From positions 248,001 through 312,000 of the forward strand of contig CANMWN010000004.1 in NCBI GenBank assembly GCA_947501625.1: DNA of 64,000 nt. The letters are read 5' to 3'. Made by a program: the position numbers and the translations under genes. Positions 1 through 64,000 of this stretch are shown one piece after another. Position 1 is the first letter of the stretch. Each line of letters starts with the position of its first letter. The stretch is from an uncultured Flavobacteriaceae bacterium (GTDB lineage: Bacteria; Bacteroidota; Bacteroidia; Flavobacteriales; Flavobacteriaceae). The notes under the pieces are model-generated. The model saw nothing but the letters and a program-made list of their open reading frames with translations. It did not search any database and was not told where the DNA came from.

Positions 1-342
1 ACAATAATATTGTTATTCTTTCTAACTTCGTGCAAGTCTAACAAAGCAAAATTTATTATTACAAATAATAGCGATTATAAAATTGACTCTTTACATATTT
101 ATCCAGATTCAAAAAATCAATATTTTTTTCTGAATCAAAAAGAGAAAAAAGTTTTTTATACTGGTATGGATAATGTAAATAATGATGGTGTTTTTATTAT
201 CAAATTTAAAATGAATAATGAATCCTTAGAAAAAGGTTTAAGTTATTATTCAAATGGATCACAAATAGAAAAGAATTTAGAAGTTAGTATTATGAATGAT
301 ACTATACTTTTAAAACATAACTATCTGTTTACAAACAAATGA
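1..342 (+). CDS. Unknown lipoprotein, 5' end outside the window
   Basis: The frame is already open at the first base, and the residues I-L-L-F-F-L-T-S-C read as the end of a lipoprotein signal peptide with lipobox L-T-S-C. The true start therefore lies a few codons upstream; the TTG at position 10 is unlikely to be it. The mature part of about 100 residues is rich in Asn, Lys and Ser and has no motif I recognise. It is probably a small lipid-anchored envelope protein. Its stop codon overlaps the ATG of the next gene (ATGA), which suggests coupled translation with that regulator. Confidence 0.6.
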   Translation, partial: TIILLFFLTSCKSNKAKFIITNNSDYKIDSLHIYPDSKNQYFFLNQKEKKVFYTGMDNVNNDGVFIIKFKMNNESLEKGLSYYSNGSQIEKNLEVSIMNDTILLKHNYLFTNK

Positions 343-635
343 AAAACATTTTACAACATATAAATAAAGCATTTGACCATAGAGTTCGATTGGGAATTAT
401 GTCTGCATTGATTGTAAATGAATATGTTGATTTTAGTTCTCTTAAAGAACTTTTGGGAGTTACAGATGGCAACCTTGCTAGTCATTTAAAATCATTGGAA
501 AAGGAGGAATATATAGCAGTTGAAAAACAATTTATTGGAAGAAAACCAAATACTAAATATAGCATTACAAAATTAGGAAGAATGGAATTTAAAAAACATA
601 TCAACGCACTTGAAAAACTAATAAATAAACAATAA
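339..635 (+). CDS. Small winged-helix (MarR/ArsR-like) transcriptional regulator
   Basis: A 98-residue protein that is almost entirely one winged-helix DNA-binding domain. Residues about 30-60 form the helix-turn-helix (D-F-S-S-L-K-E-L-L-G-V-T-D-G-N-L-A-S-H-L), followed by the wing (I-G-R-K-P-N-T-K-Y-S-I-T). This matches the short single-domain regulators of the HTH_34 type common in Bacteroidota. It has no sensor domain, metal-binding cysteines or membrane segment. It lies just before a run of four overlapping membrane-protein genes. In flavobacteria such regulators often precede a DUF4173-type membrane protein, so it may control this operon. Family confident; target and signal unknown. Confidence 0.8.
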   Translation: MKNILQHINKAFDHRVRLGIMSALIVNEYVDFSSLKELLGVTDGNLASHLKSLEKEEYIAVEKQFIGRKPNTKYSITKLGRMEFKKHINALEKLINKQ

Positions 636-691
636 CTATTTTTTTAATTATTTGCTTTGAAAAACAAAGTACTTTTAAACACGTAATAAAA

Positions 692-2083
692 ATGAAAAAA
701 ATAATCATAATTATCGCATCACTATTATTTAGCCTGCTTTTTTATAAGCAAAGCACAGGCTTAAATTTCTTAATATTTACATTAATAACTATTCTTGTAT
801 TAAGCATCAATGATTTTTCAAAAATCAAAAAAAGAAACACTCTTCTACTTTCAATTATTTACTTGGTTTCTGGGTGTATGATTTTCTTGTACAACACTCA
901 ACTAAATATTATCACAAATGTCATAATATTTTTAAGTCTTGTTGGAAGTTACTCAGAACATAAATCATCGTTATATATAAAATGGATCAACGGTCTTTAT
1001 TCTACTATCGTTTCATCAGCAGCTCACTATTTTGACGGTTTAGATTCTGAAATAAAAAATGCAAAAAAGAAAGAAATCAATTATTTTTATTGGTTTAAAA
1101 TAATTGGAATTCCAACAATTGTGCTTATTATATTTATTAATTTGTACAGAGAGGCAAATTCACTTTTTGATGAAATCATTTCAAAAATCGATCTAAGTTT
1201 TATCAACCTTCAATGGATTTTATTTGCTGGTCTTGGTTACTATCTATTTAACAACATAATTAAACCAATTCAAATAGAACCTGTCACAGTAAATGATATA
1301 AATACTGGAAACAAATTATTCAAAAATAGCCTTAAAAAAGAGAATCCTAAAAAACTTGAAAGCGAAATACAATTGGGAACTATATTAATTTCGTTATTAA
1401 ATCTTCTCATCGTTTTTTTCTTAATTACCGATATTTATTCATTGGTGGCGAATTATAACGATTCTGCTTTTGAACTTTCAAAACAAGTTCACAATGGAAC
1501 AAACACTTTGATAATCTCTATTCTATTAGCCATAGCTATTATTATTTACTTTTTCAGAGGCGATTTGAATTTTTACACAAAAAACAAACTACTAAAAAGT
1601 CTAACTTACCTATGGATATTTTTAAATATTATACTTGCTTTTATTACTACTTATAAGAATTATCAGTATTCAAGCATATATGGATTTACCTATAAAAGAA
1701 TTGGTGTCTTCGTGTATCTATTTCTTACATTATTTGGCTTAATAACAACATTTATAAAAGTAAAAAGCATCAATAACCTATGGTATTTGTTTAGAAAAAA
1801 TACACAAATTGCTTTTGTTTTATTGATTATTTCATCAACTATTAACTGGGATAAACTGATAACATATCACACCTTAAACTATGTAAAAAGTGTGGATATG
1901 GATTACCTTTTTTCATTGACAGACAATAATACCTTTGTTTTAAAAGACTATGCCGAAAAAAACAACATTAATACTTCAACTAAAGAAAATATTGACCGAA
2001 GGCACTCAAAATATATTCAAAAATTAAATGAAAATAGTTGGCAAGAAATGACTTATGATAACTTAAAAATAAAAAATGATTAA
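692..2083 (+). CDS. DUF4173/DUF4153 family polytopic membrane protein
   Basis: A 463-residue inner-membrane protein with about eleven hydrophobic segments spread through residues 1-400 and a hydrophilic C-terminal tail of about 80 residues. The layout, with a cluster of N-terminal helices, a charged loop near residues 200-225 and a second cluster of helices, resembles the DUF4173 (DUF4153) family, whose function is unknown. The gene begins 56 bases after the regulator and overlaps the next membrane gene by 8 bases, so it is probably the first structural gene of a translationally coupled set. I see no catalytic motif. Family assignment is by overall pattern. Confidence 0.7.
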   Translation: MKKIIIIIASLLFSLLFYKQSTGLNFLIFTLITILVLSINDFSKIKKRNTLLLSIIYLVSGCMIFLYNTQLNIITNVIIFLSLVGSYSEHKSSLYIKWINGLYSTIVSSAAHYFDGLDSEIKNAKKKEINYFYWFKIIGIPTIVLIIFINLYREANSLFDEIISKIDLSFINLQWILFAGLGYYLFNNIIKPIQIEPVTVNDINTGNKLFKNSLKKENPKKLESEIQLGTILISLLNLLIVFFLITDIYSLVANYNDSAFELSKQVHNGTNTLIISILLAIAIIIYFFRGDLNFYTKNKLLKSLTYLWIFLNIILAFITTYKNYQYSSIYGFTYKRIGVFVYLFLTLFGLITTFIKVKSINNLWYLFRKNTQIAFVLLIISSTINWDKLITYHTLNYVKSVDMDYLFSLTDNNTFVLKDYAEKNNINTSTKENIDRRHSKYIQKLNENSWQEMTYDNLKIKND

Positions 2084-2471
2084 AATTCAAGACATCATAA
2101 AAGCAATTATTAAATCAACTTTAATTGCAACTACGTTATTTTGGCTATTACTAATTTCAAGTGAAGATATGGGTAGAGACGGTATATTTTTAATAGCTTT
2201 TTCAATGATTCCCATTTTTATAATCTGTGCAATAGCCTATACAATAACCATTATGCCAATTTTGTGGAATGAGAATGGTCGACTAACTAACAAACAATTA
2301 TTCAATATATATTTCCCATACTATGCTATAATTGCTTTTGGAATCTGCTTGTTTTTTATTATTGATTCTAACTTCGGAAATATTGAAATCTGCTTTTTTG
2401 GAACAGCATTTTTTACATCAATCACTGCTTGGCTAATTATATTAAAACCGCAAAAAAATGAAATTATTTAA
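2076..2471 (+). CDS. Small four-helix membrane protein, unknown
   Basis: A 131-residue protein with four strongly hydrophobic stretches (about residues 10-28, 38-68, 85-105 and 108-127) and short polar loops. I do not recognise a family. It overlaps the preceding DUF4173 gene by 8 bases and the following DUF1361 gene by 14 bases. The tight packing argues that it is a real gene translated with its neighbours, and it may form part of the same membrane assembly. No enzymatic motif is visible. Confidence 0.6.
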   Translation: MIKIQDIIKAIIKSTLIATTLFWLLLISSEDMGRDGIFLIAFSMIPIFIICAIAYTITIMPILWNENGRLTNKQLFNIYFPYYAIIAFGICLFFIIDSNFGNIEICFFGTAFFTSITAWLIILKPQKNEII

Positions 2472-3123
2472 AGACAAACTCTTACACCTTATAACTATAT
2501 CAACAATATATAGTATTCTATTAATTGTTTTTAGAGTGAAGGTTACAAACTCATTTTACTATCTATTTTTAGTCTGGAACTTATTTCTTGCATTCATTTC
2601 TTTTGGAATATCGTACTTAATAAAATTGAGTCCAAAACTTCAAAAATCCACCTTTAAATTCTGGAGTTTATTTTGTCTATGGCTGTTATTTCTCCCTAAT
2701 GCTCCCTATATAATCACTGATTTATTTCATTTAGAAATAGGAAAAGCAATACCAAAATGGTACGACTTACTTTTAATCTTCTCATGTGCAGTTAATGGGT
2801 TTCTATTATTCTTTATTTCAATAAATGATATGCAACAAATTATAAAAAGAAAACTCTCCAATTTTAAAGCGTGGTTAATAACAATAATTGTAATCTTTCT
2901 GAGTAGTTTTGGTATCTATCTTGGAAGGTTTTTACGTTGGAATTCTTGGGATATTATTCAAAAACCACAATCCTTATTTTATGATATTGCAAATCGATTT
3001 TTAAATCCAAGCGAACACCCTAGAACTTGGGGAGTTACCATTGGATTTGGTATTTTCTTTATAATTAGTTTTTCTATCTTCAACTATTTAATAGAATCAA
3101 ATAAAAAAAGAAATGAAATTTAA
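2458..3123 (+). CDS. DUF1361 family membrane protein
   Basis: A 221-residue protein with about six transmembrane segments. The family signature is L-F-L-P-N-A-P-Y-I-I-T-D-L at residues about 80-92, followed by a Trp-Tyr-Asp-rich loop and the stretch G-R-F-L-R-W-N-S-W-D; these conserved polar residues inside the membrane region are typical of DUF1361. The family has no known function. The start overlaps the upstream gene by 14 bases and the end overlaps the DUF2809 gene by 11, so all four membrane genes appear coupled. Confidence 0.8.
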   Translation: MKLFKDKLLHLITISTIYSILLIVFRVKVTNSFYYLFLVWNLFLAFISFGISYLIKLSPKLQKSTFKFWSLFCLWLLFLPNAPYIITDLFHLEIGKAIPKWYDLLLIFSCAVNGFLLFFISINDMQQIIKRKLSNFKAWLITIIVIFLSSFGIYLGRFLRWNSWDIIQKPQSLFYDIANRFLNPSEHPRTWGVTIGFGIFFIISFSIFNYLIESNKKRNEI

Positions 3124-3478
3124 CTTCCGGTATTTTTTGCTTTTCTTATTACTTTTTATAACTGAATTATATATCGCACTCTATGTAAAAAATGAGTTTA
3201 TTCGGTTTGTATTTGGAGATTATTTAGTAGTGCTATTAATGTATTGTTTTATTAAAAGTCTCTTTTCAATTAAGCCAATATATGCAGCAATTATAACTTT
3301 GGTTACTGCTTTTACAATTGAGTTTTTTCAACTTATTGATATCCTTTCAATACTGAACATCCAAAAAAATACATTCACAAAATTAGTATTTGGTACTACT
3401 TTTAAAATTGGAGATTTAATTGCCTATACTTTAGGTGTAGCTACTATTCTTGTAATAGAAAAAAACATCACTAAATAG
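3113..3478 (+). CDS. DUF2809 family membrane protein
   Basis: A 121-residue protein with four predicted membrane helices and the DUF2809 hallmarks: F-G-D-Y-L-V-V-L-L near residue 34, an acidic I-E-F-F-Q-L in the third helix near residue 68, and F-K-I-G-D-L-I-A-Y-T-L-G in the last helix. DUF2809 proteins are small Bacteroidota/Firmicutes membrane proteins of unknown role. It is the last gene of the rightward block, and its stop codon lies inside a hairpin that probably terminates transcription. Confidence 0.8.
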   Translation: MKFNFRYFLLFLLLFITELYIALYVKNEFIRFVFGDYLVVLLMYCFIKSLFSIKPIYAAIITLVTAFTIEFFQLIDILSILNIQKNTFTKLVFGTTFKIGDLIAYTLGVATILVIEKNITK

Positions 3479-3488
3479 TGATGCTTTT
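3462..3488 (+). terminator. Hairpin terminator overlapping the DUF2809 stop codon
   Basis: CATCACT and AGTGATG form a seven-base stem around the TAG stop codon, with A-rich sequence before it and CTTTT after it. It probably ends the membrane-gene operon. The T run is short, so strength is uncertain. Confidence 0.5.
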
Positions 3489-3509
3489 ATAATATAATTA
3501 AATACTTTT

Positions 3510-3869
3510 TTACATAGAATAGAAAAATTGTTCGTGCACAATTTTACCATTATTCACTTCATACACACACACTTCTTGCATCTGTTGTCTACCTCTATCT
3601 TTAAAAGTCACATCCATATCCATAGTACAGGTAAAATGATTCCCTGCAACTATTGGATCAGAAACTTCAGATTTATGAAATTCTTGAACATTGTTTAACC
3701 ACCATTCGCTTTTTTGAACTATAGCTTGTTTCCCTTCACTAACTTCTACTGGTGCTCCTGGCATTTCTCTACTCACACAATTATCGGCATACAATTCATG
3801 GAGAGCCTCCATATTTTGACCATTGCGACACATTTCTACTAATCTATTGGCTACATCTTGAGTATTCAT
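3510..3869 (-). CDS. SnoaL/NTF2-like protein
   Basis: A 119-residue cytosolic protein with the small alpha+beta NTF2/SnoaL fold pattern: an N-terminal helix (V-A-N-R-L-V-E-M-C-R), then L-H-E-L-Y-A-D-N-C-V-S and a beta-rich C-terminal half with a V-x-x-x-x-N-G-K-I-V-H-E-Q-F motif. Members of this superfamily are non-enzymatic binding proteins, isomerases or cyclases, and the sequence does not say which. It has no signal peptide. It stands alone on the minus strand, separated by about 90 bases from the downstream end of the DUF3820 gene. Confidence 0.75.
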   Translation of the reverse strand: MNTQDVANRLVEMCRNGQNMEALHELYADNCVSREMPGAPVEVSEGKQAIVQKSEWWLNNVQEFHKSEVSDPIVAGNHFTCTMDMDVTFKDRGRQQMQEVCVYEVNNGKIVHEQFFYSM

Positions 3870-3958
3870 AATTTTATAATTTTTGGTTTACCCTTTAAAA
3901 TTAATAAAAAACTGACTTTGAAACTAATACCATGAAGTATTTAACAAAAAATTAATAA

Positions 3959-4180
3959 CTATAATTTCTCTTTAATTTCTCTAATCAAATGTTCTAAACC
4001 ATTTAACTTTAGTTCATAAACCAAGCCTAACATCATTCCTAACTTTCCTTTTGGAAAACCTTTTGCGTGATACCAAACAATGTAATGTTCAGGCAAATCA
4101 ATTAAGTATCTACCCTTATATTTACCATAAGGCATTTTAGTATTGGCTAAATCAATTAAAAATTGTTTGTCTTGAAGCAT
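3959..4180 (-). CDS. DUF3820 family small protein
   Basis: A 73-residue protein matching DUF3820: M-P-Y-G-K-Y-K-G-R-Y-L-I-D-L-P-E-H-Y-I near residues 16-34, followed by the W-Y-x-x-K-G-F-P-K-G-K-L-G motif. Members have been described as putative quorum-sensing-regulated virulence factors on thin evidence; the biochemical role is unknown. Its ATG overlaps the stop codon of the upstream dehydrogenase gene by one base (TAATG on the coding strand), so the two are probably translated together. Confidence 0.8.
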   Translation of the reverse strand: MLQDKQFLIDLANTKMPYGKYKGRYLIDLPEHYIVWYHAKGFPKGKLGMMLGLVYELKLNGLEHLIREIKEKL

Positions 4181-5385
4181 TATTCTTTACCGTCCAAATA
4201 ATCTTGAAGATAAGCAAAACGTTCTGTCAAACTGTTATTTCCAGTCATTTTAGCACGTTTTAAAATTCCAGAAGCATCATTATCAAAAAAAGCAGGAATA
4301 ACATGTTGCATAAACATCTCTCCAAAACCTTCACTAGCATCTTTAGGCAATTCGCATGGTAAATTATCAACAGCCATAACTGTTATGGCACCTTCAGTAT
4401 CAAAATTCACTTCTCTTTCAGTCTTGGCATCATAACCATAAAAAGGATCTGCAATGGTTGAAGGCCTTATAGTACTTGCAACTGGACCATCAATATCGCA
4501 AGAAACATCAGCAACTAAATTGATATTAAAATCCTTAGATTTTGCATCTTCTCTAGTAAATAAATACGGTGCACCATCACCATAGAAATGACCTGCTATA
4601 AAAAAGTCAGTTTCCTTTGCATAAGGCATGAAATTACTCTCATAACCAGAAGGGTCTTTATAAAACTCCCACTTATCTCCTACTTTACCATCAGTTCGCT
4701 TATTGTATTCCATTACATCAACTAAACAATAAACTGGCTCAGTGAATTTAGCAGTTAGATACAAAGCATCGGTAACCTCTTTTATGTTCAGATGATCTAA
4801 AATTTCTTTGGCGCCCAGAGCAACTTTTCCAGTTCCAGAAAGTAATATTTTGATATTTGGTAAGGTGATTTTATCCAATTCCCCTTTCACCTCGTCTAAA
4901 TCTCTCAATGTTTCTACTTTTGGAAGGTTGAACAATTTATCTCTCAATCCCAATGCTCGAAAACCATTATAAGCACCAACCAATCCAGCATATCTACCAA
5001 AACCTATTAACCTTGCTCCACTCCTTTTAACAATAGTTTCATGATCGTACAATTCAATATTTTTCTCTACAATAGCTTTTAACAATTTTCGATTGTAAGG
5101 TTGCTTCTTTATTGTATGCGAAAAGAAAAAATATTTTTTATTAGGAATTAAAGAATCTAAAGGAACTTCTTTTACACCAAGCATCACATCACAATCACTC
5201 ACATCATCAGAAACTTCAATACCTAACTTTTCATATTCTGCATCTTTAAAAATCCTTACATCTGAACTTTCAACTTTTATTTCCAATCCTGGAAACTTAT
5301 CCAACAACTCCTTACAAGCAACAGGTGAAAAAACTACTCTTTTATCTGGCGGATTTTTGCGCTCTTTGATGATTCCTATCTTCAT
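4180..5385 (-). CDS. Saccharopine-dehydrogenase-like NAD(P)-dependent oxidoreductase
   Basis: A 401-residue cytosolic enzyme with the alanine dehydrogenase/transhydrogenase N-terminal fold (I-G-I-I-K-E-R-K-N-P-P-D-K-R-V at residues 3-17) and a central nucleotide-binding segment (I-K-I-L-L-S-G-T-G-K-V-A-L-G-A near residue 180). The later A-D-V-S-C-D-I-D-G-P stretch and the conserved S-H-T-I-K-K-Q resemble the lysine-forming saccharopine dehydrogenase (LYS1) group. In Bacteroidota such genes are common, but their substrate is not proven by sequence and no lysine-pathway gene is adjacent. It is transcribed leftward with the DUF3820 gene and diverges from the tmRNA. Confidence 0.7.
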   Translation of the reverse strand: MKIGIIKERKNPPDKRVVFSPVACKELLDKFPGLEIKVESSDVRIFKDAEYEKLGIEVSDDVSDCDVMLGVKEVPLDSLIPNKKYFFFSHTIKKQPYNRKLLKAIVEKNIELYDHETIVKRSGARLIGFGRYAGLVGAYNGFRALGLRDKLFNLPKVETLRDLDEVKGELDKITLPNIKILLSGTGKVALGAKEILDHLNIKEVTDALYLTAKFTEPVYCLVDVMEYNKRTDGKVGDKWEFYKDPSGYESNFMPYAKETDFFIAGHFYGDGAPYLFTREDAKSKDFNINLVADVSCDIDGPVASTIRPSTIADPFYGYDAKTEREVNFDTEGAITVMAVDNLPCELPKDASEGFGEMFMQHVIPAFFDNDASGILKRAKMTGNNSLTERFAYLQDYLDGKE

Positions 5386-5515
5386 TAAATCTAATTTTTA
5401 TATTTGGTATAAATTTTGTGCTAAGGTATTTGAATTTATAGGATTTTACAAGTAGTGTATTAGGCTATTTTTTTATACATTCGCACACACATTTAATAAT
5501 GTTCATTGAAATTTT

Positions 5516-5913
5516 GGGGACGACTGGTTTTGACTGCAAGGTCAGTTAAACAGTAAGCATGTCGAGCAATGAGATAGTACTCGTAAAAATCATTTTCAAA
5601 CGTTAAACGGCGAGAATAACTACGCTTTAGCTGCATAATAATCTGAATTATAGTAAGATTTAGCCTAGTTCCGACAAGGTCGGAAAGCTTTATGTCTCAC
5701 GAAAGCCTTGGTTAACGGCGTTCAAATTAGAGGCATCGTAAAAGTTAACATAGGAATATAAAGTTCATGGTTATATTCCGAAATTAAAGTGAATAAGTTA
5801 AAAGTAGGCAGTTTTTGGTCAGCTATTAATCGAAAATTAAACAAAAACTAAGCATGTAGAAAACTCTTTAGTTGCTTGTTTGGACGAGGGTTCGAGTCCC
5901 TCCGTCTCCACTA
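5516..5913 (+). ncRNA. ssrA: Transfer-messenger RNA (tmRNA)
   Basis: The 5' end GGGGACG pairs with CGTCTCC at 5903-5909 to form the tRNA-like acceptor stem, and the T-arm GGGTTCGAGTCCC sits just before it. CCA is not encoded (CTA follows the discriminator A), so the last three bases are nominal. The tag frame runs from the resume codon GGC at 5609 and reads G-E-N-N-Y-A-L-A-A followed by two TAA stops, the tag type expected in Bacteroidota. The RNA rescues stalled ribosomes with SmpB and marks the product for degradation. The distance between the ends (about 395 bases) is normal for a one-piece tmRNA. Confidence 0.97.
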
Positions 5914-5915
5914 AA

Positions 5916-5939
5916 ATATTTTTTAATATTAAAAAATAT
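5916..5939. repeat. 24-base perfect A/T palindrome after tmRNA
   Basis: ATATTTTTTAAT followed by its exact reverse complement, beginning 6 bases after the tmRNA discriminator base. It could act as a 3'-end processing or termination signal for tmRNA on either strand. It contains only A and T, so chance is possible. Confidence 0.4.
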
Positions 5940-5943
5940 CACT

Positions 5944-5973
5944 TTCCTTTTTGATTTTATCAAAATAATTTTG
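5944..5973 (+). promoter_or_regulatory. Probable promoter of the ilv leader/operon
   Basis: TAATTTTG at 5966-5973 is an exact match to the Bacteroidota -7 element TAnnTTTG, and TTC (5944-5946) lies 19 bases upstream in place of the usual TTG. Transcription would start near 5977, about 12 bases before the first leader-peptide ATG. Confidence 0.5.
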
Positions 5974-5989
5974 AATATTTGACATCAAG

Positions 5990-6052
5990 ATGAAAAAACA
6001 AATTTTAAATATTATTTCTAACATTGTCATTGTGATTAGTTCACAACGATAG
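5990..6052 (+). CDS. ilv leader peptide 1
   Basis: A 20-codon reading frame, M-K-K-Q then I-L-N-I-I-S-N-I-V-I-V-I and S-S-Q-R, ending in TAG. Nine of 20 residues are Ile, Val or Leu, and all six Ile codons are ATT. It begins just after a candidate promoter and is followed 32 bases later by a rho-independent terminator. A GGGAA segment at the stop codon can pair with the terminator's left arm. This is the classical layout of a branched-chain amino acid attenuator leader: when charged tRNA-Ile or tRNA-Val is scarce the ribosome stalls here. The opposite strand is also open, but that frame has no recognisable content and is better explained as a shadow. Confidence 0.75.
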   Translation: MKKQILNIISNIVIVISSQR

Positions 6053-6083
6053 GGAATGATATTTTTATGAATCATAAATTTAG

Positions 6084-6111
6084 AACTTTCCCGAAACGGA
6101 AAGTTTTTTTT
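6084..6111 (+). terminator. Attenuator terminator 1 of the ilv operon
   Basis: AACTTTCC pairs with GGAAAGTT (8 bp, six-base loop CGAAAC), followed by an unbroken T run of eight including two stem bases. The competing antiterminator is GGGAA (6052-6056, at the leader stop codon) with TTCCC (6088-6092), helped by ATGAT (6056-6060) pairing with ATCAT (6071-6075). A ribosome reaching the stop codon would cover GGGAA and favour termination. Confidence 0.75.
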
Positions 6112-6124
6112 ATTTAATAGAAAT

Positions 6125-6181
6125 ATGAATAACCAATTTATCATAGCAATTATTGTCATTATTAACTTCTCATCAAGTTGA
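6125..6181 (+). CDS. ilv leader peptide 2
   Basis: An 18-codon frame, MNNQFIIAIIVIINFSSS, starting 13 bases after terminator 1 and ending in TGA. Seven of 18 residues are Ile or Val, clustered at residues 6-13, and the Ile codons include ATC and ATA as well as ATT. The stop codon overlaps the 5' half of a perfect nine-base antiterminator for the next terminator. There is no room for a separate promoter after terminator 1, so this leader is probably read on transcripts that escaped the first attenuator. The two attenuators would then act in series. Confidence 0.75.
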   Translation: MNNQFIIAIIVIINFSSS

Positions 6182-6238
6182 TACAGCAATTTATTGCCTT
6201 TAAAAAAGCCTGTATCAATTTTGATACAGGCTTTTTTT
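6178..6238 (+). terminator. Attenuator 2 (antiterminator plus terminator) of the ilv operon
   Basis: The terminator stem is GCCTGTATC (6208-6216) with GATACAGGC (6223-6231), flanked by A6 and T7 that extend the helix. The segment TTGATACAG at 6178-6186, overlapping the leader 2 stop codon, repeats the right arm and is perfectly complementary to CTGTATCAA (6210-6218), giving a mutually exclusive antiterminator. Stalling at the Ile codons leaves this segment free (read-through); completing translation covers it (termination). The 149 bases between here and ilvD hold no other structure I can support, apart from a lone TAATTTTG at 6360-6367 that could be a weak internal -7 element. Confidence 0.85.
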
Positions 6239-6387
6239 ATTCTGAATACTGTAATAATATTAACAAATACAATTGATTTTCAAGTGATTAAAAGGAATAA
6301 CACAATAGTAGAAATAAGAAAACAAATTGGAATAAGAAATTATAAAAAACACCAAACATTAATTTTGAATTTTAAACAAACAACTAA

Positions 6388-8064
6388 GTGGAATTAAATA
6401 AATATAGTAAAACTGTAACTCAAGACCCAACACAGCCTGCAGCTCAAGCAATGCTACATGCAATTGGATTAACCAAAGAAGATTTCTACAAACCAATTGT
6501 AGGAATTGCAAGTACTGGCTATGAAGGAAATCCGTGCAACATGCACCTAAATGATTTAGCCAAATTGGTAAAACAAGGAACTAAAAATGAAGACATTGTA
6601 GGCTTAATCTTTAATACAATTGGTGTAAGTGATGGAATTTCTATGGGAACTCCTGGAATGCGTTATTCATTACCATCTCGAGATATTATCGCCGATTCTA
6701 TGGAAACTGTAGTACAAGCAATGAGTTATGATGGCTTAATTACTGTTGTTGGCTGTGACAAAAATATGCCTGGAGCATTAATGGCAATGATCCGCCTAAA
6801 TCGCCCAAGCATATTGGTTTATGGAGGAACTATTGATTCTGGATGTCATAATGGGCAAAAATTAGATGTAGTTTCGGTATTTGAAGCTTGGGGAAGTAAA
6901 GTTGCTGGAACAATGAAAGAAAGTGAATATCAAAGTATTGTTGAAAAAGCGTGTCCTGGCGCTGGTGCTTGTGGAGGAATGTATACAGCAAACACTATGG
7001 CTTCGGCAATAGAAGCATTGGGAATGACATTACCATTCAATTCTTCAAATCCTGCTTTAAGTGACGCCAAAAAACAAGAATCTATCAATGCAGGAAAAGC
7101 ATTAAGAAATTTGCTAGAAAAAGATATAAAACCATCAGATATTATTACACGTAAATCTTTAGAAAATGCTGTAAGATTGGTTACAATTCTTGGAGGTTCT
7201 ACCAATGCTGTTTTACATTTTTTAGCAATTGCTAGAGCTGCGCAAATTGATTTTACATTAAAAGACTTTCAACAAATTAGTGACACAACTCCGTTCTTGG
7301 CCGATTTGAAACCAAGTGGAAAATATTTGATGGAAGATGTTCATAATGTTGGTGGAATTCCTGCCGTATTAAAATATCTTTTAAAGAAAGGTTTGTTACA
7401 TGGAGATTGTTTGACTGTAACAGGAAAAACAATTGCAGAAAATTTATTAGATGTTGATGATTTAAAAGAAGGTCAAGATGTAATCAAACCTATTGAAAAA
7501 CCTATTAAAATTTCAGGACATCTAAGAATGTTGTATGGAAATCTTGCAAGTGAAGGAAGTGTTGCAAAAATCACTGGAAAAGAAGGTTTGAAGTTTTCTG
7601 GAAAGGCAAAAGTATTTGAAGGTGAATATGAAGCAAATGATGGAATTCGTGATGGTAAAGTAGAAAAAGGAGATGTTGTCGTCATTCGCTATGAAGGACC
7701 AAAAGGCGGACCAGGAATGCCTGAAATGTTAAAACCTACAGCTGCAATTATGGGTGCTGGTTTAGGTAAAGATGTCGCTTTAATTACTGATGGTCGATTT
7801 TCTGGAGGAACTCACGGTTTTGTAGTTGGCCATATTACTCCTGAAGCTCAAGAAGGAGGTACTATTGCATTAGTTAAAAGTGGAGATATTATCACTATTG
7901 ATGCAGAAACCAACTCAATAATTTTAGAAGTTTCAGAAGAAGAATTAAAAACTAGGAAACAACAATGGAAGGCTCCAGAATTGAAATTTGAAAGAGGAAT
8001 ATTATATAAATATGCGAAAACTGTATCATCTGCTTCAAAAGGTTGTGTGACAGATGAGTTTTAA
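6388..8064 (+). CDS. ilvD: Dihydroxy-acid dehydratase
   Basis: A 558-residue cytosolic Fe-S enzyme that converts 2,3-dihydroxy-isovalerate (or -methylvalerate) to the 2-keto acid, the third common step of Val/Ile synthesis. The cluster cysteines are visible: C50 in G-N-P-C-N-M, C123 in G-C-D-K-N-M-P-G and C195 in [12 protein letters not shown]. The C-terminal domain has [10 protein letters not shown]. Length is normal for the family. An in-frame TAA lies directly before GTG, and the next Met is residue 23, inside the conserved domain, so translation must begin at GTG (M-E-L-N-K-Y-S-K). It is the first enzyme gene behind the double attenuator, with ilvB 9 bases downstream. Confidence 0.97.
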
Positions 8065-8073
8065 AAATATACT

Positions 8074-9807
8074 ATGGAGACACAAACAATAAAAACTAAA
8101 GAAACTACCGCAAAAACCACACAACGAATTTCAGGAAGCGAAGCTATTGTGAAATGCTTAATTGCCGAAGGTGTTAAAGTTTTATACGGATATCCAGGCG
8201 GAGCAATTATGCCTGTTTATGACGAACTATATAAATATCAAGACAAAATTCACCATGTCTTAACAAGACATGAACAAGGCGCTACTCATGCTGCTCAAGG
8301 ATATGCTAGAATTTCTGGTAATGTTGGTGTAGCCATGGCTACTTCTGGACCAGGAGCAACAAATTTAATTACAGGAATCGCTGATGCGCAAATAGATTCA
8401 ACACCGTTGGTGTGTATTACTGGACAAGTACCCTCACAGCTTTTAGGCTCAGATGCTTTTCAAGAAACAGACATTGTTGGAATTTCAACACCTGTAACTA
8501 AATGGAACTGTCAAATAACTAAAGCATCTGAAATTCCAGAAGCCATAGCTAAAGCATTTTATATTGCCAAAAGTGGACGACCAGGACCCGTTCTAATTGA
8601 TATTACAAAAGATGCTCAATTTGAAGAATTTGATTTTTCTTACAATAAATGTGAAGGAATAAGGAGCTATAATCCTATTCCTAAAACAGACCAAAACTCT
8701 CTTGAAGCAGCAGCAAAATTAATAAACGAGGCTAAAAAACCATTTATAGTTTGGGGTCAAGGAGTTATTTTAGGTAAAGCTGAAGTAGAATTTAAAACTT
8801 TGATTGAAAAAGCAGGAATACCCTCAGCATGGACAATTATGGGCGCTTCGGCAATCCCAACTTCACACCCTCTAAATGTTGGCATGGTTGGAATGCATGG
8901 AAATTATGCTCCAAATATTTTAACTAATGAATGTGATGTTTTAATCGCAATAGGAATGCGTTTTGATGATCGTGTAACAGGAAAGTTAGATGAATATGCT
9001 AGACAAGCCAAAGTGATTCACTTTGAAATTGATCCTGCTGAAATTGATAAAAATGTAAAGACAGATGTTGCAGTGTTAGGAGATGCTAAAACTAGTTTAA
9101 AAGCTATACTACCTTTTATAAAAACCAATTCTCATCCAGAATGGCATCAAAAATTTAAAGACTTATATCAGATTGAGTTTGACAAAGTCATTAAAAATGA
9201 TTTGCATCCAACAAAAGAAGGATTAACGATGGGAGAAGTGTTGAAAGAAATTAATAACCAGTCTAAAGGTGAAGCTGCTATAGTTAGTGATGTTGGTCAA
9301 CATCAAATGATAGCATGTCGCTATGCAGATTTTAATGTGAGTAAAAGTAATATTACTTCGGGAGGTCTAGGTACTATGGGATTTGGGCTTCCTGCTGCTA
9401 TTGGTGCTAAAATGGCAAGACCTGATCGTGAAGTTGTATCTATATGTGGTGATGGTGGTTATCAAATGACTATCCAAGAATTAGGCACAATTTTTCAGCA
9501 AAAAGCAGCCGTAAAAGTTGTTGTTCTTAACAATGAATTTCTTGGAATGGTTCGCCAATGGCAACAACTATTTTTTGACAAGCGCTATGCTTCTACAGAA
9601 ATGACCAATCCTGATTTTGTAGCAATTGCTAAAGGATATTACTTGAATGCAAAACGAGTAACCAAACGTGAAGAATTGGCAGATGCTGTTACCGAAATGA
9701 TGGCGAGTAAAGAAGCGTATTTCCTAGAAGTGTGTGTAGAAAAAGAAGATAATGTATTTCCGATGGTTCCCTCAGGAGCGTCAGTATCAGACATAAGATT
9801 AGAATAA
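8074..9807 (+). CDS. ilvB: Acetolactate synthase, large (catalytic) subunit
   Basis: A 577-residue ThDP/FAD enzyme that condenses pyruvate with pyruvate or 2-ketobutyrate, the committed step of Val/Leu/Ile synthesis. The N-terminal domain has G-Y-P-G-G-A-I-M-P-V-Y-D and the catalytic glutamate E67 in R-H-E-Q-G-A. The central domain binds FAD, and the C-terminal ThDP domain carries G-D-G-G-Y-Q-M with N-N-E-F-L-G-M-V-R-Q-W-Q near residues 462-495. Length is normal. The regulatory subunit gene follows after two bases, so the two are probably made in balanced amounts. Confidence 0.97.
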   Translation: METQTIKTKETTAKTTQRISGSEAIVKCLIAEGVKVLYGYPGGAIMPVYDELYKYQDKIHHVLTRHEQGATHAAQGYARISGNVGVAMATSGPGATNLITGIADAQIDSTPLVCITGQVPSQLLGSDAFQETDIVGISTPVTKWNCQITKASEIPEAIAKAFYIAKSGRPGPVLIDITKDAQFEEFDFSYNKCEGIRSYNPIPKTDQNSLEAAAKLINEAKKPFIVWGQGVILGKAEVEFKTLIEKAGIPSAWTIMGASAIPTSHPLNVGMVGMHGNYAPNILTNECDVLIAIGMRFDDRVTGKLDEYARQAKVIHFEIDPAEIDKNVKTDVAVLGDAKTSLKAILPFIKTNSHPEWHQKFKDLYQIEFDKVIKNDLHPTKEGLTMGEVLKEINNQSKGEAAIVSDVGQHQMIACRYADFNVSKSNITSGGLGTMGFGLPAAIGAKMARPDREVVSICGDGGYQMTIQELGTIFQQKAAVKVVVLNNEFLGMVRQWQQLFFDKRYASTEMTNPDFVAIAKGYYLNAKRVTKREELADAVTEMMASKEAYFLEVCVEKEDNVFPMVPSGASVSDIRLE

Positions 9808-9809
9808 TT

Positions 9810-10340
9810 ATGGAAAGTAAGAAAGAACAATTTACGGTTTCGGTATATACTGAAAACAACATAGGATTATTAAATAGAATTTCTGCAATATTTCAAAGAA
9901 GACACATCAATATTGAAAGTTTGAATACTTCTGCATCTGAAATTGAAGGTGTTTCTAAGTTTACAATTTTAATAAATATGACCGAAGAACAAGTAAAAAA
10001 AATTATAGGTCAAATAGAAAAACAAGTAGAAGTCATCAAAGCCTATTATCATAAAGAGGAAGACACAATCTATCAAGAATCATGTATCTTCAAAATGAAT
10101 TCTGATTTATTATTTGATGAGCGACAAATTCAAAACACTATTAAAGAAAGTAATGCTAGAATTGTAACTGTAAACAAAGAATTTTTTGTTCTAGAAAAAT
10201 CAGGCAGAAAAGAAGAAATAGAAGAACTTCACAAAGAATTAAGTGCTTTTGGAATTATGCAATTTACACGTTCTGGAAGAATTGCCGTTACCAAAGACGA
10301 AATGAAAATATCAACAATGCTCGAAGCATTCAATCACTAA
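9810..10340 (+). CDS. ilvN: Acetolactate synthase, small (regulatory) subunit
   Basis: A 176-residue protein with an N-terminal ACT domain ([24 protein letters not shown] at residues 8-31) and a C-terminal ALS small-subunit domain. It binds the large subunit, stimulates it and gives valine feedback inhibition. The conserved N-I-E-S-L-N motif after the first helix is present. Its position directly after ilvB supports the call. There is no sign of truncation. Confidence 0.95.
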
Positions 10341-10351
10341 AATTAAAAACA

Positions 10352-11854
10352 ATGTCAAATTATTTTAACTCATTATCATTAAGAAACAAATTAGAGCAAT
10401 TAGGAAAATGTAGATTCATGGAATCTTCAGAATTTAAAGATGGAGTAAACGCACTATTAGATAAAAAAATTGTAATCATTGGTTGTGGTGCTCAAGGATT
10501 GAATCAAGGTTTGAATATGAGAGATTCTGGTCTTGACATCTCTTATGCGTTAAGACAAGAAGCTATAGAAGAAAAAAGAAACTCGTTCAAAAATGCTACT
10601 TCAAACAAATTTAATGTTAGTACTTATTCTGAATTAATTCCAAATGCAGATTTAGTATTGAATTTAACACCTGATAAGCAACATACAAATGTTGTGAAAT
10701 CTGTTATGCCATTAATGAAAGAAGGTGCAACTTTATCATATTCACATGGTTTTAATATTGTTGAGGAAGGTACACAAATCCGTAAAGATATTACAGTAAT
10801 TATGGTTGCCCCTAAATGTCCGGGAACTGAAGTTCGAGAAGAATATAAACGTGGTTTTGGAGTTCCAACATTGATTGCTGTTCATCCTGAAAACGATCCT
10901 CAAAACAAAGGTTTAGCACAAGCAAAAGCTTATGCAGTAGCAACTGGCGGACATAGAGCAGGTGTATTAGAATCTTCTTTTGTTGCCGAAGTTAAGTCCG
11001 ATTTAATGGGAGAGCAAACTATTCTTTGTGGAGTTTTACAAACTGGCGCAATTTTATCATTTGACAAAATGATGGAAGAAGGAATTGAACCAAGTTATGC
11101 TGCAAAATTAATTCAGTATGGTTGGGAAACAATTACTGAAGCTTTAAAACATGGTGGTATTACTAACATGATGGACAGACTTTCTAATCCAGCAAAAATA
11201 AAAGCTTTTGAAATTTCTGAAGAATTAAAAACAATTATGCGTCCATTATTCGAAAAGCATATGGATGATATAATCTCTGGACATTTTTCAAAAACTATGA
11301 TGGAGGATTGGGCAAATGATGATAAAAATTTATTGACTTGGAGAGCTGCAACTGGTGAAACTGCATTTGAAAAAACAGAGATAACCAATCAAGAAATAAC
11401 TGAACAAGAGTATTTTGACCACGGAACATTATTAGTTGCTTTTTTAAGAGCTGGTGTAGAATTGGCTTTTGAAGTAATGACTGAAGCAGGAATAATTGAA
11501 GAGTCGGCTTATTATGAATCGCTTCATGAAACACCTTTAATTGCCAACACTATTGCACGTAAAAAATTATATGAAATGAATCGTGTAATTTCTGACACTG
11601 CTGAATATGGTTGTTACTTATTTGACCATGCTTGTAAGCCTCTGCTTAAAGATTTTATGAAAACAGTTAAAACTGATATAATTGGGAAACCATTTAGTTC
11701 AGAAAACGGAGTTGACAATCAAGAACTAATTGCTGTAAACAACGCAATAAGAAATCATCCTGTAGAAAAAATTGGCGCAAAATTAAGAGCCTCAATGACT
11801 GCAATGAAAGTAATTAAATCAGAAGAGAAATTTAATAGTCCAGTATTAATATAA
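10352..11854 (+). CDS. ilvC: Ketol-acid reductoisomerase (long, class II type)
   Basis: A 500-residue NADPH-dependent, Mg-dependent enzyme that isomerises and reduces acetolactate. The Rossmann motif [14 protein letters not shown] lies near residues 41-54, and the metal/active-site segment [12 protein letters not shown] near residues 217-228. At 500 residues it is the duplicated class II form found in Bacteroidota and enterobacteria rather than the short class I form. It lies 11 bases after ilvN and 5 bases before ilvA, so it belongs to the operon. Confidence 0.97.
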
Positions 11855-11859
11855 TAAAT

Positions 11860-13122
11860 ATGAATATTGAAACTACTTATTTTCCTGAGATCTCATCCAT
11901 TAAATCTTCAGCTGAAAAATTAAATGGCATAATAAATAAAACACCATTAACTTTCAACGATAGATATTCAAAAGAGTTTTCTTGTAATGTTTTTTTGAAG
12001 CGCGAAGATTTACAACAAGTCCGTTCTTATAAAATTCGTGGTGCTTACAATAAAATTGCTTCATTGAGTAATAATGAAAAGGCAAAAGGAATTGTTTGTG
12101 CAAGTGCAGGAAATCATGCACAAGGCGTTGCACTTTCTTGCAAACTATTAAACATTAAAGGCACTATATATATGCCCTCGCCTACTCCAAATCAAAAAAT
12201 AGAACAGGTTAAGATGTTTGGAGGAGAATTTATAGATATTGTGATTGATGGAGATACATTTGATGATGCCTATCATACTGCAATTGTGAATTGCGAAACT
12301 AAAAATAAAACCTTCATACACCCATTTAATGATCAAAAAGTGATTGAAGGTCAAGCAACAATTGGGTTAGAAATTATTGAACAATTTGACAAACCATTAG
12401 ATTATATTTTTGTTCCAGTCGGTGGCGGTGGTTTAGCAGCAGGATTGTCTTCAGTATTTAATAATTTATCACCAACTACTAAAATCATTGGTGTAGAACC
12501 AAAAGGTGCTGCATCAATGTCTACATCAATAAAAAATAATAAAAATACTACTATAGAACATATTGATAATTTTGTTGATGGCGCTGCAGTTAAAAAAGTC
12601 GGAGATTTAAATTTTAATATCTGTAAGCAAAACCTTCATAATATGATTACTGTACCTGAGGGAAAAACATGTCAAACTATCTTAGATTTATATAACAAAG
12701 AAGCAATTGTTGTAGAACCTGCAGGTGCATTAAGTATTGCTGCTTTAGACTTATTTGCTGATGAAATAAAAGACAAAAATGTAGTTTGCATTGTTAGTGG
12801 AAGTAATAACGATATAACTCGAACAGCAGAAATAAAAGAACGTGCTTTATTGCATGCTAATTTAAAGCACTATTTCATTGTAAAATTTCCTCAACGAGCT
12901 GGTGCCTTAAGAGAATTTGTTGCCGAAATTTTAGGTCCAACAGATGATATTACTCACTTTGAATATACTAAAAAAGTAAACCGAGAAAATGATGTTGCAG
13001 TAGTAGGTTTACAATTAAAATCTCCTCATGACTTAACGCCTTTGATTACTAAAATGAAAGAAAAGAATTTCTTTGGAGATTATCTAAATGACAAACCTGA
13101 TTTATTTCAGTTTTTAATTTAA
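11860..13122 (+). CDS. ilvA: Threonine dehydratase (biosynthetic)
   Basis: A 420-residue PLP enzyme that deaminates threonine to 2-ketobutyrate, the first step specific to isoleucine. The PLP lysine is K58 in S-Y-K-I-R-G-A-Y; S-A-G-N-H-A-Q-G-V and the phosphate loop V-G-G-G-G-L-A-A-G are both present. The last ~85 residues (F-I-V-K-F-P-Q-R-A-G-A-L-R-E-F) form a single ACT-like regulatory domain, shorter than the double domain of E. coli IlvA and typical of this subgroup. The operon thus covers all Ile/Val-specific steps except the final transaminase. Confidence 0.94.
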   Translation: MNIETTYFPEISSIKSSAEKLNGIINKTPLTFNDRYSKEFSCNVFLKREDLQQVRSYKIRGAYNKIASLSNNEKAKGIVCASAGNHAQGVALSCKLLNIKGTIYMPSPTPNQKIEQVKMFGGEFIDIVIDGDTFDDAYHTAIVNCETKNKTFIHPFNDQKVIEGQATIGLEIIEQFDKPLDYIFVPVGGGGLAAGLSSVFNNLSPTTKIIGVEPKGAASMSTSIKNNKNTTIEHIDNFVDGAAVKKVGDLNFNICKQNLHNMITVPEGKTCQTILDLYNKEAIVVEPAGALSIAALDLFADEIKDKNVVCIVSGSNNDITRTAEIKERALLHANLKHYFIVKFPQRAGALREFVAEILGPTDDITHFEYTKKVNRENDVAVVGLQLKSPHDLTPLITKMKEKNFFGDYLNDKPDLFQFLI

Positions 13123-13128
13123 AAAATG

Positions 13129-13165
13129 AAAAAAGTTATCATAATATTTGGATATTAACTTTTTC
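13129..13165 (+). terminator. Possible weak terminator of the ilv operon
   Basis: AAAAAGTTA and TAACTTTTT form a nine-base A/T-rich stem with a loop of about 17 bases; the T run is part of the right arm. The loop holds the -33 element of the next promoter. Weak, and possibly a coincidence of AT-rich sequence. Confidence 0.35.
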
Positions 13166-13179
13166 TAACGCAATATTTG
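13147..13179 (+). promoter_or_regulatory. Probable promoter of the methionine operon
   Basis: TTTG (13147-13150), a 21-base spacer and AATATTTG (one mismatch to TAnnTTTG). The predicted start near 13183 lies about 25 bases before the SAM riboswitch, where a riboswitch promoter should be. Confidence 0.5.
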
Positions 13180-13207
13180 CATTCACAAAGTTCAAAACTT
13201 TATTGAA

Positions 13208-13332
13208 ATGTTATCAAGAAAGGTGGAGGGATTAGACCCAATGAAGCCTTAGCAACCCTTTGCATTTAGCAAAGAAGGTGCTAAATTCTACTTAATTTCA
13301 GATTCATTTATCAGAAATTGGATAGATAACCA
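13208..13332 (+). promoter_or_regulatory. SAM-I (S-box) riboswitch
   Basis: The core is a close match to the S-box aptamer: P1 GTTATC (13210-13215) with GATAAC (13325-13330), then A-A-G-A-A-A-G-G-T-G-G-A-G-G-G-A, the A-A-T-G-A-A-G-C-C and A-G-C-A-A-C-C joining sequences, a P3 stem CTTTGC/GCAAAG, and A-A-G-G-T-G-C-T before P4. It should bind S-adenosylmethionine and repress the downstream methionine genes when SAM is plentiful. In the 120 bases between aptamer and metY a hairpin (CACTTT/AAAGTG near 13388-13405) could be the expression platform, but it lacks a clean T run, so I cannot say whether transcription or translation is controlled. Confidence 0.93.
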
Positions 13333-13451
13333 AACGTAATTACTCATCTGTAATAACGTATTTCTTATAACATTTTTCTATTGAGTACACTTTATCAAAA
13401 AGTGCATTTGACTTTTGGTTTAATCTATTTATTAACTCAAAAACTAGAAAA

Positions 13452-14747
13452 ATGAGTACACAAAAATTAGCAACAAACGCGTTACACGCAGGACATGATG
13501 TCACACAAAATGGAGGTTCAAGAGCTGTTCCAATTTATCAAACAACTTCGTATGTTTTTAACGATGCAGAACATGCAGCAAATCTATTTTCATTAAAGGA
13601 GTTAGGTTTCATTTACACTCGATTAAATAATCCAACCAATCAAATATTACAAGAAAGATTAGCGGCTATTGAAGGCGGAATTGGAGCGGTAGTATTTGCA
13701 TCAGGAACAGCTGCAATTTCAACTGGATTATTAACTCTTTTAAGAGCTGGCGATCATATAGTCGCATCAAGTAGTCTTTATGGAGGAACTTATAACCTAC
13801 TTAGTGTTACATTACCAAGACTTGGAATAAAAACTACTTTTGTTGACGCTTCAAATCCTGATAATTTTGCTGATGCAGTTCAAGAAAATACGAGGGCATT
13901 CTTTGTAGAATCTTTAGGAAACCCAAAATTAGATGTGCTTGACATCGAAGCAATTGCAAAACATTCAAAAGTAGCGAGAGTTCCTTTTATCGTTGACAAT
14001 ACTGTAGCTACTCCTGCGCTTTTAAACCCAATAAAACACGGAGCAAACATTGTTATTCATTCGCTTACCAAATATATTGGAGGTCAAGGAAATTCTCTTG
14101 GAGGTGCAATAATTGATGGAGGAAATTTTGATTGGTCAAATGGTAAATTTCCAGAATTTACAGAACCTTCGGCTGGTTACCATGGTCTTAAATATTATGA
14201 AACCTTAGGTGCTGCTTCGTTTACATTTAAGTTAATATTAGAAGGGTTACGTGATTTTGGTGGAGCATTAAGTCCAACTAACGCATTTAATATTATTCAA
14301 GGTTTAGAAACTTTAGCAGTACGAATAAAACAACATTCTGAAAATGCATTAGAAATAGCAAAATGGCTTGAACAACAAGATGAGGTTTCTTGGGTAAATT
14401 ATCCTGGATTGGAAAGTAGTAAATACAAAGAACTATCTGACAAGTATTTACCAAATGGTCAAAGTGGTATCGTAACATTTGGACACAAAGGAGGTTTTGA
14501 TGCTGCTAAAAAAATTGCTGATAACACTAAACTATTTTCACTACTTGCCAATATTGGAGATACTAAATCCTTAATTATACATCCAGCAAGCACCACTCAT
14601 CAACAATTAGATGAAGCTGAACAAGAATCAGCAGGTGTATCGGCTGATTTAATTAGATTATCTGTTGGAATTGAAGCCGTTGAAGATTTAAAACAGGATT
14701 TAAAAGAAGCTTTTAGCACAATCAAGCAACCAGTTTTTCAAGACTAA
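13452..14747 (+). CDS. metY: O-acetylhomoserine sulfhydrylase
   Basis: A 431-residue PLP enzyme of the Cys/Met metabolism family, acting on O-acetylhomoserine with sulfide to give homocysteine. The PLP lysine is K207 in H-S-L-T-K-Y-I-G-G-Q-G-N-S-L-G-G, and the N-terminal T-x-x-L-H-A-G-x-D and Y-T-R-L-N-N-P-T motifs are those of the longer MetY group (about 430 residues rather than 390). It is the first gene behind the SAM riboswitch, with the acyltransferase gene 11 bases downstream. Substrate choice is inferred from length and context. Confidence 0.92.
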   Translation: MSTQKLATNALHAGHDVTQNGGSRAVPIYQTTSYVFNDAEHAANLFSLKELGFIYTRLNNPTNQILQERLAAIEGGIGAVVFASGTAAISTGLLTLLRAGDHIVASSSLYGGTYNLLSVTLPRLGIKTTFVDASNPDNFADAVQENTRAFFVESLGNPKLDVLDIEAIAKHSKVARVPFIVDNTVATPALLNPIKHGANIVIHSLTKYIGGQGNSLGGAIIDGGNFDWSNGKFPEFTEPSAGYHGLKYYETLGAASFTFKLILEGLRDFGGALSPTNAFNIIQGLETLAVRIKQHSENALEIAKWLEQQDEVSWVNYPGLESSKYKELSDKYLPNGQSGIVTFGHKGGFDAAKKIADNTKLFSLLANIGDTKSLIIHPASTTHQQLDEAEQESAGVSADLIRLSVGIEAVEDLKQDLKEAFSTIKQPVFQD

Positions 14748-14758
14748 AAAATCATTAT

Positions 14759-15748
14759 ATGTCTCAATTAAAATATATTGAAATATCTAATTATATTACC
14801 GAATCTGATAAGACAGTAAACTTAAAATTGTCTTATCAGGTTTTTGGAAGAAAACTAAATGATGCGCCAATAGTTTTGGTAATTCATGCACTAACTGGAA
14901 ATTCTGAAGTTATTGGAAAAAACGGTTGGTGGAACGAATTGATTGGAAATAATAAATGTATAGATACGAATCATTTTAATATACTAGCATTTAACATTCC
15001 TGGAAATGGATTTGATAATAAACCTAAAAACTTAATTAATAACTATAAGGATTTTACTGCTAGAGATATTGCTAAAATATTTGCTATTGCGCTTCAAAAA
15101 TTACAAATAAATCAGTTGTATGCTACAATTGGAGGTTCAGTTGGAGGTGGAATTGCATGGGAATTAGCAGCATTGAAACCAAACTTAATTGAGTATTTAA
15201 TTCCTGTAGCTACAGACTGGAAATCAACTGATTGGCTTATTGCCAATTGCCATATTCAAGATACTATTCTAAACAATTCAAAGCAACCATTAATTGATGC
15301 TAGAATGCATGCAATGACTTTATACAGAACACCAGAATCTTTTACCAATAAATTCAATAGAAGTAAAAAAAATAGCGATTTGTTTAATACCGAAAGTTGG
15401 CTCAATCATCATGGAAAAAAATTAAATGATAGGTTTAATTTAAGTGCATATAAATTGATGAATCAATTATTAAAAACTATTGACATCACTCATAATAGAG
15501 GCTCTTTTTCAAAAGTAGTATCTGCTATTACTTCCCACATTCATATAGTTACTATAAACTCGGATTTATTTTTCAACCCTGAAGAAAATTGGAAAACTTA
15601 TGAAGAATTGAAATCAATTAATAAAAATGTAACCATACATGAAATAAACTCTATTCATGGTCATGATGGTTTTTTAATTGAATTTGAGCAATTATCAAAC
15701 TTCTTAAGTCCAATTTTTAGTCGTAAACGAATTAAAACAGCAAGTTAA
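14759..15748 (+). CDS. metX: Homoserine O-acyltransferase, alpha/beta hydrolase type (MetX-like)
   Basis: A 329-residue alpha/beta-hydrolase that activates homoserine by acylation. The nucleophile elbow G-G-S-V-G-G places S127, and the acid and base are probably D269 (N-S-D-L-F-F) and H302 (H-G-H-D-G-F-L). Other MetX motifs include V-I-H-A-L-T-G, with a W-W region instead of the usual G-W-W-D. It is about 20-40 residues shorter than typical MetX. The position between two PLP sulfhydrylase genes supports the call. Whether the acyl donor is acetyl-CoA or succinyl-CoA cannot be read directly; MetX-fold enzymes are mostly acetyltransferases. Confidence 0.87.
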   Translation: MSQLKYIEISNYITESDKTVNLKLSYQVFGRKLNDAPIVLVIHALTGNSEVIGKNGWWNELIGNNKCIDTNHFNILAFNIPGNGFDNKPKNLINNYKDFTARDIAKIFAIALQKLQINQLYATIGGSVGGGIAWELAALKPNLIEYLIPVATDWKSTDWLIANCHIQDTILNNSKQPLIDARMHAMTLYRTPESFTNKFNRSKKNSDLFNTESWLNHHGKKLNDRFNLSAYKLMNQLLKTIDITHNRGSFSKVVSAITSHIHIVTINSDLFFNPEENWKTYEELKSINKNVTIHEINSIHGHDGFLIEFEQLSNFLSPIFSRKRIKTAS

Positions 15749-15750
15749 TT

Positions 15751-16914
15751 ATGAATTATCATTTTGAGACATTAGCAATACGTAACCAATCTGAAAGAAC
15801 CCAATTTTCAGAGCACTCTAGCCCTCTCTATTTAACTTCAAGTTTTGTTTTTGAAGATTCGGAAGAAATGAGAGCATCTTTTGCCGAAGAAAAAGAACGC
15901 AATTTATACAGTCGATTTTCTAACCCAAACACAACTGAATTTGTAAATAAAATTGTTGCAATGGAGGGTGCAGAATCTGGTTATGCATTTGCAACTGGTA
16001 TGTCAGCAATTTTTTCAACATTTGGTGCTCTTTTAAATGCTGGAGATCATATCATTTCTTGTAGATCTGTTTTTGGGTCAACGCATTCATTGTTTACTAA
16101 ATACTTACCAAAATGGAATATTAATACTAATTATTTTAATATTAATGAAATTGATCAAATTGAGAGTTTAATCCAACCAAACACTAAGATTTTATATGCT
16201 GAATCTCCAACAAATCCAGCAATAGATATTTTAGATTTGGAGCTATTAAATAGTATTGCACAAAAGCACAAACTATTATTGATAATTGACAATTGCTTTG
16301 CTACTCCTTATTTACAAAATCCTATCAAATTTGGTGCAGACATTGTAATACATTCTGCCACTAAACTTATTGATGGTCAAGGACGTGTTTTGGGCGGAGT
16401 TGTAGTGGGAAAAGAAGAGTTAATCAGAGAAATATATTTATTTTCAAGAAATACTGGTCCTGCAATGTCACCTTTCAACGCTTGGGTTTTATCCAAAAGT
16501 TTAGAAACATTAGCAGTGAGAGTTGAAAAACATTGTGAAAATGCATTAAAAATTGCTGAATTTTTAGAAAACCATTCCAAAGTTAACTACGTAAAATATC
16601 CATTCTTAAAATCGCATCCGCAATATGAAATTGCTAAAAAGCAAATGAAATTAGGAGGTAATATTGTTGCTTTTCAGATAAATGGAGGAATAGAAAAAGG
16701 AAAACAATTTTTGGACAATATTAAACTTTGTTCTTTGTCTGCCAATTTAGGAGACACCAGAACAATCATAACACATCCTGCATCAACAACACATAGTAAG
16801 TTATCAAATGATGAAAGATTAGAAACAGGAATCTCTGACGGACTTGTAAGAATTTCTGTAGGATTGGAATATGTTGATGACATTATTGATGATATAAAAC
16901 AAGCATTAAAATAA
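15751..16914 (+). CDS. Second trans-sulfuration PLP enzyme (cystathionine gamma-synthase / homoserine sulfhydrylase type)
   Basis: A 387-residue PLP enzyme of the same superfamily as metY but of the shorter group. The PLP lysine is K205 in H-S-A-T-K-L-I-D-G-Q-G-R, and Y-S-R-F-S-N-P-N-T and S-A-N-L-G-D-T-R-T are conserved. The G-Q-G-R-V-L-G-G sequence after the lysine is like MetZ-type O-succinylhomoserine sulfhydrylases, but MetB and MetC relatives are close and substrate cannot be fixed by eye. The gene starts 2 bases after metX and ends 1 base before the PAPS reductase gene. Two such enzymes in one SAM-controlled operon suggests either redundancy or different acyl-homoserine/sulfur donors. 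Confidence 0.85.
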   Translation: MNYHFETLAIRNQSERTQFSEHSSPLYLTSSFVFEDSEEMRASFAEEKERNLYSRFSNPNTTEFVNKIVAMEGAESGYAFATGMSAIFSTFGALLNAGDHIISCRSVFGSTHSLFTKYLPKWNINTNYFNINEIDQIESLIQPNTKILYAESPTNPAIDILDLELLNSIAQKHKLLLIIDNCFATPYLQNPIKFGADIVIHSATKLIDGQGRVLGGVVVGKEELIREIYLFSRNTGPAMSPFNAWVLSKSLETLAVRVEKHCENALKIAEFLENHSKVNYVKYPFLKSHPQYEIAKKQMKLGGNIVAFQINGGIEKGKQFLDNIKLCSLSANLGDTRTIITHPASTTHSKLSNDERLETGISDGLVRISVGLEYVDDIIDDIKQALK

Positions 16915-16915
16915 T

Positions 16916-17530
16916 ATGTTAGATATAAAAAATTTAAATACAGAATTAAAAAACAAAAGTCCTGAAGAAATTATTACTTGGGCTATACAATTAAGTAATC
17001 AAAGAATTGTTACCACTAGTTTTGGGATTTATTCTGCTGTCCTTCTAAACACTTTCAATAAAATTGATAAAAACATCCCTATTATTTGGTGTGATACAAG
17101 TTTAAATAAAATTGAAACTTACAATCATGCAAGGAACTTGATTTATAAGTTTGATTTAAATATCAATATTTACTCACCAAATTCTACAAAACAAGAAATC
17201 CAAGAACTTTATAATAAATCGACAATTGATGAAGAAAATCATCGAAAGTTTTCGGAAGTTGTGAAATTAGAACCATTTAGAAGAGCATTGAAAATTCATC
17301 AGCCGAAAATATGGTTTACAAATATTAGAGTAAGGCAAACCGAATATAGAAACTCAAAAGATATTCTAAGTTATAGCAAAGATGGAATATTAAAAATAAG
17401 CCCATTTTATTATTGGTCTGATGAAGACTTAGATGATTATTTACATAAAAATAACCTACCAAAGAACGAAACTTATTTCGATCCTGTAAAATTGATTAAT
17501 AATAGAGAATGTGGTATCCACTTCCAATAA
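16916..17530 (+). CDS. cysH: PAPS/APS reductase family protein (CysH-like)
   Basis: A 204-residue protein with the PAPS reductase fold: the N-terminal nucleotide loop V-T-T-S-F-G (residues 32-37) and the C-terminal catalytic R-E-C-G-I-H motif with C199. It lacks the paired cysteines that bind a 4Fe-4S cluster in APS reductases, so it resembles the thioredoxin-dependent PAPS type. It would reduce activated sulfate to sulfite, but no sulfate adenylyltransferase or sulfite reductase gene is in this window. At 204 residues it is shorter than E. coli CysH (about 244). Placement among methionine genes suggests it feeds sulfur to the two sulfhydrylases. Confidence 0.82.
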   Translation: MLDIKNLNTELKNKSPEEIITWAIQLSNQRIVTTSFGIYSAVLLNTFNKIDKNIPIIWCDTSLNKIETYNHARNLIYKFDLNINIYSPNSTKQEIQELYNKSTIDEENHRKFSEVVKLEPFRRALKIHQPKIWFTNIRVRQTEYRNSKDILSYSKDGILKISPFYYWSDEDLDDYLHKNNLPKNETYFDPVKLINNRECGIHFQ

Positions 17531-17547
17531 GTAATTATTTTATTTAG

Positions 17548-18555
17548 ATGAAAACTATTTTAACAGAAATACAAAAAAGAATTCTAGTACTAGATGGAGC
17601 AATGGGAACTATGCTACAACAATATAATTTTACTGAAGAAGATTTTCGTGGTCAACGATTTAAAGATTATCCAATTTCTTTAAAAGGTAATAATGATCTA
17701 CTATCAATTACTCAACCAGATGCAATAGCAGAAATTCATTCTAAGTATTTTGAAGTTGGAGCAGATATTATAGAAACCAATACTTTTTCAGGGACAACCA
17801 TTGCTATGGCTGATTATCAAATGGAAGATTTAGTATACGAACTAAATTATCAATCTGCTAAGATTGCTAGAGAAGTAGCTAATGAATTTACACAAAATAA
17901 TCCTGAAAAACCACGTTTTGTTGCAGGTTCAATTGGGCCGACAAATAGAACAGCAAGTTTATCTCCAGATGTTAATAGACCAGAATATAGAGCAATTACT
18001 TTTGATGAATTACGTGTGGCTTATAAACAACAAGTAGAAGCATTAATTGACGGCGGAGTAGATATTCTTTTAGTCGAAACTATTTTTGACACTCTTAACG
18101 CCAAAGCAGCACTATTTGCTATAGAAGAAGTAAAAGAGATACGCAATATAGATATTCCAATTATGGTTTCAGGAACAATAACCGACGCTTCTGGAAGAAC
18201 ACTTTCTGGGCAAACAGTTGAAGCTTTTTTAACTTCTGTTTCTCATATACCTCTATTGTCGGTAGGATTTAATTGCGCACTTGGAGCCAAACAATTACAA
18301 CCATATTTAAAAAGATTAGCTCGAGAGTCTAATTTTTACACATCAGCTCATCCAAATGCTGGTTTACCAAATGCTTTTGGAGAATATGATGAAACTCCAG
18401 AGCAAATGCAATTTTTTATCGAAAATTACTTAAAAGATAATTTAATAAACATCATAGGAGGATGTTGCGGAACGAGTCCAGCACATATAAAGGCAATTGC
18501 TGAAGTTGCAGCAAAATATCAACCGAGAAAAATAACTATAGAAACAAATGAGTAG
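17548..18555 (+). CDS. metH: Methionine synthase, homocysteine-binding half (split MetH, N-terminal part)
   Basis: A 335-residue homocysteine S-methyltransferase domain equal to the first module of cobalamin-dependent MetH. Zinc-binding cysteines are C243 (G-F-N-C-A-L-G-A) and C306/C307 ([11 protein letters not shown]). The N-terminal L-D-G-A-M-G-T-M-L motif is standard. The folate, cobalamin and activation modules are absent here but encoded by the next gene, which overlaps by 8 bases (ATGAGTAG). The natural enzyme is thus split in two, with coupled translation presumably keeping the halves equal. Confidence 0.93.
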
Positions 18556-21205
18556 ATATTTAACATTATCAGGTTTAGAGCCATTGGTTGTTACTCCAGA
18601 AAGTAATTTTATAAATATTGGAGAGCGTACGAATGTAACAGGCTCTCGCAAGTTTCTTCGATTGATAAGAGAAGAAAAATACGATGAAGCTCTTTCAGTT
18701 GCAAGAGATCAGGTAGAAGGAGGCGCACAAATCCTTGATGTAAATATGGATGAAGGAATGTTGGATGGTGAACATGCAATGACAACTTTTTTAAATTTGA
18801 TTGCTTCTGAACCCGATATTTCACGAATTCCAATTATGATTGACAGTTCTAAATGGGAAATTATTGAGGCTGGATTAAAAGTTGTTCAAGGTAAAAGCGT
18901 AGTAAATTCAATTAGTTTAAAAGAAGGAGAAAAAGAATTTATCCGCCAAGCAAGATTAGTGAAGCGTTATGGAGCTGCAATAATTGTTATGGCATTTGAT
19001 GAAGTTGGACAAGCAGATAATTATAAACGTAGAATTGAAATATGTGAACGTTCATATAAAATATTGGTGGACATTGTGAACTTTCCGCCACAAGACATCA
19101 TTTTTGATCCTAATATTTTTCCGGTTGCAACTGGAATGGAAGAGCATAGGAAAAATGCACTTGACTTTTTTAATGCCACTCAATGGATTCGGAAAAATTT
19201 ACCTTATGCTAATGTGTCTGGTGGAGTAAGTAATGTATCTTTTTCATTTCGTGGAAATAATACAGTTCGTGAAGCAATGCATTCGGCATTTTTATATCAT
19301 GCTATAAAAAACGGCATGAATATGGGAATTGTAAACCCAACAATGTTAGAGATTTACGATGACATTCCGAAACAATTATTAGAACGTGTTGAAGATGTGT
19401 TATTAGATAGACGTGATGACGCTACTGAACGATTATTAGAATTTGCTGAAACTGTTAAAGGAAAAAAGAAAGAAGGAAATCAGGTTCTAGAATGGAGAGA
19501 AAAATCATTACAAGAACGGATAACACATGGTTTAGTTAAGGGTATTGATGCATTTATTGTAGAAGATGTTGAAGAAGCAAGAGTCCAATCTAAAAAACCT
19601 ATTGAAGTTATTGAAGGCCATTTAATGACCGGAATGAATGTGGTTGGTGATTTATTTGGAAGTGGAAAAATGTTTTTGCCACAAGTAGTAAAATCTGCTC
19701 GAGTAATGAAAAAAGCTGTTGCATATTTACAGCCATTTATTGAAGCAGAGAAAGATGGAAAAGTACAATCGGCTGGAAAAGTTTTAATGGCTACTGTAAA
19801 AGGTGATGTTCACGATATTGGTAAAAACATAGTATCTGTTGTTTTGGGTTGCAATAATTATGAAATTGTAGATTTAGGTGTGATGGTTCCGCCAGAAAAA
19901 ATAATTGAAGCTGCCAAAAGAGAAAATGTAGATGTAATTGGTTTAAGCGGATTGATAACTCCTTCGTTAGACGAAATGGTTTACTTGTCTAAAGAAATGG
20001 AAAGAAATGAATTTTCTATTCCTTTATTAATTGGTGGAGCTACAACCTCAAAAGCACATACATCAGTAAAAATCGCCCCAAATTATTCAGAAACTGTTGT
20101 TCATGTTAATGATGCTTCAAGAGCAGTAACTATTGTTGGAAATTTATTACAAAAAGACAGTTCGATTTATAAAAATCAGATAAGAGAAGAATACGATATT
20201 TTCAGAGATAAATTCTTAAATCGCTCAAAAACAAAGGAATACATTACTATTGAAGAGGCGCGTAATCGAAAATTTAAGATTGACTGGTATAAATCAAGAA
20301 TCATTAAACCAAACAAACTAGGTGTTCAAGAAATTCAAGATTTTGATATTACAAAATTAGAAGCCTATATAGATTGGTCTCCTTTTTTTAGAAGTTGGGA
20401 TTTACATGGAAAATATCCAGAAATTTTGAATGACGAAATTGTTGGGGAACAAGCGACTGATTTATTTACTGATGCTCAACAATTGTTACAAAGAATTTTC
20501 AAAGAAAATTTGTTACAAGGAAAAGCAGTTTTTGGTTTGTTTCCAGCCAATACAGTAAATGAAGATGATATAGAAGTAAACTTTAAAGACAATGATTATA
20601 AATTTTTAACGCTACGTCAACAACTCAAAAAGCGAGAAGGGAAACCTAATTTTGCTTTAGCAGATTTTATTGCACCAAAAGAAACAAATATCCAAGATTA
20701 TATTGGATGTTTTTGTGTGTCAACTGGCTTCGGAACTAAAGAACTCGCTGATAAGTTTGAAGCCGAAAATGATGATTACAACTCAATAATGATTAAAGCA
20801 CTGGCTGATAGATTGGCTGAAGCATTTGCCGAATATTTACACAAAGAAGTTAGAACAAAATATTGGGGTTATGCAACTGACGAAAATCTGACAAATGAAC
20901 AATTGATAAAAGAAAACTATAAAGGTATTCGTCCTGCTCCAGGATATCCTGCTTGTCCAGATCATTTAGAAAAGGTCACATTGTGGCGTTTGTTAAACGT
21001 TGAAAAACGAATAGGAGTAAAATTAACCGAAAGTCTAGCCATGTGGCCAGCAGCAAGTGTTTCTGGATATTATTTTGGCAACGAAGAAGCAAAATATTTT
21101 GGGCTTGGAAAAATTACCCAAGAACAAGTAAAAGACTATGCAAAAAGAAGAAAAATAACAATTGACGAAGCTAATAAATGGCTTAATCCAAACATTACTA
21201 CATAA
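18548..21205 (+). CDS. metH: Methionine synthase, folate/cobalamin/activation half (split MetH, C-terminal part)
   Basis: An 885-residue protein holding the remaining MetH modules: pterin-binding domain ([11 protein letters not shown] near residue 25), cobalamin cap and Rossmann domain with the B12 histidine H422 in D-V-H-D-I-G, and the C-terminal SAM-binding activation domain ([12 protein letters not shown] near residue 797). It transfers methyl from methyl-tetrahydrofolate through cobalamin to homocysteine bound by the partner protein. The enzyme depends on vitamin B12, while no cobalamin-independent MetE is visible here. The metF gene follows after one base. Confidence 0.95.
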
Positions 21206-21206
21206 A

Positions 21207-22163
21207 ATGAAAGTAATTGACCATATAAAAAAAGCCAAAGGAAAAACATTGTTTTCTTTTGAAATTCTCCCTCCTCTTAAAGGACAAAATGTACAATCAA
21301 TCTTTGATAATATTAATCCGCTAATGGAGTTCAAACCTCCATTTATAGATGTTACCTACCACAGAGAAGAATACACCTTCAAAGAGTTAGAAAACGGATT
21401 ACTAAAGAAAAAAGTTGTAAAAAAACGCCCAGGAACTGTTGGGATTTGTGCTGCTATTCAAAATAAGTATCAAGTAGATGCTGTGCCACATATTTTGTGT
21501 GGAGGATTTACTAAAGAAGATACCGAAAATTTTTTAATTGATTTAGACTTTTTGGGAATTGATAATGTGATGGCTTTACGTGGTGACGCTGTTAAGAGTG
21601 AAACATATTTTAAACCAGAAAAAGAGGGACATAAATTTGCAAGTGAATTAACTTCACAAATTCAAGATTTAAATAATGGAATTTATTTAGATGACGAACT
21701 TCAAAACTCTTCTAAAACCAATTTCTGTATTGGTGTTGCAGGTTATCCAGAAAAACATATGGAAGCACCAAGTTTAGATTCAGACATCCATTTCTTGAAA
21801 AAGAAAATCAAAAATGGTGCAAGTTATATCGTTACACAGATGTTTTTTGACAATCAAAAATATTTTGAATTTGTTGACAAATGCAGAAAAGAAGGAATTA
21901 CTGTTCCTATAATTCCAGGTCTAAAACCTATAGCCACTAAAAAACAATTGAATTTGATACCGCACCGATTTAAAGTCGATTTACCTGATGATTTAATTAT
22001 GAGTATTGTAAAATGCAAAGACAACAAATCGGTAAGAGAAGTTGGTGTTGAATGGTGCATCAATCAAAGTAAAGAATTGGTGAAGGCTGGAGTACCTTTA
22101 TTGCATTACTACTCAATGGGAAAATCTTCAAACATTCAACAAATTGCAAAAAATGTGTTTTAA
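21207..22163 (+). CDS. metF: 5,10-methylenetetrahydrofolate reductase
   Basis: A 318-residue flavoprotein that makes methyl-tetrahydrofolate for MetH. F-S-F-E-I-L-P-P at the N-terminus, V-D-V-T-Y-H-R-E, the V-M-A-L-R-G-D motif near residue 118 and the late P-G-L-K-P-I are characteristic. I start it at the ATG one base after the metH stop; a longer frame beginning upstream with TTG or ATG codons would lie inside metH and is not conserved in kind. It is the last gene of the SAM-controlled operon, and its stop overlaps the stop of a convergent recombinase gene by four bases, leaving no room for a terminator between them. Confidence 0.95.
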   Translation: MKVIDHIKKAKGKTLFSFEILPPLKGQNVQSIFDNINPLMEFKPPFIDVTYHREEYTFKELENGLLKKKVVKKRPGTVGICAAIQNKYQVDAVPHILCGGFTKEDTENFLIDLDFLGIDNVMALRGDAVKSETYFKPEKEGHKFASELTSQIQDLNNGIYLDDELQNSSKTNFCIGVAGYPEKHMEAPSLDSDIHFLKKKIKNGASYIVTQMFFDNQKYFEFVDKCRKEGITVPIIPGLKPIATKKQLNLIPHRFKVDLPDDLIMSIVKCKDNKSVREVGVEWCINQSKELVKAGVPLLHYYSMGKSSNIQQIAKNVF

Positions 22164-23107
22164 AACATCGACAGCTGCATGTCATTATCTCCTTGCTTTT
22201 TACCAATATATTCCAAGAACATTTTTTCTGAACTATGAGCAGTAATATTCATGAGCATTGAAGTTGGATATTTTGGGTTGCCATAAAAATTGGTAGCAAA
22301 AGACCTCCTACAAATATGAGAAGATACCATTTTATATTTTTCAAAAACACCTTCTTCGTTTCGTTTAGTATCAGGATTATAAACACTTCCTTTTTCTCTT
22401 ACATTTATTCCAGCCTTTTCACATAAACCTTTTAAATATCGATTAAATAAAGATTTATTACTTTCCATATTTTCAACAAATAATGGCGGAAAATTCCCGT
22501 TTCTATTCAATAAAATTCTTTTGACCTCAATATGCATAGGTATTTGAACTAAATTCCCAGTTTTCTCTTGTTTTAACACTATCATTTCAGTACCAAAACT
22601 TTGCTGAACAAAACCTGCATTCATTCGTAATAAATCAGATACTCGCTGACCAGTATAACAACCTATAATTAACCAATCTCTTGCAATTTTATAATTATTA
22701 TTGCCCAGATTTGCGCTTTTTATTTGCTCTAATTCTGAAAAAGATAAAATGATTTTAGGAGCATTTACGGTATACCCTTTAAAATAATCAATCTCTCGAT
22801 GCACCAATACACCATTTCGTTGGGCATCTAGACATAAACTCTTAACAAATTTTAGATATCGGCCAATAGTATTATCACTCAACCTATGAACTTCAGAGAA
22901 ATAACTAATCAATTCACTTCTGAATTTCAAATCAACATTTTTAAATAAAATTGGTTCATTTTTATACTTTTCAAATTCTACCAACTTATTAATAACTGTA
23001 TTGTATTTTTTTTCAGTTGCTACTGCAATTCCTTTTCCATTAGGCTCCTTCATTTTATTAATAAAATGAAGACCATATTGCGTTAAGTGATTTAAATTAG
23101 AGTTCAT
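22160..23107 (-). CDS. Tyrosine recombinase / site-specific integrase
   Basis: A 315-residue protein with an N-terminal SAM-like core-binding domain (residues about 1-110) and a C-terminal catalytic domain. The catalytic set is intact: Arg in Y-T-G-Q-R-V-S near residue 153, Lys in Q-E-K-T-G-N, H-I-C-R-R as H-x-x-R, His in T-A-H-S-S-E-K and nucleophile Tyr in M-F-L-E-Y-I. It resembles the phage_int_SAM_5-type integrases of Bacteroidota mobile elements. No other phage, plasmid or conjugation gene and no obvious attachment repeats surround it. It could be a lone chromosomal recombinase (for example for an invertible site) or a remnant of an element. Confidence 0.9.
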   Translation of the reverse strand: MNSNLNHLTQYGLHFINKMKEPNGKGIAVATEKKYNTVINKLVEFEKYKNEPILFKNVDLKFRSELISYFSEVHRLSDNTIGRYLKFVKSLCLDAQRNGVLVHREIDYFKGYTVNAPKIILSFSELEQIKSANLGNNNYKIARDWLIIGCYTGQRVSDLLRMNAGFVQQSFGTEMIVLKQEKTGNLVQIPMHIEVKRILLNRNGNFPPLFVENMESNKSLFNRYLKGLCEKAGINVREKGSVYNPDTKRNEEGVFEKYKMVSSHICRRSFATNFYGNPKYPTSMLMNITAHSSEKMFLEYIGKKQGDNDMQLSMF

Positions 23108-23112
23108 TGACT

Positions 23113-23120
23113 CAAATTTA
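23113..23120 (-). promoter_or_regulatory. -7 element of the recombinase gene
   Basis: TAAATTTG on the minus strand is an exact TAnnTTTG match ending 5 bases before the recombinase ATG, so the mRNA would be almost leaderless. No TTG is found at the expected -33 position. Confidence 0.4.
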
Positions 23121-23182
23121 AAGTATATTTTCTAAAAATTTAATAATCTGTAATGTTTCTTTTATTCTTCCGACTAAATCGC

Positions 23183-23204
23183 AAATAAGGTTAAACCCTT
23201 ATTT
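23183..23204 (+). terminator. Hairpin upstream of glycosyltransferase genes
   Basis: AAATAAGG pairs perfectly with CCTTATTT around a six-base loop, followed by TCTTTTTC. It is the first of two hairpins in the 174-base gap between divergent genes. No rightward gene ends nearby, so its substrate transcript is unclear. Confidence 0.4.
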
Positions 23205-23222
23205 TCTTTTTCATAGCAATTT

Positions 23223-23249
23223 CCCACTTCATTTTTGGAGTGGGTTTTT
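23223..23249 (+). terminator. Rho-independent terminator with no obvious upstream gene
   Basis: CCCACTTC pairs with GGAGTGGG (one G-U) around a six-base loop ATTTTT, then TTTTTATTTTT. It is a strong rightward terminator, yet the nearest rightward gene (metF) ends about 1 kb upstream, beyond the opposing recombinase gene. Confidence 0.7.
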
Positions 23250-23281
23250 ATTTTTATCTTGCAATCAAATAAATTTTTTAT

Positions 23282-24361
23282 TTGAAACGAATAGTAATTT
23301 CTGTAATCAATGATCTGGCAACCGACCAAAGAGTTAGTAAAGTCTGTGATACTTTACAAGAATTTGGTTTTGATGTTTTATTGATTGGTAGAATACTACC
23401 AAATAGCCTTTCTATAAAAAGAAATTACAAAACTCATCGAATGAAACTTCTATTTAATAAAGGATTTCTTTTTTATGCCGAATATAATTTGCGCTTGTTT
23501 TTTAAACTTTTGTTTACCAAAAAAGATGTTTTATTATCAAATGACCTTGATACTTTATTATCAAACTACCTTATAAGCAGACTTCAAAACAAAAAAATAG
23601 TTTATGATAGTCATGAATTATTCACTGAAGTACCAGAACTTGTAAATAGACCAAAAACCCAAAAAGTTTGGCGGAAAATTGAAAATACAATTGTTCCAAA
23701 ATTAAAAAACTGTTATACGGTCTGCCAATCTATTGCCGATTATTACAATTCCAAATATCAAACAGATTTTAAAGTCATAAAAAACCTACCAATAAAATCA
23801 GTAAACCTCAAGAAAAAAGTAAGTGATTCTAAAGAAAAAGTTGTTATTTATCAAGGTGCGTTAAACTTAGGGAGAGGTATTGAGTTGATGATAAAAACTA
23901 TGCAACATCTTGAAAACATTAAATTTATTATTATTGGTGATGGTGATATTACAAACATACTAAAACAACAAGTTGAGGAATTAAATTTGAATTCTAAAAT
24001 TGAATTTTTAGGGAGAAAGCATCCAAATGAATTAAAAGAAATAACTATAAATGCTGATTTAGGAATTAGTTTTGAAGAAGATTTAGGGTTAAATTATCGT
24101 TATGCTTTGCCCAATAAAATATTTGATTATATAAATGCTGAAATACCTATTTTAGTTTCTGATTTGCCAGAAATGAAAAGAATTGTTGAAGATTATAGTG
24201 TAGGTGAAATAATATTGGAAAGGAAACCTGAATTTATTGCGCAACAAATTCAAACTATTTTAAACACTGACTTTAAAGATTCTTTAAAACTTGCAAAAAA
24301 AGAATTAAATTGGCAATCGGAAAAAGAGAAATTAAAATTAATTTTTGCAAATCTCGACTAA
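23282..24361 (+). CDS. Glycosyltransferase, GT4-like (GT-B fold)
   Basis: A 359-residue cytosolic or membrane-associated glycosyltransferase. The N-terminus V-I-S-V-I-N-D-L-A-T-D-Q-R-V is typical of flavobacterial GT4-like enzymes, and the C-terminal donor domain shows I-I-G-D-G-D-I and the P-N-K-I-F-D-Y-I-N-A-E-I-P motif for nucleotide-sugar binding. No ATG is available at the conserved N-terminus, so I accept the TTG start. It overlaps the next glycosyltransferase by 17 bases. The two probably act in surface polysaccharide or lipid-linked glycan synthesis; the acceptor is unknown. Confidence 0.85.
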   Translation: MKRIVISVINDLATDQRVSKVCDTLQEFGFDVLLIGRILPNSLSIKRNYKTHRMKLLFNKGFLFYAEYNLRLFFKLLFTKKDVLLSNDLDTLLSNYLISRLQNKKIVYDSHELFTEVPELVNRPKTQKVWRKIENTIVPKLKNCYTVCQSIADYYNSKYQTDFKVIKNLPIKSVNLKKKVSDSKEKVVIYQGALNLGRGIELMIKTMQHLENIKFIIIGDGDITNILKQQVEELNLNSKIEFLGRKHPNELKEITINADLGISFEEDLGLNYRYALPNKIFDYINAEIPILVSDLPEMKRIVEDYSVGEIILERKPEFIAQQIQTILNTDFKDSLKLAKKELNWQSEKEKLKLIFANLD

Positions 24362-25469
24362 AAGCCTACATATTGTTTCTTTTGATGTGCCCTACCCTCC
24401 AAATTATGGTGGAGTAATTGATGTATTTTATAAAATCAAAGAACTAAAAAAACTGGGAGTTAAAATTCACTTACATACTTTTGAATATGGTAGAGGAAAG
24501 CAGGAAGAATTAGAAAAATATTGTTATAAAGTATATTATTACAAGCGCAACTCCTATTTTTTAAGTACTTTTTCTAAGATTCCTTTTGTTGTTAAAAGTC
24601 GAGCAAATCAACAATTAATTAATAGACTCCTAGGAGACGATTTCCCAATTTTGTTTGAAGGTTTACATACAACTTTCCCAATTTATTCTAACACAATAAA
24701 TTCTTCTAGAGTTTTTGTAAGAGCGCATAATATAGAGCATAATTTTTATAAAGGATTATTTGAAAGTGAATCTAGTATTTTTAAGAAAAAATTCTTCAAA
24801 TATGAAGCTGAAAAATTAAAAGAGTATGAAGACATATTAAGTAAAGTTGAAGGCATATTCCCTATTTCGCCATTTGAACAATCTTATTTTTCAAACAAAT
24901 ATGGAAATAAATCAACATACATTCCTGCTTTTTATGAAGCAACTATCAATAGCGAATTTAAACCTTCAGAAAAAATTATTTTATATCATGGAAACTTAAC
25001 TGTTTCTGAAAATATTAATGCAGTTGAATTCTTAATTGAGGTTTATAAAAATTCTAATTACAAACTTATTATTGCATCAAAAAAACTAGACAAAGGTTTA
25101 AAAACACTTATTAAAAACATTGAAAATATCAATTTCATTGAAATACCAACCGATGAAAGTCTTCAAAAACTTTTTGAAGTTGCCCATATAAATGTTTTAC
25201 CAACTTTTCAAAAAACTGGTATTAAACTCAAACTATTAAATACTTTGTCAAAAGGAAAATTTGTAATCACCAATAATCAAATGATTGAAGATACTGGTCT
25301 AGAAGATTTAGTTGAAATTGCAAACACAAAAAAAGAATTTTTAGAAAAAACGGAATTATTTTTTTCTAAAAATTTCAATCAAGAAATTATCAATAAAAGA
25401 ATTGAAATTTTAAGCCCATTCAATCCAAAAAAGAGTGCTAAAAAATTGGTTAAAGAAATTTTTAACTAG
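24345..25469 (+). CDS. Second glycosyltransferase, GT-B type
   Basis: A 374-residue protein with an N-terminal H-I-V-S-F-D-V-P-Y-P-P-N-Y-G-G-V-I-D motif (acceptor domain) and C-terminal Y-H-G-N-L-T-V-S-E-N and G-I-K-L-K-L-L-N-T-L-S-K-G-K motifs (donor domain). No ATG precedes the conserved N-terminus; a TTG inside the end of the previous gene is the only upstream start, so translation is probably coupled. It ends 8 bases inside the convergent ftsE gene. Likely works with its partner on a surface glycan; donor and acceptor unknown. Confidence 0.8.
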   Translation: MQISTKSLHIVSFDVPYPPNYGGVIDVFYKIKELKKLGVKIHLHTFEYGRGKQEELEKYCYKVYYYKRNSYFLSTFSKIPFVVKSRANQQLINRLLGDDFPILFEGLHTTFPIYSNTINSSRVFVRAHNIEHNFYKGLFESESSIFKKKFFKYEAEKLKEYEDILSKVEGIFPISPFEQSYFSNKYGNKSTYIPAFYEATINSEFKPSEKIILYHGNLTVSENINAVEFLIEVYKNSNYKLIIASKKLDKGLKTLIKNIENINFIEIPTDESLQKLFEVAHINVLPTFQKTGIKLKLLNTLSKGKFVITNNQMIEDTGLEDLVEIANTKKEFLEKTELFFSKNFNQEIINKRIEILSPFNPKKSAKKLVKEIFN

Positions 25470-26145
25470 TTTGTTGTACTACTTCAAACAACTCTTCTCC
25501 TTCGCACTTTATAGTTCGGTGAGGATATTTCATTATCAAAGCATAATCATGAGTAGCCATTAAAATGGTTTTACCACTTTTATGAATTTCTTCCAAAACA
25601 TCCATAACTTCAATAGATGTCCTTGGATCTAAATTTCCAGTTGGTTCATCTGCTAAAATAAGTTCAGGATCATTCAATAAGGCTCTAGCAATTGCTACAC
25701 GTTGTTGCTCTCCTCCCGAAATTTCAAAAGGCATTTTATAACCTTTGGTATGCATTCCAACCTTTTCCAAAACTTCCTGAATCTTTACTTTCATTGCCTT
25801 TTTATCCTCCCAACCTGTAGCCTTCAAAACAAACAACAAATTTTCTTCTACCGTTCTATCATTTAATAATTTAAAATCTTGAAATACTATTCCTAATTTT
25901 CTTCTAAGATGAGGAATCTCTTTTTCTTTAAGATTTTTTAAGTCAAAATCTACTATTTGACCTTCTCCTTTTTGTAATGATAAATCTCCATAAAGTGTTT
26001 TCATCAAACTACTTTTCCCACTACCAGTCTTACCAATAAGATATAAAAACTCCCCTTTATTTATTTCTATATTTACGTCAGAAAGCACCAAACTATCGCG
26101 CTGAAAAATGGAAGCATCTTTAAGAAAAAGGATTGGTTCTTGCAT
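25462..26145 (-). CDS. ftsE: FtsE-like ABC transporter ATP-binding protein
   Basis: A 227-residue ATPase with Walker A G-K-T-G-S-G-K-S-S (residues 38-46), Q-loop V-F-Q-D-F-K-L-L, signature S-G-G-E-Q-Q-R-V-A-I-A-R-A-L, Walker B L-I-L-A-D-E-P-T-G-N-L-D and switch histidine in M-A-T-H-D-Y. The sequence and size match FtsE, which with the membrane protein FtsX controls cell-wall hydrolases at division. No ftsX is next to it, which is common in Bacteroidota, so a LolD-like transporter ATPase cannot be fully excluded. It converges on the glycosyltransferase pair with an 8-base overlap. Confidence 0.87.
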   Translation of the reverse strand: MQEPILFLKDASIFQRDSLVLSDVNIEINKGEFLYLIGKTGSGKSSLMKTLYGDLSLQKGEGQIVDFDLKNLKEKEIPHLRRKLGIVFQDFKLLNDRTVEENLLFVLKATGWEDKKAMKVKIQEVLEKVGMHTKGYKMPFEISGGEQQRVAIARALLNDPELILADEPTGNLDPRTSIEVMDVLEEIHKSGKTILMATHDYALIMKYPHRTIKCEGEELFEVVQQTS

Positions 26146-26233
26146 GGATTTTTATTATTTATAGACAAACTTAAGTATTCTCTGTAACCTTTCAAAAATT
26201 TTAACGACTTTAATAAAACTAAGCTTTATTAGT

Positions 26234-26241
26234 TATCTTTG
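26234..26241 (+). promoter_or_regulatory. -7 element of the TlpA-like gene
   Basis: TATCTTTG, exact TAnnTTTG, 21 bases before the chosen ATG. It contains the TTG that would otherwise serve as an upstream start, which argues for the downstream ATG. Confidence 0.5.
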
Positions 26242-26262
26242 AATCTAACAAAATCATTAAGA

Positions 26263-27486
26263 ATGAAATATTTTTTCCAAATCACTAGCGTAATTTTAAG
26301 TTTGTCTTTTATTATCTCTTGTAGCCCTGAACCAAAAAAAACCGAATTAAAAGTTGGTTCTTGGAGAGGTGAAATTACAGTTCAAAATCATCAACTCCCA
26401 TTTATTTTCGACATTAACAAGATTGACAATTCTTATAAAATTAAACTCCACGATGGCGATAATATTATTGACATTAATGATGTAACAGTTAAAAAAGATT
26501 CCATATTCTTTCCACTACACATTTTTGATGCTGACATAAAAGCAAAAATTGAAGAAAATACACTTTCAGGAACTTATACTAAAAATTATGCTGAAGATTA
26601 TGTACTTCCATTTAAAGCAATATTTGGAAAAAGTAAAAGACTAGATCAACTATCTAGCGCCAAAATAATGGATGGGAAATGGGCCATAGATTTGCATAGA
26701 AAAGATGGTACAATGAATAAAACTATTGGATTATTCAATACCGAAGACGGCGAGTTAAAAGGTACCATTCTAACTAAAACTGGTGATTATAGATTTCTTG
26801 AAGGTAAAGTTGACAATAGTCAATTTGAATTATATGCATTTGATGGTAATCACCTATTTGTACTTAAGGGTAAAGTAAAAAAAGACGAATTAAAAGGAGA
26901 GTTTTGGTCTGGAAAAACATTTTATCAGCCTTTTACAGGAAAAAAAGATGCAACTGCTGAATTACCAGATGCAAACAAATTAACTTACTTAAAAGAAGGT
27001 TATGATAAAATAGAATTTTCATTCCCAAACCTTGAAGGAGAAATCGTTAGTCTTGATGCTCCAAAATACAAAGACAAAGTTGTCATATTACAAGTTTTTG
27101 GCACTTGGTGTCCTAATTGTATGGATGAAACCATTTTTTATGCTGATTGGTACAGAAAAAATAAAGATAGAGGCGTTGAAATAATTGGTTTGGCTTATGA
27201 AAACAAAGATGATTTTGAGTATGCAAAAGCACGGGTTGACAAAATGAGAAGAACTTACGATGTAGGTTATGATTATTTAATTGCTGGAACTTCCAATAAA
27301 GGTGACGCTTCTAAAACTTTACCAATGTTAAATCATGTGATGTCTTTCCCTACGTCAATTATCATAGACAAAAAAGGAAAAGTTCGCAATATTCATACTG
27401 GTTTTTCTGGTCCTGCAACTGGAGATTACTATTTACACTACGTAGAAGAATTTAACAACTTAATGGATGAACTATTGGAAGAATAA
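26263..27486 (+). CDS. TlpA-like thioredoxin-fold lipoprotein
   Basis: A 407-residue envelope lipoprotein: a signal peptide ending in I-I-S-C with the lipidated cysteine at residue 20, an N-terminal beta-rich domain (about residues 30-230) and a C-terminal TlpA/AhpC-type thioredoxin domain with redox motif W-C-P-N-C in V-F-G-T-W-C-P-N-C-M-D-E-T. Such proteins reduce or isomerise disulfides in the periplasm, often for cytochrome c maturation. A TTG upstream is in frame, but it lies inside the -7 element, so the ATG is preferred. The N-terminal domain resembles the DUF4369-like accessory domains of Bacteroidota thioredoxin lipoproteins, without clear assignment. Confidence 0.85.
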   Translation: MKYFFQITSVILSLSFIISCSPEPKKTELKVGSWRGEITVQNHQLPFIFDINKIDNSYKIKLHDGDNIIDINDVTVKKDSIFFPLHIFDADIKAKIEENTLSGTYTKNYAEDYVLPFKAIFGKSKRLDQLSSAKIMDGKWAIDLHRKDGTMNKTIGLFNTEDGELKGTILTKTGDYRFLEGKVDNSQFELYAFDGNHLFVLKGKVKKDELKGEFWSGKTFYQPFTGKKDATAELPDANKLTYLKEGYDKIEFSFPNLEGEIVSLDAPKYKDKVVILQVFGTWCPNCMDETIFYADWYRKNKDRGVEIIGLAYENKDDFEYAKARVDKMRRTYDVGYDYLIAGTSNKGDASKTLPMLNHVMSFPTSIIIDKKGKVRNIHTGFSGPATGDYYLHYVEEFNNLMDELLEE

Positions 27487-27603
27487 TTTTAACAGATTCA
27501 AAAATATTTTTAACATTTATGCAATTTCGACAATAATTATCGTTAATGTACTATAGTTATTTTACAAGTTTACTGTAACTTTATACATTCAAAATTATTG
27601 GGG

Positions 27604-30600
27604 ATGACATTTAAAAAATATTTTTTAGTTTACTGTTTATCAGTAATCTGCACTGTTTCTTTCGCACAAAAAACAAACATTTACACACACGAACTTAAAG
27701 ACTACAACCATGCAATTGAATTGTATAAAGACAAGTCTTATTTAGCTTCTCAGCAATTATTTAATCAGATAAGAGCATCTTATGATGAAACCACTGAGTT
27801 ACGTGCCAACTGCGAATATTATATTGCCAATTGTGCAATTAGATTAAATCAAAGAGGCGCAGATGATATGATGTTGGAGTTTGTCAAAAGATACCCAACA
27901 AGTACCAAACGCAACAATGCTTTTATTGAAACAGCAGATTATTATTTTAAAGTTCGTAAATATGCCTATGCACTTAAATGGTATGGTAAAGCTAATGTAA
28001 ACAACTTATCAATAAGACAAAAAGAAGATTTTGACTTTAAGAATGGTTACGCCCTTTTTGCGACAAAAAATTATTCAAAAGCGAAAGAGTATTTTAAAAA
28101 ACTACTAGATTCTCAAAAATATGGAGCGCAAGCAAAGTATTACTACGGTTATATCGCATACTCCGATGATGATTTTGAAACTGCCAATGAGTATCTTGGT
28201 GAAGTTGTAACAGATGAGTCATACAAAAAGAATGTTTCTTATTACTTAGCAGATATAAACTTTAAAAGTGGAAAATTTGAAAAAGCTATCGAATTAGGAG
28301 AGCCATTATTGGTAAGTGCTAAAAGAGAAGAGCATTCTCAAATCTCAAAAATAGTTGGCGAGAGTTATTTCAATCTAAATAAGTATGCAGAAGCAATCCC
28401 GCATTTAAGAAATTACAAAGGAACACGAGGAAAATGGAATAATACCGATTATTACATGCTTGGTTATGCATACTATAAACAAGATGATTATGAAAATGCT
28501 ATTTCTTATTTCAATAAAATTATAAACGGAGATAATGAAGTAGCACAAAATGCTTACTATCATCTTGCAGAATGCTATTTAAAACTTGATAAAAAAACAG
28601 AAGCATTAAATGCTTTTAGAAATGCATCACAAATGGAGTTTAAACCTCAACTTCAAGAAGATGCCTATTTAAATTATGCTAAGTTGAGTTATGAAATAGG
28701 TAATCCTTATAAAAATGTTCCGGAAGTATTACAAGACTACCTAAAAAAATACCCAAAATCTAAACACAAAAAGGAAATTGAAGACCTTATCTTAAGTGCT
28801 TATTTAACTTCACAAGATTATGCTGGAGCTATTTCTTATCTAGAGAATAAAAAAGAAGTAGAAAACAATCCATTATATCAAAAAGCAGCGTTTTATAGAG
28901 GTGTTCAGGTGTTTGGTGATAATAATTACGATGAGGCAATCGTAAATTTTGACAAATCGATCTCTGTTCCAGTTGATGCAAAAGTAAAAGCACAAGCGCT
29001 TTATTGGAAAGGCGAATCAAATTTCAGACTGAATAATTTTAATGATGCCTTAAGTAATTTTAAAACTTTTGAAAGTGATGCCAATGCACGATATATTGAT
29101 GAATACAAAAACTTAAATTACAATTTAGCCTATACACATTTCAAGCAAAAAGAATACGAAAAAGCAAGTACTGAATTCAAGAAATATATCAGTCAAAGTC
29201 CAGAGGATGAACAAAAATTGAATGATAGTCATTTAAGACTTGCCGATACTTATTTTGTTACGAGCAACTATAGAAATGCTATAACATCTTATGACAAAAT
29301 TGTTGAGTTAAACACTCCAGATGCCGATTATGCGCAGTTCCAAAAAGCGGTGAGTTATGGATATATTCGTCTGGATCAGAAAAAAATAGACGAACTAACT
29401 ACATTCTTAAACAAGTTTCCAAGATCAAAATATCGTGATGATGCTTATTATGTTTTGGCAAACGAATATGTTGATGCAAATGAAACTGACAAAGCATTGG
29501 AAAATTATGACTATTTAATTGATCATTTTAAAAGAAGTCCTTTAGTTTCTAAAGCAATGCTTAAAAAAGGGGTGATTTACTACAATACCGACCGAAATGA
29601 AGAGGCATTGAATACTTATAAGAAAGTTGTAAGACAATTTCCTAATACTGCTGAAGCAAAACAAGCGGTAAGTAGTGCAAGACAAATTTATGTTGACTTA
29701 GGTAGAGTTGATGAATATGCTGATTGGGTTAAAGACATTGACTTTATTAATGTTACCGATGCTGAGTTGGATAATGATATGTACGAATCGGCAGAGAAAC
29801 AATATTTACAAGGCAATCATCCAAAAGCAATTACTGGATTTAGAAAATACCTTAAAGATTTCCCAAGAGGTTTACATGCCTTACATGCCAATTTCTATTT
29901 AGGACAATCTTTATATGCCGAAAAACAAATCGTTCAAACTATTCCACATTATAAATATGTAGTAGATCAAGAGCAAAGTGAATATACTGAACAAGCGCTT
30001 TCTAGATTAGCACAAGCATATCTTGAAAATGATGATTGGCAAAATGCAATTCCAATTTTAGAACGATTGGAAAATGAATCTAACGATGCTCAAAATAGCA
30101 TATTCGCTCAGTCAAACTTAATGAAAGGCTATTATAAAGACGAAAACTATACAAAAGCTGTTGAATATGCTGAAAAAGTATTAGGTCAATCTAGAGCCGA
30201 TAATCAAATGAAATCTGATGCGCAAATCATTATTGCACGTAGCGCAATTCAAACCAATGATGAAGCAAAAGCAAGAAGTGCTTATAAAAAAGTAGAAGCA
30301 ATTGCTACTGGAGAATTAAAAGCAGAAGCATTGTACTATAGTGCATATTTTGAACATAAAGATGGAAGTTATAGAGTATCCAATAAAATTGTTCAAAAAA
30401 TAGCTTCAGATTATGCTGCCTATAAATATTGGGGAGGAAAAGGATTGATTATAATGGCTAAAAACTACTATGAATTAAAAGATTCGTTCCAAGCCACTTA
30501 TATTTTGAAAAGTGTCATTAAGAATTTCTCTCAATATGATGATGTTGTTGAAGAAGCTCAGACCGAATTAAATAAAATCAAAACAGAAGAAGCAAAAACA

Positions 30601-30627
30601 AACTTTTCAGTAACACCTGGAAACTAA
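27604..30627 (+). CDS. Large exported tetratricopeptide-repeat protein
   Basis: A 1,007-residue protein with a cleavable signal peptide (ending near C-T-V-S-F-A-Q) followed almost entirely by TPR units; many repeats show the W/Y-G-A-Y-A pattern such as Y-Y-L-A-D-I-N-F-K-S-G-K-F-E-K-A-I and A-L-Y-W-K-G-E-S-N-F-R-L-N-N. It is predicted periplasmic or outer-membrane associated and probably acts as a protein scaffold. The beta-barrel gene follows after 40 bases with a small hairpin between, and this TPR/barrel pairing is common in flavobacteria. I use the ATG rather than the TTG two codons upstream. No catalytic motif is present. Confidence 0.85.
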   Translation: MTFKKYFLVYCLSVICTVSFAQKTNIYTHELKDYNHAIELYKDKSYLASQQLFNQIRASYDETTELRANCEYYIANCAIRLNQRGADDMMLEFVKRYPTSTKRNNAFIETADYYFKVRKYAYALKWYGKANVNNLSIRQKEDFDFKNGYALFATKNYSKAKEYFKKLLDSQKYGAQAKYYYGYIAYSDDDFETANEYLGEVVTDESYKKNVSYYLADINFKSGKFEKAIELGEPLLVSAKREEHSQISKIVGESYFNLNKYAEAIPHLRNYKGTRGKWNNTDYYMLGYAYYKQDDYENAISYFNKIINGDNEVAQNAYYHLAECYLKLDKKTEALNAFRNASQMEFKPQLQEDAYLNYAKLSYEIGNPYKNVPEVLQDYLKKYPKSKHKKEIEDLILSAYLTSQDYAGAISYLENKKEVENNPLYQKAAFYRGVQVFGDNNYDEAIVNFDKSISVPVDAKVKAQALYWKGESNFRLNNFNDALSNFKTFESDANARYIDEYKNLNYNLAYTHFKQKEYEKASTEFKKYISQSPEDEQKLNDSHLRLADTYFVTSNYRNAITSYDKIVELNTPDADYAQFQKAVSYGYIRLDQKKIDELTTFLNKFPRSKYRDDAYYVLANEYVDANETDKALENYDYLIDHFKRSPLVSKAMLKKGVIYYNTDRNEEALNTYKKVVRQFPNTAEAKQAVSSARQIYVDLGRVDEYADWVKDIDFINVTDAELDNDMYESAEKQYLQGNHPKAITGFRKYLKDFPRGLHALHANFYLGQSLYAEKQIVQTIPHYKYVVDQEQSEYTEQALSRLAQAYLENDDWQNAIPILERLENESNDAQNSIFAQSNLMKGYYKDENYTKAVEYAEKVLGQSRADNQMKSDAQIIIARSAIQTNDEAKARSAYKKVEAIATGELKAEALYYSAYFEHKDGSYRVSNKIVQKIASDYAAYKYWGGKGLIIMAKNYYELKDSFQATYILKSVIKNFSQYDDVVEEAQTELNKIKTEEAKTNFSVTPGN

Positions 30628-30633
30628 AAGATA

Positions 30634-30650
30634 AAGTCACACAGTGACTT
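30634..30650 (+). other. Short intergenic hairpin between TPR and barrel genes
   Basis: AAGTCAC-ACA-GTGACTT forms a perfect seven-base stem. It lacks a T run on the plus strand, so it is more likely an RNA-stability or processing hairpin within a shared transcript than a terminator. Confidence 0.4.
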
Positions 30651-30667
30651 AAAATAATATTAAACGT

Positions 30668-32389
30668 ATGAAAAACCTAATTTCAATACTCACCTTAGTT
30701 TTATTTACTTCTGCCCTATTTTCGCAAGAAGAAAGTGCTAAGGACACTTTAAATACTGGAGAAATAAATGTAGTGAAACCTTATACTCCTAAAATTTCTG
30801 ATGCTTTTAAAATCAAAGAAAATCCTTCGTTGGATAATCAGAAAATTCCTAAAGACAGTGTTTCTTATACTATCAACTCTGTACCTGTAGCATCAACTTT
30901 TACACCTGCAAAAGGAAAAGCGCAAGGAATTGCAAAAGAGAAAATGGACAGAATTTATGAAAATTACATTTCTGCTGGTTTTGGAAATAATACAACACCT
31001 TATCTAGAAGCACATTTACATTCTAGCAGTACAAGAAATAATGATTTTGGAGCATTTATTAGGCACTTGTCGTCAAAAGCAAATGTAAAAGATGCGCTGC
31101 TTGATAATAATTTTTCTGACACTTCTATTGACTTTTATTACAAGCAATTTGATAGAGATTACAATTGGGAAATTAATGCTGGATTAAAGCATCAAATATA
31201 TAATTGGTATGGCTTACCTAAAAGTGTAACTCATAGCGAATCGTTTATCAATAGTATTGATCCAAAACAGAAATACTTTAATATTTTTGCTGGTGGTAAA
31301 TTGAACTTTGAAGATGGAATTTTTAAAGGCGGAAAGGTTGAACTAAATCAAATTTCTGATAATTATAACAGTAATGAAATTCATTTACTGGTACAACCAA
31401 AAGTTGAATTACCTATTTCTTCAGAATTGATAAACACAACTGCTACTATTGAGTTTTTGAGTGGAAAATTCAATCAAAACTATATAGACATTAACAACAT
31501 CAATCACAACTTTTTAAAGTTAGGCATAAGTCCAAACTTTAAAGTTTTACGAGACGACCTTACAGTAAATTTAGGTGCTAATATTTACTATAATTTTGAT
31601 TTCGAAAACAGTGTAAATAAGTTTTTTGCCTATCCAAATGTAACTGCTTCATATAAAGTTTCTGATGAAACGTTGATTGCTTATGCCGGAGTTACAGGAG
31701 ATTTAAAAATGAATAGTTTCAGAGAGTTTGCAGAAGAAAATCCGTTTATCTCTCCAACCTTGATGGTTCAACAAACCGACAATCAATACAATGGCTTTGT
31801 AGGTGCGAAAGGCCAATTCTCTTCGGATGTTAGTTATAACTTCAAAGCAAACTTCAGTAACGAAAAGAATAAACCACTATTTGTCAACAACAATTCAAAA
31901 ACTGATGGTAATACTGCTGTTACCAATGGCTATGAAGCAGGAAACTCATTTAATGTAATTTATGACAATGTAAAAGCCTTAACTATTACAGGTGAATTAA
32001 ATATTGACGTATCTAAAGATTTTAAATTTGGTGGTACTGTAGAGTTTAATAATTATTCTACAACTACTCAAGACGAGGCTTGGAACTTACCGACAGTTCA
32101 ATCTGCTTTATATGCCGATTATCATAACAATAGTTGGTTTGCTGGCGCTAACCTTTATTTTGTTGGAAAACGCTATGATTTTGTAACGCCATTTGCTGGA
32201 ATAGGTGAAAAAGTGGAGTTAGATTCTTATGTAGATTTAAACCTAAATGGTGGTTATGTTTTTACTGATAGGTTGACAGCATTTGCTAAGGCAAACAATG
32301 TATTAAGCACCAACTATGAGCGTTTTAGAAACTTTGATGCACAAGGAATACAAGTATTATTAGGAATTACCTATAAGTTTGATTTTTAA
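30668..32389 (+). CDS. TonB-dependent-receptor-like outer-membrane beta-barrel protein
   Basis: A 573-residue protein with a signal peptide ending in A-L-F-S-Q, an N-terminal segment with G-E-I-N-V-V-K-P-Y-T-P-K-I-S-D, and a long series of alternating amphipathic strands with aromatic ends, finishing in L-G-I-T-Y-K-F-D-F, a typical outer-membrane C-terminal strand ending in Phe. It lacks a clear plug domain and is short for a TonB receptor (usually 700 or more), so it is better called TonB-receptor-like. It is probably co-expressed with the TPR protein, which may bind its periplasmic side. Substrate unknown. Confidence 0.8.
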   Translation: MKNLISILTLVLFTSALFSQEESAKDTLNTGEINVVKPYTPKISDAFKIKENPSLDNQKIPKDSVSYTINSVPVASTFTPAKGKAQGIAKEKMDRIYENYISAGFGNNTTPYLEAHLHSSSTRNNDFGAFIRHLSSKANVKDALLDNNFSDTSIDFYYKQFDRDYNWEINAGLKHQIYNWYGLPKSVTHSESFINSIDPKQKYFNIFAGGKLNFEDGIFKGGKVELNQISDNYNSNEIHLLVQPKVELPISSELINTTATIEFLSGKFNQNYIDINNINHNFLKLGISPNFKVLRDDLTVNLGANIYYNFDFENSVNKFFAYPNVTASYKVSDETLIAYAGVTGDLKMNSFREFAEENPFISPTLMVQQTDNQYNGFVGAKGQFSSDVSYNFKANFSNEKNKPLFVNNNSKTDGNTAVTNGYEAGNSFNVIYDNVKALTITGELNIDVSKDFKFGGTVEFNNYSTTTQDEAWNLPTVQSALYADYHNNSWFAGANLYFVGKRYDFVTPFAGIGEKVELDSYVDLNLNGGYVFTDRLTAFAKANNVLSTNYERFRNFDAQGIQVLLGITYKFDF

Positions 32390-33084
32390 TTTATTTGAAG
32401 TGTACTTAATCCATAGTAATCATATTCTCCTTTTTTTAAGTTTTTGAAAAAGTTTTTTGACAGCTGCTTAAGGTTAATTTTGTCATTAATGATTTTTAGT
32501 AATTTTATTACGTGTATTCTTAAGGTAGGTGTTTCAGCTTTAATCTTTTCAAGTGGACTTAAACATTCGAAGGAATATACTTTTGACACTTTCCCAATCT
32601 TAATTTTAAAATAAGAATCATCTCCGTCCAAACACGCACCGCTATAATTACTTTCCATACAATTAAAAAATTCCTTTTGATTAATCCGTTTAAGCCTAAG
32701 TTCTTTCCAACAATCAACTTTTTTTAGAGTATCCATTCCAGCATTAAATAGATTTACCATTAACTCTTTAACAAGTTCTTTTTTGAGTCTAGTCGTTTTA
32801 AAAACTTTCTTTCTGAAAACACCATGTTTATATGCATAATCAACAACCTTACCTCTATAGCTATTACTTTTTGTTTTCGTTAACTTTATTTTTTGAAAAC
32901 CATCTAAGTCTATCTCGTATAATCTTCTTACATTATCTTTTTCAATATTTTTGGCAAAGGAAAAATCAACAAAACCATCAAAAGTCGCTTCAGAATCCCT
33001 TAATTGATTATCTTTAATTACTTCTTGCGAAAATAAAGGAAGGATTTGTAAAATTAACAAACTTACAAATAGTAACTTTTTCAT
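32386..33084 (-). CDS. Exported protein of unknown function
   Basis: A 232-residue protein with a signal peptide (hydrophobic residues 4-17 ending L-P-L-F-S-Q) and a lysine- and aspartate-rich mature part containing four to six cysteines, e.g. K-V-D-C-W-K-E and F-N-C-M-E-S. I do not recognise the family. Its stop overlaps the stop of the convergent beta-barrel gene by four bases, and nothing else is in its transcription unit. It is probably periplasmic or surface-exposed with disulfide bonds. Confidence 0.6.
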   Translation of the reverse strand: MKKLLFVSLLILQILPLFSQEVIKDNQLRDSEATFDGFVDFSFAKNIEKDNVRRLYEIDLDGFQKIKLTKTKSNSYRGKVVDYAYKHGVFRKKVFKTTRLKKELVKELMVNLFNAGMDTLKKVDCWKELRLKRINQKEFFNCMESNYSGACLDGDDSYFKIKIGKVSKVYSFECLSPLEKIKAETPTLRIHVIKLLKIINDKINLKQLSKNFFKNLKKGEYDYYGLSTLQIN

Positions 33085-33211
33085 ATAATTATTTAAACAG
33101 CATTTTTATTTTATAAATTTAATAAAACTAATATCAATATTTGTATTGATGTTAAAATATTTCTTAAAGTATATTTTTTCCGTAGTTTTATACCTTTAAA
33201 ACTACTTCTCA

Positions 33212-34636
33212 ATGAAACAATTTTTTCTAGCAGTTTTCACTGCACTCTTATTAATTTCTTGTAATAACACAACAACAAGTAAAACAGTTGTAAACGATAC
33301 TGTAAATAAAACAGATTCTATTGCTATCAAAAAGTTTTTTGATGCTGCTTTAACTGATGGTATTGCTTACGAATGGTTACGTGACTTAACTCAAAATATT
33401 GGTGGTCGTTTATCTGGATCTCCAGAAGCACAAATGGCAGTTGAATGGTCTGAAAAATTAATGAAGCAAGAACTATTAGACAAAGTTTGGTTACAGCCTG
33501 TTATGGTACCTCATTGGGTGAGAGGTGAAAAAGAAGTAGCAAACTATACTGTAAAAGGAGAAAAAATAAATGTTCCTATTTGTGCGCTTGGAGGTTCAAT
33601 TGCAACTCCTAAAAGTGGTGTGTCTGCCGAAGTTATTGAAGTAAATAGCATCAAAGAAGCGGAAGCATTGGGAGAAAAAATGCGTGGTAAAATTGTTTTT
33701 TACAATCGTGCATTTGATCCAACATTAATCAATACCTTCAAAGCTTATGGAGGATGTGTAGGACAGAGATATAGTGGTGCAAAAATTCCTGGAAAATATG
33801 GTGCAGTTGCAACAATTGTACGTTCTATGGGTTCAAGCCAAGATGATTATCCGCATACAGGAGTCATGAGTTACGGAGATATTCCTTCTAATGAATATAT
33901 TCCAACGGCTGCTATTAGTACCAATGCCGCAACTTTATTGAGCAAGCATTTAAAAGAAAATCCGAATTTAAAATTTTATTTCAAACAAAGTTGTGAAACC
34001 TTACCTGACGCTCCATCTTTCAACGTAATTGGAGAAATTACTGGAAGTGTATATCCTGACAAATATATCACTGTTGGTGGTCATTTAGATTCATGGGATT
34101 TAGGTGAAGGTGCACATGATGACGGAACAGGAGTTGTACAATCATTAGAAGTATTGAGTTTGTTAAAAAGAACTGGTATCAAACCAAAACATACTATTAG
34201 AGTAGTTTTCTTTATGAACGAAGAAAATGGAACTCGTGGTGCAAAAAAATATGCTGAAGAAGTTAAATTGAAAAATGAAATTCATGTTGCTGCTTTAGAG
34301 TCAGATGCTGGAGGTCATACGCCAAGAGGTTTTTCCTATAATGGTAATGATGAAAATGAAGCCTTATTTATGAGTTGGAAATCACTCTTAGAACCTTATG
34401 GATTAACTGATTGGTCAAAAGGTGGTGCTGGAGCAGATATCACTCCTCTTAAAAACGAAACAATTACTTTATCTGGCTATAGACCAGATTCTCAACGCTA
34501 TTTTGATTATCATCACACAGAAATTGACACTTTTGACAAAGTAAACCTTCGCGAACTAGAACTTGGAAGTGCTGCAATGACATCTTTGGTTTATTTAATG
34601 GACAAGTATTTGGATGTTGAGCCAGTGAAAAAATAA
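33212..34636 (+). CDS. M28-family zinc metallopeptidase lipoprotein
   Basis: A 474-residue lipoprotein (lipobox L-I-S-C, cysteine 17) with an M28 aminopeptidase/carboxypeptidase fold. The zinc ligands are visible: H291 and D303 in G-G-H-L-D-S-W-D and A-H-D-D-G-T-G, E337/E338 in M-N-E-E-N-G-T-R-G-A, D365 in E-S-D-A-G-G, and H434/H435 in Y-H-H-T-E-I-D-T. A protease-associated domain lies between residues about 130 and 250. It would trim peptides in the envelope. The family contains glutamate carboxypeptidase-like and aminopeptidase members that I cannot tell apart. The cupin gene follows after 6 bases. Confidence 0.9.
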   Translation: MKQFFLAVFTALLLISCNNTTTSKTVVNDTVNKTDSIAIKKFFDAALTDGIAYEWLRDLTQNIGGRLSGSPEAQMAVEWSEKLMKQELLDKVWLQPVMVPHWVRGEKEVANYTVKGEKINVPICALGGSIATPKSGVSAEVIEVNSIKEAEALGEKMRGKIVFYNRAFDPTLINTFKAYGGCVGQRYSGAKIPGKYGAVATIVRSMGSSQDDYPHTGVMSYGDIPSNEYIPTAAISTNAATLLSKHLKENPNLKFYFKQSCETLPDAPSFNVIGEITGSVYPDKYITVGGHLDSWDLGEGAHDDGTGVVQSLEVLSLLKRTGIKPKHTIRVVFFMNEENGTRGAKKYAEEVKLKNEIHVAALESDAGGHTPRGFSYNGNDENEALFMSWKSLLEPYGLTDWSKGGAGADITPLKNETITLSGYRPDSQRYFDYHHTEIDTFDKVNLRELELGSAAMTSLVYLMDKYLDVEPVKK

Positions 34637-34642
34637 GAATTA

Positions 34643-35017
34643 ATGGAAAATAGGTTAGTTCGTCTAGAAGAATCTTTTTCTTCTGTCAAAGAATATTCTT
34701 CTCCTAAAATTATTGGCGAAGTAAACAATGAGTTTGTCAAAATTGCAAAAATAAAAGGAGAAGATATTCCATGGCACAATCATGAAAATGAAGATGAATT
34801 ATTTTTAATTCTTGAAGGCTCTTTATTGATGGAAATTGAAAATCAACCGAGTTTTTTGATGCAAACTGGAGATTTGTATATTGTTAAAAAAGGAGTTAAT
34901 CATCGTGTATCTTCTGAAAACGAATGCAAAATCATGTTGATTGAAAGTAAGACAACCAAACATACAGGAAAAGTAGTATCAAAAGTTACTCGAACTATAG
35001 AAGAACAGTCTTATTAA
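34643..35017 (+). CDS. Cupin-domain protein
   Basis: A 124-residue single cupin domain. The metal-binding motif is W-H-N-H-E-N-E-D-E-L-F-L-I-L-E-G (residues about 46-61), with the second motif near G-D-L-Y-I-V-K-K-G-V-N-H-R. Two His and one Glu of motif 1 and the His of motif 2 are intact, so it can bind a divalent metal. Such small cupins can be isomerases, dioxygenases or binding proteins; the reaction cannot be read from sequence. It lies directly after the M28 gene and 3 bases before the UDG-like gene. Confidence 0.82.
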   Translation: MENRLVRLEESFSSVKEYSSPKIIGEVNNEFVKIAKIKGEDIPWHNHENEDELFLILEGSLLMEIENQPSFLMQTGDLYIVKKGVNHRVSSENECKIMLIESKTTKHTGKVVSKVTRTIEEQSY

Positions 35018-35020
35018 TCG

Positions 35021-35674
35021 TTGTTCATTCATAAGCATCCATACAAACCATTTATTAAAGAAAATACTGAAAAGTTAATTGTTGGTACTTTACCTCCTCC
35101 TCGATTTACTACTGGAGAATTGATAAAGCTAGATGTTGATTTTTGTTATGGTAGTTATTACAATTCCCTTTGGTTGTATATAGATAAAATTCATGATTTA
35201 AGTTTAGATTTTGAGAATACTCACAAAGCAGTTGAGCAACGAAAAAACTTTTTAATCAAACACAAAATTGGAGTTTGTGATATTGTAGATTCTTGTGAAA
35301 GAGATAAAATTGACGCATCCGATCTTGGAATGCTGAACATTCAATTACGAGATTTGATTGGCTACTTAAAAAAATATCCAAATGTACACACATTACTTTT
35401 TACTGGCGGAAATTCTAAAAACGGTCCAGAATATTTTTTTAGAAAACTTTTAAAAAATTACCAATTAAAATTAGAACTGATTGATGATACTATACCAAGA
35501 ATTCATCAAGTAAAATTAAATGACAGAGTGATAAAAACAGTATCTCTAACTTCTCCTTCAGGCTCGGCAAATAGAGCTATAGGAAGCATGGAATTATACA
35601 AAAAAATGAAAAGCAAAAACCCAAAGTTCACAACTTTTGATTTTAGAGTATTGCAATATCAAAATTGGTTTTAA
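35021..35674 (+). CDS. Uracil-DNA-glycosylase-superfamily protein
   Basis: A 217-residue protein with UDG-fold features: an N-terminal I-V-G-T-L-P-P-P-R-F motif in place of the usual G-x-x-P-G/P water-activating loop, Y-Y-N-S-L-W with an aromatic base-stacking position, the I-G-V-C-D-I-V-D strand and a C-terminal L-T-S-P-S-G-S-A-N-R-A loop that would insert into the minor groove. Members remove uracil or hypoxanthine, but some are inactive relatives. The start is TTG; the next Met is residue 108, so no ATG alternative keeps the N-terminal motif. It is probably translated with the cupin gene. Confidence 0.7.
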   Translation: MFIHKHPYKPFIKENTEKLIVGTLPPPRFTTGELIKLDVDFCYGSYYNSLWLYIDKIHDLSLDFENTHKAVEQRKNFLIKHKIGVCDIVDSCERDKIDASDLGMLNIQLRDLIGYLKKYPNVHTLLFTGGNSKNGPEYFFRKLLKNYQLKLELIDDTIPRIHQVKLNDRVIKTVSLTSPSGSANRAIGSMELYKKMKSKNPKFTTFDFRVLQYQNWF

Positions 35675-35675
35675 C

Positions 35676-35984
35676 ATGACTTGGAAATTTATAATTCACT
35701 ATGGCTTACACTTTATTTTTCCAGCACTTATTGCTTTTTTATTCTTTAAAAAACAACGGTTGAAAGTAACTATGATTTTTATTACAACAATGTTAGTTGA
35801 TATAGATCACTTATTGGCTTCTCCAATTTTTGACTCAAATAGGTGCAGCATTAATTTTCATCCGCTTCACTCCTACATTGCCATTGGAATCTATGCTATA
35901 GGAACTTTTTTCAAACCAACTCGAATTATCGCTATTGGATTGTTATTACATATGATTGCCGATGCTTTGGATTGTTTAATGTAA
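35676..35984 (+). CDS. DUF6122 family small membrane protein
   Basis: A 102-residue protein with three to four hydrophobic helices and the conserved H-Y-G-L-H-F-I-F-P, T-M-L-V-D-I-D-H-L-L-A-S-P-I-F-D, R-C-S-I-N-F-H-P-L-H and L-L-L-H-M-I-A-D-A-L-D-C motifs of DUF6122. The many conserved His and Asp residues suggest metal binding in the membrane, as in DUF457-type metal-dependent hydrolases, but activity is unproven. I start at the ATG just after the UDG-like stop; a longer frame overlapping that gene is not needed. Its stop overlaps the end of trpA on the other strand by 9 bases. Confidence 0.75.
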   Translation: MTWKFIIHYGLHFIFPALIAFLFFKKQRLKVTMIFITTMLVDIDHLLASPIFDSNRCSINFHPLHSYIAIGIYAIGTFFKPTRIIAIGLLLHMIADALDCLM

Positions 35985-36743
35985 TATTTCTGCAACAAAC
36001 TCATCTATCTTCTCAACACCTTTTGACTCCAAAAAACGAATAAATGCTGAACCAATAATCGCTCCATTGGCATATTCACAAACCGTATTAAAAGTAGTTT
36101 TATTAGAAATTCCAAAACCAACAATCAATTTGCTTTTTAAATTCATTGCTTTAATACGTTCAAAGTAGTCAATTTGTCCTTGAGAAATTTCCCCTTTTGC
36201 TCCAGTAATAGATGCTGAAGCCACAACATAAATAAATGATTCTGTCAATAAATCAATTTTACGAATTCGCTCTTCGGAAGTTTGTGGTGTTATTAAAAAC
36301 ACATTAGAAAGCCCATACTTTGCAAACAACTCTTTATAATGATTTTCATATTCAAGCATTGGTAAATCTGGCAAAATAACCGTATCAATTCCACAAGCAA
36401 CACATTGTTCGCAAAAACGCTCTTCACCATATTTCAAGACTTGATTTAAATAACCCATTAAAACCAAAGGTGTGTTTACTTCATCTTTAATTGACTTTAA
36501 TTGGTCAAAAATAATATCTAAATTAATACCATTATTCAATGCAACTTGACTACTATGTTGGATAGTTGGTCCATCTGCCAAAGGATCAGAATATGGCAAA
36601 CCAACTTCAATAAAATCAACATTATTTGCCTCCAAACTTTTAATAATTGTTGTTGTATCATTAAGTTGCGGAAATCCAGCAGTAAAAAATACTGAACATA
36701 AATTTTTATTTTTCTTCTGAAATAATTCTTGTAATGAGTTCAT
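35976..36743 (-). CDS. trpA: Tryptophan synthase alpha subunit
   Basis: A 255-residue TIM-barrel enzyme that cleaves indole-3-glycerol phosphate to indole. The catalytic glutamate and aspartate are in F-I-E-V-G-L-P-Y-S-D-P-L-A-D-G-P (residues about 40-55); the phosphate loop G-F-G-I-S-N-K is at the C-terminal side. Length is normal. It is the last gene of the trp operon, 5 bases after the trpF-trpB fusion, and its product channels indole to TrpB. Its end overlaps the convergent DUF6122 gene, so the operon terminator must lie inside coding sequence or be absent. Confidence 0.95.
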   Translation of the reverse strand: MNSLQELFQKKNKNLCSVFFTAGFPQLNDTTTIIKSLEANNVDFIEVGLPYSDPLADGPTIQHSSQVALNNGINLDIIFDQLKSIKDEVNTPLVLMGYLNQVLKYGEERFCEQCVACGIDTVILPDLPMLEYENHYKELFAKYGLSNVFLITPQTSEERIRKIDLLTESFIYVVASASITGAKGEISQGQIDYFERIKAMNLKSKLIVGFGISNKTTFNTVCEYANGAIIGSAFIRFLESKGVEKIDEFVAEILH

Positions 36744-36748
36744 CTAAA

Positions 36749-38596
36749 TTACGCTTTCAAATTCTTAATATATGTTTCCAAATCCTTATCTCCTCTTCCT
36801 GACAAATTCACCACAACAACTTGATTTTTCTTAAAATCAATCTTTGATAAAACTGCCAAAGCATGTGCAGTTTCAAGGGCTGGGATTATCCCTTCTATTT
36901 TCGTCAATTCATAAGCTGCATCTAATGCTTCTTGGTCAGTTGCATTCATAAATTTTGCTCTCTTACTTTCGTATAAAAAAGCATGCAATGGGCCAACTCC
37001 TGGATAATCTAGTCCTGCAGATAATGAATACGGTTCTATAACTTGACCATATTCATCTTGCATTAAAATCGTTTTACTACCGTGCAAAACACCAACTTCA
37101 CCTAATTGAGATGTTGCAGCACTTTCACCACTGTGAACTCCCAATCCTGCTGCTTCAACAGCAATTAACTCAACATCTTCATCATCGAGAAAATGATAAA
37201 ATGCTCCTGCTGCATTGGAACCTCCACCAACACAAGCAATCACAGAATCTGGTTTTTCTTGTCCAGTTTGCTCTAATAATTGAGCTCTAATTTCTTTACT
37301 TATCACAGACTGTAATCTCGCTACCATATCTGGATATGGATGTGGACCAACTACAGAACCAATTAAATAATACGTGTCTTCTGGATTCCCTATCCAATCA
37401 CGAATTGCCTCATTAGTAGCATCTTTCAACGTTTTACTTCCGCTTGTAGCTGGAACAACTTTGGCTCCAAGCATTTTCATTCTTGCAACGTTTGGTGCTT
37501 GTCTTTCTATATCTATTTCACCCATAAAAACTACACACTCCAAATTCATCAAAGCGCAAACAGTTGCTGTTGCTACTCCATGCTGACCTGCTCCAGTTTC
37601 TGCAATAATACGTTTTTTCCCTAAATGCTTCGCAATTAATATTTGTCCAATAGTATTATTAACTTTATGTGCTCCTGTATGATTTAAATCTTCTCTTTTA
37701 AGGTAAATATGTGCTCCATACTTCTCAGATAATCGCTTTGCTAAATACAATGGAGTTGGACGACCTACATAATCTTTTAATAAATACTTGAATTCTTTCT
37801 GAAATTCTTCAGACTCCATAATTTTCAAGTAATTATCTTCCAATTCTTTTACATTAGGATATAACAATTCTGGAATGAAAGCACCTCCAAATTGCCCATA
37901 ATATCCATTTTCATCTGCATGAAATATTGACTGCATTAAATTCTGTTTAAATTCTTTTATTTTTTCTATATTTTTTATTGATGGCGCATCTTCAAAACCA
38001 CTATTCAAATCTACTCCTATAAATTTTGAATGTTGGAATTCTTTTATCGCTTCAACATCATTCCCATTAATCCCTCCACTTAATAAAAAAGATACATCTC
38101 CTTTATATTTTTTTAGTATTGACCAATCATACTTTACACCATTTCCGCCATAACCTTTCCCTTTGGTGTCAAATAAAAACATATCACAAGTTGATTCATA
38201 CTCTTGAGTATTAAGAAAATCAAAATTATCATCTATTGCGAATGCTTTGATAATTTCGAATCCGTCATTCCGAACTCGTTTCGGAATCTCATCCTTATGC
38301 GATGCTGAAATAAATTCAGCATGACGTCTTAACTGCTCACAATACTCAACACTTTCATCTCCATGTAACTGCACAGCATCCAATTGATATTTTGATACTT
38401 TATCAATTACATTTTCAATAGTTTCGTTTACGAAAACACCTGTTTTTTTAATCGATGAAGGAATTATAACTTGTGGGAAATCAGTAACAAAACGCTTTGA
38501 TTTATTATAAAAAATAAAGCCAATATAATCAGGAGTTAGATTTACTAACGCTGTTATATTTTCGCTATCGCGCACTCCACAAACTTTGATTTTCAT
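36749..38596 (-). CDS. trpFB: Fused phosphoribosylanthranilate isomerase - tryptophan synthase beta (TrpF-TrpB)
   Basis: One uninterrupted 615-codon frame holding two pathway enzymes. Residues 1-220 are TrpF (K-V-C-G-V-R-D at the N-terminus with C6, later [10 protein letters not shown] and L-L-S-G-G-I-N). Residues about 221-615 are Trp[14 protein letters not shown] near 231-243, the PLP lysine in [10 protein letters not shown] and the phosphate loop V-G-G-G-S-N-A-A-G. There is no stop codon at the junction; M221 could still be an internal TrpB start. The TrpF half also carries a 22-residue insertion (residues 91-112) from a palindromic repeat. Both catalytic sets look intact. Confidence 0.9.
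38261..38326 (-). repeat. Palindromic repeat inserted in frame in trpF
   Basis: A 66-base segment encoding RHAEFISAS...PKRVRNDG, absent from ordinary TrpF, where Y-C-x-x-L-R is followed almost directly by the E-I-I-K-A-F strand. On the plus strand it is bounded by CGTCAT and ATGACG and contains two eight-base hairpins: ATTCCGAA/TTCGGAAT (38267-38287) and ATGCTGAA/TTCAGCAT (38302-38322). It resembles the dispersed C-G-T-C-A-T-x-x-x-G-A-A-palindromes I know from flavobacterial intergenic DNA. Its length is a multiple of three and it carries no stop in this frame. I see no second copy in this window. Confidence 0.75.
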
Positions 38597-38599
38597 AAC

Positions 38600-39385
38600 C
38601 TAATTTAACTTCTTAATAAATTCTTGACATGCAAATCCTGGATTTTCAGATTTCATAAAATTCTCTCCTATTAAAAATCCTTCAAATCCATATTCTCTCA
38701 ATCCAACTATTACTCTTGGATCACTAATACCACTTTCTGAAACTTTAATACAATTATCCGGAATTTGAGATGCCAATTGAATTGAGTGCTCTAAATCAAC
38801 TTCAAAAGTCTTTAGATTTCTATTATTAATCCCAATGATTTTATTGTCCAATTCTATCTTATCTAAATCTTCTTGACTATGAACTTCATACAATACATCC
38901 AAGCCTAAATCTTCTGCCAAATTTCCAAATTGCTTTAACTCTTTGGCAGTCAAACAAGCAGCAATCAGTAAAATTACATCAGCACCAATGGCTTTTGCTT
39001 CCACGATCTGATAACCATCCACAATAAAATCTTTACGTAATATTGGCTTAGTATTATTAATTTCTCTTGCTTGAATTAAATCCAAAATAGTCCCTCCAAA
39101 AAATTCTTTGTCTGTCAATATAGATTGAGCAGCGACATTGGCATTTAAATAACCTTCTGTTACTTCTTGAATTGACGAAGAGTCATTTATTATTCCTTTA
39201 GAAGGTGATTGACGTTTATATTCAGCAATTATTCCTGTTCCATTAGTCGCTTTTAATGATTTTTTTAAAGAAATTGGTGTTCTTTTAAAAGCCGGACTTT
39301 CTACCAATCGCTTTACTGCAATTTCTTGCTTCATTTGTGCAACTTCAACTTTTTTATGTGCTATTATTTTATCTAAAATTGTCAT
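38600..39385 (-). CDS. trpC: Indole-3-glycerol phosphate synthase
   Basis: A 261-residue TIM-barrel enzyme forming indole-3-glycerol phosphate. Key motifs are A-E-Y-K-R-Q-S-P-S-K-G (catalytic Lys near residue 57), I-L-R-K-D-F-I-V-D-G-Y-Q (second catalytic Lys near residue 118), I-G-I-N-N-R-N-L-K-T-F and V-S-E-S-G-I. Length is normal and there is no fused TrpF, unlike the enterobacterial TrpC-TrpF. It sits between trpD (1 base gap) and trpFB (3 base gap) in a compact leftward operon. Confidence 0.95.
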   Translation of the reverse strand: MTILDKIIAHKKVEVAQMKQEIAVKRLVESPAFKRTPISLKKSLKATNGTGIIAEYKRQSPSKGIINDSSSIQEVTEGYLNANVAAQSILTDKEFFGGTILDLIQAREINNTKPILRKDFIVDGYQIVEAKAIGADVILLIAACLTAKELKQFGNLAEDLGLDVLYEVHSQEDLDKIELDNKIIGINNRNLKTFEVDLEHSIQLASQIPDNCIKVSESGISDPRVIVGLREYGFEGFLIGENFMKSENPGFACQEFIKKLN

Positions 39386-39386
39386 T

Positions 39387-40373
39387 TTAATTTACTAATT
39401 TATTTAAGCATTCCTTTGCTTTCAATCCAAATAAAGAGCCTTTTGCATCTTCAAATGCAGTTTCAAAACTTTTATCCGACTCAACAATTTGCAACGCAAA
39501 CGCAGCATTGGTTAACACCACTGAATTTTGTGCTTTTGTTCCATTTCCTTCTATAATATTTTTAAATATTTTAGCCGCTTCTGCAACAGAATTTCCTCCA
39601 AAAATATCTGATTGCTTCAATCTTTTTTGGCCTATTTCTTCAGGAGTGATTAGCTGCTCTCCTTTTTTAGTAAAGATTTTAAATCCGCCAGTTAAAGAGA
39701 TTTCATCATAACCATCTAACGCATGAACAATTCCATAGTTCGTATTTTCTTCTTGTAAAATATAATTATACAAACGTGCAACCTCAACATTAAATGTTCC
39801 TAATAATTGATTTTGTGGCGAACTCGGATTTACCAAAGGCCCCAACATATTAAAGAACGTTTTTAACTTCAACGCTTTTCTAGTTGGACCAACTGCCTTC
39901 ATCGCTGGATGAAATTTTGGCGCGTGCAAAAAACAAATATTTGCTTTTTCTAAATGACTTTTTAAGGTTGCTTCGTCATTGGTAAACTCATAACCAAAAC
40001 TCTCTAACATATCTGAAGAACCTGATTTTGAAGACACTGAATAATTACCATGTTTTGCTACTTTTTGACCAGTTCCTGCAACTATAAAAGAAGTCAAAGT
40101 TGATATATTGAACGTGTCTTTTCCGTCTCCACCTGTTCCAACAATATCAATAGTATTGTAATCAAAAAAATCTACTTTTATTGCTAACTCTTTTAAGGCA
40201 TTTCTAAATCCTGAAAGTTCTTCAACCGTAATTGGACGCATCATAAAAACTGTCATAAACGATGCTAAATGTGCATCGTTGTATTTTTCTTGCGCAATGT
40301 TTATCAAAACCTCTTTTGCCTGAGATTCTGTTAACTTTTTATGCTGATATAAATCGTTTAAAATCTCTTTCAT
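39387..40373 (-). CDS. trpD: Anthranilate phosphoribosyltransferase
   Basis: A 328-residue enzyme that joins anthranilate to PRPP. The PRPP/metal-binding loop G-T-G-G-D-G-K-D-T-F-N-I-S-T is at residues about 80-93, followed by K-H-G-N-Y-S-V-S-S-K-S-G-S-S-D and the R-K-A-L-K-L-K-T-F-F-N-M-L-G-P-L-V-N-P motif. These cover the catalytic and magnesium sites. The gene overlaps the trpG stop by one base (TAATG), so translation is probably coupled. Confidence 0.95.
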   Translation of the reverse strand: MKEILNDLYQHKKLTESQAKEVLINIAQEKYNDAHLASFMTVFMMRPITVEELSGFRNALKELAIKVDFFDYNTIDIVGTGGDGKDTFNISTLTSFIVAGTGQKVAKHGNYSVSSKSGSSDMLESFGYEFTNDEATLKSHLEKANICFLHAPKFHPAMKAVGPTRKALKLKTFFNMLGPLVNPSSPQNQLLGTFNVEVARLYNYILQEENTNYGIVHALDGYDEISLTGGFKIFTKKGEQLITPEEIGQKRLKQSDIFGGNSVAEAAKIFKNIIEGNGTKAQNSVVLTNAAFALQIVESDKSFETAFEDAKGSLFGLKAKECLNKLVN

Positions 40374-40948
40374 TACGAATTTGCTTCAATAAAATTTCTA
40401 ACAATTTGCTCGCCAACTTCTGTTAAAATACTTTCTGGATGAAATTGCACTGCAGAAATCGAATGCTTTTTATGTTCAATGGCTTGAATTCCTCCATCTT
40501 CATCTCTCGCAGTTACTGTTAATTCATCAGGGAAACCTTCATCAGAAGCCAACCAAGAATGATAACGTGCTGCAAGAAAAGTTTCTGGAATACCTTTAAA
40601 GATAATACTTGATGGGTCTGTGACCCTCATTTCAGTAGCAACTCCATGAAAAACTTCTTCAAGATTGATGATTTTTCCACCAAAAACTTCTGTAATTGCT
40701 TGTAAACCAAGACACACTCCAAAGATCGGTTTTTTACCTGCATAGGTCTTAATTACCTCTTTTAAAATTCCTGCTTCTTCAGGAATTCCTGGTCCTGGAG
40801 ACAACATAATTAAATCGTATTCACCAACTTCTTCTATACTAATTTCATCGTTTCTATACACATCTGGCATTTTGTTGGTAATGTCTTCTACCATATGTAC
40901 CAAATTGTAGGTAAACGAATCGTAATTATCTAATATTAATATTTTCAT
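40373..40948 (-). CDS. trpG: Anthranilate synthase component II (glutamine amidotransferase)
   Basis: A 191-residue class I glutamine amidotransferase supplying ammonia to TrpE. I-L-I-L-D-N-Y-D-S-F-T-Y-N-L-V at the N-terminus, the nucleophile Cys in F-G-V-C-L-G-L-Q-A-I near residue 78 and the His-Glu pair in Q-F-H-P-E-S-I are all present. The frame extends two codons further to a TTG, but the ATG gives the family's usual start. It is separated from trpE by an unrelated gene, unlike the usual adjacent trpE-trpG arrangement. It could also serve folate synthesis as PabA, as in other bacteria. Confidence 0.93.
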   Translation of the reverse strand: MKILILDNYDSFTYNLVHMVEDITNKMPDVYRNDEISIEEVGEYDLIMLSPGPGIPEEAGILKEVIKTYAGKKPIFGVCLGLQAITEVFGGKIINLEEVFHGVATEMRVTDPSSIIFKGIPETFLAARYHSWLASDEGFPDELTVTARDEDGGIQAIEHKKHSISAVQFHPESILTEVGEQIVRNFIEANS

Positions 40949-40959
40949 ATTCAATTTTG

Positions 40960-41769
40960 TTAATTAATAATTAAACTTATCCTTCTAGTTATATCATCGT
41001 ATATTTCTTTATCAGCAATTGAAAAAAGTAACATCTCAGTATAGTACAAGAAACTTTTATTTTCATTCTTCCAAAGTTTGGTATTGACTAGTTTAATAAG
41101 TTTATTTAATTCAAAATAAGCCTGATTTTTTGGTATGTAATGATTTTTGACCCTATTACTTATAAATTTTATGTTTTCCAATTCTCGAGTGTTATTTACT
41201 CTATATTTTTCAACATTTTTAATTTTAATAAGTGTGTCTACCTCAAATGCTGACATTTTAGAGTTTCTACCTTCTGGAATAGGAAAAAAATAATTACCTG
41301 CACCTTGCGATAATATTATCCAGTTTAACGAGTATGCAACTCGAGAATCATAAATAATAAATTCCTTTGGGTTTAAAAAAGAAGCAACTTTTGAAGAACT
41401 GGCTATTCTATTAAATTTTTTATCGTCTTCCATTAAAAAAGTTTTGATTAATTCTTTTGTATTAGATTTATTAGCACCTTTTATACCTCCCCAATCTTCA
41501 ACAATCCATAAACCTAAGTTTAAAAACTTATCAAAATCATTTTCTTTAAGTTTATTTAACTTTTTATATAAATATTGCTTCAATATAAGTTCTTTTTGAT
41601 AAGGTGTTTTAGCATTATCTAATTTAGTTACTTCTTTTTTTGACAAAAAACCTTGCTCAAATAATTTTTCACTATTAAAATTCCATCTATATGATTCAGC
41701 GGACAACTTATACCTATCTAAAAATGCAACTATTTTATTTACATCAAACTGATAATCAATATATTTCAT
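40960..41769 (-). CDS. Unknown protein embedded in the trp operon
   Basis: A 269-residue soluble protein with no place in tryptophan synthesis. It starts one base after the trpE stop and ends 11 bases before trpG, so it must be transcribed with the trp genes. It is Lys/Asn/Phe-rich with a mainly helical look. The most distinctive stretch is I-A-S-S-S-K-V-A-S-F-L-N-P then F-I-I-Y-D-S-R-V-A-Y-S-L-N at residues about 122-149; I associate a Y-D-S-R-V-A motif with OGG-fold/HhH DNA-glycosylase-like hypothetical proteins, but the match is from memory and weak. No membrane segment, signal peptide or nuclease motif is clear. Confidence 0.7.
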   Translation of the reverse strand: MKYIDYQFDVNKIVAFLDRYKLSAESYRWNFNSEKLFEQGFLSKKEVTKLDNAKTPYQKELILKQYLYKKLNKLKENDFDKFLNLGLWIVEDWGGIKGANKSNTKELIKTFLMEDDKKFNRIASSSKVASFLNPKEFIIYDSRVAYSLNWIILSQGAGNYFFPIPEGRNSKMSAFEVDTLIKIKNVEKYRVNNTRELENIKFISNRVKNHYIPKNQAYFELNKLIKLVNTKLWKNENKSFLYYTEMLLFSIADKEIYDDITRRISLIIN

Positions 41770-41770
41770 C

Positions 41771-43162
41771 TTAAATGTTTTCTGCTAATAACAACGCTTT
41801 TTTTAACGCTACTAATTTATTATTTACTTCTTGTAATTCCTTTTCTTCGTCGGAATGAATTACAATTCCTGCTCCTGCTTGCGAGTACAACGTGTTGTTT
41901 TTACTCACAAATGATCTGATGGCAATTGCCAAATTTACAGAACCGTTTAAGCCGATAATTCCGACTGCTCCACCGTAAAATCCACGTGTTTGATTTTCAT
42001 ATTTGTCAATCAATTCCATCGCTTTGTATTTTGGTGCACCGCTTAATGTTCCTGCCGGAAAAGTATCACCCACAATCTCAATTGGATTTCCTTTTATTTT
42101 TCCTTGAACCGTAGAAACCAAATGAATTACATGACTAAAATATTGTACTTCTTTAAAGACTTCAACGGTAACATTTTCTGCGTGTTTGCTTAAATCGTTA
42201 CGCGCTAAATCTACCAACATTACATGTTCTGCGGTTTCCTTTTTGTCTTCGGAAAGTTTCTTCCCAAGTTTTATGTCTTCAGCCATATCACCTGTTCTTC
42301 TAAACGTTCCTGCAATTGGATTGATGATTGCTTTTTCTTCATTAATTTTTATTTGTGCTTCTGGTGAAGAACCCATTAATCGAAAACTTCCGTAGTCAAA
42401 ATAAAACAAATATGGTGACGGATTTATAGAACGTAAGGCTCTATATACATTAAACTCATCCCCTTTAAATTTCTGCTGAAATTGACGCGACAACACCAAC
42501 TGAAAAACATCACCACGTTTACAATGTTGTTTCGCTTTTCTTACATACTCTTTAAAATCTTCGTTGGTACAATTTGAAGTTTCTTCTCCAACAAATTCGA
42601 ACTTTTGCGTATTAAAAACTTGTGAGTTAATAATCGTTTCAATCTCTGAAATTCTGGATTCAGAACCTTCTTCGATATTTTCTATCAAAGTCATTTCATC
42701 ATTAAAATGATTGATAGCAATAATAAATCTATAAAAACTGTATTGCATTTCTGGAATTGCAGAAGGAGCATCAGGATTACTAAACTTAATCGTTTCAAAA
42801 TATTGAACAGAATCAAAAGTTGTATAACCATACAAACCATTAAATGACTTCAACTCTTCTGGACAATCTAAATCAATAGAATTGGTAAAATCACTATACA
42901 AAGAATAGAAATTGTTCTGAATTGGTTTTTTATCAATCTCTTTTCCGAAGTATGAAACAGAAAATTCATTCTTATCTGCCTTCATAGAGAGAATTGGCTC
43001 AATTGCTATAAAAGAAAAACTTTCTTCTTTACTATGGTAATCAGAACTTTCTAACAACAGCGTATTGTGGTATTTATCACGCAAACGCAAATACAATCCT
43101 ACAGGAGTTATGGTATCTGAAATTTGCTTTTTAGCAAATGTCTTAAACTTTATTTTATTCAT
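41771..43162 (-). CDS. trpE: Anthranilate synthase component I
   Basis: A 463-residue chorismate-using enzyme that makes anthranilate with TrpG. The tryptophan feedback site L-L-E-S-S-D-Y is near residue 35; the catalytic domain has F-Q-L-V-L-S-R-Q-F, P-S-P-Y-L-F-Y-F, G-S-S-P-E and P-I-A-G-T-F-R-R-T (family consensus P-I-A-G-T-R-R-R-G), then T-F-P-A-G-T-L-S-G-A-P-K and Y-G-G-A-V-G. The ATG is 11 bases after the T run of the leader terminator, so expression depends on read-through. A para-aminobenzoate synthase (PabB) is less likely given the operon and leader peptide. Confidence 0.95.
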   Translation of the reverse strand: MNKIKFKTFAKKQISDTITPVGLYLRLRDKYHNTLLLESSDYHSKEESFSFIAIEPILSMKADKNEFSVSYFGKEIDKKPIQNNFYSLYSDFTNSIDLDCPEELKSFNGLYGYTTFDSVQYFETIKFSNPDAPSAIPEMQYSFYRFIIAINHFNDEMTLIENIEEGSESRISEIETIINSQVFNTQKFEFVGEETSNCTNEDFKEYVRKAKQHCKRGDVFQLVLSRQFQQKFKGDEFNVYRALRSINPSPYLFYFDYGSFRLMGSSPEAQIKINEEKAIINPIAGTFRRTGDMAEDIKLGKKLSEDKKETAEHVMLVDLARNDLSKHAENVTVEVFKEVQYFSHVIHLVSTVQGKIKGNPIEIVGDTFPAGTLSGAPKYKAMELIDKYENQTRGFYGGAVGIIGLNGSVNLAIAIRSFVSKNNTLYSQAGAGIVIHSDEEKELQEVNNKLVALKKALLLAENI

Positions 43163-43173
43163 TTTAAAATATT

Positions 43174-43203
43174 AAAAAAGGCTTATCGTGAGATAAGCCT
43201 TTT
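43174..43203 (-). terminator. Attenuator terminator of the trp operon
   Basis: On the coding strand GGCTTATC pairs with GATAAGCC (loop TCAC), followed by six T. The U run ends 11 bases before the trpE ATG. A GTGAGA segment just after the leader stop codon (43230-43235) is complementary to UCUCAC spanning the top of the terminator's left arm and loop (43188-43193), a candidate antiterminator. Confidence 0.85.
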
Positions 43204-43239
43204 CTTTATTATATATACATATAGTTACTTCTCACTTAT

Positions 43240-43284
43240 TTAATTAAGAGAGTTCCACCACCATATGTTGTTTTGTTTCATCAT
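43240..43284 (-). CDS. trpL: trp leader peptide with three tandem Trp codons
   Basis: A 14-codon frame reading MMKQNNIWWWNSLN then TAA, with TGG-TGG-TGG at codons 8-10. It lies between a consensus promoter and the terminator in front of trpE. When charged tRNA-Trp is scarce, ribosomes should stall at these codons and allow antitermination. Two ATG codons stand in tandem; either could be the start. The predicted transcription start is about 4 bases upstream, so the leader mRNA is almost leaderless. Confidence 0.88.
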   Translation of the reverse strand: MMKQNNIWWWNSLN

Positions 43285-43291
43285 TGAGTTA

Positions 43292-43321
43292 CAAATGTAT
43301 AAAGTGATTTTGATTTTGCAA
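43292..43321 (-). promoter_or_regulatory. Promoter of the trp operon
   Basis: On the minus strand TTG (43321-43319, in a TTTG context), a 19-base spacer and TACATTTG (43299-43292) match the Bacteroidota consensus TTTG-N17-23-TAnnTTTG exactly. Transcription should start near 43288. The remaining ~200 bases up to asnB are AT-rich and hold no clear promoter for asnB. Confidence 0.85.
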
Positions 43322-43522
43322 ACTTTTAATTCAAAATATTTTTTAAAAAACTCAATTAATTAAAATTTGATAAAAAATACATTAAATTGCATAATTTTAA
43401 TTACACAATTCATAAAATACAACACTTAAACTAATAATTTAAAACCATAAGTGATATTTTTATTTTCAATAAATAATAATAAACTGTTATTTGCATTATA
43501 ATTAATATAAAACTAAGGAATT

Positions 43523-45187
43523 ATGTGTGGAATTGTGTGCGCTTTTGATTTAAAAGAAAAAACTGAAAAATTACGTCCTCAAATACTTGAAATGGCAAAG
43601 AAAATTCGTCATAGAGGTCCAGATTGGAGTGGAATTTATAGTGATGATAAAGTGATTATGGCCCATGAGAGACTAGCTATTGTAGATCCTGCTTCGGGAC
43701 AACAGCCGCTATTTAGTGAAGATAAAAATTTGATTTTAGCAGCCAATGGAGAAATTTACAATCATAGAGAATTAAGAAAACCGTTAGATGGGACTTATAA
43801 ATTTCAAACAGCCTCTGATTGTGAAGTAATATTAGCACTATATAGAGAAAAAGGTGTTGAATTTATTGATGATATGAATGGTATTTTTGGTTTTGCTTTA
43901 TATGATGTTGAAAAAGATGAGTATTTAATTGCTCGTGACCACATGGGAATTATTCCTTTATATATAGGATGGGATCAAAATGGCACTTTTTATGTTGCTT
44001 CAGAGTTGAAAGCTCTTGAGGGTATTTGCTCCAAAATAGAGTTATTTCCACCTGGACATTTCTTGTCAAGTAAAGATGGAGAATTTGTTAAATGGTATAA
44101 TAGGGATTGGTCGGAATATGAAGCGGTAAAAGAAAACGAAACAAGCATAAAAGAAGTTAAAGAAGCATTAGAAGCAGCAGTTCATAGACAATTAATGTCT
44201 GATGTCCCATATGGCGTTTTACTTTCAGGCGGATTAGATTCTTCAGTCACATCTGCAATTGCAAAAAAATACTCTCAAAAAAGAATAGAATCTGGTGACG
44301 AAACAGCCGCTTGGTGGCCTCAATTACATTCATTTTCTGTTGGTCTAGAAGGCTCACCAGATTTGGCTGCAGCCCAAAAAGTTGCAGATTATATAGGAAC
44401 TGTTCACCATGAAATAAAATTTACAATTCAAGAAGGTTTGGATGCAATCAAAGATGTAATTTATAACATTGAAACTTATGATATTACTACTATTCGTTCA
44501 TCTACACCTATGTATTTGATGGCGCGTGTTATTAAATCAATGGGAATTAAAATGGTCTTGTCAGGAGAAGGTGCTGATGAAATTTTTGGAGGATACTTAT
44601 ATTTTCACAAGGCTCCAAACGCTCAAGAATTTCATGAAGAAACAGTTCGAAAATTAGACAAACTACATATGTACGATTGTTTAAGAGCAAACAAAAGTTT
44701 AATGGCTTGGGGAATAGAAGGTCGTGTACCATTTTTAGATAAAGAATTTATGGATGTTGCTATGAGAATCAATCCAAAAGACAAAATGATTAATGGAGAG
44801 CGAATGGAAAAATGGGTAATTAGAAAAGCATTTGAAGATATGTTACCGGAAAGTGTTGCTTGGAGACAAAAAGAGCAATTTAGTGATGGTGTTGGTTATA
44901 GCTGGATAGACACTCTAAAAGAAATTGTAGAAAAAGAAGTTACTGATGAGCAACTTGCTAACGCTAAATTTAGATTTCCAATTAACACACCACTAAACAA
45001 AGAAGAGTTTTATTACCGTACCATTTTTGAAGAACATTTTCCAAGCGATACAGCTGCTTTAAGTGTTCCACAAGAAGCAAGTGTAGCATGCAGTACTGCA
45101 ACCGCGCTTGAATGGGATGAAGCTTTTAAAAACATGAACGACCCTTCTGGAAGGGCGGTAGCAAATGTGCATGAAGAAGCTTATTAA
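43523..45187 (+). CDS. asnB: Asparagine synthase B (glutamine-hydrolysing)
   Basis: A 554-residue enzyme making asparagine from aspartate, ATP and glutamine. Cys2 follows the initiator Met (M-C-G-I-V-C-A-F) and is the glutaminase nucleophile. The synthetase domain has the PP-loop L-L-S-G-G-L-D-S-S-V (residues about 232-241) and S-G-E-G-A-D-E-I-F-G-G-Y. Length and motifs match bacterial AsnB. It diverges from the trp operon and ends at a clear terminator; it appears monocistronic. Confidence 0.96.
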   Translation: MCGIVCAFDLKEKTEKLRPQILEMAKKIRHRGPDWSGIYSDDKVIMAHERLAIVDPASGQQPLFSEDKNLILAANGEIYNHRELRKPLDGTYKFQTASDCEVILALYREKGVEFIDDMNGIFGFALYDVEKDEYLIARDHMGIIPLYIGWDQNGTFYVASELKALEGICSKIELFPPGHFLSSKDGEFVKWYNRDWSEYEAVKENETSIKEVKEALEAAVHRQLMSDVPYGVLLSGGLDSSVTSAIAKKYSQKRIESGDETAAWWPQLHSFSVGLEGSPDLAAAQKVADYIGTVHHEIKFTIQEGLDAIKDVIYNIETYDITTIRSSTPMYLMARVIKSMGIKMVLSGEGADEIFGGYLYFHKAPNAQEFHEETVRKLDKLHMYDCLRANKSLMAWGIEGRVPFLDKEFMDVAMRINPKDKMINGERMEKWVIRKAFEDMLPESVAWRQKEQFSDGVGYSWIDTLKEIVEKEVTDEQLANAKFRFPINTPLNKEEFYYRTIFEEHFPSDTAALSVPQEASVACSTATALEWDEAFKNMNDPSGRAVANVHEEAY

Positions 45188-45210
45188 ATAGTCAATCTTA
45201 TAATTCATTA

Positions 45211-45237
45211 AAATTCCTGCTTATAGCAGGAATTTTT
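45211..45237 (+). terminator. Rho-independent terminator after asnB
   Basis: AAATTCCTGC pairs with GCAGGAATTT around a five-base loop TTATA, with TTTTTG following. Strong and placed 23 bases after the asnB stop. Confidence 0.85.
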
Positions 45238-45325
45238 GTTTTATATTAGCCTTGAAAGCCTATAAACACTGAAACTGACAGATAGGTGACATTTAAATGG
45301 CGTAAAAAAAACCAAGATATCACTG

Positions 45326-45333
45326 TAGATTTG
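45326..45333 (+). promoter_or_regulatory. -7 element of the XRE-DUF4870 gene
   Basis: TAGATTTG, exact TAnnTTTG, 21 bases before the ATG. No TTG at the -33 distance. Confidence 0.4.
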
Positions 45334-45354
45334 TACCGATAAAAATGATACAAA

Positions 45355-45918
45355 ATGAAACAACAAACACTCAAAGAAAATTTAGTATATCAAAGAAAGT
45401 TAAAAGGCTTTACTCAAGATGAGCTATCTGAAAAAACTACAGTTGGTGTACGCACAATTCAACGAATTGAAAAAGGAGAAGTCCAACCTCATTTACAGAC
45501 AATAAAATTATTAGCCGCTGGATTGGACATTGAATTAGAAGATTTAATTGTACTTGACAACCCAAAAGAAGAAACAATAAAAAGAAAATGGATGCTATTA
45601 CTCCACGCATCACCTTTTTTTGGTTTGATTATTCCATTTGCCAATATTCTATTTCCGCTTTTTATATGGATGAGCAAATCTGAAGACAATAAATCATACG
45701 ACACACATGGTCGAGCTGTAGTCAATTTTCATAGTTCAATTACATTTTACTTTATCATTTCTTTACTCCTCTTTTTCCCATTTCCGGGATATAATTATAT
45801 ATTAACAGGAGCAATAATATTATTTAGTATTATCACAACTGTACTAAATATTTTTTCATCAATTGGAAAAGGAACATACAAATATCCTTTATCAATTCCT
45901 TTTCTAAAAAAGAAATAA
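45355..45918 (+). CDS. XRE-type HTH protein with C-terminal DUF4870 membrane domain
   Basis: A 187-residue protein with an N-terminal Cro/C1-type helix-turn-helix (residues about 8-60: Q-R-K-L-K-G-F-T-Q-D-E-L-S-E-K-T-T-V-G-V) and a membrane part of three helices with the DUF4870 features H-A-S-P-F-F-G-L and H-G-R-A-V-V-N-F. It would be a membrane-anchored transcription factor that binds DNA at the inner face of the membrane. The regulated genes are unknown; the downstream CPBP protease gene, 70 bases on in the same direction, is a candidate. Confidence 0.85.
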   Translation: MKQQTLKENLVYQRKLKGFTQDELSEKTTVGVRTIQRIEKGEVQPHLQTIKLLAAGLDIELEDLIVLDNPKEETIKRKWMLLLHASPFFGLIIPFANILFPLFIWMSKSEDNKSYDTHGRAVVNFHSSITFYFIISLLLFFPFPGYNYILTGAIILFSIITTVLNIFSSIGKGTYKYPLSIPFLKKK

Positions 45919-45988
45919 ACACTTAAACATATTATCAATCTTATAGAACTAAAAAATCAACTAGTTCTAACTAAACCTATACAAAAAA

Positions 45989-46822
45989 ATGAAAAATTTA
46001 ATACATAAATTTCCAGTCGCTATAAGATTCATACTTGCATTTACATTATTTGGATTGTCGCTAATATTGAGTGGAATGTTTAATAAAGGAGCAGTAAAAC
46101 AATATTTTCCATTTACATCAAATATTTTTTTATTGATTGCTACTTGGATTCTATTCAAAACAGATAATAAAACCTTACATGATATTGGATTAAATTTTAA
46201 GATGAAAAATCTAAAATTCTTTCCATTTGGAATATTAATTGGTGCTGGTGTTTTCTTACTTGCAAAATACTTCAGAGCATTGTATACTGGAGAGACAATT
46301 AATATAAGTGACACTATAAATTATAAAAACATACTATATGGCTTGTATATAATTTTACCAACTGTTGCTGTAGAAGAGTTTTTATTTAGAGGTTATTTAT
46401 TTAAAAAGACAATAGAGATTAGTTCAGTAATAAAAGCAAATATAATTTTCGCAATACTTTTTGCGCTTATACATATTCTTGACAGAAACGTAATTAACAA
46501 TCCTGGAATGATAATATTTCTCGCAATAACAATTCCAGTTGGACATTTATTTTTTGCTACAGCTTTACTTAAGTCAAAGTCATTATACTTTCCTATTGGA
46601 ATTCATTTAGGAAATAATTGGGCAACAAGACATTTGATATCAACAGAAAATAATGGAAATAATTTTCTTTATATAACCAATAACACATCGTTTGAAACTT
46701 GGCCTTCATTTATATTATTTCTTCTTTTATGGAATGCTATTTTTCTTATTACAACTTATCTTATTTGGAAATGGAATAAATTCTCTTTTATAAACAAACT
46801 AAAAAATAGTATGATTAATTAG
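45989..46822 (+). CDS. CPBP-family intramembrane metalloprotease
   Basis: A 277-residue polytopic membrane protein with the CPBP (Abi/CAAX-protease) motifs: E129-E130-x-x-x-R134 in A-V-E-E-F-L-F-R-G-Y, H162 in F-A-L-I-H, and H206 with N209/N210 in G-I-H-L-G-N-N. These are the catalytic Glu and metal-binding residues. About eight membrane segments are visible. Members cleave membrane-bound peptides or act in bacteriocin self-immunity; the substrate here is unknown. No bacteriocin gene is adjacent. It ends at a strong terminator. Confidence 0.88.
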   Translation: MKNLIHKFPVAIRFILAFTLFGLSLILSGMFNKGAVKQYFPFTSNIFLLIATWILFKTDNKTLHDIGLNFKMKNLKFFPFGILIGAGVFLLAKYFRALYTGETINISDTINYKNILYGLYIILPTVAVEEFLFRGYLFKKTIEISSVIKANIIFAILFALIHILDRNVINNPGMIIFLAITIPVGHLFFATALLKSKSLYFPIGIHLGNNWATRHLISTENNGNNFLYITNNTSFETWPSFILFLLLWNAIFLITTYLIWKWNKFSFINKLKNSMIN

Positions 46823-46842
46823 TTTTTAGTATTAATCGCTCA

Positions 46843-46874
46843 AAAAAACCTTCAAACCTCCTTGAGGGTTTTTT
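46843..46874 (+). terminator. Rho-independent terminator after the CPBP gene
   Basis: A 13-base stem (AAAAAACCTTCAA with TTGAGGGTTTTTT, one G-U) and a six-base loop. The T run is shared with the right arm. The next promoter's -7 element follows directly. Confidence 0.85.
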
Positions 46875-46876
46875 AG

Positions 46877-46884
46877 TATATTTG
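46877..46884 (+). promoter_or_regulatory. -7 element of the GIN-domain gene
   Basis: TATATTTG, exact TAnnTTTG, 21 bases before the ATG and directly after a terminator, as expected for a new transcription unit. Confidence 0.5.
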
Positions 46885-46905
46885 CGAGAGCACTATTAAA
46901 CTATT

Positions 46906-47733
46906 ATGAAAAAGTATTTATTTTTATTTTTATTTATCCCTTTATTCTCTTTCAGTCAAAAACTTGAAAAAATAAAAGGAAATAAAGATGTAACTATCAA
47001 AGAAATTAAAATTGACTCCTTCACTCATATAAATATTGATGAAAACTTTAAAATAAGTTTATTAGAAGGTAAACCACTTGTTAAAATTGAAGCTGATGAT
47101 AATTTACATGATGTTATAAATATTGATGTAGACAATGATGTTTTATCATTTGACTTTACTAAGAGAATAACAAATAAGAAAAAACTAAATATTACTGTTT
47201 ATTACCCAACTATTGTTAACACAATTGAAGTAAACGATGATGCTGAATTACAATCTTTATCAACTATCGTTTTGGAAAACTTGAATCTAAAAGTTAATGG
47301 AAATTCAAAAGTTGATTTTGATATAGAAACTGGTTATTTTAATCTATCAACTTCTAATAAAAGTAAATCTGAATTAATCGTTATTGCCGATTCTTCAAAT
47401 GTATCGATGAAAGAAAGTAGTAGGTTGAAAGGAACTATCAAATCTCCAAAAACTTCTTTTAAAATGTTTGATAGAGCAACTTCAAACACTAGTATAGAAA
47501 GTGATTCTACAAATATTGAATTGATAAGTAGAGTTACATTTTCGAGTAAAAGTTTAATTACTAAAAAATGTATTATTTCAACAAATGACAATTCAAAAGC
47601 TTCAATAAACATATCAGATGAATTAACAATTTCTGCCAAAGGAAATAGTACTATAAACATTTATAACGATCCAAAAATAACAATAGAAGAATTTACAGAT
47701 ACAGCAACATTAAACAAAAGAAAAATCAAATAA
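46906..47733 (+). CDS. Exported GIN-domain (DUF2807) protein
   Basis: A 275-residue protein with a signal peptide ending in F-S-F-S-Q and a repetitive beta-solenoid-like body of short strands (I-E-V-N-D-D-A-E-L-Q, L-K-V-N-G-N-S-K-V-D, I-V-I-A-D-S-S-N-V-S, I-S-A-K-G-N-S-T-I-N). This is the pattern of the putative auto-transporter adhesin head GIN domain. It lacks a membrane anchor other than the signal peptide, so is probably periplasmic or surface-exposed. The peptidase gene starts 2 bases after it, so the two are co-expressed. Confidence 0.82.
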   Translation: MKKYLFLFLFIPLFSFSQKLEKIKGNKDVTIKEIKIDSFTHINIDENFKISLLEGKPLVKIEADDNLHDVINIDVDNDVLSFDFTKRITNKKKLNITVYYPTIVNTIEVNDDAELQSLSTIVLENLNLKVNGNSKVDFDIETGYFNLSTSNKSKSELIVIADSSNVSMKESSRLKGTIKSPKTSFKMFDRATSNTSIESDSTNIELISRVTFSSKSLITKKCIISTNDNSKASINISDELTISAKGNSTINIYNDPKITIEEFTDTATLNKRKIK

Positions 47734-47735
47734 AA

Positions 47736-49544
47736 ATGAAGAAAACCATTTTATCCTTATTAGCTATTACACTATTAATTAGTTGTAAAAAAGATGAAAA
47801 AGTAACAGATTCAATAAAAATAGAAGCACAAAACTTTATAGATGTATATACTGAAACATTTCAGAATTTATATTATGATTCAGCTAAAGCAGAATGGGCA
47901 GCTAATACAAGAATAATTGAAGGAGATACCATTAACGCCTACAATGTTCAAAAAGCAAATGAAGCATATGCAAAATTTACTGGAAGCAAAGAAGTTATCG
48001 AAAAAACTAAAGCACTTCTTGAAAATAAAGACAAATTAGACCTTGTACAAGTTAGACAACTAGAAAGTATACTTTATAGTGCTGCAAACAATCCAGAGAC
48101 TGTATCGAAAGTAGTAAAAGAAAGAATTGCTGCAGAGACTGCTCAAAATGAAGCATTATTTGGTTTTGATTTTAAAGTAGATGGCAAATCTGTTTCAACT
48201 GGCGATATTGATGGAGTTTTAAGAGAATCAAACGATGAAAAAGAGCGTTTAAAGAATTGGGAAGCCTCAAAAGAAGTTGGTAAAAATTTAAAAGACGGAT
48301 TAGAAAACCTAGTTGAACTTAAAAACAAAACAGTTCAAGCTTTGGGCTATGATGATTATTTCTCTTATCAAGTATCAGATTATGGAATGAATCGTGGAGA
48401 AATGATGGCTGAAATGAGGAAAATGGTTCAAGAAGTTTGGCCTTTATATCGCGAATTACATACATGGGCAAGATATACACTTGCAGATAAATACAATGCT
48501 GAAGTCCCAGATTATTTACCGGCACATTGGTTACCAAATCGTTGGGGACAAGATTGGAGTGCATTAGTAAACGTTGAAGGACTTGATATTGATGCGGCGT
48601 TAAAAGACAAAGAACCAGAATGGATAGTTAAAGAAGGTGAAGATTTCTTCGTGAGTATTGGTTTTGACCCATTACCGAAAAGCTTTTATGAAAAATCTAG
48701 CATGTATCCAGCGCCAGCCGATGCAGACTATAAGAAAAACAATCATGCATCTGCATGGCATATGGATCTTGAAAATGATTTACGTTGTTTAATGAGCGTT
48801 GAACCTACAGCAGATTATTATGAAACTATTCACCATGAATTAGGTCATATCTACTATTACCAAGCATATACCAATCCTGATGTCCCACCTTTATTGAGAG
48901 GTGGCGCTAATCGTGGTTACCATGAAGCAATTGGAAGTTTATTAGGTTTAGCAGCTATGCAAAAACCTTTTTTAGCGGCAAAAGGCTTGGTTGATGAAAA
49001 TGCTAAAGTAGATAAGACGCAAAAATTACTAAAAGAAGCTCTAAGTAATATTGTATTCCTACCTTTTTCAGCTGGTGTTATGAGTGATTTTGAAAACTCT
49101 TTATATGCTGAAAACTTACCAAAAGACCAATACAATAAAAAATGGTGGGAATTGGCCAAAAAATATCAGGGAATGGTTCCTCCATCGGATAGAGGAGAAG
49201 AATATTGTGATGCTGCTTCAAAAACACATATTAATAATGATGCAGCACAATATTATGATTATGCAATTTCATATATCCTATTATTCCAATTTCACGACCA
49301 CATTTCAAAGAATATTTTAAAACAAGATCCTCATGCAACAAACTATTTTGGAAGCAAAGAAGTAGGTGAATTCCTAAAAGGTATCTTATCTAAAGGTGCT
49401 AATTGTGACTGGAATGAAGTTCTTAAAGAAAGTGTTGGAAGCGGAATGAGTGCTAAACCAATGTTAGAATACTTTGCTCCTTTAACTGAGTATTTAAAAG
49501 AGCAAAATAAAGGTAGAAAATACACATTACCTGAAAAAATATAA
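47736..49544 (+). CDS. M2-family peptidyl-dipeptidase (ACE-like) lipoprotein
   Basis: A 602-residue zinc peptidase of the angiotensin-converting-enzyme family, with lipobox L-I-S-C (cysteine 17). The zinc motif is H367-E-L-G-H371 in I-H-H-E-L-G-H-I-Y-Y-Y-Q, with the third ligand E397 in Y-H-E-A-I-G. Other M2 blocks include W-A-A-N-T-R-I near residue 54, F-F-V-S-I-G-F and F-Q-F-H-D-H-I near residue 512. It would release dipeptides from oligopeptide C-termini in the envelope. It is a single-domain bacterial form, unlike two-domain somatic ACE. Confidence 0.92.
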   Translation: MKKTILSLLAITLLISCKKDEKVTDSIKIEAQNFIDVYTETFQNLYYDSAKAEWAANTRIIEGDTINAYNVQKANEAYAKFTGSKEVIEKTKALLENKDKLDLVQVRQLESILYSAANNPETVSKVVKERIAAETAQNEALFGFDFKVDGKSVSTGDIDGVLRESNDEKERLKNWEASKEVGKNLKDGLENLVELKNKTVQALGYDDYFSYQVSDYGMNRGEMMAEMRKMVQEVWPLYRELHTWARYTLADKYNAEVPDYLPAHWLPNRWGQDWSALVNVEGLDIDAALKDKEPEWIVKEGEDFFVSIGFDPLPKSFYEKSSMYPAPADADYKKNNHASAWHMDLENDLRCLMSVEPTADYYETIHHELGHIYYYQAYTNPDVPPLLRGGANRGYHEAIGSLLGLAAMQKPFLAAKGLVDENAKVDKTQKLLKEALSNIVFLPFSAGVMSDFENSLYAENLPKDQYNKKWWELAKKYQGMVPPSDRGEEYCDAASKTHINNDAAQYYDYAISYILLFQFHDHISKNILKQDPHATNYFGSKEVGEFLKGILSKGANCDWNEVLKESVGSGMSAKPMLEYFAPLTEYLKEQNKGRKYTLPEKI

Positions 49545-49591
49545 CATATTTTTATTTACCTAAATTAATAACTATAAATAAACTAAATTCT

Positions 49592-50260
49592 ATGAAAAAT
49601 ATAAACTTATTAATTTTTTTGTTTCTATTTTCAACTTTATCAATCTTTAGCCAAAATTTTAAAGTAAATTTAAATAATTTAACTGAACAAACTCAATTAT
49701 CTTCTGAATCTTCAGATGCTATGAGAATGGTTTGGTGGATTCCTGTTGAATTCTGGGAAACTGTATTTAGAGAAGACGGTTCAATATCTGAAGAAGAAAT
49801 AATTGAAACTATTGAAATTTTTAAAAAACATACAATTGTTGGAATTGTTGATGGTAAAATTGGAGTTTTGGGTACAGTAAAATACAATACGTTTGAAGAA
49901 ATAAAGCAAAACACTACCATTATTGACAATTTAGACAACACTTATAAACCTTTAAATGATAATAAAATTGATGAGGACACTTCGATGATACTTGAAATGA
50001 TGAAACCGATGTTATCGAGTATGTTGGGTAATCTAGGTCAAAATTTTCATTTTTTGGTTTTTGACAATAAAAATATTGAAGGAAATAATTTAGTTGAACC
50101 AACAAAAAAGGGGACATTTACTGTAAAACTTCGAGATGAACTATATACGTTTAGGCTACCTATTGGCGCTTTACTCCCAGATAAACAATGCTCAGAAGAT
50201 AATGAAATGTTAAATGGAGCATGGAGTTATTGTCCATGGCACGGTAATAAATTACAATAA
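49592..50260 (+). CDS. Exported protein of unknown function
   Basis: A 222-residue protein with a signal peptide ending near S-I-F-S-Q. The mature part contains M-R-M-V-W-W-I-P-V-E-F-W near residues 46-57 and ends with C-S-E-D-N-E-M-L-N-G-A-W-S-Y-C-P-W-H-G. Two late cysteines could form a disulfide or bind a metal with the nearby His. I do not recognise the family. It follows the M2 peptidase by 47 bases without an intervening terminator, so may be the last gene of that transcript. Confidence 0.6.
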   Translation: MKNINLLIFLFLFSTLSIFSQNFKVNLNNLTEQTQLSSESSDAMRMVWWIPVEFWETVFREDGSISEEEIIETIEIFKKHTIVGIVDGKIGVLGTVKYNTFEEIKQNTTIIDNLDNTYKPLNDNKIDEDTSMILEMMKPMLSSMLGNLGQNFHFLVFDNKNIEGNNLVEPTKKGTFTVKLRDELYTFRLPIGALLPDKQCSEDNEMLNGAWSYCPWHGNKLQ

Positions 50261-50289
50261 AAAAATCCCGCTATTGCGGGATTTTTTTT
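50259..50289. terminator. Bidirectional terminator between the unknown exported protein and trxB
   Basis: ATCCCGC-TATT-GCGGGAT stem flanked by A7 on the left and T8 on the right, so it can stop transcription from both sides. It lies between two convergent genes. Confidence 0.9.
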
Positions 50290-50308
50290 GATTTACATCT
50301 AACAACTT

Positions 50309-51256
50309 CTATTCTAACGCACCTAAATAACGTTCAGAATCTAAGGCAGCCATACAACCTGTACCAGCAGCTGTTACTGCTTGCCTATATTCTTTATCCT
50401 GAACATCACCAGCTGCAAAAACTCCAGGCATATTAGTTTTAGTAGATTTACCTTTAGTAATTAAATAACCAACATCGTCCATATCCAAAATTCCCTTAAA
50501 AATATCTGTATTAGGTTTATGTCCAATTGCAATAAACACTCCAGTTACTGAAAGTTCTTCTTTTTCTTGAGTTTGATTATTCACAATTCTAACTCCTTCA
50601 ACAACATTATCTCCTAATACTTCATCTAATTCTGTATTATACTTAACTGTAATGTTTTCAGTTTTGTTTACCCTATGTTGCATTGCCTTTGAAGCACGCA
50701 TATAATCCTTTCTTACAAGCATAGTAACACTTTTACAAATATTTGCTAGGTATGTAGCTTCTTCAGCAGCAGTATCTCCTGCTCCAACTACAACAACATC
50801 TTGACCTTTATAGAAAAAACCATCGCAAGTTGCACATGCTGACACCCCTCCACCAATTAATCGTTGCTCACTTTCTAATCCTAAGTATTTTGCGGTTGCA
50901 CCTGTAGAGATAATTACTGTTTCAGCTTCAATTTCTTTCGAGCCATCAACTACCACTTTATGAATACCACCAACTTTGTCGCTAAAATCAACTTTAGTAA
51001 CCATTCCAAACCTCACCTCAGTCCCAAATCGTTCTGCTTGATTTTTAAAATCTTCCATCATCATTGTACCGTCTGTTCCTTTAGGATAACCAGGATAATT
51101 ATCAACTTCCGTTGTTGTTGTAAGTTGACCACCCATTTGCATACCTGTATACATGACTGGTTTTAAATCTGCCCTAGACGCATATATTGCAGCAGTATAT
51201 CCTGCCGGACCTGAGCCTATAATAAGGCATTTTATTCTTTCAATAGATTCTGACAT
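50309..51256 (-). CDS. trxB: Thioredoxin reductase
   Basis: A 315-residue FAD/NADPH enzyme that reduces thioredoxin. The FAD motif is I-I-G-S-G-P-A-G-Y-T-A-A at residues 12-23; the redox centre is C141-A-T-C144 in S-A-C-A-T-C-D-G-F-F; the NADPH domain has V-V-V-G-A-G-D-T-A-A-E-E. The C-terminal G-V-F-A-A-G-D-V binds FAD. Length is standard. It is monocistronic and ends at the shared terminator. Thioredoxin made active by it could serve the CysH-like reductase found elsewhere in the window. Confidence 0.96.
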   Translation of the reverse strand: MSESIERIKCLIIGSGPAGYTAAIYASRADLKPVMYTGMQMGGQLTTTTEVDNYPGYPKGTDGTMMMEDFKNQAERFGTEVRFGMVTKVDFSDKVGGIHKVVVDGSKEIEAETVIISTGATAKYLGLESEQRLIGGGVSACATCDGFFYKGQDVVVVGAGDTAAEEATYLANICKSVTMLVRKDYMRASKAMQHRVNKTENITVKYNTELDEVLGDNVVEGVRIVNNQTQEKEELSVTGVFIAIGHKPNTDIFKGILDMDDVGYLITKGKSTKTNMPGVFAAGDVQDKEYRQAVTAAGTGCMAALDSERYLGALE

Positions 51257-51278
51257 AATTATTTTTTTATTTGCAAAG

Positions 51279-51286
51279 CAAAAGTA
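51279..51286 (-). promoter_or_regulatory. -7 element of trxB
   Basis: TACTTTTG on the minus strand, exact TAnnTTTG, 22 bases before the ATG. No TTG seen at the -33 distance. Confidence 0.42.
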
Positions 51287-51404
51287 TTGTTTTTAGTTTT
51301 TTTTACTAATAAATGTTTATAAGTTTTTACAATGCTAATATTGATAAGCATTATTGAAACGTTTGTCGGAAAATATTTGACTCATTACATTTTTTAAAAA
51401 AGAG

Positions 51405-51412
51405 TATATTTG
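51405..51412 (+). promoter_or_regulatory. -7 element of the haloperoxidase-like gene
   Basis: TATATTTG, exact TAnnTTTG, 22 bases before the ATG. A TTTG lies 25 bases upstream, slightly too far for the usual -33 spacing. Confidence 0.48.
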
Positions 51413-51434
51413 CAACACCTACAACTATTTTTAT

Positions 51435-53921
51435 ATGAAAAAAACATTACTATTATTTCTTTTTATCATTTCCTATATTAATACTTTTTCTCAACATTCA
51501 GTAGCAAGAGAATGGAATGAAATTTTATTAGAATCTATTAGAAAAGATTATGCAAGACCAACTGTACATGCAAGAAATTTATTCCATATTTCTATTGCCA
51601 TGTATGATGCTTGGGCTGTGTATGAAGATGAACCAGAAACATTTTTTCTTGGAAAAGAAGTTGGAGGGTATTTATGTAATTTTGATGGAATAACTCCATC
51701 ACTTTCTATTGAACTTGCTCAAGAAGAAACATTAAATTACGCTGTATATAGATTACTTTCTCATAGATTTCAAAACTCTCCTAATGTTGTTGAATTACAA
51801 TCAAATTACGACACATTTTTTGAAGAATTAAATTGTGATAAAGACTTTACCTCCACCGATTATTCAAGTGGTTCAGCAGCAGCATTAGGAAATTATATTG
51901 CTGAACAAATTATCGCCTTTGGATTTCAAGATGGTTCCAATGAAGCAAATCAATATGAAAACACATCATATGAACCAGTAAATCAATCACTAATTATTGA
52001 TTTACCTGGAAACCCCAATATTGTTGATCCAAATCATTGGCAGCCCTTAACTTTAGAAGTTTTTATTGATCAGAGTGGAAATCCTATACCACTTAACACT
52101 CCCGAGTTTTTAAGTCCAGAATGGGGACAAGTTGTACCCTTTTCATTAGATACATCAAGTGCATCCATAAATACTATAAATGATTTTGACTATTGGGTTT
52201 ATGAAGATCCTGGAGCGCCAGTATATATTCAAAATGACTCATCTATTAATGGTATCGATGACCCATATAAATGGGGATTTTCTTTAGTCTCTACTTGGTC
52301 ATCTCATTTAGATCCAAATGATAATACTATGATAGATATTTCTCCTGCTACAATAGGTAATATCCAAAATCTTCCTACGACTTTTGAAGAGTATAAAGAG
52401 TTTTATGATATTGAAAATGGAGGAGATGCAAGTGTTGGTCATACTTTAAATCCTAAAACTGGAAATCCTTATACTCCACAAATGGTAAAAAGAGCAGATT
52501 ACGCTAGAATTTTAGCCGAATTTTGGGCTGATGGGCCTGATTCCGAAACACCTCCAGGTCATTGGTTTACTCTTCTAAATTATGTTAGCGATCATCCAGA
52601 AACCATAAAAAAATATAATGGCAAAGGCCCTGTTTTATCAAATTTAGAGTGGGATGTAAAATCTTATTTAACTCTAGGAGGAACGATGCATGATGTAGCA
52701 ATTACTGCTTGGGGAATCAAAGGTTATTATGATTACATTAGACCTGTATCAGCAATTAGATATATGGCCGATAAAGGACAAAGTACTAATCAAAGTTTGA
52801 CGAATTATCATCCGGAAGGAATACCATTAATACCTAACTTTATTGAAGTAGTTGAACTAGGAGATCCTCTTGCTGGCAGTTCTAACGAACATGTCGGAAA
52901 AATAAAACTATATGCTTGGAGAGGGCCTGAATATATTGACGATCCTGATACAGATTTTGCTGGTGTAGATTGGATTTTGGCTGAAAATTGGATGCCTTAC
53001 CAAAGACCATCTTTTGTTACACCACCATTTGCAGGATATGTCTCTGGACATTCAACATTCTCAAGAGCTGCTGCTGAAGTCATGACACTATTAACTAACG
53101 ACAACTTTTTCCCTGGAGGAATGGGAACTTTCAATGCCAATCAAAATGAATTTTTAGTTTTTGAAGAAGGTCCAAGCGAAGATATAATACTTCAATGGGC
53201 AACTTATCAAGACGCTTCAGACCAATGTAGTTTATCTAGAATCTGGGGAGGAATCCATCCGCCTATTGATGATATTCCTGGAAGAAAAATTGGAGAAAAA
53301 CTAGGAATTGAAGCTTTTCATTTTGCTAAAGAATATTTCTATAAAGATGCAGATAATGATGGTTTTTATTCTTATGAAGACTGTGATGATACAAATCCAA
53401 ATATAAATCCAGACGCAATAGAATTATGTAATGGTATTGATGATGATTGCAATGAGATTATTGATGATAATATACCATATTACACTTACTATTTAGACGC
53501 TGATGGTGATGGTTATGGAGATTTAAATTCTCCAAGTGATTTTTGTGAGATTACTGCACCTGACGGATACTCAAATCTATCTACTGATTGTGACGATACT
53601 AACGCAGAAATAAATCCTTCTATCCAAGAAATTGCCGGAAATGGTATAGATGAAGACTGTAATGGTGAGGATTTAGTTGAATTCTATTCTATTTATCCAA
53701 ATCCAACAAACGGAGATATATCAATTTACATTACCAACCAACAAAATGTTAATGCAAAAGTTTATGACTTTACTGGTCAATTAATTTTAAATCAAGAAAT
53801 CATTTTAGATTATTATATTGGTACCATACCTCTAAAAAATCTAAATTCTGGAATATATATTGTTCAAATTTTAGATGAAAATAATAATCAATTATTAATA
53901 AAGAAAGTTATTAAAAACTAA
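51435..53921 (+). CDS. Secreted vanadium-haloperoxidase/PAP2-like protein with MopE repeats and T9SS sorting domain
   Basis: An 828-residue modular exported protein. After the signal peptide, residues about 20-640 form a haloperoxidase/PAP2-type domain with Y-D-Y-I-R-P-V-S-A-I-R, the S-G-H-S-T-F-S motif and R-I-W-G-G-I-H, which would bind vanadate or phosphate. Residues about 640-740 hold two MopE-like acidic repeats (D-A-D-N-D-G-F-Y with D-C-D-D-T-N-P, and L-D-A-D-G-D-G-Y with D-C-D-D-T-N-A) ending in G-I-D-D-D-C-N and G-I-D-E-D-C-N. The last ~70 residues are a T9SS type A sorting domain (Y-P-N-P-T-N-G-D to K-K-V-I-K). Likely secreted and surface-attached; halogenating or phosphatase activity unproven. 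Confidence 0.85.
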   Translation: MKKTLLLFLFIISYINTFSQHSVAREWNEILLESIRKDYARPTVHARNLFHISIAMYDAWAVYEDEPETFFLGKEVGGYLCNFDGITPSLSIELAQEETLNYAVYRLLSHRFQNSPNVVELQSNYDTFFEELNCDKDFTSTDYSSGSAAALGNYIAEQIIAFGFQDGSNEANQYENTSYEPVNQSLIIDLPGNPNIVDPNHWQPLTLEVFIDQSGNPIPLNTPEFLSPEWGQVVPFSLDTSSASINTINDFDYWVYEDPGAPVYIQNDSSINGIDDPYKWGFSLVSTWSSHLDPNDNTMIDISPATIGNIQNLPTTFEEYKEFYDIENGGDASVGHTLNPKTGNPYTPQMVKRADYARILAEFWADGPDSETPPGHWFTLLNYVSDHPETIKKYNGKGPVLSNLEWDVKSYLTLGGTMHDVAITAWGIKGYYDYIRPVSAIRYMADKGQSTNQSLTNYHPEGIPLIPNFIEVVELGDPLAGSSNEHVGKIKLYAWRGPEYIDDPDTDFAGVDWILAENWMPYQRPSFVTPPFAGYVSGHSTFSRAAAEVMTLLTNDNFFPGGMGTFNANQNEFLVFEEGPSEDIILQWATYQDASDQCSLSRIWGGIHPPIDDIPGRKIGEKLGIEAFHFAKEYFYKDADNDGFYSYEDCDDTNPNINPDAIELCNGIDDDCNEIIDDNIPYYTYYLDADGDGYGDLNSPSDFCEITAPDGYSNLSTDCDDTNAEINPSIQEIAGNGIDEDCNGEDLVEFYSIYPNPTNGDISIYITNQQNVNAKVYDFTGQLILNQEIILDYYIGTIPLKNLNSGIYIVQILDENNNQLLIKKVIKN

Positions 53922-53934
53922 GATTATTTTTTTA

Positions 53935-53964
53935 TTGCAGAGTAAATATTAAATAATATATTTG
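53935..53964 (+). promoter_or_regulatory. Promoter of tRNA-Pro
   Basis: TTG (53935-53937), a 19-base spacer and TATATTTG (53957-53964), a full match to the Bacteroidota promoter consensus. The start would be about 12 bases before the tRNA, and the -33 element begins only 13 bases after the stop of the upstream gene. Confidence 0.8.
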
Positions 53965-53980
53965 CAGTCCGAAAAATATT

Positions 53981-54055
53981 CGGGGTGTAGCGTAGCCCGG
54001 TCATCGCGCCTCGTTTGGGACGAGGAGGTCGCAGGTTCGAATCCTGCCACCCCGA
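53981..54055 (+). tRNA. tRNA-Pro, anticodon TGG
   Basis: Acceptor CGGGGTG pairs with CACCCCG. The anticodon stem is CCTCG/CGAGG with loop TTTGGGA (anticodon TGG). The T-arm is GCAGGTTCGAATCCTGC. No CCA is encoded (the discriminator A is followed by CAA), as usual in this phylum. It is a single tRNA gene with its own promoter and terminator. Confidence 0.97.
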
Positions 54056-54056
54056 C

Positions 54057-54089
54057 AAAATCCAATTGATTAACCAATTGGATTTTTTT
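54057..54089 (+). terminator. Terminator after tRNA-Pro
   Basis: ATCCAATTG pairs with CAATTGGAT around a six-base loop, with A4 before and T7 after. It starts two bases after the tRNA. Confidence 0.9.
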
Positions 54090-54217
54090 ATTACACGCTA
54101 TTTTCAAGGCATAAACTTTTGATTTTGCATTTTTTTTACTACGTTTGACGCTTCTACTAAACAAATTGCTAACTAGTACGAATAAATATTTACTAACGAA
54201 ACTGACAAAAAAGAATT

Positions 54218-55666
54218 ATGTTATTTAACTCTTTTGACTTTTTATTGTTTTTTCCAATAGTAGTTATTATTTACTATCTACTTGCTCAAAAACATAGAGT
54301 TTTATGGTTATTAGTTGCAAGTTATTTCTTTTATTTTTATTGGGAGCCTTCACTAGTTCTATTACTTTTTTCCTCAACAATTATAGATTATTTCTGCGGT
54401 ATTAAAATTCACAAATCAGAAAGTAAAAAAATAAGCAAACGATATTTATACCTTAGTGTATTTATAAATTTAGGGCTACTTTTTTTCTTTAAGTATCTTG
54501 GATTCTTTACCGAAACCACAGCCTACTTATTAGATTTTTTTGGAATTGAAACAACTAACTTAGAATCTAATCAGTCTTATAACTTAAAACACATCTTACT
54601 TCCTGTTGGTATTAGCTTTTATACGTTCCAAACAATGAGTTATAGTATTGATATTTATAGAAATAAAATAAAACCTGAAACCAACTTTATAAAGTATGCG
54701 TTATATGTATCATTCTTTCCACAGTTAGTAGCTGGACCTATTGAACGAGCTAGCAAACTTATACCACAATTTTATAAAAAAATTGAACTAAATATTCCTA
54801 ATATTAAAAAGGGAATGATAATGATGGCTTGGGGATTTTTTTTAAAACTAGTTGTCGCTGACAGATTAGGTGTTTATGTTGATTTCATATACAACAACTT
54901 AGAAAACTATAGTGGACTTCCACTTATCTTGACTGGATATTTTTTTACATTTCAAATCTACTATGACTTTTCAGCCTATACAATAATAGCTATTGGAGCC
55001 GCAAAAATAATTGGCTTCAACCTTATGCATAATTTTAACAAACCAATATTTGCTCCTACTATGGCCGATTTATGGAAACGTTGGCATATTTCATTAATTC
55101 TTTGGCTGAGAGATTACATTTACTTCCCATTAATAAAAAAAAGGATTAAGAGGCATTGGGCTGTATTAATAATCTTTTTTGCCAATGGTTTATGGCATGG
55201 TGCAAATTGGACATTTGTAGTTTGGGGAGTTTTAAATGGTATATTTTTAATTTTTGAATATTCAACTTCAAAATATAGAAATAAAATAATTAAACAGTTG
55301 AATTTGCCTTCATTGAAACCAATATTCAGATTTTCTTGGTGGTTAATATGGTTCAACTATGCAATATTGACACTTATCGTTTTTAGATCACCTTCATTTG
55401 AAACTGCAAAATCATTTTTTAGTAAAATTCTAATTTTTGAAGATCTAACAATTAATGTTTTAGGAAATCGAATTGAACTTTTATTAAGTATTACTTTAGT
55501 CATTTTAGTTCAAACTATTCATTACTTTAAAAGTAATAACAAAATCTATGAACTCATAACGAATAGAACAAGACCTGTAAGGTGGTTAATTTATTTATCT
55601 TACATTTTAGTAATGATTTTATTTAGTGTAAATAGACAAAATAACTTTATATATTTCCAGTTCTAA
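54218..55666 (+). CDS. MBOAT-family O-acyltransferase (AlgI-like)
   Basis: A 482-residue polytopic membrane protein of the MBOAT family. Signature blocks are L-V-A-G-P-I-E-R-A near residue 170, A-D-L-W-K-R-W-H-I-S-L-I-L-W-L-R-D-Y-I-Y near residues 285-304 and N-G-L-W-H-G-A-N-W-T with the catalytic His near residue 328. AlgI-like proteins acetylate exported polysaccharides using a cytosolic acyl donor. The next gene overlaps by one base (TAATG) and encodes an exported partner, as in AlgI-AlgJ/AlgX type systems. The glycan acceptor is unknown. Confidence 0.9.
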   Translation: MLFNSFDFLLFFPIVVIIYYLLAQKHRVLWLLVASYFFYFYWEPSLVLLLFSSTIIDYFCGIKIHKSESKKISKRYLYLSVFINLGLLFFFKYLGFFTETTAYLLDFFGIETTNLESNQSYNLKHILLPVGISFYTFQTMSYSIDIYRNKIKPETNFIKYALYVSFFPQLVAGPIERASKLIPQFYKKIELNIPNIKKGMIMMAWGFFLKLVVADRLGVYVDFIYNNLENYSGLPLILTGYFFTFQIYYDFSAYTIIAIGAAKIIGFNLMHNFNKPIFAPTMADLWKRWHISLILWLRDYIYFPLIKKRIKRHWAVLIIFFANGLWHGANWTFVVWGVLNGIFLIFEYSTSKYRNKIIKQLNLPSLKPIFRFSWWLIWFNYAILTLIVFRSPSFETAKSFFSKILIFEDLTINVLGNRIELLLSITLVILVQTIHYFKSNNKIYELITNRTRPVRWLIYLSYILVMILFSVNRQNNFIYFQF

Positions 55667-56607
55667 TGAAAAGTCTTGTAATATTTTTATTGAAAATTTG
55701 CCTTTTAGCCACGCTTTTGGTTTCGGGCTATATTTTGTCTATCTACAAAATATCTAATGAAAATGTAGACTTTAATTATGCCAAGTTTACACACAAGGCT
55801 GGAAGTATAACTGTTGGTCTTTCGAGAGCAAATTATGCTATAAACCCTGAAATAATTGAAAATGAATTTAATACTCAAATTAATTTACCTGCTTTAAACT
55901 TTGCTTTTAATCGATTACAATCACAATACGGAGATGTTCTTCTTAAAAGTATCAAAAAGAAAATTGATACAAATTCAAATAATGGTTTATTTATATTGTC
56001 TGTTAATCCTGGAAGTTTTTTAATTCCAAATTCAATTAAAAATAATTTTTCAGAAGCCGACAAAAACTCAATTTTAAATAAAGTTGTTAACCAAAATTCA
56101 AGCCCAAACTTTGAATATTTTAGAAAATGTTATGAAAATCCTTTATACACAGGACTGTATAAGCCCAAATCAAGTAATAGATTCTTTCATTCTAATGGCT
56201 GGGCTGAAAATAAATCAAACTATACCAATTCTTCACTTACTAAAGAATTATTAAAAAGAAGAAAAAAATTTATACGAAATAAGCAAAAAGTTTTTTTATC
56301 AAAACACACCTTATCAAACTATAGAATTGAAAAATTTAAAGAAACTATTGAGTATCTTAAAAATTATGGACAAGTTGTAATAGTCAGAACTCCATGTGAT
56401 AAAGAAGTTATTGATTTAGAAAGTGATTATTTTCCAAATTTCAATCTATTGATTAATGAAATATCCAGTAATTTTAATGTGCCTTATTTCAATTATACAA
56501 ACGCTACAAAATATACCACTTTTGACGGAGCTCATCTTGTAAGTCAAAGCGCCATTGAATTTACTAAGGATTTATGTCAAGATATTAAAAATTATCAGCA
56601 ACAATAA
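55666..56607 (+). CDS. Exported partner of the MBOAT protein, possible SGNH-like fold
   Basis: A 313-residue protein with one N-terminal membrane anchor or uncleaved signal (residues about 5-26) and a periplasmic domain. I-T-V-G-L-S-R-A-N-Y near residues 49-57 could be the nucleophile loop (G-L-S) and T-T-F-D-G-A-H-L near residues 286-293 the D-x-x-H pair of an SGNH hydrolase/acetyltransferase fold such as AlgJ or DltD. This assignment is tentative because the intermediate blocks are weak. The one-base overlap with the MBOAT gene indicates coupled expression and joint function in acyl transfer to a surface polymer. Confidence 0.65.
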   Translation: MKSLVIFLLKICLLATLLVSGYILSIYKISNENVDFNYAKFTHKAGSITVGLSRANYAINPEIIENEFNTQINLPALNFAFNRLQSQYGDVLLKSIKKKIDTNSNNGLFILSVNPGSFLIPNSIKNNFSEADKNSILNKVVNQNSSPNFEYFRKCYENPLYTGLYKPKSSNRFFHSNGWAENKSNYTNSSLTKELLKRRKKFIRNKQKVFLSKHTLSNYRIEKFKETIEYLKNYGQVVIVRTPCDKEVIDLESDYFPNFNLLINEISSNFNVPYFNYTNATKYTTFDGAHLVSQSAIEFTKDLCQDIKNYQQQ

Positions 56608-56625
56608 TTTCTTGAACAAATTATG

Positions 56626-56633
56626 TAAATTTG
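56626..56633 (+). promoter_or_regulatory. -7 element of the udk operon
   Basis: TAAATTTG, exact TAnnTTTG, 18 bases before the chosen ATG. It includes the TTG of an upstream in-frame start, which supports the later ATG. Confidence 0.5.
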
Positions 56634-56651
56634 CTTCAAAACAAATTACTT

Positions 56652-57272
56652 ATGCTCATTATTGGTATCGCAGGAGGAACTGGAAGTGGTAAAACTACTG
56701 TTGTCAATCAAATATTAAATCAGTTACCTGACAATGAGGTTACTATAATTTCACAGGACTCTTATTACAAAGCCACCGATGAATTATCGTACGAAGAGAG
56801 AACAAAAATAAACTTTGATCATCCTAGAGCTATTGATTTTGATTTATTAGTTAAACAACTTCAGCAATTAAAAAAAGGCGAAATCATCGATCAACCTATT
56901 TATTCTTTTGTCACTCACAATAGAACTGAAGACACTTTAAAAACACACCCAAAAAAAGTAATGATTGTTGAAGGCATTTTAATCTTCAACAACCCAGAAT
57001 TAAGAGATTTGTGTGATATAAAAATATTTGTTCATGCAGATGCAGATGAAAGATTAATCAGAAGATTAAAAAGAGATATACAAGAGCGCGGTAGAGATAT
57101 TAATGAAGTATTAAACAGATATCAAGATACTTTAAAACCAATGCATAATCAGTTTATTGAACCTACCAAAAACTTTGCCGACATCATTATTCCCAATGAT
57201 CGTTACAATACTGTTGCTATTGATATCGTTAGGACAGTGATAGCAGAAAAACTAGCGAATAATGCCCTTTAA
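56652..57272 (+). CDS. udk: Uridine kinase
   Basis: A 206-residue nucleoside kinase phosphorylating uridine/cytidine in pyrimidine salvage. The P-loop G-G-T-G-S-G-K-T-T is at residues 8-16, followed by S-Q-D-S-Y-Y-K, N-F-D-H-P-R-A-I-D and the lid R-R-L-K-R-D-I-Q-E-R-G-R-D. Length and motifs are standard. I choose the ATG directly before L-I-I-G-I-A-G-G because the earlier TTG lies in the promoter's -7 element. The FtsB-like gene overlaps by 11 bases. Confidence 0.94.
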   Translation: MLIIGIAGGTGSGKTTVVNQILNQLPDNEVTIISQDSYYKATDELSYEERTKINFDHPRAIDFDLLVKQLQQLKKGEIIDQPIYSFVTHNRTEDTLKTHPKKVMIVEGILIFNNPELRDLCDIKIFVHADADERLIRRLKRDIQERGRDINEVLNRYQDTLKPMHNQFIEPTKNFADIIIPNDRYNTVAIDIVRTVIAEKLANNAL

Positions 57273-57582
57273 AAATCTAAAAAAAAATAAAACTTTTAAA
57301 ATTCTGAGCAATCCTTTTATGCTCATTTTTTTAGTATTCCTAGTTTGGATTTTATTTATCGATGAAAACTCATATCTATTTCATTACAAAACATTAAATC
57401 CTGAAATAGAAAAATTAGAAAAAGACAAAAAATATTACCAAACTGAAATAGAAAAAGACAAGAAAAAAATTGAACAACTTGAAAACCCTGAAACGCTAGA
57501 CAAATATGCTAGAGAAAAGTATAATATGAAGAAAGAAGATGAAGAAATTTATATCATTGAATACGATACAATTAAAGAATGA
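57262..57582 (+). CDS. FtsB/DivIC-like septum formation initiator protein
   Basis: A 106-residue single-pass membrane protein: short basic cytoplasmic N-terminus, one membrane helix (residues about 19-34) and a periplasmic coiled coil rich in Glu/Lys (L-E-K-D-K-K-Y-Y-Q-T-E-I-E-K-D-K-K-K) ending in P-E-T-L-D-K-Y-A-R-E-K-Y-N-M-K, the conserved FtsB/DivIC motif. It is thought to help assemble the division complex with FtsL/FtsQ. It overlaps udk and, slightly, the mutase gene, so its expression is tied to metabolic neighbours. Confidence 0.87.
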   Translation: MPFKNLKKNKTFKILSNPFMLIFLVFLVWILFIDENSYLFHYKTLNPEIEKLEKDKKYYQTEIEKDKKKIEQLENPETLDKYAREKYNMKKEDEEIYIIEYDTIKE

Positions 57583-57587
57583 TAACT

Positions 57588-58943
57588 ATGAGCGAGAATT
57601 TATTTGAACATTTTCCTGAAGTGTCTTTAAAACAGTGGAAGCAAAAAATTCAATTTGATTTAAAAGGTGCTGACTATAATGACACATTAATTTCTCAGAC
57701 TAACGAAGGAATTAAAATAAAACCGTGTTATCATTCCGATGAATTTAAAAAAGTTGAGCATTCAAGTAAAAATGACTCATTCAATATTTGCCAATCAATC
57801 TTTATTTCAGACGAAAAAACTGCTAACTTTTTAGCCACTGATGCTTTAAACAGAGGAGCAAATAGTATTTTATTCATTGCTCTCGAACCTTTTGATATTG
57901 ATATTGTACTGAAAAACATCAATAGTGAAATACATTTCAATCTCAATTTCTTATCTGAAAGTTTTATCTCTGAATTACTAAACCATTCAAAAAAAAATAA
58001 ATTATTCATCAATATTGATGTCATTGGAAATTTAGCCAAAAGTGGAAATTGGTTTACTAATTTAAATACCGATTTTGATATTTTAAAACGACTTGTTTCA
58101 AATAACAACTCAAGCTCTTCAATAATTAGTATCAATACAAGTAATTATCAAAATGCTGGTGCAAATATTGTACAGCAAGTCGCTTATGCTCTAGCACACG
58201 GAACAGAGTATCTTAATTTTCTTTCAAATAATAATATAAATACTACTTCTATTAATATTGAGTTTTCTATTGGAAGTAATTACTTTTTTGAAATTGCCAA
58301 AATCCGAGCATTTAAATACCTCTGGAAAACTATATGTAATGAATTTAAACTTGATATTCACACACATATATTCTCAAAACCTTCATTGAGAAATAAAACT
58401 TTGTATGATTACAACACCAATATGCTAAGAACCACGACCGAATGTATGAGTGCTATTCTTGGTGGTTCAAATACTATTTCAAATATTTCTTATGACGAAG
58501 TGTATCATAAGAAAAATGAGTTTGGTGAGCGCATTTCTAGAAACCAATTACTGATATTAAAAGAAGAAAGTTATTTCAAAGATACCCAAGATTTTTCAGA
58601 AGGCTCTTATTATATAGAATCCTTAACTGTGGAAATTACCGAAAAAGCATTAGCAATTTATAAGGATATTGAAAAAAGTAGTGGTTTTTTAAAGCAATTA
58701 AAAGAAGGTACCATTCAAAGAAAAATAAAAGAATCATCCGAGAGAGAACAAGAACAGTTTGATACTACTGAATTGGTTTTATTGGGCACCAATAAACACC
58801 CAAATATGGAAGATAAAATGAATGATGCTATAGAATTGTATCCTTTTGTTAAAACCAAACCACGAAAAACGTTAATTCAACCAATTGTAGCAAAACGATT
58901 GGCTGAAAAAATGGAACAAGAAAGATTGAAGAATGAAGCGTAA
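57588..58943 (+). CDS. Methylmalonyl-CoA mutase, small (beta) subunit
   Basis: A 451-residue protein homologous to the mutase large subunit but without its own cobalamin motif. It shows the family's [18 protein letters not shown] and [14 protein letters not shown] blocks, and the C-terminal cobalamin domain is reduced. It pairs with the catalytic subunit encoded directly downstream (11-base overlap). Two starts are possible: ATG overlapping the FtsB-like stop, or the ATG three codons later, which I use because M-S-E-N-L-F resembles the family N-terminus. The choice does not affect the domain. Confidence 0.9.
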
Positions 58944-60993
58944 GGACATCCAACATATAGAAATTAAAACCAATAGTAATAGAAAGCAACAACTTGCACA
59001 TGAAAATTTTGTGGCTGGTATTGCGCCAAACTTGCGTGGTCCTTATTCAACAATGTATGTAAGAAGACCTTGGACTATTCGCCAATATGCAGGTTTTTCA
59101 ACTGCCGAAGAAAGCAATGCATTCTATCGTAGAAATTTAAAGGCTGGTCAAAAAGGACTTTCTGTAGCATTTGATTTAGCAACACATAGAGGTTATGATT
59201 CTGATCACGAACGCGTACAAGGTGATGTTGGTAAAGCTGGTGTGGCTATTGACTCTATAGAAGATATGAAGATTTTGTTTGACCAAATTCCGTTAGATAA
59301 AATGTCTGTCTCTATGACTATGAATGGTGCTGTCCTTCCTATTCTTGCTTTTTATATCGTTGCTGCAGAAGAACAAGGTGTTTCTCCTGAACAACTTACT
59401 GGAACAATACAAAATGATGTATTGAAAGAATTTATGGTTCGAAACACCTACATCTATCCTCCTACACCTTCCATGAAGATAATTGCAGATATATTTAAAT
59501 ATACAACTGCACATATGCCTAAATTCAATAGTATTTCTATTTCAGGTTATCATATGCAAGAAGCAGGTGCTACTCCTGAAATTGAATTGGCCTACACGCT
59601 TTCTGACGGATTGGAATATATCAGGACAGGATTAGCATCTGGAATGAAAATTGATGATTTTGCGCCAAGATTATCTTTCTTTTGGGCAATTGGAATGGAT
59701 CATTTTAGAGAAATTGCTAAACTAAGAGCAGGAAGAATGTTATGGTCGAAAATTGTGCAACAATTCAATCCTCAAAATCAAAAATCACTTGCATTAAGAA
59801 CACATTGTCAAACTAGCGGTTGGAGTCTTACTGCACAAGATCCATTTAACAATGTTGCAAGAACTGCAATTGAAGCAATGGCTGCAGCATTTGGAGGCAC
59901 ACAAAGTTTGCATACAAACGCTTTGGACGAAGCTATTGCATTACCAACTGATTTCTCTGCAAGAATTGCTAGAAACACACAAATATATATTCAAGAAGAA
60001 ACAAAAATTACTAAAACTGTTGATCCTTGGGCAGGAAGTTATAAATTGGAGAAACTTACAGAAGAGTTAGCCAACGATGCTTGGAAACTGATTCAAGAAA
60101 TTGAAGAATTAGGTGGAATGACCAAAGCCATTGAAAAAGGTATTCCGAAAATGAGAATTGAAGAAGCATCGGCAAAGAAACAAGCAAGAATTGATAGCGG
60201 ACAAGATATTATTGTGGGTGTAAACGCATATCAACTAAAAGAAGAAGAGGATTTACATATTTTAGAAGTTGATAATGATGCTGTAAGAGAATCGCAGATT
60301 AAAAGATTATCGCAATTAAAATCGGATAGAAATGATGCTGATGTTCAGCAATCTTTAAATGATTTAACAAAATGTGCTGAATCAGGTGAAGGAAATTTAT
60401 TAGATTTGGCTGTAAAAGCAGCAAGAAACAGAGCAACATTAGGTGAAATTTCATCGGCTTTGGAAACTGTTTTTGGTAGATATAAAGCAAGTATAAATTC
60501 AATTTCAGGCGTGTATAGCAAAGAAATTAAAAATGATAAATATTTTAAGTTAGCTACTGAATTAGCTGACGAATTTGCCGAACTAGATGGTAGAAGACCT
60601 CGTATTATGGTTGCGAAAATGGGACAAGATGGTCATGATAGAGGTGCTAAAGTAGTGGCAACAAGTTTTGCAGATTTAGGTTTCGATGTTGATATAAGTC
60701 CATTATTCCAAACACCTAAAGAAGTTGCAAAACAAGCAGTAGAAAATGACGTGCATGTTTTAGGTGTTTCTTCACTTGCTGCGGGTCATAAAACCTTAAT
60801 TCCGCAAGTAATTGAAGAATTAAAAAACTATGGTAGAGGTGATATAAAAGTGATTGCTGGCGGCGTCATACCTCCTCAAGATTATGATTTCTTGTTTAAT
60901 GTTGGCGTTATTGGAGTTTTTGGACCTGGAACAAAAATTGCTAAAGCCGCCATAGATATTTTAGAGCATTTGATTGAGAATATAGATTCTTAA
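58933..60993 (+). CDS. Methylmalonyl-CoA mutase, large (catalytic) subunit
   Basis: A 686-residue cobalamin enzyme interconverting methylmalonyl-CoA and succinyl-CoA. The N-terminal barrel has [20 protein letters not shown] (residues about 36-55) and the C-terminal domain has the B12-binding D-G-H-D-R-G-A-K-V and G-G-V-I-P-P-Q-D-Y motifs. The 11-base overlap with the small subunit suggests heterodimer production at equal levels. It feeds propionate or odd-chain/branched-chain carbon (from Val/Ile) to the TCA cycle. Together with MetH this makes the organism's need for vitamin B12 twofold. Confidence 0.96.
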
Positions 60994-61042
60994 TTTTAAC
61001 CTTTCTTTTCATTTTTTAAGCATTTATTCTCGCATTATTCCG

Positions 61043-61050
61043 TAAATTTG
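61043..61050 (+). promoter_or_regulatory. -7 element of the cytochrome c biogenesis gene
   Basis: TAAATTTG, exact TAnnTTTG, 24 bases before the ATG. No TTG at the -33 distance. Confidence 0.5.
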
Positions 61051-61074
61051 CATCGTTTTTATAACGCTTTCAAG

Positions 61075-64000
61075 ATGAAAAAACTCTTATCAATTTTATA
61101 CTCTACTCGCCTTACAGCCATATTATTTATCGTTTTTGCAGCAGCCATGGGAATTGCTACATTTATTGAGAATGATTTTGGTACACAAACTGCAAAAAAA
61201 CTTATATATAACGCTTGGTGGTTTGAAGCAATCATGATCTTTTTTGCTATCAATTTTTTCGGAAATATCTTTAGATATAGATTGTATAGAAAAGAAAAAT
61301 GGTCGGTTTTATTCTTCCATATTGCGTTCTTATTCATCCTTATTGGTGCGGGAATTACTAGATACATAAGTTATGAAGGAATAATGCCAATCATTGAAGG
61401 AGAGTCTAGCAATGTGATGTTTTCTGAAGCCATTTATTTTGATGTGGTTGCTGATGATGGAAAAGATCAAAAGAAATCTAAACCCGACAAAGTTCTTTTA
61501 TCAGCTTTAGGGAAACCAAATTATACATTTACTGACAAATTCAGGGATAAAAAATTTACGTTTAATCTTGTTGAATATACACCATTTGCCAAAGAAGAAT
61601 TTGAGTTATCTGAAAATGGTGATGAATACTTACATTTTGTGGAATCGACTTCAGGTTCAAGACACGATCATTATATCAAAAGAGGCACGAGTCAATTGAT
61701 TCATAATGTGTTGGTTGGATTTGACAATATTAGTAACAATTCCATCGACATATTTACTGAAAACGATACGCTAAAATTAAAAACCAGCCACGAAGGAAGT
61801 TTCTTGAGAATGCGTGACCAATTCTCAGGAACTATTGCTAAAGATTCTGTTCAAAATTTAAACTTACTGTCTTTACATCAATTGGCTGGATTAAGTTTTG
61901 TGATACCTGAATCGACCATAAAAGGATCTTACAAAGTTGTAAGAGGTGAGCGAGAAGAAAATCCTATTGACAGATTGGTTTTTGATGTTACTGTTGGTAA
62001 CGAGACTAAACAACTAGTTGTAAATGGCGGACAATACAATATTGAAAACCCTGTAAAAATAAGTGTAGGCGGACTTAATTTTAGAGTTAATTACGGCTCA
62101 AGACAATTGACATTACCTTTTCACGTAAAACTCAGAGATTTTCAGTTAGAAAATTATCCTGGCTCTCAAAGTCCAATGTCATACGCTAGTGAAGTAACCG
62201 TTATTGACCCTAAAGAAACTTTTGATTTCAGAATCTACATGAATCATATCTTAAATTATAGAGGTTATAAATTCTTCCAATCTAGTTATGAAATTACCGA
62301 TGAGTATGAAGAAACTAGGCTATCAGTAAATCATGATGCTTGGGGAACTACCATCACATATATAGGTTATATAATGCTGTTCTTCGGAATGACATTTATC
62401 TTGTTTTTAAAAGGTACTCGTTTCACCGACTTAAAAAGAAATCTTGATAAAATAAAAGCAAAAAAAGCGACATTAACTTTAGCGTTGCTATGCTCTTTAT
62501 CTTTTAGTTTTGCACAACACAATGAGCATCAACTTACCGATCAACAAATAGACTCTCTTTTACAAACTCACAAAGTTGATAAAGAGCACGCAGAAAGATT
62601 TAGCAAACTGGTAGTTCAAGATGCTGGAGGTAGAATGAAGCCTTTACATACTTTTGCTTCTGAATTATTGAGAAAAGTAAGTAAAAAAGACACTTACAAA
62701 GGGTTGGATGCCAATCAAGTTTTTCTTTCTATTCAGCAAAATCCTCGTTTTTGGTTCAACACACCAATTGTATATATCAAAAAAGACAATACTAAATTAA
62801 GAGATATTATTGGCATTCCACATGAGCAAAAATATGCAAGACTATCAGATTTCTTTACTAATAAGGGAATCTATAAAATTGCTGATATCCAAGAAAAAGC
62901 ATTTAAGAAGAAAATCAAAAACAAGTTTGAAGAAAGTGTTATAAATGTTGATAGACGTGTCAACTTATTTTACTCAAGTATTTTTGGTGATTTATTTAGA
63001 ATATTCCCTATTCCAAATGATGCTACCAACAAATGGGTTTCTCATAACGAATTAGAAGCAAGTAAGTTTTCTGGAACCGATTCTGTTTTTGTAAAACAAA
63101 TTTTACCTGTATATCTTCAAACTCTATTGGCTTCCAAAGCAGCAAATGATTATACAAAATCTGATGAGATTTTGGAAGGTATTCAGAACTTTCAAAAAAA
63201 GTATGGTAGTGAAGTATATCCATCGCAAAAAAAGATTGATTTAGAGGTTTTCTATAATAAAAATGACATTTTCAAAAACTTATTTTGGCAATACATGCTT
63301 GCAGGTGTTTTACTGTTCATTTTTATTATTACTAACATCTTTAACAACTCTAAAATTGTTAGAACACTTATAAAAATAAGTACTGGAATAGTCGTTTTAT
63401 TATTCGTTTATCATACAGTAGGACTTGGAATTCGATGGTATATTTCTGGTCATGCTCCTTGGAGTAATGGCTACGAAGCAATGATTTATGTTTCTTGGGC
63501 TACCATGTTGTTTGGGTTATTATTCGGAAGAAAATCGGTATTAACTATTGCTGCAACTACTTTTGTTGTTGCTATGATTTTGATGTTTGCGCACATGAAC
63601 TGGATGGATCCAGAGATTGCAAACCTTGTACCTGTTTTAGACTCTTATTGGGTGTTAATACATGTATCAATCATTGTAGCAAGTTATGGGCCATTTACAC
63701 TCTCGATGATTCTTGGAATGCTTGCTTTATTATTGATGATTTTAACAACTCAAAAGAATAAAAAGAAACTTGACCTAATGATTAAAGAATTGACAATAAT
63801 CAATGAAATGTCAATGACTTTAGGTGTAGTATTATTAACTATCGGAAACTTTTTAGGTGCTATTTGGGCAAATGAAAGTTGGGGAAGATATTGGGGCTGG
63901 GATCCAAAAGAAACTTGGGCGTTAATTAGTATTATGATTTATGCTTTTGTCTTGCATGCACGTTTAGTTCCTGGATTAAGAGGTAGATATCTATTCAACG
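61075..64000 (+). CDS. Cytochrome c biogenesis protein, CcsB-CcsA (ResB-ResC) fusion, 3' end outside the window
   Basis: At least 975 codons of one large membrane protein. The N-terminus has three membrane helices (S-T-R-L-T-A-I-L-F-I-V-F-A-A-A-M-G-I-A) and a long periplasmic region of ResB/CcsB type. A middle periplasmic segment after S-F-S-F-A-Q-H near residue 480 leads to several helices and the CcsA heme-handling motif W-A-N-E-S-W-G-R-Y-W-G-W-D-P-K-E-T-W near residues 944-961. It would export haem and attach it to cytochrome c apoproteins (system II). Fused CcsBA is usual in Bacteroidota and epsilonproteobacteria. The stop lies beyond position 64000. Confidence 0.92.
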   Translation, partial: MKKLLSILYSTRLTAILFIVFAAAMGIATFIENDFGTQTAKKLIYNAWWFEAIMIFFAINFFGNIFRYRLYRKEKWSVLFFHIAFLFILIGAGITRYISYEGIMPIIEGESSNVMFSEAIYFDVVADDGKDQKKSKPDKVLLSALGKPNYTFTDKFRDKKFTFNLVEYTPFAKEEFELSENGDEYLHFVESTSGSRHDHYIKRGTSQLIHNVLVGFDNISNNSIDIFTENDTLKLKTSHEGSFLRMRDQFSGTIAKDSVQNLNLLSLHQLAGLSFVIPESTIKGSYKVVRGEREENPIDRLVFDVTVGNETKQLVVNGGQYNIENPVKISVGGLNFRVNYGSRQLTLPFHVKLRDFQLENYPGSQSPMSYASEVTVIDPKETFDFRIYMNHILNYRGYKFFQSSYEITDEYEETRLSVNHDAWGTTITYIGYIMLFFGMTFILFLKGTRFTDLKRNLDKIKAKKATLTLALLCSLSFSFAQHNEHQLTDQQIDSLLQTHKVDKEHAERFSKLVVQDAGGRMKPLHTFASELLRKVSKKDTYKGLDANQVFLSIQQNPRFWFNTPIVYIKKDNTKLRDIIGIPHEQKYARLSDFFTNKGIYKIADIQEKAFKKKIKNKFEESVINVDRRVNLFYSSIFGDLFRIFPIPNDATNKWVSHNELEASKFSGTDSVFVKQILPVYLQTLLASKAANDYTKSDEILEGIQNFQKKYGSEVYPSQKKIDLEVFYNKNDIFKNLFWQYMLAGVLLFIFIITNIFNNSKIVRTLIKISTGIVVLLFVYHTVGLGIRWYISGHAPWSNGYEAMIYVSWATMLFGLLFGRKSVLTIAATTFVVAMILMFAHMNWMDPEIANLVPVLDSYWVLIHVSIIVASYGPFTLSMILGMLALLLMILTTQKNKKKLDLMIKELTIINEMSMTLGVVLLTIGNFLGAIWANESWGRYWGWDPKETWALISIMIYAFVLHARLVPGLRGRYLFN

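Follow-up and report, generated by a model that had tools for sequence, protein, structure and literature searches.

Two putative Ile/Val attenuators in series before the ilvDBNCA operon of an uncultured Flavobacteriaceae bacterium, and their recurrence across the family

The ilvDBNCA operon of an uncultured Flavobacteriaceae bacterium (assembly GCA_947501625.1) is very probably preceded by two ribosome-mediated attenuators, placed in series on a single transcript from a predicted promoter, P1. The analysed stretch, hereafter the window, comprises 64,000 nucleotides of contig CANMWN010000004.1 (positions 248,001 to 312,000 of the forward strand), and positions below are counted from its first letter. 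A sequence-only reading of the window had proposed two such attenuators, each with an Ile/Val-rich leader, and this proposal is supported by the relatives, in which the leaders are kept and both the terminators and the protector (1:2) hairpins co-vary. The order leader 1, terminator 1, leader 2, terminator 2 before ilvDBNCA was recovered with each of these elements where that reading had placed it; the region comprises the following parts:

5516-5913: tmRNA gene, the upstream neighbour of both attenuators, which sit between it and ilvDBNCA
5950-5981, + strand: predicted promoter P1, with TTTG at 5950-5953 and a -7-like box AATATTTG at 5974-5981 (alignment with relatives)
5990-6052, + strand: leader peptide 1, type A, ATG at 5990 and TAG at 6052, MKKQILNIISNIVIVISSQR, 20 codons, kept in relatives
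6008-6063, + strand: module 1 protector (1:2) hairpin, leader codons 6008-6019 with 6052-6063 (minimum-free-energy fold)
6030-6035 with 6041-6046, + strand: inner part of the module 1 protector hairpin, TTGTGA with TCACAA
6052-6056, + strand: module 1 antiterminator 5′ strand GGGAA, its partner being TTCCC at 6088-6092
6082-6111, + strand: intrinsic terminator 1, 10-bp stem 6082-6107, U-run 6104-6111, -9.8 kcal/mol
6125-6181, + strand: leader peptide 2, type B, ATG at 6125 and TGA at 6181, MNNQFIIAIIVIINFSSS, 18 codons, kept in relatives
6160-6183, + strand: module 2 protector (1:2) hairpin, TATTAACTT at 6160-6168 with AAGTTGATA at 6175-6183 (fold and covariation)
6178-6186, + strand: module 2 antiterminator 5′ strand TTGATACAG, overlapping the TGA stop, its partner being CTGTATCAA at 6210-6218
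6202-6238, + strand: intrinsic terminator 2, 16-bp stem 6202-6237, U-run 6232-6238, -21.0 kcal/mol
6360-6367, + strand: possible internal promoter -7 box TAATTTTG, 3′ of both attenuators
6388-8064, + strand: ilvD, dihydroxy-acid dehydratase, GTG start (TIGR00110 above cut-off)
8074-9807, + strand: ilvB, acetolactate synthase large subunit (TIGR00118 above cut-off)
9810-10340, + strand: ilvN, acetolactate synthase small subunit (TIGR00119 above cut-off)
10352-11854, + strand: ilvC, ketol-acid reductoisomerase (NF003557 above cut-off)
11860-13122, + strand: ilvA, threonine ammonia-lyase (NF006390 above cut-off)

In module 2, the antiterminator strand is the exact complement of its partner and excludes terminator 2, as had been claimed, and none of 200 shuffles was as good. 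The corresponding claim for module 1 stood in part: the complementarity of GGGAA and TTCCC is present, but taken alone it is no better than in shuffles (p 0.375), and in a separate folding comparison 13 of 200 shuffles fold as well. The module 1 antiterminator of the window is weak and draws what support it has from relatives. Terminator 1 is likewise weaker than the type A mean (-14.2 kcal/mol). The module 1 protector hairpin is part of the minimum-free-energy fold of 5985-6120, which has a z of -4.6.

Terminator 1 was also considered as the terminator of the neighbouring tmRNA gene. This reading was rejected, because modules of the same type precede ilv operons in many genomes, where they have a promoter-like box and a leader of their own. 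A perfect AT-rich palindrome (5916-5939, found by self-match) lies right behind the tmRNA gene and is perhaps its terminator. A search of the window with Rfam returned only the tmRNA, a SAM riboswitch (13208-13332) and tRNA at gathering score. In the attenuator region no family reached this score, Leu_leader, Thr_leader and the other leader families included; the weaker matches there, of which trpB and Thr_leader are the best, fall mostly on terminator 2, on both strands, and were treated as chance. The genes behind the SAM riboswitch resemble sulfur amino-acid synthesis enzymes, their roles being guessed from sequence.

The frequency of such modules was assessed with a detector that calls an Ile/Val-rich short frame 12-48 nt 5′ of a tight terminator. 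Among 152 real ilvD upstream regions (the window, the same genus and the same family), 66 hold a single module, 14 a double module and 72 none; the first "module" of one double (L213) was judged spurious, leaving 13. The same detector returned eight single modules in 3040 shuffled regions, three in 451 tiles from elsewhere in the window and three in 1994 tiles within or 3′ of the ilvD genes of relatives, and no double module in any of these sets. The double module of the window exceeds chance.

The modules fall into two main types. Type A has a leader like MKKQILNIISIIVIVIISQR and a terminator core CCTTCC/GGAAGG, and type B a terminator core CCTGTATC/GATACAGG with an antiterminator like TGATACAG, mostly across the stop codon; each is found alone in many Flavobacteriaceae. 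Under strict detection, the 140 regions near ilvD from the family (as a rule from one genome per genus, the window's own genome included) comprise 38 with A, 17 with B, 11 with A-B and 70 without a module, the remainder being one A-like-then-B region (L135), two of another type and the spurious pair of L213. The 12 same-genus regions include eight with A, one with A-B, one with B (on a cut contig that begins at terminator 1) and two without a module. In 80 named loci, a set that partly overlaps the family genomes, 15 A, six B, two A-B (Gaetbulibacter L009 and Lutibacter L036), six other-type and 49 module-free regions were counted, along with two more tandems, both made up of A-like modules (in Aquimarina L017 and the Ignavibacteriae MAG L031). 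One row was excluded for its length (L132, 31 bases) and five as the own copy or as partial or distant hits (L085, L096, L099-L101); G001 is represented by L095, and the set was drawn up without the upstream regions of G029, G078 and G082.

The 49 module-free named loci comprise distant Bacteroidota as well as close relatives (e.g. L005 and L006), and close relatives are also found among the 70 module-free family regions. Part of the latter calls arise because ilvE stands between the module and ilvD: in G186 and G103, an A-B pair lies upstream of the 1-kb cut, with ilvE between it and ilvD. The absence of modules near ilvD is thus in part an artefact. Seven module-free relatives (L006, L102, L106, L107, L113, L125 and L127) have a common GAACATCA 144-245 nt 5′ of ilvD, most of them with GAATTTA/GAGTTTA and AATTTAG/AATTTCG closer to the gene; these motifs perhaps mark another conserved promoter or leader.

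Covariance models of type A (R1) and type B (R2) were run on all 189 family genomes drawn (188 genera). At E <= 0.001, R1 matches occur in 67 and R2 matches in 54 of the genomes, the search filters losing weak matches and some matches being weak or antisense to the palindrome. A type A module with a type B module behind it, at most 160 nt away and on the same strand, was found in at least 18 of the 189 genomes, or about one in ten genera (G000, G026, G034, G043, G072, G076, G090, G092, G095, G096, G103, G106, G107, G133, G149, G152, G165 and G186), and the reverse order in none of the 189. Twelve of the 18 had supplied rows for the models, and the six that were new to them (G026, G092, G103, G106, G165 and G186) all showed leaders and terminators on inspection. 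In the window's own genome, the models match best at leader 1 (4.4e-13) and leader 2 (1.5e-15); the remaining matches are weak, with E of at least 0.1, or lie antisense to terminator 2.

Three modules in series are found in G106 (L315:1355-1746), namely one A-like and two near-identical second modules, followed by an ilvE-like sequence that is broken into two frames and then by ilvD. The second modules match R2 with 67.9 and 65.5 bits, yet their terminators read GCCTTTCTC; their near-identity suggests that cassettes can be added by duplication. Among the congeners, L098 has both full modules. The nearest, L086 (94% IlvD identity), retains a terminator 1 near-identical to that of the window, a leader 2 that starts with TTG, and terminator 2, its contig beginning at terminator 1. 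An apparent sequencing adapter at the start of this contig (L086:1-40), which we take to be such from the motif itself, removes leader 1.

The type A model also led to leaders of a different composition. In all five second-place hits that were examined, Asn-rich leaders (such as MKNNNNNNNFNNPKF) were observed, at L325:1501-1548 and at the corresponding place in L326, L327, L328 and L329, with a CCTTCC terminator and a GGAAGG strand behind the stop. A small ORF of about 88 aa lies downstream, followed in L325, L327 and L328 by a GatA-like amidase, an assignment tested with Pfam PF01425 in L325 alone. These leaders are candidate asparagine attenuators. The window holds no Asn-rich frame of the L325 kind, and the best match to the amidase in its genome is just 31% identical.

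The alignment of the relatives' ilvD upstream regions shows, in line with the check that the sequence-only reading had proposed, that the Ile/Val leaders are kept and that the terminator stems of both modules co-vary; it further reveals a co-varying 1:2 hairpin in each module that the reading had missed. For type B (36 of 37 rows, L174 left out), the terminator has six pairs changed on both sides and lies above all 500 shuffles in four of five measures, the covariation score among them. The type B 1:2 hairpin, in which the last leader codons pair with the stop-proximal strand, reaches a covariation score of 0.517 compared to 0.323 +/- 0.020 in shuffles (0 of 500 as high) and at most 0.161 when slid; its five pairs changed on both sides are not unusual against shuffles, but the 40 such cells are. 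For type A, 30 of 74 rows were left out and the stems of the remaining 44 are imperfectly aligned; in these, the terminator and the 1:2 hairpin each have a covariation score above all shuffles, and the inner 1:2 hairpin co-varies. The shuffle controls behind the covariation tests of both types, that of the type B antiterminator below included, ignore the relatedness of the rows.

The antiterminators are seen chiefly as conserved complementarity. In type B, 90.7% of cells are paired (36 rows) compared to at most 40.1% when slid, and the covariation does not exceed that of shuffles, the changes being mostly one-sided and G-U-keeping. Measured against shuffles, pairing of the stop-proximal strand with the terminator 5′ arm has a mean z of -2.6 in type B (p <= 0.05 in 26/37) and -1.9 in type A (39/74), and 9 of 12 modules of other types also reach p <= 0.05. 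Pairing across types averages -7.5 and -5.5 kcal/mol, compared to -9.1 and -12.1 kcal/mol for like with like (the margin for type A is small), suggesting that the two modules are insulated from each other.

Codon usage in the leaders bears on the signal that they would sense. Runs of three Ile/Val codons occur in 68 of 76 A leaders and 30 of 38 B leaders (counted without a control), and the rare Val codon GTC makes up 79/212 Val codons in A and 59/100 in B, compared to 11/199 in eight window genes; in the ilvD genes of relatives it accounts for 200 of 1933. Isoleucine is encoded by ATT alone in leader 1 and by one ATC, one ATA and five ATT codons in leader 2, in line with the first description, from which it had been proposed that leaders 1 and 2 may respond to different tRNA-Ile species. 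One tRNA decodes both ATT and ATC, so that only ATA could distinguish the leaders. In favour of the proposal, ATA is rarer among the pooled Ile codons of A (28/442) than of B (32/184; P 0.0001 on a slightly smaller set), a difference that within two-module regions amounts to 11/106 against 19/98 (P 0.08). Both values, however, lie below that of the window genes (75/288), which argues that neither leader is built around ATA, and no difference in Ile:Val ratio was seen between the A and the B leaders of two-module regions (P 0.49). Separate tRNA-Ile species therefore appear a doubtful explanation, and the simplest reading of the leader codons would be the same test made twice. A reading in which the frames encode ordinary small proteins, or lie by chance between terminators that have no connection with them, is also extremely improbable. 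The frames are short and AT-rich, but this reading is largely contradicted by the comparative data, namely the control rates of the detector, the covariation of the stems, the codon bias and the fact that the best matches of both models in the own genome fall at leaders 1 and 2.

Flavobacterial promoters have been described as TTTG/TAnnTTTG (PMC6847099, PMC9723704), with a weak -33 element (PMC6847099), and the boxes before first leaders fit this pattern. The 24 nt that precede a first leader hold a variant of the box AATATTTG in 48 of 85 cases (7.2 in shuffles), and 9 of 23 B-only leaders have one as well (1.9 expected); of these 57 boxes, 37 end 8-11 nt ahead of the start codon. With a second pattern, 55 of 111 regions with a first leader have a box, and 24 of the 55 have TTTG or TTGG 24-25 nt upstream of it. 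Second leaders lack the box (0/17, though just 1.5 were expected). In the 17 tandems near ilvD, terminator 1 and the start codon of leader 2 are separated by 5-45 nt, leader 2 of the window beginning 17 nt after terminator 1. There is thus no sign of a separate leader 2 promoter in these tandems, suggesting that leader 2 is transcribed only when terminator 1 is read through. In the other six tandems, the gap measures 11-30 nt in three and 88-155 nt in G026, G092 and G186. All six gaps lack a box variant, though the three long ones could still hold a promoter. Both attenuators of the window would, on these grounds, lie on one transcript.

As the G sits at -5 in the promoters of PMC6847099, transcription from P1 is expected to start at about 5986, which would give leader 1 a 5′ UTR of about 4 nt; a box placed so closely before the first leader implies that the leader would begin almost at the RNA 5′ end. 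Leaderless transcripts make up 5.5% in F. psychrophilum (PMC9723704), and 87% of leaders in F. johnsoniae are longer than 10 nt (PMC6847099). A near-leaderless start is as such a minority habit in flavobacteria, which counts against the model.

The sequence-only reading further held that RNA polymerase must pass both attenuators. This would apply only to transcripts from P1, and the box TAATTTTG may start transcripts that pass neither. TAnnTTTG is enriched within 75 nt of ilvD, both in regions with modules (38/108, compared to 5.5 in shuffles) and in module-free regions (35/81, compared to about 5), and together with the box in the window this suggests that part of the transcription may avoid both attenuators. 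Taken further, the operon could be driven mainly from a promoter just 5′ of ilvD, the attenuators tuning a minor upstream transcript. We consider this unlikely, since the box in the window has no well-placed -33 element, many type-A-only relatives show no such box, and the lasting conservation of both modules speaks for the importance of the upstream transcript.

For the P1 transcript, a course of events can be proposed in which leader translation, stalling and termination are inferred from the arrangement. A ribosome would load on leader 1 nearly at the RNA 5′ end. When Ile and Val are plentiful, it would reach the leader 1 stop and cover the antiterminator strand, so that terminator 1 forms. 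When charged tRNA-Ile or tRNA-Val is scarce, it would stall in the Ile/Val run and thereby open the 1:2 hairpin, freeing GGGAA to pair with the 5′ arm of terminator 1, and RNA polymerase would continue. Module 2 would repeat the test with its own 1:2, 2:3 and 3:4 structures. Transcription of ilvDBNCA from P1 would occur only when both modules let the polymerase through, and the read-through probabilities would multiply, which may sharpen the response, as the sequence-only reading had proposed.

The tandem is scattered over the IlvD tree. On this quick tree of 151 rows, which has many weak forks and was built without G026, G092, G103, G106, G165 and L098, the tandem label requires 11 changes for 16 rows, at least six of them forced by well-supported branches. 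This scatter suggests that the series has been assembled or reduced repeatedly, a history that would fit one origin of the tandem as well as several. The ilvD gene of the window is of a Winogradskyella-like type, 94% identical to that of Winogradskyella psychrotolerans, whereas 10 of the 12 congeners in which a match was found have a gene 68-73% identical to it. This pattern suggests that genera may have exchanged the operon together with its tandem, and that the operon of the window was possibly replaced by transfer.

The same scatter implies that single modules are often gained or lost, and would suit a reading in which only module 2 regulates, module 1 being a decaying or weak remnant and the tandem a lineage state without joint function. 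The modest strength of terminator 1 and the module 1 antiterminator of just 5 bp point the same way. This reading is nonetheless distinctly unlikely, as leader 1 and its stem are intact, congeners retain both full modules (L098) or a near-identical terminator 1 (L086), and type A stands alone before ilvD in 38 of 140 family regions. Against it, two working attenuators in series are the preferred reading. A broader and only tentative possibility, which we rate at somewhat below even, is that A and B are interchangeable cassettes, stacked in fixed order one, two or three deep as repeated independent starvation tests. If so, stacking would provide proofreading against false read-through from the noise of a single ribosome, and would multiply the dynamic range.

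Single ribosome-mediated attenuators are classical at the ilv and leu operons of enterobacteria (ilvGMEDA, leu), the leaders of which carry ribosome-binding sites, whereas leader 1 of the window would start almost at the 5′ end. A single attenuator of this kind has also been described at Corynebacterium ilvBNC (PMC11857589). The window resembles these systems in its leaders rich in the regulating amino acids, its alternative RNA structures and its terminators before a biosynthetic operon, but has two attenuators in series instead of one. Tandem attenuators are described in Salmonella mgtCBR, where two short ORFs in one leader, as in the window, each control elongation into the operon; these sense two different signals, ATP and proline, and act without hairpins resembling intrinsic terminators (PMC3641672), whereas both leaders of the window are Ile/Val-rich and each has an intrinsic terminator. 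At Bacillus clausii metE, tandem riboswitches (an example given in PMC3641672) likewise place two terminator-controlling sensors in series on one leader, but there the RNA senses two different ligands directly, without the leader peptides of the window.

Within the same family, leader-peptide attenuation has been suspected before amino-acid operons of Flavobacterium psychrophilum (PMC9723704), with the same inferred mechanism, in passages that name no operon and no tandem. In the same phylum, the long 5′ UTR of Bacteroides thetaiotaomicron BT_4401 has several short frames in one leader, as in the window, reminiscent of leader-peptide attenuation (PMC7366714); that gene is of unknown function, its frames were left for validation, and the passage on it makes no mention of terminators. 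In Streptomyces coelicolor, an ilvB leader of similar appearance failed to behave as an attenuator when its codons were changed (PMC1262725), a reminder that sequence alone can mislead. The present arrangement was not found in the open-licence literature on tandem or Bacteroidota ilv attenuators (subscription journals lay outside this scope), in agreement with the earlier statement that no described tandem peptide attenuator was known in Bacteroidota. What is new here is a putative series of same-signal attenuators at an amino-acid operon, recurring across the family.

The shaping of dose responses by stacked switches has been discussed mainly for tandem riboswitches, and serial attenuation by the same signal would show that bacteria stack leader-peptide switches for this end as well. 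Genera with A only, B only, A-B or three modules before homologous operons constitute a natural comparison series, in which read-through could be measured directly against module number. Flavobacteria furthermore gain a definable attenuator family with searchable models.
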